A stretch of DNA of 30,185 nt from a virus, in the IMG/VR virus record IMGVR_UViG_3300032229_000366, positions 1 to 30,185 of that record, one strand, 5' to 3'. This document shows positions 1 through 30,185 of this stretch, one piece after another. Under the pieces are notes generated by a model, which saw only the letters and a list, made by a program, of their open reading frames with translations, ran no database searches and had not been told where the DNA came from. A program made the translations under genes and the position numbers. Position 1 is the first letter of the stretch. Each line of letters opens with the position of its first letter.

Positions 1-123
1 ACAGAAAGTACTTAATCAACTACAGAACTGCTAACTACTTCCACTTCAATCCTGAAGATTCTTATCAGAACTTCAAGACATTCCATCCAGCTACTAACAT
101 CTTAGTACATCCAGTTGGTGGAT
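1..123. repeat. Terminal direct repeat, left copy
   Basis: These 123 bases are identical to 30063-30185. Joining the two ends restores one open capsid gene, so the repeat is best read as the overlap left by a circular assembly, giving a unit of about 30,062 bp. A true short terminal repeat on a linear virion DNA is possible but less likely, because it would lie inside the capsid gene. Confidence 0.9.
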
Positions 124-314
124 TGAACAACTCTAACTTACTTGTATTAGCTCCAGCTGGTTACATGGTATTAGGTGTTGACTTAATGTCTGATTCTGAA
201 ACATTAAAAATGTTCTACTCAGTAGATTTCGACGAAGTAAGATTACGTTCTAATTTCAAAGTAGGTGTGCAAATTGCATGGCCTCAATTCGTAATCACAA
301 ACGGACTTGCATAA
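1..314 (+). CDS. Major capsid protein, 3' part (continues from 29432)
   Basis: The frame is open from base 3 and ends with TAA at 312-314. It is the C-terminal part of the capsid gene that starts at 29432. Across the circular junction the gene is 945 nt, or 314 residues plus stop, with no frame break. This part encodes about 103 residues beginning RKYLINYRTANYF and ending FVITNGLA. The alternating beta/alpha pattern and the position after the protease and scaffold genes fit an HK97-fold capsid subunit. A G5/C5 terminator follows directly. An apparent internal ATG start at 171 is only a methionine within this protein. Function rests on gene order, size and general resemblance, since HK97-fold capsid proteins have little sequence signature. 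Confidence 0.8.
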   Translation, partial: RKYLINYRTANYFHFNPEDSYQNFKTFHPATNILVHPVGGLNNSNLLVLAPAGYMVLGVDLMSDSETLKMFYSVDFDEVRLRSNFKVGVQIAWPQFVITNGLA

Positions 315-317
315 TAT

Positions 318-345
318 AAGGGGGTGAAATTAACCCCCTTTTATT
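318..345 (+). terminator. Intrinsic terminator after the capsid gene
   Basis: AAGGGGGT at 318-325 pairs with ACCCCCTT at 333-340 to form an 8-bp stem with a 7-nt loop, and a T-rich tail follows. It starts three bases after the capsid stop codon. Confidence 0.85.
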
Positions 346-379
346 AAAAAACTAAACTAATTAATTAAAGACAAATAAT

Positions 380-928
380 ATGAGTTTTTCATCTTGTTAT
401 ATCACATCAAACATCTGTAAAGGATGTAGAGATAATGTGGGTGGTATTAAAGCTGCTTACGTTATTGCTGGTTGCGTAACTGGTGTTACTACAAATGTGT
501 CAGGAGAAATCTTGACTGTAGGTGCAACAGGCGGAACAGTATACGAATTCCAAGTAGAGAAAAACACATCTAATTTCATTGAAACTATCACTCCTTCATT
601 GGAGAATGGTACTGTATTCTATCAACAAGACCTTACTTTGGTATTCTTTAAGCTTCAACAAGCTATTAGAAACCAATTAAGATTGTTAGCTCAAAATACA
701 AACCTTAAAGTATTCGTTGAAACTAATGATGGTTCAATCTTCTACTTAGGTGAGGACTTCGGTATGTATCTTTCTGCAGGAACTGGTGAGTCAGGAACTG
801 CTTTCGGAGACAGAAACGGATATTCTATCACACTTCAAGGTTTAGAAAAAGACCCTGCAAGAGAACTTGCTGGTTCACTTTCTTCTACACTTGTAGGATT
901 AACACTTGTACCTTGTACAGGTTGCTAA
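380..928 (+). CDS. Virion structural protein, probable tail tube subunit
   Basis: This 182-residue protein follows the capsid gene and is flanked by two strong terminators (318-345 and 939-962). That suggests a separate, abundant transcript of the kind used for a major virion protein. The central part (about residues 50-125) reads as beta strands around a helical stretch resembling FFKLQQAIRNQLRLL. The segment GDRNGYSITLQGLEKDPA near residue 145 resembles a small structural protein that I recall from Bacteroidota phages and that is often assigned to the tail tube. Cysteines cluster at both ends (C6, C13 and C16; C179 and C182). No other gene in the genome is an obvious tube candidate. The start at 380 has an A-rich leader and no Shine-Dalgarno site. 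Structural role is likely; tube identity is inference. Confidence 0.6.
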   Translation: MSFSSCYITSNICKGCRDNVGGIKAAYVIAGCVTGVTTNVSGEILTVGATGGTVYEFQVEKNTSNFIETITPSLENGTVFYQQDLTLVFFKLQQAIRNQLRLLAQNTNLKVFVETNDGSIFYLGEDFGMYLSAGTGESGTAFGDRNGYSITLQGLEKDPARELAGSLSSTLVGLTLVPCTGC

Positions 929-938
929 TAAAAATAAT

Positions 939-964
939 AAGGGGGGTTAATCCCCCCCTTTTAG
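939..964 (+). terminator. Intrinsic terminator after the tube-like gene
   Basis: AAGGGGGG at 939-946 pairs with CCCCCCTT at 953-960 to form an 8-bp stem with a 6-nt loop, running into TTTT. It closes the short transcription unit at 380-928. Confidence 0.85.
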
Positions 965-977
965 CCAAATTGAATTA

Positions 978-3035
978 ATGAAGAACTTTGCAAAGAAATC
1001 ATTTACGGAAAAGAAAACGTGGGGTGTATTAGGAAAAATACAGGAGTTTTATTCTCCTGAACAATTCCAAGACGAAACTAGAATTGTGCCATTAAATGCA
1101 AACCCACTTGAATCTTGGGATTCAACTCGTTCAAGATATAGAAGGAGAGTGCAAGGTCCTTTACCAAATGATGGTCAACAAGCTGGTGTTGTACCTCAAG
1201 GTACACCAGCACCTGATGTTACGCCTACTCCAACTGCTAGTGCACCTGTTACTCCTACTCCTACTTCAAGTGTGACTCCAACTCCGACTGTAACTCCTTC
1301 TTCAACTCCTTATCCATTACCAGCAACACCTTCTTTATGGTATGATGCTACTAATGTAAGTTCAATAGATTATATCACTTCAGGTGGAACTAATTATGTT
1401 GCCAATTGGAGAAGTATTGGTACATACCAAAAAACTTTATCTGCGGCTACAGTTAATACCGCACCTGTATGGTCTGGTTCAAGTCAAATGCCAGGTTCAC
1501 CTAATGTTATTAGATTTGTTAGTTCAACTGTATCAGGTACAACAAATTATTTATCACAGAGATTTGATTCGACTTTAATACCTCAATCAGGAGGGACATA
1601 CTTTATTGTTGTTGCATCACCAAGTGGAGCAACTTTTGGAAGTTCAGCTTCATCTACTTTTGGTTATACATCAAGATTATTGAGTGGAAATACTACTACT
1701 GGTGGATTTGATGCTGGAATACAACAAAATCTTTCAACACAAAATCTAACACAAAGTAATATAGGAGCATTTACACAAATCAAACAAGGTGTAAGTAATT
1801 CTAATCAATTTGCTTATACTGCAACTAATATTAATAATAAGTTTTTAATAGCTGCTACACTACCTTATCCAACAGGTTTTATGGAAATGGAAATAAACCA
1901 ATCAGGTTTTACAAGTCCTAACTTTTTTACAGGTAACACTGTTGCCAATAACTTCAATCAATTTGCTATAGGTGGAACTTATGTTTCAGGTGGAACATTT
2001 GCAGCTAATTCAGCAAATAACGTTGAAGTGGGTGAGTATATGTTCTACAATCGTGTATTATCACAATCTGAAATAGAAGCAGTACAAAACTACTTAAGAG
2101 ATAAATGGAGATATGATGAATGGGCAAGTCCTGTTCCATCACCAACCCCGACTGATACGCCTAACGTAACAACAACGCCTACTACCACACAAACTCCGAC
2201 TACCACTCCAACTCCTAGTCCTACAAGACCTGCAAGTGGAACAACTGAAGCTTTGACATATTTGAATAGAGTAGTTCAATCAGGTGGTACGGTTAGTCCT
2301 ACTGCATCTGCAGCTACAATCACATTATTTACATCACTTGTATCTAATGGAATTTGGAATAAGATATATGCTATGTATCCAACATTAGGTGGTGTCGCTG
2401 CCTCACATACCATAAATGCAACTTCACCAGTAGGTATTTATGATTTAACTTTTAATGGGGGTTGGACTCATACCTCATCAGGTATGCAACCTAATGGTAC
2501 AAATGGTTATGCTGAAACAGGTTTCAATCCATCTACTGCAATTGCAAATGGTAATTCATCATCTTTAGGTATTTATGTAAATCTACAAGGTACGGTTGGT
2601 GATAGAATCTATGATATGGGTGTTGCAACAAGTGATTTCGCACAAACTAATATGTGGGATATAACCGCAAAAAGAACTGTTAGTGCTGGAGATAATACTG
2701 TATTCAATAGTGGTACTTTACCGAATGCTAGGGTTTCAACGACATCACAATCATCAGCATCTGGTATGACTATTGGTTCAGTAAGAAGTACAACTGATAG
2801 AACTTTATATCGTAATGGTTCTAATATTGCAACACAAACTACTAATGTATCAATAACTTATGCAAATAGAACTCAAATTATAGGTGCTCAGAAGAATGAA
2901 AGTCCTGTCAGTTATTATAGTTCTAATAGATACGCATTTGCTTTAATGGCTTCGGGTTTAACAAATACTGAAATAGTTAATTTATCATCGATAATAAACA
3001 CATATCAAACTTCATTAGGAAGAAACACATATTAA
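978..3035 (+). CDS. Adhesin-like virion protein with two Pro/Thr linkers and two lectin-like domains
   Basis: This is a 685-residue modular protein. Residues 1-72 form a basic N-terminal segment of unknown fold, possibly the virion anchor. Residues 77-117 are a TPTPT-type linker. Residues 118-378 look like a LamG/concanavalin-type jelly roll ending in EVGEYMFYNRVLSQSEIEAV, a typical C-terminal strand-helix of that fold. Residues 384-420 are a second Pro/Thr linker. Residues 421-685 form a second lectin-like domain ending SLGRNTY. This last domain is related to the C-terminus of the tail protein at 17227-21060 (shared YLRAVV/YLNRVV start, YPLLGGTAAS/YPTLGGVAAS, and an end T-LGRN). Host-surface or glycan binding is the likely role. 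A small partner gene follows after one base. Possible alternatives are a head fibre or another decoration protein, given the position beside the capsid genes. Confidence 0.7.
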   Translation: MKNFAKKSFTEKKTWGVLGKIQEFYSPEQFQDETRIVPLNANPLESWDSTRSRYRRRVQGPLPNDGQQAGVVPQGTPAPDVTPTPTASAPVTPTPTSSVTPTPTVTPSSTPYPLPATPSLWYDATNVSSIDYITSGGTNYVANWRSIGTYQKTLSAATVNTAPVWSGSSQMPGSPNVIRFVSSTVSGTTNYLSQRFDSTLIPQSGGTYFIVVASPSGATFGSSASSTFGYTSRLLSGNTTTGGFDAGIQQNLSTQNLTQSNIGAFTQIKQGVSNSNQFAYTATNINNKFLIAATLPYPTGFMEMEINQSGFTSPNFFTGNTVANNFNQFAIGGTYVSGGTFAANSANNVEVGEYMFYNRVLSQSEIEAVQNYLRDKWRYDEWASPVPSPTPTDTPNVTTTPTTTQTPTTTPTPSPTRPASGTTEALTYLNRVVQSGGTVSPTASAATITLFTSLVSNGIWNKIYAMYPTLGGVAASHTINATSPVGIYDLTFNGGWTHTSSGMQPNGTNGYAETGFNPSTAIANGNSSSLGIYVNLQGTVGDRIYDMGVATSDFAQTNMWDITAKRTVSAGDNTVFNSGTLPNARVSTTSQSSASGMTIGSVRSTTDRTLYRNGSNIATQTTNVSITYANRTQIIGAQKNESPVSYYSSNRYAFALMASGLTNTEIVNLSSIINTYQTSLGRNTY
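1207..1326 (+). repeat. Pro/Thr linker tract 1
   Basis: Degenerate ACTCCNACT-type triplet repeats encode TPTPT/TVTPS units between the N-terminal anchor and first jelly-roll domain of the 978-3035 protein. Confidence 0.8.
2125..2235 (+). repeat. Pro/Thr linker tract 2
   Basis: Repeated TPTTT/TPTPS units separate the two lectin-like domains of the 978-3035 protein. The same kind of tract precedes the related domain at about 20300. Confidence 0.8.
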
Positions 3036-3036
3036 T

Positions 3037-3255
3037 ATGAACGTAGGACTTTTAACTTTAATTGAGAAAGAAGCTGTTGAGGGTAAAGAATATACTACCC
3101 ATAGTTATTATAATCCCATACAAGACACAAATGCTAATTGGGTAATATCTACACAAGAAATGAATGATACTACGAATGTGGACTATCTATGGGTTAAACA
3201 ACTACCATTAATCGAATGGACTGGTTATTACACTCCATCAGGAACAACAATTTAA
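3037..3255 (+). CDS. Small partner of the lectin-like domain (paralogue 1)
   Basis: This 72-residue acidic protein starts one base after the upstream adhesin stop, through a TAATATG joint. It is clearly related to the 67-residue product of 21062-21265: VGLLT near the start, then NP.QD, the block WVISTQEM, WVK.LP and IEW, in the same order. Both paralogues lie directly downstream of a gene ending in the same lectin-like domain. The linkage suggests a chaperone, cap or co-factor for that domain. The family resembles short proteins beside fibre genes in environmental phages, but I know of no demonstrated function. No signal peptide or membrane segment is visible. Confidence 0.7.
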   Translation: MNVGLLTLIEKEAVEGKEYTTHSYYNPIQDTNANWVISTQEMNDTTNVDYLWVKQLPLIEWTGYYTPSGTTI

Positions 3256-3256
3256 T

Positions 3257-3349
3257 ATGAACATATTATTTTTATTAATAGACGATAAACTAGACGCTCA
3301 TTATATAATCAGTACGAATGCTAATAATCAAGAAGAATCAGATAAATAA
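3257..3349 (+). CDS. Possible 30-residue peptide
   Basis: A short frame starts with the same TAATATGAAC joint used at 3037, one base after the previous stop. It encodes MNILFLLIDDKLDAHYIIST followed by an acidic tail. Its 3' end overlaps the start of the next gene by 32 bases, which would allow translational coupling. It could equally be only a leader for ribosome re-initiation. There is no homology evidence. Confidence 0.3.
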   Translation: MNILFLLIDDKLDAHYIISTNANNQEESDK

Positions 3350-4565
3350 TTTAATTGCAACAGTGTCAATGAATAAGACGCTGTCTAATCCTTATTATTT
3401 ATTCTCGTTTCAACATATAGCCAGTAAGCAAAGAATATCCTTTATTCCTGAAACTATTGTATCTAATACAAGATATGACAAGTTTAGATTCAAGGAGGGT
3501 GGTAATGTTAATTTAAGTATTACCCCACCTGAAGTATATTTTGAATACCTTGGTCAGTATTATTATTCTATCTATGAACAACTTAGTCCGACAAACACTG
3601 ATATTGCATTAACGTATAATAAATTAGAATCAGGTAGAGCAGTTGTTATTGTTGGAGATGCTAATCCTGATGCATGTTTCTTTGAACCATATATTTCAGA
3701 CGATGAAGATTTCGCAAATGTTATTTATATGTCTGAAGAAGAGGACTTCTGTATCTCAGGTGATACAATACCTGATTGTCCATTATCCTTGACTGGCAAT
3801 TGTCCTACGTATATTACAAGATATGCCCCATCAAATAGTATCAACTATAAAAACACAGGTACAACAGCTAATTTCTTATCATCATTCGATACTTGTGCAC
3901 CAGTACAAATAGCAATGGATAATTCAAGATTATTTATGGTTGATGGTTGTTCAACATATTATCAATACAATTATACAATCACTTCGGGTGGTTGCTTCAA
4001 CGTTTCCCTTGTGAATAGTTGGGATTTATGGGCTTCAAGTGGGGCTACTCCAAATGCATCTTATACAATGGGTATTTATGACCAAAACAATCTAATTGTT
4101 GGTGAGAGCGCTTCTTATGTATTACAAACAGGTTCAACTTTATATCTGTATAATTTAACTACATCAGGTTTAACCAAATGGTTAGAGGTAGGTAATGGAG
4201 CTCAAGTATATAACGTTTATTATAACACAGGTAATACACAAACAGTTCTTACATATGGTAGTGCTTCAGGTGGAACAGGTTATTATCAATTATACTCTGG
4301 TTCAACAAATCCACAACTTATAGGACAAATACCTATCACTATTGGAATAGGTGGTTCAACTATGTATTTTAGTGGTGGAACAGAACCTGTAGCTGTAAAT
4401 GTAGCAGGTCTTCAGTTTCCACTGAACTTTAGTGCGGGAACTATGAGTTTATTAGAAAACTCGAGTGGTATTCCAATTTATTATGTTAATTTTGATGATG
4501 GATTTGGTTACATATCAAGTATTGCACAACCAGCTTCTTGTTATACATTTGATATTTCTGTGTAA
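3318..4565 (+). CDS. Virion (tail or fibre) protein
   Basis: This protein has 415 residues. The N-terminus MLIIKKNQINNLIATVSM, followed by NPYYLFSFQH, matches a beginning I associate with structural proteins of Bacteroidota phages, which supports the start at 3318. The first ~145 residues form a beta-rich domain ending in a strongly acidic stretch (DDEDF, SEEEDF). The rest (about 150-415) is Gly/Ser/Thr/Tyr/Asn-rich beta sequence with scattered cysteines, typical of fibre or carbohydrate-binding tips. No catalytic motif is evident. It lies between the adhesin gene and the portal gene, so it could belong to tail tip, neck or head fibres. Structural class is likely; exact position is unknown. 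Confidence 0.55.
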   Translation: MLIIKKNQINNLIATVSMNKTLSNPYYLFSFQHIASKQRISFIPETIVSNTRYDKFRFKEGGNVNLSITPPEVYFEYLGQYYYSIYEQLSPTNTDIALTYNKLESGRAVVIVGDANPDACFFEPYISDDEDFANVIYMSEEEDFCISGDTIPDCPLSLTGNCPTYITRYAPSNSINYKNTGTTANFLSSFDTCAPVQIAMDNSRLFMVDGCSTYYQYNYTITSGGCFNVSLVNSWDLWASSGATPNASYTMGIYDQNNLIVGESASYVLQTGSTLYLYNLTTSGLTKWLEVGNGAQVYNVYYNTGNTQTVLTYGSASGGTGYYQLYSGSTNPQLIGQIPITIGIGGSTMYFSGGTEPVAVNVAGLQFPLNFSAGTMSLLENSSGIPIYYVNFDDGFGYISSIAQPASCYTFDISV

Positions 4566-4587
4566 TATGAATAAAAAAGAAAACTAA

Positions 4588-4595
4588 GATATTTA
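4588..4595 (+). promoter_or_regulatory. AAGATATTT box upstream of the portal gene
   Basis: GATATTTA begins 14 nt upstream of the ATG at 4602. It is one of six such boxes at a near-constant distance from start codons. It could be a promoter element giving a nearly leaderless message, or a translation signal. Confidence 0.4.
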
Positions 4596-4601
4596 TAAGT
4601 A

Positions 4602-5753
4602 ATGAGTGAAGATATAAAAAAGAAATTTGAGTTTATGATGCAGGACTTTAGTGCTGCTCAAGTACCTCAATACCAAGAAGTAATCAAGAATAAACCATAT
4701 GTGTTCTATGGGGATGACAATCTATTTCCAAATCACTTATTAGCCCTTTATCAATATTCATCTATCAATAGAGCTTGTCTTAATGCTATTATGTATGGTG
4801 TTAAAGGTAAGAATATGTTAGTTCAAGATGGTGACCCCAACAGAATTGCAATGGCCAATAGAAGTGAAACTGTTTATCAGGTATTTGAAAAGTGTGTGAT
4901 GGATAGAGTTATTTTTGGTGGATTTGCTTTGAATGTGGTAAAATCAAATGACGGAGATATTGCTGAGTTTTATCATATGGACTTTTCAAAGTTAAGAGCA
5001 GGTAAAGAAGATGAATTCACTAACGTGGGTTCTTATTATTATTCTGTTGATTGGAGAAGTTCAACTTTTTCTCAGAACAAGTATAAGCCAATCGAGTTGG
5101 AAGCATTCAATATGATGCCTGATTCAGCTCCAAGTCAAGTTATGTATTTCAAGACATATACTCCTGGTATGTCTTATTATCCAGCACCTGATTATTTAGG
5201 TGGTTTGACATCTATACAATTAGATATTGAAGTATCAAACTTCCACTTGAATAACATGCAAAATTCAATGATGCCTTCTGTAGCTGTTTCATTTACGAAT
5301 GGAGTACCTTCAGAGGAGGAAAGAGACATGATTTATCGTCAGTTGGATGCCAAGTATAGTTCAACAAATGCAGCGGGAAAATGGTTCTTATTCTTCAGTG
5401 AAAACCCTGAGACAGCACCAGTAATTACTCCGATACAGAATAACGCAAGTGATGCTTGGTATTCAGCAATGCAACCTCAGATAGAACAAAAAATCATGAC
5501 AGCTCACAGAATAGTAAACCCAATGATTTTGGGGGTTAAGACAGCAGGACAACTTGGTGGTAGAAATGAAATCTTGGAGAGTTATGATTTATTCGGTGAA
5601 ATAGTTTTGAAACCTATTCAAGAAGAAATCCTTAAGGGATTTGAGAAAGTCCTTTTCATCAGAGACAAACAGGAAATAAATCTACAGATTGAACAGAATC
5701 AATTATTACCAACCATTCAACAAGAAGCAGTTGGAAACCAAATAGGAATATAA
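4602..5753 (+). CDS. Portal protein
   Basis: This 383-residue protein is the likely dodecameric portal through which DNA is packaged and to which the neck attaches. Features consistent with a compact phage portal are an N-terminal segment with YVFYGDDNLFPNHLLALYQ, a stretch of helices around residues 50-110, the region SYYPAPDYLGGLTSIQLDIE near residue 200, and then a long helix with NFHLNNMQNSMMPS. The C-terminal part has helices ending in a Gln-rich tail. The neighbours fit: a connector-like gene begins one base after the stop. At 383 residues it is short for an HK97-type portal (often 400-500), as in other small Bacteroidota phages. The assignment rests on resemblance and context. Confidence 0.75.
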   Translation: MSEDIKKKFEFMMQDFSAAQVPQYQEVIKNKPYVFYGDDNLFPNHLLALYQYSSINRACLNAIMYGVKGKNMLVQDGDPNRIAMANRSETVYQVFEKCVMDRVIFGGFALNVVKSNDGDIAEFYHMDFSKLRAGKEDEFTNVGSYYYSVDWRSSTFSQNKYKPIELEAFNMMPDSAPSQVMYFKTYTPGMSYYPAPDYLGGLTSIQLDIEVSNFHLNNMQNSMMPSVAVSFTNGVPSEEERDMIYRQLDAKYSSTNAAGKWFLFFSENPETAPVITPIQNNASDAWYSAMQPQIEQKIMTAHRIVNPMILGVKTAGQLGGRNEILESYDLFGEIVLKPIQEEILKGFEKVLFIRDKQEINLQIEQNQLLPTIQQEAVGNQIGI

Positions 5754-5754
5754 G

Positions 5755-6378
5755 ATGTCAAAAAGCGTATTATTAATATCTGAAACAAAGCTCAAAGCAT
5801 TCACTACTATCAATCAGAACGTAGATATGGCTTTGTTAACTTCATGTATATGGATGGCTCAGGAGTTAGGTCTCCAAACTTTAATTGGAACTAAGGGTTA
5901 TGATTATTATCAAAACCTTGTATTATCTGTTCAACAATCAGGTGCTACAATGTCTAATGGTGACAAGATATTATTGAATGAGTATATTGCCCCATATTTG
6001 ATTCATAGAGCTTACTATGAAGCAATGCCTGAGATATTTGCACGTAAGATGAATAAAGCCATTGTGGTAGGGAATACAGAACAAGGAACATCTATCGACA
6101 TCAAAGGTATGTCTTATCTAAGAGACATTGAACAAGGTAGATATGAATTCTACGCTCAAAGAATGCAAGACAGAATCCAAGCGTTTTCAGGTGACTATCC
6201 TTGGTATTGGGAATGGAACAATAAAAACATTATGCCTCCTATGACTCAGACTTATTTTGCTGGTGTTCATTTAGCAGGGGGTATGAGAAAACCACCAAGA
6301 AAAGATTCATTTGAAGGTAACTTACCTGCATATTGGGGTCCTGAATATTCAAGGTGTACAGATTGTGGAGACTGGTAA
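5755..6378 (+). CDS. Head-tail connector-like protein (DUF6712-like)
   Basis: This 207-residue protein follows the portal gene after a single base. The first ~100 residues are helical, with LISETKLKAFTTINQNVD, then LIGTKGYDYYQNL, then LLNEYIAPYLIHRAYYEAMP. That arrangement resembles the compact helical bundle of head-completion adaptors (gp6/gp15-like) and the DUF6712 group of Bacteroidota phages. The C-terminus is aromatic and basic and ends in SRCTDCGDW, with a CxxC pair. Most likely it forms the ring below the portal. The family name is from memory, so treat it as provisional. Confidence 0.6.
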   Translation: MSKSVLLISETKLKAFTTINQNVDMALLTSCIWMAQELGLQTLIGTKGYDYYQNLVLSVQQSGATMSNGDKILLNEYIAPYLIHRAYYEAMPEIFARKMNKAIVVGNTEQGTSIDIKGMSYLRDIEQGRYEFYAQRMQDRIQAFSGDYPWYWEWNNKNIMPPMTQTYFAGVHLAGGMRKPPRKDSFEGNLPAYWGPEYSRCTDCGDW

Positions 6379-6379
6379 T

Positions 6380-6637
6380 ATGAACGATACTTTAATTTTA
6401 TTAATATCAAATATACTGACAGCTGTTGCTGGTTGGTTCGTTGGAAAACGTAAAGCAAATGCTGAAACTGACAATCAAGTCCTACGCAATTTAGAATTAG
6501 CCGTTAATCTATATAAAAATATAATCGATGATTTGAAGACAGAAATTGAGTCCTTGAATATCAAGGTACAAGATTTGGAAAAGAAAATCGACGAATTACA
6601 TAAAGAAAATAAAGTTCTAAAATCAAAAATCAAATAG
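6380..6637 (+). CDS. Small membrane-anchored coiled-coil protein
   Basis: I chose ATG 6380, one base after the previous stop in a TAATATG joint. The same frame is open upstream to 6311, but that would overlap the connector gene. The product has 85 residues. Residues 3-21 (TLILLISNILTAVAGWFVG) form one membrane segment followed by basic KRK. Residues 35-85 form a heptad-rich coiled coil with alternating Glu/Lys. This is the layout of an inner-membrane spanin (Rz-like) or of a small phage membrane protein of unknown role. No other lysis gene is recognisable in the genome, so it is a candidate lysis accessory protein. This is inference only. Confidence 0.6.
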   Translation: MNDTLILLISNILTAVAGWFVGKRKANAETDNQVLRNLELAVNLYKNIIDDLKTEIESLNIKVQDLEKKIDELHKENKVLKSKIK

Positions 6638-6660
6638 AATTTTTTTACTATATTTTGTGT

Positions 6661-6984
6661 ATGAAAGATTATAAAGGATATAAAGTTTATGAAGATGGAA
6701 CAATAATTGGTAAATTTGGGAGACCTCTCAAACCAAGGAAAAGAGGCAAGTATTTATCAATGAGAGTTTCTGAAGGTGACATAACAAAAGGAAACGAATT
6801 ATGGCATAGAGTAGTTGCTTTATGTTATGTTCCAAAAATAGAAGGAAAAGATTTCGTAAATCATATTAATGGTGATAAATATGATAATAGAGCCAGTAAT
6901 TTAGAATGGGTAGATAGAAGTGAAAACCAATTACATGCGTATAAATTAGGACTACAAGTCCCTAAACAAAAAATTAAAACTTAA
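6661..6984 (+). CDS. Free-standing HNH homing endonuclease
   Basis: This 107-residue protein starts at ATG 6661; a TTG two codons upstream (6655) is in frame but less likely. The N-terminus YKGYKVYEDGTI resembles a short NUMOD4-like motif. It is followed by an HNH_3-type core: WHRVVALCYVP at residues 48-58, then VNHINGDKYDNRASNLEWV at about 66-84, with the H68 and N80 type residues of the family. The C-terminus is short and basic and lacks a large DNA-binding tail. It sits between the membrane coiled-coil gene and a head-associated gene, with only four bases to the next start. That is the usual picture of a mobile nuclease inserted between virion genes. Confidence 0.8.
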   Translation: MKDYKGYKVYEDGTIIGKFGRPLKPRKRGKYLSMRVSEGDITKGNELWHRVVALCYVPKIEGKDFVNHINGDKYDNRASNLEWVDRSENQLHAYKLGLQVPKQKIKT

Positions 6985-6988
6985 AAAA

Positions 6989-7462
6989 TTGCCAATCCCG
7001 AATCCAGGTCAATCAGAAGACCAAAACGAATTTATAAGCAGATGTATGTCTGAAATCAGTGGAGAATATGACCAACAACAAGCTCTTGGAATATGTTATA
7101 CCACATGGGAAAAAGAAAACATGTCATCAGATATGGAGGAATTCAAAACCCTTCCAACTCAAGATTGTATGGAACAAGCTAAGTCAGCAGGTTATACAGA
7201 TGAGTATATAAAGTGGGCATGTTCAAAACCAAAAGAAGTACCTGATGATTCTCAACAAGGTGGAGTTGTAGCTCAAGCTATGGCAAGAACCAAGTTTGAA
7301 TTCAAACCAAATGCAAAAGAAAAGATGCCAGACTTTATGGCAAGATGTATGTCCAATGATATGGTTAGAGAAAAGAAACAAGACAGAATGAACAGAGCAA
7401 ACTTCTGTTATAGAATGTATCAGGATTTTTATGTAATGTCCATTGGTAGAAGTTGGAAATAA
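6989..7462 (+). CDS. Head-associated protein with repeated F.RCM...CY motif, TTG start
   Basis: This 157-residue protein has TTG (6989-6991) as its likely start. The N-terminal MPIPNPGQSEDQNEFISRCM fits a recurrent phage motif (MPxPxxGE...FxxRCM), and no ATG lies nearby upstream in frame. The motif F[IM][SA]RCM followed by a CY pair about 20 residues later occurs twice, at about 15-38 and 112-144, which suggests an internal duplication. A middle Cys pair lies in QDCMEQAKSAGYTDEYIKWAC. Similar Cys-containing segments are found near MuF/XkdF-type genes of other phages, and the 26621 protein here has a comparable CWPGYEAIG...NCVP element. The function is unknown; a head or packaging accessory role is inferred from context. 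Confidence 0.55.
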   Translation: MPIPNPGQSEDQNEFISRCMSEISGEYDQQQALGICYTTWEKENMSSDMEEFKTLPTQDCMEQAKSAGYTDEYIKWACSKPKEVPDDSQQGGVVAQAMARTKFEFKPNAKEKMPDFMARCMSNDMVREKKQDRMNRANFCYRMYQDFYVMSIGRSWK

Positions 7463-7494
7463 AACCTCACCAAACGAACAGAAACACCCCTTCC

Positions 7495-7524
7495 TTGAGT
7501 TATTTCATCTTTTTGGTATACTTA
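7495..7524 (+). promoter_or_regulatory. Promoter candidate for the zinc-ribbon gene
   Basis: TTG at 7495-7497 and TATACTTA at 7517-7524 are separated by 19 nt, close to the Bacteroidota -33/-7 pattern (TTG, then TAnnTTTG). The gene starts at 7532, so the transcript would be nearly leaderless. Confidence 0.45.
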
Positions 7525-7531
7525 TATTAAT

Positions 7532-8026
7532 ATGAGAAAAGAAGACGAAAATAAGAAGATTTGTGGTGTTTGCAATAAAGAGAAATCTTTGGATAGTTTT
7601 ACCGTATATAAAAAAAAATATATAAGAAAGATTTGTAAGGTTTGTGTTTCAAAAGGATTAAAAATGACAGATGCACCAGTATTAAAAACAAAAGTATGTA
7701 GAGCTTGTGGAATTGAAAAAGACATCAAGCAATATCATACAGCAAAAGGAGTTGGTGACGGGTATACTGCAAGATGTAAGAAGTGTAAGATGGATGGTCT
7801 TCTAATACCGAAAGAGAAAAAAGAAAAGATAGAATACAGACCACTGACATTAGCTGCTCCAAGTATGGAAGATTATGTTGAAATGTATCTAACCCTCAAA
7901 GTTATGGGGTACGACCTTACAAAAGATATACACGAACAATTCTGTCATAAGTATAATCTCATACCGAATAATCCAAAACAAAAATTCAGACATCATATTT
8001 CACAAAAAAATTGTGGATTGATTTGA
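7532..8026 (+). CDS. Double zinc-ribbon protein
   Basis: This 164-residue protein carries two tandem Cys4 modules, each CxxC...CKxC. The first uses CGVC (about residues 11-14) and CKVC (about 36-39). The second uses CRAC (about 57-60) and CKKC (about 83-86). Such modules occur alone or at the N-terminus of phage HNH nucleases and regulators, but no HNH core follows here. The remaining ~75 residues are helical (MEDYVEMYLTLKVMGYDL) and end in a basic His-containing tail. A role in nucleic acid binding is likely. The gene is immediately followed by the putative non-coding RNA, whose promoter overlaps its stop codon. A functional link with that RNA is possible but unproven. Confidence 0.65.
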   Translation: MRKEDENKKICGVCNKEKSLDSFTVYKKKYIRKICKVCVSKGLKMTDAPVLKTKVCRACGIEKDIKQYHTAKGVGDGYTARCKKCKMDGLLIPKEKKEKIEYRPLTLAAPSMEDYVEMYLTLKVMGYDLTKDIHEQFCHKYNLIPNNPKQKFRHHISQKNCGLI

Positions 8027-8051
8027 TTTTTTTTATTTTTTCGTATATTTA
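8022..8051 (+). promoter_or_regulatory. Promoter candidate for the non-coding RNA
   Basis: TTTG at 8022-8025 and TATATTTA at 8044-8051 are 18 nt apart. This is one of the two best matches in the window to the Bacteroidota -33/-7 arrangement. It overlaps the end of the zinc-ribbon gene and points into the gene-free segment. Confidence 0.55.
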
Positions 8052-8317
8052 TAATTGTTGAATGGGGGATTATTAACACTAGGTTCAACAGATTAAGACT
8101 TACTAGGGGATATTCTACATAAAAGGTCAGCATCAGCACAAAGAGAGAAGATGTTAAGTAGAACAGACAAGTGAATGTTTGGAAGTTGCTCTCAAGTAAT
8201 ATGTTTTCACTGAAACTATTACCTCTCAGTCAAGTAAGGCTGTGTAGTGTGTCAACTCTGATAATACAGGGATATGACTCACTGCAACTCGTAAGTAAGG
8301 ATTAAAACATATATATA

Positions 8318-8335
8318 CTAGAAACTATATTCTAG
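8318..8335 (+). other. Alternative hairpin competing with the terminator
   Basis: CTAGAA at 8318-8323 pairs with TTCTAG at 8330-8335 around a 6-nt loop. It uses the same bases as the 5' arm of the long terminator stem, so the two structures exclude each other. Confidence 0.45.
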
Positions 8336-8410
8336 TCCAGTAAAAAGAGTTAATATACTTAATAATTTTTATCCCATTTTATTAAGCTGGACTAGAATAT
8401 AGTTTTTTTA
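8322..8410 (+). terminator. Long-stem terminator of the non-coding RNA
   Basis: AAACTATATTCTAGTCCAG (8322-8340) and CTGGACTAGAATATAGTTT (8387-8405) are perfect complements over 19 bp. The 46-nt loop is AT-rich, and the stem is followed by further Ts to 8409. It would end the RNA just before the next gene. Confidence 0.75.
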
Positions 8411-8431
8411 TGCAACTTTTTGATAAACCAA

Positions 8432-8439
8432 GATATTTA
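8432..8439 (+). promoter_or_regulatory. AAGATATTT box upstream of the 8445 gene
   Basis: GATATTTA begins 13 nt upstream of the ATG at 8445, just after the non-coding RNA terminator. It is a member of the six-copy box set. Confidence 0.4.
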
Positions 8440-8444
8440 TTAAT

Positions 8445-8669
8445 ATGACAACTAAGAAACATATCATTGAATCAATTGATTTAATTAAGATTGAAAAGAG
8501 TTTCAGAAAGGAAAAGGATGACAAATATTTTTATAATTTGAAACTATCTGGTATTGATGATATGTTATTATTGGAAACAGGATATAAGTTAGACAATCTT
8601 ATTGTTGGCAAGAAAGTTTCTTATGTACTTGACGATGAGAATGTTGTAATTAACTTAGTATTTAGTTAA
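8445..8669 (+). CDS. Small protein of unknown function
   Basis: This 74-residue, Lys/Asp/Leu-rich soluble protein has predicted short beta strands (YFYNLKLSGIDD, MLLLETGYKL, KKVSYVLDDENVVINLVFS). The pattern resembles a small beta-barrel, possibly nucleic acid-binding, but no family is recognised. It starts at ATG 8445 after an AAGATATTT box and ends just before a strong terminator, so it is probably its own transcription unit. It is the first gene downstream of the putative non-coding RNA. Confidence 0.6.
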   Translation: MTTKKHIIESIDLIKIEKSFRKEKDDKYFYNLKLSGIDDMLLLETGYKLDNLIVGKKVSYVLDDENVVINLVFS

Positions 8670-8672
8670 GCC

Positions 8673-8746
8673 AGAGAGGGGTTGAGTTTTATTGTTACCA
8701 TCGTAATTCTATTCTTTATTTTTTTTCTCTCCCCTCTCTTTTTTTT
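8673..8746 (+). terminator. Intrinsic terminator after the 8445 gene
   Basis: AGAGAGGGG at 8673-8681 pairs with CCCCTCTCT at 8731-8739 (9 bp), and Ts continue to 8746. The 49-nt loop is T-rich. The long loop is like that of the terminator at 8322-8410. Confidence 0.7.
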
Positions 8747-8751
8747 ATTAT

Positions 8752-9123
8752 ATGAATGAATATCCAAAGACAGAAATAAGTCCTTTATTAGAAGCAATTG
8801 TTGAGGATAATCCAAGTTATTCTTTTCCTGTAGATTCTATCCGTGATGAACTCATTCAACTTTATATGAATCAATATGAATTTGAATACTTTATGATGCA
8901 GGGTTTTAAGAAACTCAAGAGAGATTATCATATCGTATTTGGAAATGTATTTCTTACCACTTTAGAACAAGTTTTAGACACAGTTAATACTGACCCTCAT
9001 CAATTACCTTATGAAGTGTATAGTGGAAAAATAGACTACTTTATTTCAATTTTAGAAAACCTCAAAGTAACCCGTATAGAAAAGAATTCACCAGACGGGG
9101 AATTATTATCCGCAATGATTTAG
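8752..9123 (+). CDS. Hypothetical acidic helical protein
   Basis: This 123-residue protein is acidic, mostly helical and without cysteine clusters or membrane segments. Visible helices include SIRDELIQLYMNQYEFEYFM, FLTTLEQVLDTVN and KIDYFISILENL. It begins 6 nt after the T-run of the preceding terminator and is followed by a promoter-like region. No family is recognised. It lies in the accessory/regulatory block, so a role in host takeover or regulation is possible, but nothing in the sequence shows it. Confidence 0.6.
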   Translation: MNEYPKTEISPLLEAIVEDNPSYSFPVDSIRDELIQLYMNQYEFEYFMMQGFKKLKRDYHIVFGNVFLTTLEQVLDTVNTDPHQLPYEVYSGKIDYFISILENLKVTRIEKNSPDGELLSAMI

Positions 9124-9154
9124 AAAAAAATTATTAAAAAAACTTCTATTTTGC

Positions 9155-9184
9155 TTGACCTTTTTGTGTTGGGGTGTATATTTA
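9155..9184 (+). promoter_or_regulatory. Promoter candidate for the 9206-11703 genes
   Basis: TTG at 9155-9157 and TATATTTA at 9177-9184 are 19 nt apart, matching the Bacteroidota -33/-7 spacing. The predicted start of transcription near 9191 leaves a short A-rich leader before ATG 9206. It probably drives the run of closely packed genes up to the methyltransferase. Confidence 0.6.
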
Positions 9185-9205
9185 TATATATAAAAGAATA
9201 GAAAA

Positions 9206-9385
9206 ATGAAAACATTATTAATCTCGGGCAACACCCTTACAGAATGGAACGTTGAAGAAATCATTTCAAACGTTAAATCAAAAGACCAAGTAATCTGTGA
9301 TATGATACAGGATGATTGGGATAATACAATCTCAAGATGCGGTATGACTTATCTTGAAATAGAACAACTAAATACATATAACTAA
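9206..9385 (+). CDS. Small acidic protein, 59 residues
   Basis: This short frame runs from ATG 9206 to TAA 9383-9385 and encodes MKTLLISGNTLTEWNVEEII, followed by an acidic helical part with two Cys residues and an end LEIEQLNTYN. It lies directly behind the best promoter candidate in the window, with an A-rich leader (GAAAAATG). The product looks like a compact soluble alpha/beta protein. No family is recognised. Promoter proximity and good codon use for this genome support it as real. Confidence 0.6.
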   Translation: MKTLLISGNTLTEWNVEEIISNVKSKDQVICDMIQDDWDNTISRCGMTYLEIEQLNTYN

Positions 9386-9406
9386 AAAAAAATAAAATAA
9401 AGAATC

Positions 9407-9622
9407 ATGGCACAAGACACGCAAAAAACGATTGTAACGCAATCACAGCTAAAGTTCGTTCAGGACTATTCAAGACAATTAAATGTAAACCTAACCCTCA
9501 AGGAAATGGTTGGAATAACAAATGTAATGGTTGATTATTGTATGAATGGTTATTCAACAGAGATAGGAAAGAGATTGGACTCTATCGATAAATTCATTAT
9601 GGATAAATTCAAGGAGGATTAA
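9407..9622 (+). CDS. Small helical protein of unknown function
   Basis: This 71-residue protein has a start at ATG 9407 with an A-rich leader. It is helical throughout (QSQLKFVQDYSRQL, LTLKEMVGITNVMVDYCM, EIGKRLDSIDKFIMDKF). It resembles short helical proteins found in phage early regions, but I know of no function. Its stop is two bases before the HNH nuclease gene, so it is cotranscribed with it. Confidence 0.6.
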   Translation: MAQDTQKTIVTQSQLKFVQDYSRQLNVNLTLKEMVGITNVMVDYCMNGYSTEIGKRLDSIDKFIMDKFKED

Positions 9623-9624
9623 TT

Positions 9625-10125
9625 ATGGTATGGAAAGTAATACCATCATATCCTAACTATGAAGCAAGCAATGATGGAAAAATTAGAAGAAGATTAAATA
9701 AGGTTGAATTAAAACAATCTTTAGATGATAGAGAGTATATGGCAGTTATGTTATTTAGCAAAAATAAGAAGTATCGTAAGAGAGTTGCAAGGTTAGTATG
9801 GGAAGCATTCAATGAATGTAATTGCAAAGATACAGTAGACCATATTGATAGAAATAAACATAATAATGATTTTTCTAATCTAAGATGTGTGACTAGAAAG
9901 GAGAATTCCAAAAATCGTGATAATTATAGTAATAAGACAAATAAGTACGATTTAACTGATTCAAAGAAGAGAGAACTCATTATGAGTTATAAAAATGGGG
10001 AAACAACTTCTTATAAAATATATAAAGAATATGGTATACCATCCAATTATTTCTTCGAACAGTTAAAAAGATATAATAAGAAGAATAAAATCACGAATGA
10101 CTCAAAAACAATACGAGAAGTATAA
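9625..10125 (+). CDS. HNH homing endonuclease with NUMOD4 and C-terminal DNA-binding segment
   Basis: This 166-residue protein begins with a NUMOD4-type motif (WKVIPSYPNYEASNDGKIRR, residues 3-22). An HNH_3 core follows: RLVWEAF near 56-62, then VDHIDRNKHNNDFSNLRCVT at about 71-90, with the D72-H73 and N81/N85 type residues. The basic helical C-terminus (about 110-150) with YKIYKEYGIPSNYFFEQL looks like a NUMOD1 or helix-turn-helix DNA-binding part. The His that normally precedes RLV in this family is Ala here, while the catalytic DH pair is kept. The gene follows the previous one by two bases and overlaps the sigma gene start by 29 bases. This fits a free-standing homing nuclease lodged next to the sigma gene. 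Confidence 0.8.
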   Translation: MVWKVIPSYPNYEASNDGKIRRRLNKVELKQSLDDREYMAVMLFSKNKKYRKRVARLVWEAFNECNCKDTVDHIDRNKHNNDFSNLRCVTRKENSKNRDNYSNKTNKYDLTDSKKRELIMSYKNGETTSYKIYKEYGIPSNYFFEQLKRYNKKNKITNDSKTIREV

Positions 10126-10588
10126 AAACACAATTATAAAGATATGTGGTGGGGATGAGAAAGCTGAAGACCTCTTGCATGATATTCTAATTCAACTCAG
10201 TTCAAACCACAAATTCAATAGCTTGGATGAAAAGTCCAGGCTATTCTTTTTTATAAGGACAGCACAAAATCAGTTCTACTCCAATAATTCCTCATTCAAA
10301 AGAACATATAAGAAATATCATTTCGAGGAAATACCAGTAACCTATGACCCCAAAGAAGAAGAGTATAAAGAAACTCCGACAATGGAATGGGTTAAGGAAA
10401 CATTGGAAGAAGAACTAAGAATAAATAAGGACTTCTGGTATAACAAAGGTATATTCGAATTATACTTGGAACATAAACGTTTGGAAGAAATACATAGAAG
10501 AACTAAAATACCAAAGTATTCACTTAGAGCTACATTAAAAGAAGTGAAGATATGGTTAAACAATAAATGGAAAGAATATGAAAAATAA
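10097..10588 (+). CDS. Phage RNA polymerase sigma factor, ECF-like
   Basis: This 163-residue protein has the size and two-domain layout of an ECF sigma factor. Region 2 is at about residues 8-66: ICGGDEKAEDLLHDILIQL, then SRLFFFIRTAQNQFYSNN, then the basic FKRTYKKYHF. After an acidic linker (about 80-95), region 4 lies at about 105-157: ELYLEHKRLEEIHRRTKIPKYSLRATLKEV reads as a helix-turn-helix. Such a factor would direct host RNA polymerase to phage promoters, perhaps those with the AAGATATTT box. Its start lies inside the HNH gene, and its end overlaps the methyltransferase start by 11 bases, indicating coupled translation. Confidence 0.7.
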   Translation: MTQKQYEKYKNTIIKICGGDEKAEDLLHDILIQLSSNHKFNSLDEKSRLFFFIRTAQNQFYSNNSSFKRTYKKYHFEEIPVTYDPKEEEYKETPTMEWVKETLEEELRINKDFWYNKGIFELYLEHKRLEEIHRRTKIPKYSLRATLKEVKIWLNNKWKEYEK

Positions 10589-11405
10589 TATACTAATAGG
10601 AGATTGTTTTGAGTTGATTAAAGAACTACCTGATAATTCAATAGACCTAATTATCACATCCCCACCTTATGCGGACATAGTCAATTATGGTAAGAACATT
10701 TCAATCCAAAAACCTCAAGATTATTGTGATTGGTTATTACCCATTTTTAACGAGATACAGAGGGTCTTAAAGCCGAGTGGTAGTTTCATACTAAACATTA
10801 ACGATACGTGTAAGAATGGTTATAGAAATCCCTTTATCTATGAACTAATCTATCGTTCACAAAAGGAAACCAAGTTAAAGTTCTACGACACATATATTTG
10901 GCACAAAAGAAATGGAATACCAAACGGAGGAACCAAGAGATTTAGAAACACCACAGAGTTCATATTCCATTTTGTTAAAGACCAGAAAAACCTGAAGTTT
11001 AATATGGATAGGGTATTACAAGAAACAAGCCAAGCAACAAAAGAAAGATTTGGTCGTAATGGTATTGTTGAGGCTCAAGGAGTTATTAAGGATGGGGTTA
11101 GAATAAAAACAAAAACAAACAGAGATGTTGGAGACAAAGTAAGACCAGATAATGTCGTTAGGTTTCCAACAGCAGGAGCAGCAAGAGACAACTCAATTAA
11201 ACACCCCGCACCATTCCATAAGGACTTACCAAAGTATTATATCAACTTATTAACAGATGAAGGTGATGTTGTATTGGATGTCTTTAGTGGAATAGGGACA
11301 ACAGGAATGGCTTGCAAAGAATTAAACAGAGATTATATCGGTATGGAACTCAATGAGAAGTATGCCGAGTTCAGTAAACAAAGAATATATGGAAAAGAAA
11401 GTTAG
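10578..11405 (+). CDS. DNA methyltransferase (amino-methylating, beta-class motif order)
   Basis: This 275-residue protein carries catalytic motif IV as TSPPY at residues 27-31, followed by the S-adenosylmethionine-binding motif DVFSGIGTTG at 234-243. The order IV then I is that of beta-class N4-cytosine/N6-adenine enzymes, and SPPY favours N4-cytosine without excluding adenine. The N-terminal ILIGDCFELIKELPDNSIDL is motif X/III-like. The target recognition part lies between about 105 and 200. No restriction enzyme gene is adjacent, so this is an orphan methyltransferase, probably protecting phage DNA or tuning expression. It overlaps the sigma gene upstream and the small Cys protein downstream. 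Confidence 0.85.
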   Translation: MKNNILIGDCFELIKELPDNSIDLIITSPPYADIVNYGKNISIQKPQDYCDWLLPIFNEIQRVLKPSGSFILNINDTCKNGYRNPFIYELIYRSQKETKLKFYDTYIWHKRNGIPNGGTKRFRNTTEFIFHFVKDQKNLKFNMDRVLQETSQATKERFGRNGIVEAQGVIKDGVRIKTKTNRDVGDKVRPDNVVRFPTAGAARDNSIKHPAPFHKDLPKYYINLLTDEGDVVLDVFSGIGTTGMACKELNRDYIGMELNEKYAEFSKQRIYGKES

Positions 11406-11703
11406 ACAAACAAAACAAAAGATTAAGGACACCAGCAAAGAAGAACTGGTATTCACAGACAAAGAACCTTGTGATGATTGCAAGGATAAACATGTTGACG
11501 CCTCTCTTCCAAAGTATACAATGGAGGAACTCGACAGAGCAGTTAAGATATGTGATATTGGAAGACCTACAGTTCAAGAAATGCAATGGTTAGTATCATT
11601 CAACAATAGAGCGTTGGGGGATAAGAAACAATATGGCTGCGGAAAGTGTCACGTACAAGTAATGAAGAATATTCGTAACTTGTATAAACGAGTATATGGA
11701 TAA
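11389..11703 (+). CDS. Small zinc-binding-type protein
   Basis: I chose ATG 11389, which overlaps the methyltransferase end by 17 bases; an upstream in-frame start at 11353 would overlap more. The 104-residue product is basic at the N-terminus. It has a CDDC pair (about residues 28-31) and a CGKCH motif (about 84-88), which could bind one zinc, and then a basic helix VMKNIRNLYKRVYG. I have seen similar short Cys proteins in Bacteroidota phages but know of no function. It closes the sigma/methyltransferase operon. Confidence 0.65.
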   Translation: MEKKVRQTKQKIKDTSKEELVFTDKEPCDDCKDKHVDASLPKYTMEELDRAVKICDIGRPTVQEMQWLVSFNNRALGDKKQYGCGKCHVQVMKNIRNLYKRVYG

Positions 11704-11716
11704 TTTATAAAAACCA

Positions 11717-11724
11717 TATATTTA
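11717..11724 (+). promoter_or_regulatory. -7-like box upstream of the packaging genes
   Basis: TATATTTA lies 39 nt upstream of the small terminase start and is identical to the boxes at 8044 and 9177. I see no good TTG at the expected distance upstream, so this is a weak candidate. Confidence 0.3.
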
Positions 11725-11755
11725 TTATTAACTACAACGAACTAACAACGACTAT

Positions 11756-12142
11756 ATGCCGAACCCACAGAACTTAAAAGCATTGAAGAAAGGTTATGAC
11801 CCAAGGAGAAATCTTAAGGGTAGACCACGCAAATGGATTTCAGACATCAAAGAACAAGGTTATGCTTTATCTGAAATAACTGATGCAATCCAAGTGTTAA
11901 TCTCATTGGATGTTGAACAATTACAAGAGATAAGAAACAACCCCAAATCAACTGTACTCGAAATAACAATTGCAGCAGCAATTATTAGGTCAATACAGAA
12001 GGGGGACTTAGATTCAATAGAAACTCTAATTACAAGAGTATTCGGTAAACCTAAAGAGAAGATTGAACAAGACATAAACATAACCAACCATGTTATTAAA
12101 TTAAAATTTGGCAATGGCGAAGAAAGCAACGAACAGCAATAA
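11756..12142 (+). CDS. Terminase small subunit-like protein
   Basis: This 128-residue protein begins MPNPQNLKALKKGYDPRRNL and GRPRK, a basic start common among small terminase-like proteins of Bacteroidota phages. Helices follow, and the segment RVFGKPKEKIEQDINI is characteristic of this group. The role would be recognition of phage DNA and regulation of the large subunit. Two tiny genes separate it from the large terminase, all in the same direction with overlaps, so it is the first gene of the packaging operon. No clear helix-turn-helix can be delimited by eye. Confidence 0.65.
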   Translation: MPNPQNLKALKKGYDPRRNLKGRPRKWISDIKEQGYALSEITDAIQVLISLDVEQLQEIRNNPKSTVLEITIAAAIIRSIQKGDLDSIETLITRVFGKPKEKIEQDINITNHVIKLKFGNGEESNEQQ

Positions 12143-12239
12143 ATTAACTTTTGGAAAACGTAAAGGTGGAAAGGCAGTTAAGTCCCACAACAAACACAAT
12201 TCCAAATCAACATTTCATAAACGTAACGCATCAAGATAA
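12114..12239 (+). CDS. Tiny basic protein, 41 residues
   Basis: The frame starts at ATG 12114 inside the small terminase gene and stops at 12237-12239. The product is very basic and rich in Lys, Asn, Ser and His (MAKKATNSNKLTFGKRKGGK, then more basic residues). It is joined to the next gene by a TAATG overlap. Its charge suggests nucleic acid binding, perhaps during packaging. No family is known to me. The tight start/stop overlaps on both sides are the main evidence that it is translated. Confidence 0.55.
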   Translation: MAKKATNSNKLTFGKRKGGKAVKSHNKHNSKSTFHKRNASR

Positions 12240-12412
12240 TGGGGAAAAAAGAAAAGGAACACAGAAAGAAAGTAGCCAAACGTAATGAACGATTAAAGGC
12301 AGAAGAGAGACAAATAGAAAGTTTACAGAGAAAAATCTTTGAAGAAGCAAAAGAAAGATATTATGCCAATCTGTCAGGTAAAACAGAGAATACATTCCAA
12401 ATCAAATTATAA
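12239..12412 (+). CDS. Small charged coiled-coil protein, 57 residues
   Basis: It starts at the ATG of a TAATG overlap with the previous gene and ends in a second TAATG overlap with the large terminase. Residues 1-42 are almost all Lys, Arg, Glu, Gln and Ala in a heptad-like pattern (KEKEHRKKVAKRNERLKAEE), so the protein is probably one long helix or coiled coil, with a short polar tail ending FQIKL. It is translationally coupled to the terminase. The role is unknown; an accessory packaging protein is possible. Confidence 0.6.
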   Translation: MGKKEKEHRKKVAKRNERLKAEERQIESLQRKIFEEAKERYYANLSGKTENTFQIKL

Positions 12413-13650
12413 TGGTTAATGAGATTGTGGTTGAGGGTTTTAGCCCCACCAAAAAACAATTAGAAATTATTGAAGCTTGCACCGACGAAACAACAAAGTA
12501 TATTGTTGGTTGCTTTGGAAGGCAGGCGGGAAAGAGCTTCACTGCACAAAATCTAATTCTTAAATGGGCACTTGAAGATAATACTTCAGTATCTATGTGG
12601 GTGTCACCAGTATATTCTCAAGCAAAGAAAGTATTCACAGAACTTACCAACTCAATTGCGGGGACTGGTTTAACCAAATCAATCAATAAGTCAGAACTAA
12701 CTATTACCTTTATCAACGGGTCTGTAATCTATTTCAGGTCAGGTGAAAGGGAAGATACTCTACGTGGTTATACATTAGATTATCTTATTGTGGATGAGGC
12801 AGCATACATCAAAGATGAAGTTTGGAATACAGTATTAAGACAGACAGTCTTAGTTAAAGGTAAGAAGGTATTATTCATATCAACACCAAAAGGTAAGAAT
12901 TGGTTTTATTCAGTTGCAATGAGAGGATATGGTGATGAGTACAAACAATACAAAACATTCCATGCAACATCATTCGACACCCCATTCATTACACAAGAAG
13001 AATTGGAAGAAGCAAAGTTGTCATTACCTGAATCAATTTATAGACAAGAGATATTAGCAGAGTTTATAGATGATGGAGGGGAAGTGTTCTCATCGTTAAA
13101 GACAAACTCCTTATTGACAGCATATCCCCCACAAGTAACAAATGAAAAGTATTATGCTGGTTTGGACTTTGGTAGACAGAATGACTACACAGTATTAACA
13201 ATCCTCAACTCAAAAGGTGAGATGGTTGACTTCTATCGTGAACGACAAAAGTCTTGGGACATCATTATATCAGAAGTTGTTGCAAAGTTGAGGAAATGGA
13301 AACCAGTTTGTTATGCTGAGGTTAATAGTATTGGAGATGTTCTATATGAGAACATAAGAAAACAATATCCTGGTGTTCAACCATTCGTTACAAACAATGA
13401 CTCAAAGCAAAACCTAATTGAAGATTTGATTATGGGTATGAATGAGAACAAAGTTGCATTACCCACCAAAGAGTTAAATCCTGACTTATACGGGGAGTTA
13501 AGTGTTTTTACATATGAATACTCACCCCGAACAAGAAAGGTCAAATATGGAGCTCCTAATGGATTTCATGATGACTGTGTGATTAGTCTAGCATTATCAT
13601 TTCATTCATTCAAGAAGAAAGCAAATTATGGAAGTTACGTTATAAGATGA
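12412..13650 (+). CDS. terL: Terminase large subunit (ATPase and nuclease)
   Basis: This 412-residue motor protein is complete. The ATPase domain has Walker A GRQAGKS at residues 36-42, Walker B LIVDEAA at 125-131, and a coupling-type motif FISTPKG at about 155-161. The RNase H-like nuclease domain has the acidic residues in GLDFG (D252), YAEVN (E303) and FHDD (D387/D388). It pumps DNA into the prohead through the portal and cuts the concatemer. The start ATG overlaps the stop of the preceding small gene. The length is near the lower end for the family, but all motifs are present. The capsid and portal genes lie far away, so packaging genes are not next to the head genes in this genome. Confidence 0.95.
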   Translation: MVNEIVVEGFSPTKKQLEIIEACTDETTKYIVGCFGRQAGKSFTAQNLILKWALEDNTSVSMWVSPVYSQAKKVFTELTNSIAGTGLTKSINKSELTITFINGSVIYFRSGEREDTLRGYTLDYLIVDEAAYIKDEVWNTVLRQTVLVKGKKVLFISTPKGKNWFYSVAMRGYGDEYKQYKTFHATSFDTPFITQEELEEAKLSLPESIYRQEILAEFIDDGGEVFSSLKTNSLLTAYPPQVTNEKYYAGLDFGRQNDYTVLTILNSKGEMVDFYRERQKSWDIIISEVVAKLRKWKPVCYAEVNSIGDVLYENIRKQYPGVQPFVTNNDSKQNLIEDLIMGMNENKVALPTKELNPDLYGELSVFTYEYSPRTRKVKYGAPNGFHDDCVISLALSFHSFKKKANYGSYVIR

Positions 13651-13672
13651 CGTGTATAAAAAAATAAAAGAA

Positions 13673-13680
13673 GATATTTT
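13673..13680 (+). promoter_or_regulatory. AAGATATTT box upstream of the tail chaperone gene
   Basis: GATATTTT begins 17 nt upstream of ATG 13690, in the short gap after the terminase gene. It is a member of the six-copy box set. Confidence 0.4.
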
Positions 13681-13689
13681 ATTATAGAT

Positions 13690-14483
13690 ATGGAAAAACA
13701 TACAATACAATATAACGGTGTTAAACACGAGATTATTGAACCGACAATCGAAATGTGGGGTAAACTAATGACCTTACAAGATTGGACAGATGAATCAGAG
13801 TTTGCTTTGGTTCTCATATCAGAAATGACAGGACTATCCAAAGAAGAAATATCAAAGTCAGACTGGCATAGTGTCATTACAGCATCACAGAATTTATCTA
13901 ATCACTTACTACACGAATCAAAGAAGTTCCATAAGGACTTTGAGTTCGATAATACAAAATATAGATTCATTGATTTAGCCAATTTAACCTTTGGAGAGTT
14001 CATAGATATTGACACATTCTTATCAAGAAATGAACACGACAGAAAAAGAGAAATGAATTTGTTGATGGCAATGTTATACAGAGAGGTAGATGAGAATGAC
14101 AAATTGACAGAATACGATTCAAACAAGATACAGATTCGAGCTGAGAGATTTAAGAAACTACCTGTTAGATACGTAAACGGAGCGTCCACTTTTTTTTTGC
14201 GTTTAGAAAAAATATCACAGGGAAGTTTTCAGCTCTCTTTGTCGACTCGCCTCAAGATGAGGATAAAGATGATATTGACAATCGCGAAAGTTCTAGTTTC
14301 TCTAAACATTGGTCTTGGTTTGGTACGATTATCCAACTTGCGAACGAAGATATTACAAAGGTTGAAGAAATAACAAAATACCCCCTTACTTACGTTCTGA
14401 ACTATATGGCTTATATGAAAGACCTGAATGAACTTAGAGATAGGGAAAGAAAAAAAATTGAAGCAAAATATAAAATAAAGTAA
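13690..14483 (+). CDS. Tail assembly chaperone, made in two forms by -1 frameshifting
   Basis: The zero frame encodes 227 residues (13690-14373). Residues 1-167 look like an authentic chaperone: helical, with FEFDNTKYRFIDLANLTFGE and EMNLLMAMLYREVD, then LPVRYVNGA. After the T9 run at 14190-14198 the zero frame becomes a low-quality basic tail. The -1 frame instead gives about 95 residues of ordinary protein (KHWSWFGTIIQLANEDITKV, YPLTYVLNYMAYMKDLNEL) and ends at 14483, exactly at a TAATATG joint with the next gene. The long form would be about 264 residues. This mirrors the gpG/gpGT arrangement of lambda-like phages. A sequencing error in the T run (10 or 7 Ts would join the frames) is the main alternative. 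Confidence 0.75.
14190..14198 (+). promoter_or_regulatory. T9 slippery site for -1 frameshift
   Basis: Nine Ts lie so that the zero frame reads ACT TTT TTT TTG. T TTT TTT at 14190-14196 fits the X XXY YYZ rule for -1 slippage. A weak GAAAA/TTTTC stem (14206-14210/14226-14230) lies downstream; no strong pseudoknot is visible. Transcriptional slippage on the T run is equally possible. Confidence 0.6.
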
Positions 14484-14484
14484 T

Positions 14485-15021
14485 ATGGCGAACGCAGTAG
14501 GATATTATAATTTCAAGAAGGTTACGGACCTGTTAAAGAATCTAGCACATTATCACATGCAGATTCAAGGTTACGGAATCGGTGATATAAACCAACTAAT
14601 CTATCTAACAGAAGAAAGATTAAAGATTGAGAATACAGAACAAAACTATGCCCCATTCTATCCTTTGATGTATGTTATTCCTCAAGGTGCAAAGACAGAT
14701 GGTAGACAAACAACTTATGACTTTGACATTTTGATTATGGACATAATGAATGTTAAGAATTGGGATAATGAGGTGGATGCTTGGTCTGATACATTGGATA
14801 TTCTAAAAGATGTTATTGCTCAGTTAAGATATTCTTTGGATAGTTGTTATTGTTCTTGGGATGTGGATTATCCAATTCAGATGACCCCATTCTCAGAATC
14901 ATTTGATGACTATGTTGCGGGGTGGACTGGTAGAATCGCACTTAGAATACCTGACGCTATTGATAGATGTATTGCACCATATGAAGAATTCCCTCCTTGT
15001 GATAATAACCAAAATCAATAA
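14485..15021 (+). CDS. Tail completion/neck protein candidate
   Basis: This 178-residue protein begins one base after the frameshift product. The N-terminus is helical (YYNFKKVTDLLKNLAHYHMQ), followed by an alpha/beta domain with PFYPLMYVIPQG and TTYDFDILIMDIM, then DAWSDTLDILKDVIAQLRYS. The layout (helix, strands, helix with conserved aromatic residues) is similar to tail terminator or neck proteins that cap the tail tube. It lies between the tail chaperone and an HK97 gp10-like gene, which fits. The C-terminus is Pro/Asn-rich. No specific family motif is visible, so the role is inferred from context. Confidence 0.5.
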   Translation: MANAVGYYNFKKVTDLLKNLAHYHMQIQGYGIGDINQLIYLTEERLKIENTEQNYAPFYPLMYVIPQGAKTDGRQTTYDFDILIMDIMNVKNWDNEVDAWSDTLDILKDVIAQLRYSLDSCYCSWDVDYPIQMTPFSESFDDYVAGWTGRIALRIPDAIDRCIAPYEEFPPCDNNQNQ

Positions 15022-15578
15022 TGGCTGAAGAAGTAGTATATACCGCATATGATTTGGCAATGCAAGATTTGGCTCAGAAGTTTCAAGTCGCATTAAAAGA
15101 TGCTTTGGCATTCCCCTATCCTTATGCACCAGGTTATAAGAAACAAAGACAACCATTTGGTATTAGAGATATGAAGGTTAAGACTGGTTCGTTATATAAC
15201 AGCATCAATGTTGTTTATAATCAATCAAGCAATGAGATTGTCGTATCCATGTTGGATTATTGGCAGTTTGTAAATGATGGTAGAAAACCTGGTAAGTATG
15301 TTCCAATCAAACCTTTGATGAGTTGGATTAGAGCAAAGGGGATGAACAAGAACAAGAAGTCAGGTAAGTTTCAAAAGTTTAGTATAAAGAAAGTAGCTTT
15401 CGCTATAAGTAAGAATATACAAAAGTTCGGTATAGCTCCAACATATTTCTATGATAAAGCATTTGAAGTATTCGAATTGGAGTTTGAGAATGAAGCCATA
15501 AAAGCCTTAGGTATTGATGTCGAAACTTTCTTTGATAGAGTTGTCGAAGAGAACCTTGTAAAAGCAACAAAAAAATGA
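15021..15578 (+). CDS. HK97 gp10-like head-tail joining protein
   Basis: This 185-residue protein overlaps the previous stop by one base. The central part (about residues 55-150) reads TGSLYNSINVVYN, then LDYWQFVNDGRKPG, then KPLMSWIRAKG, and later AFAISKNIQKFGIAP with FYDKAF. The order of a Y/W-xF-x-x-GRKPG-like motif, a helix and a GIxPT..F ending is what I associate with gp10-like tail completion or neck proteins. It likely helps to join the tail to the head. The C-terminal helical tail is basic. It overlaps the next gene by four bases (ATGA). Confidence 0.65.
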   Translation: MAEEVVYTAYDLAMQDLAQKFQVALKDALAFPYPYAPGYKKQRQPFGIRDMKVKTGSLYNSINVVYNQSSNEIVVSMLDYWQFVNDGRKPGKYVPIKPLMSWIRAKGMNKNKKSGKFQKFSIKKVAFAISKNIQKFGIAPTYFYDKAFEVFELEFENEAIKALGIDVETFFDRVVEENLVKATKK

Positions 15579-17227
15579 GTGTAATATTAGAAATACAACA
15601 ATCTCCACTTACTATAACCCCATCCAATGCGAACCACGTTTATAACGTATTCAGTACGGGGTATACTCTCACAGATTTCCAATACATCTGTGACATATAT
15701 TTCAGACCACAAGAGGTGGATTGGTCTGACCAAAATGATACAACTTACAGAGTTTGTAGATTAAAGTTATTGCCAAATTCATATGGAAATGCAATCTTCG
15801 ACTTAGAGGAGATTGTTCGTACATTGCTTCAAGTGAATCCAAGATTTACAGGAACAACATATCCTTACTTGAATCCAGCAAACGATGTAAATAAAATTGT
15901 AACATTAGCAGATGCTCAAACTACTATTGAATACAATGGTAACAACTTATGGCCAGGTGGTTCACCAAATGCTTCTGTCGACCAATTATGGCACGTACAA
16001 CAGTATAGACCGATATTTGGTTGCTCTTATACTTCAGGTGGTCAAACGGTTATTCAGATGGAAAGAGAAGCTGAATACCAACCATCACAAGTAACAATAT
16101 TTCCTGGTGTTGATAATAAACTAATACCAGCACCATTCTTAAATAACGCAACAATTAATGAGGTAGGTTATGGTCCTAACTGGTTTCAGTATAACAACTT
16201 AAACCATTTATACTATGACTTATTCAGACATGTCTATGTGTCAGGTGTAACTAACTCTGATGGTAGTTGTGATTATGATGTTGAGAGTTGTGGACCGAGA
16301 GAGTTCTTAAATGCTGCAGGTAGAGAATACAAAATTATATCTCAACCTGATGTTGTGGATACAAGAGTAAGAACAAGAATGCATCACCCTGATTGTCCTA
16401 TTGTTGTTAGTTTCTTGAATGGTAAGAATGACTATTTCACAAACGATATTTATTCAATTGCAATTAGAAGTTCATTAACCCCAAATGGTCAGTATACATA
16501 TTCAGCTGAGACAGGTAATAGAAATACCACTTCTTTACCAATTACAGACGAACCAGTGGACTCAAAGTTCAAGATGGGGGTATTTTACCTTCCATACAAT
16601 GTAACGTCAGGAACGACCTTAAATGCAATTCCTACAGATAGTAAGAAAGTTTGTTTCTATGGAACAACATATAAAGCAAATAAGAATGAGAGATTAGCAT
16701 TCAGTTCAAGAACAACAGAGATATTGGAGTTTATGATTCAAGATAGAAGTTGTATCAATGATGAACCAATACACGTCTTATTTTTGAACTCAAGAGGTAT
16801 GTGGGACACTTATACCTTCGGAGGAAAGATAGTGGAAAAAATGGAATTAAAACGTCCTTCATATAGACAAGAGAATTCACTCAACAAGCAGTTCTATAAT
16901 GTTGCTTCTTGGCAAAGAGGAACAAACATTTATGAACAAGAAGTTGATTATGAATGGGAATGTCAGACATGGTATATGTCACAAAATGATGTTGAAGTAA
17001 TGCAGGAGATTTTTATGTCACCACAGGTATTTATTATTGATGGTACAGTAATCAAAGACCTATCTTGTGAATCTTGTTTGAACGAGGTGAGGTTATATCA
17101 AAATCTTATACCTGTTGTTATTAAGGACAATAGTTTCACAGTGTGGAATCAGAAATATCAAAAACTTTATCAGTATAAATTAACCCTACAATACGGAGGG
17201 TTCAAAAGATATAGAACTCAAGGATAA
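15575..17227 (+). CDS. Tail protein (distal tail or baseplate-like)
   Basis: This 550-residue beta-rich protein begins in an ATGA overlap and ends in a TAATG overlap with the large hub/fibre gene. The first ~110 residues (ILEIQQSPLTITPSNANHVY, then CRLKLLPNSYGNAIFDLEEI) look like a beta sandwich. The C-terminal third has FLNSRGMWDTYTFGGKIVEK and VMQEIFMSPQVFII. This last region is similar in feel to baseplate or distal tail proteins of Bacteroidota phages. It contains several Cys residues. With the next gene it probably forms the tail tip. The assignment to tail is reasonable; exact ring position is not determined. Confidence 0.6.
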   Translation: MSVILEIQQSPLTITPSNANHVYNVFSTGYTLTDFQYICDIYFRPQEVDWSDQNDTTYRVCRLKLLPNSYGNAIFDLEEIVRTLLQVNPRFTGTTYPYLNPANDVNKIVTLADAQTTIEYNGNNLWPGGSPNASVDQLWHVQQYRPIFGCSYTSGGQTVIQMEREAEYQPSQVTIFPGVDNKLIPAPFLNNATINEVGYGPNWFQYNNLNHLYYDLFRHVYVSGVTNSDGSCDYDVESCGPREFLNAAGREYKIISQPDVVDTRVRTRMHHPDCPIVVSFLNGKNDYFTNDIYSIAIRSSLTPNGQYTYSAETGNRNTTSLPITDEPVDSKFKMGVFYLPYNVTSGTTLNAIPTDSKKVCFYGTTYKANKNERLAFSSRTTEILEFMIQDRSCINDEPIHVLFLNSRGMWDTYTFGGKIVEKMELKRPSYRQENSLNKQFYNVASWQRGTNIYEQEVDYEWECQTWYMSQNDVEVMQEIFMSPQVFIIDGTVIKDLSCESCLNEVRLYQNLIPVVIKDNSFTVWNQKYQKLYQYKLTLQYGGFKRYRTQG

Positions 17228-20200
17228 TGAATTTACAAATAGCTTGTGTAGTTAATGGAAATACCGAATACATTGAAATGTTCGGGAATGAAGCATTCAC
17301 GATGGATATATCGTTTGCTGAGATTCAAGACGTTACAAAAAAGAACTCATCATATTCTAAGGAATTGAATGTACCTGGCAGCAAACAGAATAACTACATA
17401 TTCAACTATTTCTTTGACCTTAATCAAGTTCCATTAAACTTTACCCCAACCAAGAAGTTTGAGGCTCAAATCATTTATAACGGTTATTTGATTTCAACAG
17501 GTTATATAAGATTAAATTCTGTGGTTGTTACTGGTATTGAGAAAACATATAACATAACATTCTACAATGGTGTGGGGGATGTTGCTGCAAGTATTGGTGA
17601 TAAGTTCATGGCTCAATTAAACTTAGACCATCTATCGCATCCATTCACTGATGATGTTTATCTACAATCAACACTTGACCCCAACTTATTTCCTCTGACT
17701 GGTACAACTGACTATTCATATCAGAATGGAAAAACATTCTGGCCTTTATTGAATATTGGTTATAACTATGTTGGTAGTTTATCAGGTATATCTGCATATT
17801 ATTCTGCAACTAGTACAACATCTGTAGTTATTTCTTCAGGTTCAAAAACAATTACAACATCATCACCATTACCATTTATCAATGGGGATACAATCAGAAT
17901 GACCAATCCTGCAAACAACTATTGGATTCAAGGTACGGTCACATCCATAAATGGAACAAGTATAACATTTAGTCCAAACTTAGGATTAGGTACAGGTAGT
18001 TATTCTTCTTGGAATATATCAAGGCAATTAGTTGAGGGTGCAGTTGTCAATGACCCATTAACTACACCTATTATCGATTTCCAAGCACCAAATGTTCCAA
18101 ACTATTTTTCATTCTCAGGAACACCAGTAAGGGAATTCTATTTCAAACCATCAATCCAAATCAAAGAGTTATATGAACAAATCTTTGAGCAGTCAGGTTA
18201 TGCCATTGAATCTAACTTCTTCAATACATCTTATTTTGAGAAATATTATCTACCATTGAAATTCTTGGATGCAACCGTATATACAAAAGGTGCAGTTCAA
18301 CCTTGTTATACGTTTGGGTATACTCTACAGCCTGAACCTGTTATAAGTATAACTCCTTATACGTTAAATCCATTATCAGGTGTTACTTGTAATAACCTGC
18401 CGATGTCAGCAAATACCACAAGTTATATTATACCGACAGGATTTACTGGTAATTTTGTTTTTAGAATAGGTGCCACAATGACATATTTTGTACCATCTTG
18501 TGTTGATGGTAATCTCAATATTTTTCTGACTATGAATTACAATGGTAACACCTTTGTAAAAGATATTGTTAATGAATGTGCTCCAGCTCCAAGTGGTGGT
18601 TTTACAGTTCAGAATCAACAGTTCTTGATAGATATGCCAGTAACACTAACAGGTGCAACAACCATAAGTTTTACAATTGAAGCTGTAGATACATCAGGAA
18701 TTGGGGGAGCAATTTTGAAAAATGTATCTCACGAAATCTTAATAGCCCCAAGAGTTATTCTTGGAAACTTCAATTACGCAAATGAGTTTCCACCGAATGA
18801 CTTCAAACAAATAGATTTCATTACATCAGTTAATAGGTTCTTTAATATGGTTTGTATTCCACACGTTACAAAACCTAAGACATTAGTTGTTGAACCTATT
18901 ATCGATTATATAGGAAAAGGTAAGGTTATTGATTGGACAGATAAGATAGATTGGGATTCACCAATTACTGTATCCCCAACCACAAATATCCTTAATGGAA
19001 CCTTGATGTATAATTTCAAGTTAGACCAAGACTGGCCTAACCAACAGTTTAATATTGCAAACAATAGAATATTTGGAACTTATGAACTTCAATTAAATCA
19101 GGATTATAAGGACAATAAAATTGACTTCAATACAATCTTCGGTTCACCTGTAGATAGTGGATTAAACAACAGCAATTTACCTGCATTGACCATTTCAAAC
19201 TTGGCAACAGTAAAGACACAGGAAACAAAAGGGGGAACTTCATTACAACTATTCAATCCATTCAAAATATTACCAAGAATTATATTCAGAGGACCAGTAT
19301 TACCGAATGAGAACTTCGCCACATTTACAACAGGAACAACACAAACATGGTGGGCTGAGAATTATGAAATAGATAGATGGCAAGAAACAAATAGATTCAC
19401 CACTTATCCATTCTCATATACAGGATTCAGTCATTATACAAACTATAATGCAGCAGATTATTTTGACCCATTAGAATCGATATTCCCGTCTCAACAGGAT
19501 ATGTATGACATCTATTACTATGATTACATTTCTGACATCGTATCCCCTGAGAATAAGGTTATTTCTGCAAAGATATACTTAACCCCTTATGAGATTGCAA
19601 ACCTTGAATTTAACGAAAAAATTATCATCAAGAATGCATATTTCAGAATCAATAAAATCAATGGTTATAATTTGACTGACCCAAGTATGTGTAATATCGA
19701 GTTAATCAAACTAACAAAAGATTATACCCCACATCCTGTTCAATACTATGATTTAATTTCTTGTGGTGGTGGAATAAATTATCATACGACTTCTGACTTA
19801 AACTATAACATGTATGCTTATGTTGGAAACTATGTTAATATCTATACTGGTTCCACAACAGCATATACATCAATCGGTTGTTATGAAGTTCAATTAGGAC
19901 AACCAAACTCATCATATGATTATGAACATGTTTTCATTGGTAGTGGTTATACTGACGCTGGTGTAAATGTTTATGATGATTGTGCTTGTACAGGTAGAAC
20001 ATCTTTTGATATAGTTCAAGAAGATTATGAAACACCTGTTGCACCTACTCCGACAGCAAGTCCAGTATTCCCTACTCCTACACCAAGTAGTACTAACACG
20101 CCAACCCCTACAAACACTCCAACTGTTACGCAAACTCCAACTAATACTGGTACACCACAAGTAACAAGCACACCAACTAATACATCAACCCCTACTAATA

Positions 20201-21060
20201 CAGCAACTCAAACGCAGACTCCAACTAATACACAAACGAGTACACCAACTAATACTCCAACCAATACAGGTAGTCCGACACCGACTCCGACAACGGCAGG
20301 TGATACTGATGCAAATGCATACTTAAGAGCAGTTGTTGACGCAGGTGGTACAGGTATAACTTCAACAGTATCCGCAGCAACACAAACAATGTTTGCTGAC
20401 TTAAAATCTACAGGTGTTTATACTAAGTTAGTTGCATTATATCCTTTATTAGGTGGAACTGCAGCTTCTTGTAAATGGAATGCTAAAAATCCTGTAGATA
20501 CAGATGCCGCTTATAGATTAGTATTCAATGGTGGAGGTGTATATACTCAATCTAAAGGTTATTTGGGTAATGGAACGAATGCTTTTGCTGAAACCTTTTG
20601 GGCTGAAAGTGGAACTACTACAGGTAATACTACCTTAGCTTACTTCGTATCTCAAACAGGTAATACTGGATTTGATATGGGCTCACAATATTCAAGTGGT
20701 TGGTTGACAATACAATCATCAAATGGAACATCTACAAGAGGTTCAATTGATACAGGTGTACTGAATGTTTTAACAGGAACAACAAACGCTCAGGCAATAA
20801 ACTTCTTTGGTATAACAAGAACAAATAATACACAGGTTTCATTTGTAAGAGCAGGTGGCGGAGTTCAAACTATAACACAAAATACTACAATAGGAACTTC
20901 TCCAATTACAGTAGCTTTATTACAAGCAAAAGGATTTGGTGGTTATACAAATAGAGGATATGGTACGTTCTTAATTGGTAATGGTATGACTACAACAGAA
21001 CTTGGAAATCTTAGAGATATAATAACAACATTTAACACTACGTTAGGTAGAAACATATAA
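17227..21060 (+). CDS. Tail hub/fibre fusion: structural N-terminus, Pro/Thr linker, lectin-like C-terminus
   Basis: At 1277 residues this is the largest protein here. Residues 1-~935 are structural: the start ACVVNGNTEYIEMFGNEAFT with YSKELNVPGSKQNN resembles tail hub or baseplate proteins of Bacteroidota phages. Much of the rest is beta-rich, with PREFYFKPSIQIKELYEQIF near residue 310. Residues 936-1024 are a TPTNT-type linker. Residues 1027-1277 are a lectin-like domain related to the C-terminal domain of the 978-3035 protein and likewise ending in LGRN. A small partner gene follows after one base, again as at 3037. The protein probably joins the tail tip to a receptor-binding domain. The hub role is inference; the modular layout is visible. 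Confidence 0.7.
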   Translation: MNLQIACVVNGNTEYIEMFGNEAFTMDISFAEIQDVTKKNSSYSKELNVPGSKQNNYIFNYFFDLNQVPLNFTPTKKFEAQIIYNGYLISTGYIRLNSVVVTGIEKTYNITFYNGVGDVAASIGDKFMAQLNLDHLSHPFTDDVYLQSTLDPNLFPLTGTTDYSYQNGKTFWPLLNIGYNYVGSLSGISAYYSATSTTSVVISSGSKTITTSSPLPFINGDTIRMTNPANNYWIQGTVTSINGTSITFSPNLGLGTGSYSSWNISRQLVEGAVVNDPLTTPIIDFQAPNVPNYFSFSGTPVREFYFKPSIQIKELYEQIFEQSGYAIESNFFNTSYFEKYYLPLKFLDATVYTKGAVQPCYTFGYTLQPEPVISITPYTLNPLSGVTCNNLPMSANTTSYIIPTGFTGNFVFRIGATMTYFVPSCVDGNLNIFLTMNYNGNTFVKDIVNECAPAPSGGFTVQNQQFLIDMPVTLTGATTISFTIEAVDTSGIGGAILKNVSHEILIAPRVILGNFNYANEFPPNDFKQIDFITSVNRFFNMVCIPHVTKPKTLVVEPIIDYIGKGKVIDWTDKIDWDSPITVSPTTNILNGTLMYNFKLDQDWPNQQFNIANNRIFGTYELQLNQDYKDNKIDFNTIFGSPVDSGLNNSNLPALTISNLATVKTQETKGGTSLQLFNPFKILPRIIFRGPVLPNENFATFTTGTTQTWWAENYEIDRWQETNRFTTYPFSYTGFSHYTNYNAADYFDPLESIFPSQQDMYDIYYYDYISDIVSPENKVISAKIYLTPYEIANLEFNEKIIIKNAYFRINKINGYNLTDPSMCNIELIKLTKDYTPHPVQYYDLISCGGGINYHTTSDLNYNMYAYVGNYVNIYTGSTTAYTSIGCYEVQLGQPNSSYDYEHVFIGSGYTDAGVNVYDDCACTGRTSFDIVQEDYETPVAPTPTASPVFPTPTPSSTNTPTPTNTPTVTQTPTNTGTPQVTSTPTNTSTPTNTATQTQTPTNTQTSTPTNTPTNTGSPTPTPTTAGDTDANAYLRAVVDAGGTGITSTVSAATQTMFADLKSTGVYTKLVALYPLLGGTAASCKWNAKNPVDTDAAYRLVFNGGGVYTQSKGYLGNGTNAFAETFWAESGTTTGNTTLAYFVSQTGNTGFDMGSQYSSGWLTIQSSNGTSTRGSIDTGVLNVLTGTTNAQAINFFGITRTNNTQVSFVRAGGGVQTITQNTTIGTSPITVALLQAKGFGGYTNRGYGTFLIGNGMTTTELGNLRDIITTFNTTLGRNI
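20037..20300 (+). repeat. Pro/Thr linker tract 3
   Basis: A long run of TPTNT/TPTPT units (about 88 residues) joins the hub-like part to the lectin-like domain. The DNA is a degenerate repeat of ACTCCAACTAAT-like units and could recombine with similar tracts elsewhere. Confidence 0.8.
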
Positions 21061-21061
21061 T

Positions 21062-21265
21062 ATGATAGTAGGACTTTTAACAATAGAACAGAAAGACCAA
21101 ATTGAAGGACAATACTTTGCTGAAGACCAAATGTTCAATCCCGTACAAGATGGGGATGGAGATTGGGTTATTTCAACACAAGAAATGTATTCATGCATAA
21201 ACCCTGATTTTATGTGGGTAAAAGATTTACCAACAATAGAATGGGTGTCACCAATTTACGAATAA
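21062..21265 (+). CDS. Small partner of the lectin-like domain (paralogue 2)
   Basis: This 67-residue acidic protein starts one base after the hub/fibre stop. It shares VGLLT, NP.QD, WVISTQEM, WVK.LP and IEW with the 3037-3255 product, in the same order and spacing. The C-terminus is shorter by a few residues. It is the second copy of the lectin-domain partner, so the role proposed there (chaperone or bound cap for the receptor-binding domain) applies here too. It could also be part of the mature fibre. Confidence 0.7.
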   Translation: MIVGLLTIEQKDQIEGQYFAEDQMFNPVQDGDGDWVISTQEMYSCINPDFMWVKDLPTIEWVSPIYE

Positions 21266-21268
21266 AAG

Positions 21269-21276
21269 ATATTTAT
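21269..21276 (+). promoter_or_regulatory. AAGATATTT box upstream of the 21284 gene
   Basis: GATATTTA begins 15 nt upstream of ATG 21284. It lies in an 18-bp gap, so it is well placed to be a start signal for the adhesin-like genes. It is a member of the six-copy box set. Confidence 0.4.
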
Positions 21277-21283
21277 AACTGAT

Positions 21284-22219
21284 ATGCCGTTTCCTCCTAC
21301 TCCAAGTAATACACCTTCAAATACTCCAACCCCGAGTATAACTGCATCGCAGACGCCTACAAATACTCCTACAGGAACTGTTTGTCCTGGTTTAACTCCA
21401 ACAAATACTCCAACAATAAGTCTTACACCAAGTATTACCGCTAGTCCTTCTAATACACCAAGTATGACAGCAAGTAACACTGCAACCCCAACTCAGACGC
21501 AAACTCCTACATCAACTGTTGGAACATCTCCTACGCCTACTAAAACTTTGACAGCAACACCTACTAAAACCCCTACCCAAACTCCTACCCAAACAAATCC
21601 TGAATGTACTTGTTTCAGTAGTGCAACAGTCAATGTGACAGTTGCAGGTAATATTACATTTAACGATTGTAATGGTAATCCAACAATTGAAAACTTTAAT
21701 CCAGGTAATGGACAAACTTATGGTGATGGAACATTCTGTATTAGAAAAGATACAAATGCTGGTACCGCAGAATATACGATAGTACGATATAATGGTTGTT
21801 GTAATCCTCCTCCTCCTACCCCAACTCCTACCCCAACTCCTCATACTGGAACATGGACAGTATCGAATTATGATTGTGGATTAGGTACAGTAAATGATGT
21901 TGGAATAAATTCAAACTTTATGGGTTCATTACCATTAGGTCCATCTACATTCCCATTAACATCTACGTTAGGTGGTTCAAGACAATATCCTAATGGAGTT
22001 GTCAACGGTTCGAATACAATTCAAATAAACCACTCTACAAATTTACAAGGAAATGGTAACTGTCTTGCAGTCTATATCTTTGTAAACCAAACATTGACTC
22101 CTAATTATACTTATTATACTTCATCGAGTTCACCTGTCACAATAATAAGTGGGGTGATGTTACAAACAACTGATGATGTATTGGTTTTAGTTGAATGTTA
22201 TGTGGGAAGTTGTCCTTAA
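21284..22219 (+). CDS. Pro/Thr-linked adhesin-like protein without an obvious anchor
   Basis: This 311-residue protein starts straight into a Pro/Thr tract (about residues 2-106: [17 protein letters not shown] and similar). A Cys-containing module follows (about 107-172): [23 protein letters not shown], a later FCIRKD and a CC pair. [13 protein letters not shown] spacer lies at about 174-187. The last ~124 residues form a beta-rich domain ending ECYVGSCP. There is no signal peptide, membrane segment or virion-anchor domain at the N-terminus, so how it attaches is unclear. A related Cys module appears in the next protein near its residue 386. The role is probably surface display or binding. 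Confidence 0.6.
21287..21600 (+). repeat. Pro/Thr tract 4 (N-terminus of the 21284 protein)
   Basis: More than 100 codons of TPSNT, TPTNT and TPTKT units. It is the longest such tract in the window. It uses imperfect 12-18 nt DNA repeats, not perfect tandem copies. Confidence 0.8.
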
Positions 22220-22233
22220 AATTAAAATAGAAT

Positions 22234-23892
22234 ATGAGATTAGCAGTAAGTCAAACTCCAAGTAATACACCAAGTAATACCCCAACTATTACACCAAGCC
22301 TGACAAGTTGTCCTGCAGAGCAATTTGCTGGAGCAGCATTTTATGATTGTGAAGGTCAAAGTTTATCAGGAGTTAGTGCTAATATTATAACTAATTTTGG
22401 AACATATACATTATCAGCTACCACAGATTCAATTTATAGAATAGGTAATTGTTTTCCTACATTTTATCCTTATTTAGGTGCAAGATATTCTGTGACATTT
22501 GAGACACCATCAGGTTATGAATTATGTGAATCAACACAAGGAATTTATGATAGGATTGATTTTTTAGTAGACCAGTATATTGGTGATATTGGTATTGGAG
22601 AAACTTGGAGTGGTATGACTTATCACTATTTAAATAATGAATTAGTTTATACTGACCCTGAACAAGTAATAGCATCAAATATAGGTGCTGAATTTGATTG
22701 TCAAACTTTATTATTACCTGCAGGTGAAGGTACTGTATTTCAATTTACGATTAAAAAAATACAAGCAACCCCCACACCCACAAATACAGCTACACCAACT
22801 ATGACGCCAACACAAACTAGTACAATAGGATTAACTCCAACTCAAACTCCAAGTAATACACAGACAAGCACGCCTACACAAACTGTTACTCCAACTTTAA
22901 CGCCATCACCCACACCTTTTGTAATAGTTTGTGAAACAGGATTTATAGAAGGTAGTTATTCAGGTTTAACTGAATATACATATCCTAATCAACCTATTAG
23001 CAGTAGTGTTGATGATTACATTAGATTTGATTGGGGCGTTGTAGATAGACCTAATAGATTTACAGTATATGACTCAACAGGATTATTATGGACTAGTGGA
23101 TGGGTAGGATTTGCGAATTATACTGGTCCTTGGGGAGCTTCTTTGAACACTCCATCAACAGGTAGTGCTTACATTTGTTTCAAATCAACATCAGGTAGAT
23201 ATGTGAAAGTAGAAGCTGGTAATGCATCTCCAACTCCTCCTCAATTAACGGATGCTTACAATTATACTATTGTTTGTCTTGGTTCTTGTATTACAAACAC
23301 ACCAACTATGACAAATACTCCAACTGGAACAATAGTATCTACCCCAACCACGACAAGTACTCCGACAGCAACTCCTCAAAATTGTTTTTGTTATGAACTT
23401 ACTTACTTACCAGCAGATGTTGTAGGTATAAGTGTTAGATGGAGAGATTGTAATACGGATACAACTACTACAACAAACATATCATCATTAGAAAGTATAG
23501 ATAATAACGACGGAACATTTACAACTTATATTTGTGTTAAACAAGGTGGTCCTTATTCAATTCCTGTATGTGTTGAAAGTGACCTTGAAATAGTTTGTCC
23601 TGAGGGAGTTAATTGGGTATTCAATGGTTCTTGTGGTAACAGCATAGATTGTTTCCCAGATTGTCAGCAATTGGTTTTATATCCTAATAATACAAATGCT
23701 TGTGATAATGGAGGACTTCCAACATTATATAATACTGATAGTGCATTATTTCCAACAATTCTTTATGAATTTGGAAGTTGTTATACCACACCTGTAGTAG
23801 GCAATAACAAATGGTTCTCACAAGGACCTGGAGCAACTTCATATCAAGTTAATAATAGTGGAATAATCATCAATACGTTTAGTTGTCCTTAA
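22234..23892 (+). CDS. Multi-module Pro/Thr-linked adhesin-like protein
   Basis: This 552-residue protein has at least four modules on Pro/Thr strings. A short tract (about residues 6-22) leads to a beta-rich module (about 25-176: GAAFYDCEGQSLSGVSANII, RYSVTFETPSGYELCESTQG). A second tract lies at about 178-228. A module at about 229-345 (CETGFIEGSYSGLTEYTYPN, FTVYDSTGLLW) looks like a beta sandwich that may bind ligands. A third tract is at about 352-380. Then comes a Cys module (NCFCYELTYLPADVVGISV, RDCN) and a final domain ending IIINTFSCP. Like its neighbour it has no obvious anchor domain. The C-terminal SCP end is shared with the 21284 protein. It is probably a decoration or receptor-binding protein. 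Confidence 0.6.
   Translation: MRLAVSQTPSNTPSNTPTITPSLTSCPAEQFAGAAFYDCEGQSLSGVSANIITNFGTYTLSATTDSIYRIGNCFPTFYPYLGARYSVTFETPSGYELCESTQGIYDRIDFLVDQYIGDIGIGETWSGMTYHYLNNELVYTDPEQVIASNIGAEFDCQTLLLPAGEGTVFQFTIKKIQATPTPTNTATPTMTPTQTSTIGLTPTQTPSNTQTSTPTQTVTPTLTPSPTPFVIVCETGFIEGSYSGLTEYTYPNQPISSSVDDYIRFDWGVVDRPNRFTVYDSTGLLWTSGWVGFANYTGPWGASLNTPSTGSAYICFKSTSGRYVKVEAGNASPTPPQLTDAYNYTIVCLGSCITNTPTMTNTPTGTIVSTPTTTSTPTATPQNCFCYELTYLPADVVGISVRWRDCNTDTTTTTNISSLESIDNNDGTFTTYICVKQGGPYSIPVCVESDLEIVCPEGVNWVFNGSCGNSIDCFPDCQQLVLYPNNTNACDNGGLPTLYNTDSALFPTILYEFGSCYTTPVVGNNKWFSQGPGATSYQVNNSGIIINTFSCP
22768..22920 (+). repeat. Pro/Thr linker tract 5
   Basis: TPTNT/TPTQT units between the first and second modules of the 22234 protein. 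The DNA repeat type is the same as at 20037 and 21287. Confidence 0.75.
23290..23373 (+). repeat. Pro/Thr linker tract 6
   Basis: A shorter run of TPTMT/TPTGT/TSTPT units before the Cys module of the 22234 protein. Confidence 0.7.
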
Positions 23893-23914
23893 TGTGTATG
23901 AATTAGACAACAAA

Positions 23915-23922
23915 GATATTTT
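23915..23922 (+). promoter_or_regulatory. AAGATATTT box upstream of the 23930 gene
   Basis: GATATTTT begins 15 nt upstream of ATG 23930, in a 37-bp gap. It is a member of the six-copy box set and would serve the tape measure transcription unit. Confidence 0.4.
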
Positions 23923-23929
23923 ATAATAT

Positions 23930-24133
23930 ATGACAGAATTAAGATACATTATTGAGGAGAACGATGAGTTATTAGATGAAAAGATTATCGATGACCCATC
24001 CAAATATCCATTCTTAACAAACAACTTGAGAAACGAAGTTTCAGGTGGGATTTTAACAAGAGAGTTATTTTGGAAAACTCAGAATATAATAAAGATATTT
24101 CCTTTCATTTATAAGGAAGCTCAAAAGAACTAA
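23930..24133 (+). CDS. Small protein upstream of the tape measure gene
   Basis: This 67-residue acidic protein starts MTELRYIIEENDELLDEKII and continues DDPSKYPFLTNNLRNEV, with a C-terminal hydrophobic/basic helix (IIKIFPFIYKEAQKN). It stops three bases before the tape measure start. Its place before the tape measure is where tail-assembly accessory proteins are often found, but no family is recognised. There are no Cys residues and no clear membrane segment. Confidence 0.6.
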   Translation: MTELRYIIEENDELLDEKIIDDPSKYPFLTNNLRNEVSGGILTRELFWKTQNIIKIFPFIYKEAQKN

Positions 24134-24136
24134 TGA

Positions 24137-26581
24137 ATGGCAACAAAACAAGTAAAGATTGATATAGACGTAAAGTCAGGTAGTGTAAAGATTGCTGGTG
24201 AGGAAACCATCAAGCTCTCTAGACAGGTACAGATTTTAATGAAAGAACTTGAAAAGACTCAAAAGGGTACTGTTGAGTTCGAATTATTAAGTTCAAAGCT
24301 GAATGAAACTAAGGATAGGATGTCTGCAGTGAAAGCACAGTCATCTGAATTATTTAGTACATTCTCAATGCTTCCTGGTCCTATCGGTGATATTGGTTCT
24401 GCAGCGGATAATACACTGAGTACTTTAAAGACATTCTCTACATTCTCATTTAAAGATATTTCCACACAATTCAAAGGGTTATTCAAAGACGTTGGAGAGG
24501 TTGCTTCTAACGTATCTAAAGCCACAGGTATAACGAAATTATATGCAACAACATCTCAGTTATTAGCTAAGGGTCTAAATGCTGTTGGTATATCTGCAAA
24601 TGCTGGTTCAAAGGGGTTAAAGATATTCTCAGGTGCTTTGGTTGCAACAGGTATTGGTGCAATTGTTGTTGCCCTTGGTGCTTTAATATCCAATTTTGAC
24701 AAGGTAAGAGATACTCTATATAAGATGATTCCTGGTCTTAAAGCTGTTGGAGATGCTATTGGTGGTGTTATTAACTTCTTTACTGATTTGATTGGGATTA
24801 CAAGTGAGGCAGAACGTGCTGAAGAAAAACGTCAAGCGACTTATGCCAAGAACAAGGCAAATACTGAAATCGTAAATAAGGGTATTCAACGTGAGATTAA
24901 TTTATTAAAGGCTAGAGGTGCAACTCAAGAAGAGATTGATAAGAAGCAGAAACAAATGCTTATCAATCGTAAGAAAGATTTGGAAGGAGTTGCCAATGAA
25001 CAAAAGAAATTATACGGAGAACAAGGACAAGAATACTTAGACATCAAGAATGAATTAGCTGTAATTGATGCTGAAGCTGAAAAAAGAAAGAAAGAGGCAG
25101 ATGACAAAGCCACAAAAGATAGACAACAGAAGGGAGCACAAGCAAATCAAAAAGCAATTCAACAACAAAAAGAATTCTTACAAGCTCAAGCTGATGCTAA
25201 TGTTCAAAATATAAAGAATGAGGCAGATACTAATGAAAAAGCATTAAGAGAAGCATTACAAGCTCAATATAAGTTAAAGAATGAGGGTAAGAAAATATCT
25301 GCAGAGGTTGCAAAACAACAAGCTGCTGAGATAGAACAAATTGTTAAAGAAGAAGTTAATAAGGACAAAGAAACAAGACAAAAAGGATTCGAGGAAAGAT
25401 TACAAACTCAAAGACAATTTGACAAGAGTGAAATGGATATGGCTACAGCACAAGCTGAAGGTCTTAAGATTCAATATGGTGAAAACTCAAAAGAATATAG
25501 AGCTGCAGTTGACAAGAATTTCCAAACTCAGGCTGATAATCTTGCAAAAGAAAAGGTATTACTTGAAGAACAAAAGAAGAGTAGAGATGGTTTAACAAAT
25601 GAACAAATTAATAGATTAAAGGATATTCAAGTTGAGGAGATTAATCTAACCAATGCAAAAGCTGCTGAGAATCAGAAAAGAATACAGAGTGATGTTGAAT
25701 CTTTCTTAAAGTTAAAAGAAGAAGAAAAGGTAGCTAGAGAATCTAAATTTGCACAAGACATGGAGTTGGCTAAAATGGATTTTGACCAACAACAATCAAT
25801 TCTAACGGCTAAAATAGAACAAGATAAAAAATTCTATAGTGACATATTAGCTAATGAAAAACTAACTGCAGACCAAAGAAAAAAAATACAAGACGAACAG
25901 ACAGCAAACGTTAAAGCAAATGCTCAAGCTCAGATTGATATTGAAACGAGAAAGTTCCAAGCACAACAAGCATTATTACAATCTTCAGCTAATGCAATAT
26001 CTGCCTTGGCGGATATTGTTGGTAAAGATACTGCAGCAGGTAAAGCTTTGGCAGTTTCAGCGTCATTGATTAATACTTATTCATCTATTACAGGTCAATT
26101 AAAAGCGTTTTCAGGATTACCTATACCAGGTTATGCAATCGCACAAGCAATTGCTACAGGACTTGTAGGTTTCAAAGCTGTTTCAGATATAGTTAAAACG
26201 CCAGTTCCAACAGGAGGTGGTGGGGAGAAAGCTCCAAGTTCAGCGGCACCACAAGTAAGACAACTTGCAGTAGGTGGATATGTGTCAGGACCTGGTACAG
26301 GAACAAGTGATTCAATCCCCGCTTATTTATCTAATGGGGAATCCGTTATTAATGCTAGTTCAACAAGAATGTTCAGACCATTACTATCTACAATCAATCA
26401 GATAGGTGGTGGTAGAAGATTCGCTGAGGGTGGTATTGTTAGTTCAACACAAGCTATGGATGAATTGAATGCTCAGTTAGCAAATTCACAATCACAACCA
26501 ATCAAGACATACGTTGTTGCTCAGGATATGACATCAATGCAAATGTTCGACAGAGCACAAAAATCCCGTTCTACACTATAA
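24137..26581 (+). CDS. Tail tape measure protein
   Basis: This 814-residue protein sets tail length and is threaded through the tube. The N-terminal ~130 residues are mostly helical. A hydrophobic segment at about 160-186 (LKIFSGALVATGIGAIVVAL) is followed by GGVINFFTDLIG, as in other tape measures that insert into host membranes. Residues ~222-640 form a long charged coiled coil rich in Gln, Lys, Glu and Ala. The C-terminal part has a second apolar region (ALADIVGKDTAAGKALAVSA, then GLPIPGYAIAQAIATGLVG) and a Gly-rich end with AVGGYVSGPGTGTSDSIPA. At about 1.5 angstroms per residue the tail would be roughly 120 nm. The gene stands about 10 kb away from the chaperone, not next to it. Confidence 0.9.
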   Translation: MATKQVKIDIDVKSGSVKIAGEETIKLSRQVQILMKELEKTQKGTVEFELLSSKLNETKDRMSAVKAQSSELFSTFSMLPGPIGDIGSAADNTLSTLKTFSTFSFKDISTQFKGLFKDVGEVASNVSKATGITKLYATTSQLLAKGLNAVGISANAGSKGLKIFSGALVATGIGAIVVALGALISNFDKVRDTLYKMIPGLKAVGDAIGGVINFFTDLIGITSEAERAEEKRQATYAKNKANTEIVNKGIQREINLLKARGATQEEIDKKQKQMLINRKKDLEGVANEQKKLYGEQGQEYLDIKNELAVIDAEAEKRKKEADDKATKDRQQKGAQANQKAIQQQKEFLQAQADANVQNIKNEADTNEKALREALQAQYKLKNEGKKISAEVAKQQAAEIEQIVKEEVNKDKETRQKGFEERLQTQRQFDKSEMDMATAQAEGLKIQYGENSKEYRAAVDKNFQTQADNLAKEKVLLEEQKKSRDGLTNEQINRLKDIQVEEINLTNAKAAENQKRIQSDVESFLKLKEEEKVARESKFAQDMELAKMDFDQQQSILTAKIEQDKKFYSDILANEKLTADQRKKIQDEQTANVKANAQAQIDIETRKFQAQQALLQSSANAISALADIVGKDTAAGKALAVSASLINTYSSITGQLKAFSGLPIPGYAIAQAIATGLVGFKAVSDIVKTPVPTGGGGEKAPSSAAPQVRQLAVGGYVSGPGTGTSDSIPAYLSNGESVINASSTRMFRPLLSTINQIGGGRRFAEGGIVSSTQAMDELNAQLANSQSQPIKTYVVAQDMTSMQMFDRAQKSRSTL

Positions 26582-26604
26582 TTTTGAACGAAAAATTAAC
26601 TTTA

Positions 26605-26612
26605 GATATTTA
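26605..26612 (+). promoter_or_regulatory. AAGATATTT-type box upstream of the protease gene
   Basis: GATATTTA (preceded here by TTTA, not AA) begins 16 nt upstream of ATG 26621. Here a TTTTG at 26582-26586 lies 18 nt upstream, so this copy also fits a -33/-7 promoter. It is the best evidence that the box is transcriptional. Confidence 0.45.
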
Positions 26613-26620
26613 GATATAGT

Positions 26621-28618
26621 ATGACTCCAAAAATTATTGAGCTTATCATTCAAGATGGTGACGAACAAGCTGGTTTAGATGGTATTGCTTTGGTTGAAAT
26701 GCCCGCACACGAAGCGGCATTTGAGTATTTCTCAGAAGAACAAAAGTGTTCTCATTATGTTTTAGCAGATGAAGAAATACCCCAAGTTATACAAATGTTC
26801 CACGCATATGGTGAACCTCAAGGTTTATTAGAAAAAGAGGGATTTGTTATTACAGAAGTAAGACAAGTTGGTAAAAAGGAGTTTGCAATTTTAGCTGACC
26901 CAAATGCACCATCAGCACAAGATACACCCGATGTTAAATTCAGATACAAGTATGTAGGTCCTCAAGATGAAAAGAACAGAACATTCTGTGCTGAAATGAT
27001 GAGAGCTAACAGAGTATTCCGTATTGAAGATATTATGGAAATGTCTGATAGAAATGTTAATCCCGTTGGACCTGATGGATATGATATGTTTGAGTGGAGA
27101 GGTTCATTCAACTGTAGACATAAGTGGGTACAATTAATATACAAAGCCGATTCAAGAATAATCAACAAATCATCAGTTAGAAAAGGTCTTATTGATGAGG
27201 ATGGAATGCCAGGTCCTGATACAAGAACAACAGCAACCATTGCTGCGGGTAATACCCCACCAAGAACAGGGTTTGCAGCTGAGAATCCAAATGTATCAGC
27301 ACTAGCTCCTTATGTTGACCAAGTAACAAAAAAGGTTGAAAGAAAACCTGTATTAGCTGCTATGGATGGAAACATAAATGTGTTTGGTTATAATACCAAA
27401 TATTTTCACATATGTCCTGTAGCCGTGGACTTATTTGAGCATTTGAAGACAATGAACGCTGACGAAGATACTATTGGTATGATTCGTTCTGCGGCTCAAA
27501 TAGCTGACAATATATTCCTTATTGAACAAGAAGCAATTGACAACAACTCAACTACTATGGATAAAGCTGTTGAAGCAACTATCTTGGTAGATGATTTCAA
27601 AGACCTTATGCATGAAATAGATGAGGAAATAGGGATGGTTCATGACACAGCCTTTATGGATGGTCATCTTGAAAAAATAGCGTCTTATATCAAAGAAGAA
27701 ATGGGTTTAGAAGAAGCTTGTTGGCCAGGTTATGAAGCAATTGGATTGAAAGATGATGGAGCTCCAAATTGTGTTCCAGTAAACGAAGAAATGTCAGATG
27801 ATGGAAATTATGTTATTGGTGAGTATGCTAGCTTTAATGATTACCCTGAACTTATCCGTAAAAATGCGCAAGCGGCTTTAGATTGGATAGAGAAGACTGG
27901 TAACCCCAAAGGTTGCATGACTCAAGTAGGTAAGGTAAGAGCACAACAATTAGCTCAAGGAAAACCTATCTCAATTGAAACAGTAAAAAGAATGAAAGCC
28001 TATATCACAAGACATAAGGTTGACTTAGAATCAAGTAAGTCATACGAAGATGGTTGTGGTAAATTAGCAATGGATGCTTGGGGTGGAGTGGAAGCTTTAC
28101 CTTGGGTTGAAAGAACGATAGAACAATATGAAAGTATGTCATCTGAAACAGAAATGACATTCTCAGTATTTAATAGTGAACAGAGATTAGTTATAGGACC
28201 AGCAATGATTCCTGATAAGATGATTATCAGAAGAAACGAAATCACAGGAGAAATCTATTATGTGTATTTCACAGCCGAAACAATCAAGAAGCTTCAACAG
28301 AAGTTTATGCAAGAAAAACTATTGGATAAGACAAATATCGAACACGGTAGAAAGTTCTTAAACAATGTAGATGTTGTTGAATCTTGGATTGTAGAAGACC
28401 AAGAAAAAGATAAACAACAAGTTTTCGATATGAATTATCCAAAAGGAACTTGGATGATTACAATGAAAGTAAACGACGATTCTACTTGGGAGAAAGTCAA
28501 AGATGGCAAACTAAAAGGTTTTTCCGTTCAAGGGTATTTTTTGGAGAAAGCAAAATTCAATGCACATACTCATCAAGTACTCGAAGACATAAAAAACATT
28601 CTAAAAGAAATTAAGTAA
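26621..28618 (+). CDS. MuF-like and XkdF-like protease fusion (prohead maturation)
   Basis: This is a 665-residue multi-domain head protein. The N-terminus (residues 1-36: IIELIIQDGDEQAGLDGIAL, VEMPAHEAAF) is typical of XkdF-like proteins. Residues ~106-172 contain a MuF-like end motif with FEWRGSFNCRHKW (157-169). Residues ~366-386 hold the Cys element CWPGYEAIGLKDDGAPNCVP. Residues ~404-500 carry a phage head module with VKRMKAYITRH and DGCGKLAMDAWGG. Residues ~513-642 look like an XkdF/S78_2-type serine protease, with candidate catalytic H575 (NIEHG) and S635 (GFSVQGYF). It probably processes the scaffold or capsid during maturation, and lies just before the scaffold-like and capsid genes. 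The joining of MuF-like and protease parts in one chain is notable. Confidence 0.75.
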   Translation: MTPKIIELIIQDGDEQAGLDGIALVEMPAHEAAFEYFSEEQKCSHYVLADEEIPQVIQMFHAYGEPQGLLEKEGFVITEVRQVGKKEFAILADPNAPSAQDTPDVKFRYKYVGPQDEKNRTFCAEMMRANRVFRIEDIMEMSDRNVNPVGPDGYDMFEWRGSFNCRHKWVQLIYKADSRIINKSSVRKGLIDEDGMPGPDTRTTATIAAGNTPPRTGFAAENPNVSALAPYVDQVTKKVERKPVLAAMDGNINVFGYNTKYFHICPVAVDLFEHLKTMNADEDTIGMIRSAAQIADNIFLIEQEAIDNNSTTMDKAVEATILVDDFKDLMHEIDEEIGMVHDTAFMDGHLEKIASYIKEEMGLEEACWPGYEAIGLKDDGAPNCVPVNEEMSDDGNYVIGEYASFNDYPELIRKNAQAALDWIEKTGNPKGCMTQVGKVRAQQLAQGKPISIETVKRMKAYITRHKVDLESSKSYEDGCGKLAMDAWGGVEALPWVERTIEQYESMSSETEMTFSVFNSEQRLVIGPAMIPDKMIIRRNEITGEIYYVYFTAETIKKLQQKFMQEKLLDKTNIEHGRKFLNNVDVVESWIVEDQEKDKQQVFDMNYPKGTWMITMKVNDDSTWEKVKDGKLKGFSVQGYFLEKAKFNAHTHQVLEDIKNILKEIK

Positions 28619-28619
28619 T

Positions 28620-29390
28620 ATGACTTACCAAGATGCTATACGCAAAATAAATAAACTACTTGGATTGTATAAATTCAATTCATATAAACTTAAGGACTCC
28701 GTTTCAGAATTAATTTTGGAAGGAGACTTAGCTGTTGATGAGCCTGTTTATGTAATTACAAATAACGGACAATTACCAGCACAAGATGGTGAGTATGAAT
28801 TAGAAGATACTACCAAGATAAAAATCGAGGACGGAAAGGTCCAAGAAATAAAATACGATATGGAAACAAAAACAGAAAACTTCGTTGAGGCAACCCTCAA
28901 AGATGGTACAGTTGTTAAGTCCCCAACTTTCGATGTTGGCGAAGATGTTAAAGTTGTAACTGCGGATGGTAAAGAAACTCCAGCACCAGATGGTGAGCAT
29001 GAACTTGCTCTTAAAGATTCTGAAGGTAAAGAGGTTCTTATCAAAATCATTACAAAAGATGGCAAAATCGTTGAGAGAGAAAACGTTGAATTACCTGAAG
29101 GCGAACAAAAAGCTATTGAGGAAGAAATGGGAATGACTCCTGACCTATCTATTGGAAATGACATTATTGATTCTGAATTCAAGAAAACCGTTATGGGAAT
29201 GCTTGAGGAAATCAAAGATGCTGTTAAAGGTGTTGTTAAAGACCAAGAAGAGATGAAAGCTAAAGTAGCTAAATTCTCAAAAGAACCAGCAGGGGAACCT
29301 GTTAAACAAGCTAAAAATGTAACTGAACAATTCTCAGCGAATAAGTCAGATGCGTTCAGTAAGCTATTAAAGATTAGACACAATATCTAA
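28620..29390 (+). CDS. Scaffold-like protein before the capsid gene
   Basis: This 256-residue acidic protein lies between the protease and capsid genes, the classic place of a scaffold. Residues ~44-160 hold a duplicated unit: VYVITNNGQLPAQDGEYEL with IKIEDGKVQEI, then VKVVTADGKETPAPDGEHEL with IKIITKDGKIVER. The C-terminal ~90 residues are helical and charged (FKKTVMGMLEEIKDAVKGVV, EEMKAKVAKFSKEP), as expected for a scaffold that contacts the capsid. The end KLLKIRHNI is basic. Cleavage by the upstream protease is likely but is not shown by the sequence. It starts one base after the protease stop. A decoration or delta-domain-like role is an alternative. Confidence 0.65.
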   Translation: MTYQDAIRKINKLLGLYKFNSYKLKDSVSELILEGDLAVDEPVYVITNNGQLPAQDGEYELEDTTKIKIEDGKVQEIKYDMETKTENFVEATLKDGTVVKSPTFDVGEDVKVVTADGKETPAPDGEHELALKDSEGKEVLIKIITKDGKIVERENVELPEGEQKAIEEEMGMTPDLSIGNDIIDSEFKKTVMGMLEEIKDAVKGVVKDQEEMKAKVAKFSKEPAGEPVKQAKNVTEQFSANKSDAFSKLLKIRHNI

Positions 29391-29431
29391 TTAAAAATAA
29401 TAAACTAAAATCAAACAAAAATTAGACAATC

Positions 29432-30185
29432 ATGGCAAATAAAAAATATGATTTCGGATTTAACCTTTCATCTTTGTCAACTTACACAGACGAAGTTGGT
29501 GGTGAATTGATGAGAAGAGCAATTCTTGAAGGAGAAACTGCAAAAATCATTAAAGTACAACCAGGTGTTAAAGGTTCTCAAGCAATCAACTTGCTTGATT
29601 CTACATTAGTAGTACAAGACGGGGCTTGTGGATGGTCATCTTCAGGTCAAACAACTTATACACAAAGAGACATTACTGTATGTCAGTATAAGGTAAACGA
29701 AGCTTTATGTCCTCAGGACTTAAACGATTACTGGTTAGGTCAGTTATTGACTCCAGGTTCTTACAATGAGACTGTACCTTTCGAGGAGCAAATCTCTATC
29801 TTAAAGACACAACAAATCTCTCAATACATTGAGAACCAAATTTGGGGTGCTACTTCAGCTTCAACTTGTTTCTCAGGATTCAAGGAGTTATTATCTTCAG
29901 GAGCAACTGCAACTGTAGGTAAATCAGGTAACATTATTGTTACAGGTACAACAGCTATTTCTTCAAGTAACGCATTAGCTCAAGTTGACATCTTAGTTGA
30001 GGCAATTCCTGATGATGTTGTAAACAGAACTGACTGGGTTGTTTTCATGTCACATGCAAACTACAGAAAGTACTTAATCAACTACAGAACTGCTAACTAC
30101 TTCCACTTCAATCCTGAAGATTCTTATCAGAACTTCAAGACATTCCATCCAGCTACTAACATCTTAGTACATCCAGTTGGTGGAT
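29432..30185 (+). CDS. Major capsid protein, 5' part (continues at 124-314)
   Basis: ATG 29432 follows a 41-nt A-rich leader without a Shine-Dalgarno site. The window holds the first 251 codons; after the 123-bp overlap the frame continues at 124 and stops at 314, giving 314 residues. The start MANKKYDFGFNLSSLSTYTD and then GGELMRRAILEGETAKIIKV look like the N-terminal arm of a phage capsid protein. QGVKGS-like and DGACGWSSSGQTTYTQRDIT segments follow (here read as PGVKGSQAINLL). A central part has DILVEAIPDDVVNRTDWVVF. Size and position after protease and scaffold genes fit an HK97-fold subunit. The capsid gene ends in the terminator at 318-345. Confidence 0.8.
   Translation, partial: MANKKYDFGFNLSSLSTYTDEVGGELMRRAILEGETAKIIKVQPGVKGSQAINLLDSTLVVQDGACGWSSSGQTTYTQRDITVCQYKVNEALCPQDLNDYWLGQLLTPGSYNETVPFEEQISILKTQQISQYIENQIWGATSASTCFSGFKELLSSGATATVGKSGNIIVTGTTAISSSNALAQVDILVEAIPDDVVNRTDWVVFMSHANYRKYLINYRTANYFHFNPEDSYQNFKTFHPATNILVHPVGG
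30063..30185. repeat. Terminal direct repeat, right copy
   Basis: Identical to bases 1-123. Both copies are the same part of the capsid gene, so they represent a single genomic locus seen twice at the ends of a circular assembly. Confidence 0.9.

Follow-up and report, generated by a model that had tools for sequence, protein, structure and literature searches.

The window analysed here is the whole of a 30,185-base virus record, and at positions 8055-8300 on its plus strand it holds, in what is an uncultured phage, a conserved structured RNA of about 245 nt with three pseudoknots. The RNA lies between the portal gene (4602-5753) and the terminase gene (12412-13650), and phages that resemble the window all share the arrangement portal, DUF6712, zinc-ribbon gene, RNA and 74-aa gene. 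The features flanking the RNA are as follows.

7532..8026, plus strand: zinc-ribbon gene (164 aa, two CxxC...CxxC units), the conserved neighbour of the RNA
8022..8051, plus strand: Bacteroidota-type promoter TTTG-N18-TATATTTA, with TTTG at 8022-8025 and TATATTTA at 8044-8051
8322..8410, plus strand: intrinsic terminator, in which 8322-8340 pairs with 8387-8405 (19 bp, 46-nt loop, T run)
8445..8669, plus strand: 74-aa gene, downstream of the terminator and with a promoter-like sequence of its own

The TTTG of the promoter shares bases with the stop codon of the gene before it, and the TTTG-N18-TATATTTA match is unique within the window (0.23 expected). It agrees, save for the last base, with the Bacteroidota sigma-ABfr consensus, which has TTTG near -33 and TAnnTTTG near -7 (PMC7366714), and the homologues of the RNA are likewise preceded by a similar promoter pair. 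The start of transcription is inferred, without expression data, to fall at about 8055-8058, directly at helix P1. Promoter-like pairs of the form TTG-N18/19-TATAYTTA were also observed at window positions 7496-7540, 8022-8063 and 9150-9206, a few bases from start codons, and this closeness suggests leaderless or short-leader messages. The terminator of the window is not conserved, and most relatives lack it. A second long-looped hairpin that resembles a terminator, AGAGAGGGG...CCCCTCTCT followed by a T run, was seen 3' of the 74-aa gene (8676-8746), and the related locus L057 has a similar one.

Two short open reading frames are present over the RNA, a 44-aa GTG frame (8171-8305) and a 48-aa antisense frame. 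A reading frame conserved across the RNA homologues was looked for and not found, and a hidden small gene was rejected because the homologues differ in frames and starts. The folding energy of 8044-8415 gave a z of -4.0 (0 of 100 shuffles as good), in comparison to -1.9 for 8055-8310, from which the terminator is excluded (8 of 200 shuffles scored as well); folding energy alone is a weak argument, and it is covariation that decides. A first-pass annotation made from sequence alone had claimed a promoter pair, a gene-free segment and a 19-bp terminator stem with a T tail. Promoter and terminator were both found in place, and the segment is gene-free in that neither short frame is conserved. A short reading frame kept across relatives, which that annotation had named as a refutation, did not appear, and its proposed comparison of folding energy with shuffled sequence came out weakly in favour once the terminator was left out.

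Homologues and fold of the RNA

A terminase search yielded 80 related phage loci, one of which (L057) carried an RNA homologue at 68% identity, and the conserved stretches of the window and L057 pair were used as DNA patterns for scanning IMG/VR. With the neighbouring zinc-ribbon protein as query, three more distinct homologues (L175, L212 and L221) were obtained, all missed by the DNA patterns in use at that stage, while the homologue in L252 was located from DNA alone. Altogether, homologues were detected by profile, covariance model (CM) and BLAST in about 20 IMG/VR contigs, 17 distinct ones of which were compared, with identity down to about 65-70%; their homology is shown.

Neither an RNA homologue nor a zinc-ribbon homologue was found in the cultured phages searched, and scans of bacterial genome contigs with the DNA patterns gave no RNA match or chance matches only. 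The RNA was not found in 395 Bacteroidota genomes under strict filters and without a positive control. The same genomes held no terminase homologue at E 1e-30, so that the host could be inferred from promoter type only; on that basis the phage probably infects Bacteroidota. The cmscan search of Rfam 15 at gathering thresholds returned no match for the window or for 27 related loci, and when matches up to E 10 were admitted the window gave chance-level ones only. Among these rli53 (E 0.1) was rejected, its match being the terminator inverted repeat only, and the GOLLD, ROOL and OLE covariance models did not match the window at gathering or at E up to 10.

Eleven helices covary, and three pseudoknots are among them, formed by the P1 loop with J1/2 (PK1), by P2 interleaved with P3, and by the P4 loop with J5/6 (PK2). 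The elements of the fold in the window are listed below.

8056-8063 / 8083-8090, plus strand: P1, 8 bp, the last pair being U-G
8079-8082 (CUAG, P1 loop) / 8103-8106 (CUAG), plus strand: PK1, covarying pseudoknot
8097-8101 (GACUU) / 8124-8128 (AGGUC), plus strand: P2, interleaved with P3 as a pseudoknot
8113-8118 / 8158-8163, plus strand: P3, both sides changing in 5 of 6 pairs (0 of 5000 permutations)
8131-8134 / 8150-8153, plus strand: P4, closing the 15-nt loop AGCACAAAGnnnGAA (8135-8149)
8143-8147 (GAGAG, P4 loop) / 8189-8193 (CUCUC), plus strand: PK2, pseudoknot
8164-8169 / 8176-8181, plus strand: P5, both sides changing in 5 of 6 pairs
8196-8206 / 8213-8222, plus strand: P6, with a bulged U
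8227-8231 / 8238-8242, plus strand: P7, whose loop holds copy 1 of the AAGUAAG motif (8232-8238)
8246-8254 / 8275-8283 plus 8256-8260 / 8267-8271, plus strand: P8, covarying
8293-8299, plus strand: copy 2 of AAGUAAG, in the 3' single strand, varying in parallel with the copy in the P7 loop

All six scored pairs of P1 vary on both sides (0 of 5000 permutations), and PK1 is replaced in relatives by CUUG:CAAG, GUAG:CUAC, UCAG:CUGG, CCAG:CUGG and CUGG:CCAG. The 15-nt P4 loop is nearly invariant among the homologues. Both copies of the AARYAA motif change together among the variants AAGUAA, AAAUAA and AAGCAA in L084, L100, L119 and L111, and nearly, not fully, so in L093. The two copies were observed not to be fully complementary to each other, and their parallel change could reflect either a shared partner or a contact between copies. 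Two further helices were tried and rejected. The closing helix ACUUAC:GUAAGU given by RNAfold (8098-8103/8292-8297) was dismissed because it is broken in five relatives (L084, L100, L093, L111 and L119) and its bases are better accounted for by P2, and a helix between the P6 loop (CCCUUG) and CAAGGG suits some relatives and does not fit the window, L093 or L111.

The helices were initially placed by eye on aligned sequences and then scored against permuted controls, and because this first choice was made by eye, three further tests of the fold were added. In the untouched MAFFT alignment (A1, 12 rows), pairing holds in 97.2% of 390 cells and both sides change in 21 of 33 pairs in comparison to 8.1 for shuffles; none of 500 shuffles reached either value, and sliding the partners by 1-3 columns lowered pairing to 33-53%. 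In the structural CM alignment (A3, 16 distinct rows), 526 of 527 cells (99.8%) are standard pairs with both-side change in 26 of 33 pairs, which 0 of 500 shuffles matched, and sliding brought pairing down to 35-49%. The 99.8% value is biased towards the search model for P3-P6. P2 and PK2 were left out of that model, and each is paired in 80 of 80 cells of A3, which gives 160 of 160 with 17 both-side changes, PK2 changing on both sides in 4 of its 5 pairs. In L175, L212 and L221, which were unused in deriving the fold and whose strands were located by hand, 28 of 31 helices pair throughout and three carry a single mismatch each, and 20 strand pairs not previously seen were recorded. The support for PK1, P1, P7 and P8 comes from hand-located strands only.

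A census of pairs on the plus strand counted 52 G-U against 0 A-C, and the folded and selected molecule is therefore the plus-strand RNA. The element could otherwise work as DNA, for example as an origin or packaging site, for which it can be said that it is intergenic and conserved. Against this stand the pair census, the promoter directly upstream, and the interleaving of helices, which is typical of RNA folds, and a DNA element is very unlikely. A catalytic RNA, self-cleaving or self-splicing, would be in keeping with the compact pseudoknotted topology and invariant loops, and the interleaved P2 and P3 with a nested hairpin loosely recall double-pseudoknot ribozymes. However, no ribozyme or intron in Rfam matches, the element is intergenic and interrupts no gene, and the HDV-like P3 hairpin is absent between the interleaved helices, so we consider this reading very improbable.

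The 8055-8300 element thus meets the criterion for a structured non-coding RNA, namely compensatory changes across homologues and no conserved reading frame, and its fold, strand and non-coding nature are shown. That it represents a functional structured RNA family is almost certain. The four helices named in the first-pass annotation (8057-8062/8084-8089, 8113-8118/8158-8163, 8196-8222 and 8246-8283) all held as covarying P1, P3, P6 and P8, while P2, P4, P5, P7, PK1 and PK2, and with them all three pseudoknots, had been overlooked. Its suggestion of a structured phage RNA of no known family is supported by the lack of an Rfam match, the homologues in phage contigs, the covariation and the absence of a conserved frame. 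Of the checks it had proposed, the Rfam search assigned no family and the covariation analysis was decisive in favour of a structured RNA; it had not recognised the RNA as GOLLD or ROOL, and neither covariance model matched. The results describe a new RNA family with unusually strong support for its fold, and none of the phages that carry it is represented by an isolate in the collections searched.

The zinc-ribbon neighbour and the exchangeable slot

The zinc-ribbon gene lies within about 110 nt of the RNA in all homologues but one, and the RNA either follows it on the same strand or is divergently oriented, with gaps of 20-112 nt at same-strand loci and 28-49 nt at divergent loci. In L119, L212, L219, L221 and L252 the gene is on the opposite strand and still directly 5' of the RNA; the apparent overlap of the two in L219 is likely to come from a start codon called too early. 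The single exception is L111, where they are 0.9 kb apart. In L057 the zinc-ribbon gene occupies 3492-3854. A search with the zinc-ribbon protein favours loci with this neighbour, whereas those obtained by DNA patterns or terminase carry no such bias and show the same neighbour, and the neighbourhood is shown. Most ornate phage RNAs have no concrete partner, and the repeated pairing with one zinc-ribbon gene provides a concrete candidate partner for testing.

It is also possible that the protein is merely a fixed neighbour. Its family occurs without the RNA as well, and its closest relative (L173, 69% identity) lacks the RNA and has a different element in the slot. As to an endonuclease VII/HNH nuclease, which would have a catalytic His/Asn motif besides the zinc ribbon, the PHROGs matches of the protein are confined to short segments near that ribbon, the alignment has only one near-invariant His, and the structure model is of low global confidence (pTM 0.40). 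The matches of this model in the PDB, to the zinc fingers of Stc1 and Hpy99I, were only weak and were not accepted.

The patchy distribution of the RNA is also shown: most contigs whose terminase is closely related do not carry it. Since it is absent from many such contigs and its slot is otherwise filled in L014, L018 and L173, by protein genes in the first two, the RNA is accessory. This bears on a packaging or virion role like that of phi29 pRNA, in favour of which the RNA is phage-encoded, structured and placed between the portal and terminase genes. However, contigs with 80-86% identical terminases lack it, including the slot-spanning L014 and L018 and long contigs of 29.6-32.2 kb; L111 has the RNA alongside a terminase of 25% identity; no pRNA match was found in Rfam; and co-inheritance with packaging ATPase and portal is not met. 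A packaging role is therefore disfavoured and very unlikely.

Other contents of the slot were observed in related contigs. The protein genes there (L014, L003, L018, L188, L210 and L189) are often small and, judged by eye, possibly winged-helix or replication-initiator-like. Also seen were at least four further non-coding elements in which paired arms can be recognised and for which Rfam has no match; their arm pairing was tested only roughly, with too few sequences for all but type V, and they are leads only. Type II (about 110 nt, 3' of the zinc-ribbon gene; L173 ~4040-4160, L014 ~4310-4420, L203, L205 and L199) has GUCC...GGAC and an 8-bp helix (CUCAUCAC:GUGAUGAG or variants of it) that interleave with each other, followed by a terminator-like hairpin immediately 5' of a gene; 32 of 32 arm cells are paired in only 4 distinct sequences, and the loci searched gave no Rfam match. 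Type V (about 120 nt, directly 3' of the zinc-ribbon gene; L047, L190, L193, L223, L218, L010 and L184) has an ACCAC...GUGGU arm with clear compensatory change (55 of 56 cells, 1 of 2000 permutations), interleaved with two terminator-like hairpins. Type III (L197, L184, L223, L218 and L010) is a longer conserved non-coding stretch, and type IV (L047, L190, L193 and L191) has a hairpin with the constant loop ACAACG and varying arms; both are about 200-300 nt without an Rfam match. As the slot appears to hold further RNA families, a single locus may give access to several phage RNAs for study.

The 74-aa gene is the downstream neighbour of the RNA in the clade of the window only, and the genes downstream differ between clades and have promoter-like sequences of their own. 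In many relatives, and not in the window, a frame encoding a peptide of 20-27 aa, with one membrane helix and a basic tail, was observed 5' of the 74-aa gene (L057 ~4190-4280; in L018 just 5' of the homologue of that gene). These observations are relevant to the main rival explanation, a cis-acting leader, riboswitch-like or an attenuator, whose folded domain would sense something and control a downstream terminator or gene. In its favour are the order of promoter, folded domain, 19-bp terminator and gene in the window, the membrane-peptide frame within about 50 nt 3' of the RNA in many relatives, and the short elements of L173 and L014, which come with a terminator-like hairpin immediately 5' of a gene. 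Against it, the leader position conserved for one gene family is not met, the downstream gene differing between clades; promoter-like sequences are associated with the downstream genes themselves; the membrane-peptide frame is also found without the RNA (L018); the terminator is not conserved; and the conserved neighbour sits 5', often on the opposite strand. A leader remains possible but is less likely than not.

Proposed role and comparison with known systems

The reading we put forward is that of a stand-alone, trans-acting, accessory cargo RNA, since the promoter abuts P1, the downstream gene varies by clade and the terminator of the window precedes the next gene; we regard it as having about an even chance of being right, and expression, action in trans, protein binding and a role in the host are all inferred. 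The RNA would be started by its own promoter directly at P1. Eight helices, P2 and P3 being interleaved, and two contacts between a loop and a strand form a compact body with three pseudoknots. It would act in trans, as RNA or as an RNA-protein particle, with the 15-nt P4 loop and both AARYAA motifs as the fixed, unpaired sequences offered to a partner. The zinc-ribbon protein, for which there are no binding data, may be this partner. It would be exchangeable accessory cargo for host takeover, counter-defence or regulation, not virion machinery. Speaking against a stand-alone RNA, several relatives have a short frame after the RNA and no terminator, and in these a leader role is possible. A bolder and unlikely reading is that the zinc-ribbon gene stands beside an exchangeable slot whose unrelated structured RNAs are interchangeable effectors loaded by its protein; if true, this would be a phage RNA-protein system unlike known ones, for counter-defence or host takeover.

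In comparison to known systems, a pseudoknotted riboswitch shares with the window the succession of folded domain, terminator and gene, but the downstream gene is not conserved, most relatives have no terminator and no known aptamer matches. The phi29 pRNA is likewise a phage-encoded structured RNA near packaging genes, whereas the window RNA is accessory, not tied to a particular terminase and without an Rfam match. The OLE RNA is likewise structured, has partner proteins and is not understood in its detailed role (the partner of the window RNA is only inferred), but the window RNA is much shorter, in a phage context and without a CM match. The motifs from comparative genomics (PMC2864571, PMC8040213), some of them in Bacteroidota or phages, rest on the same type of evidence, and none of those deposited in Rfam, to which this comparison is limited, matches. 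The likeness to GOLLD and ROOL, ornate RNAs of phages and prophages, lies in being phage-encoded, standalone, strongly covarying, pseudoknotted, accessory and of unknown function. Those RNAs measure 659 to over 800 nt (PMC12286853), whereas the window RNA has about 245 nt, shares no sequence or CM match with them, has no tRNA alongside it in the window and is linked to a zinc-ribbon gene.
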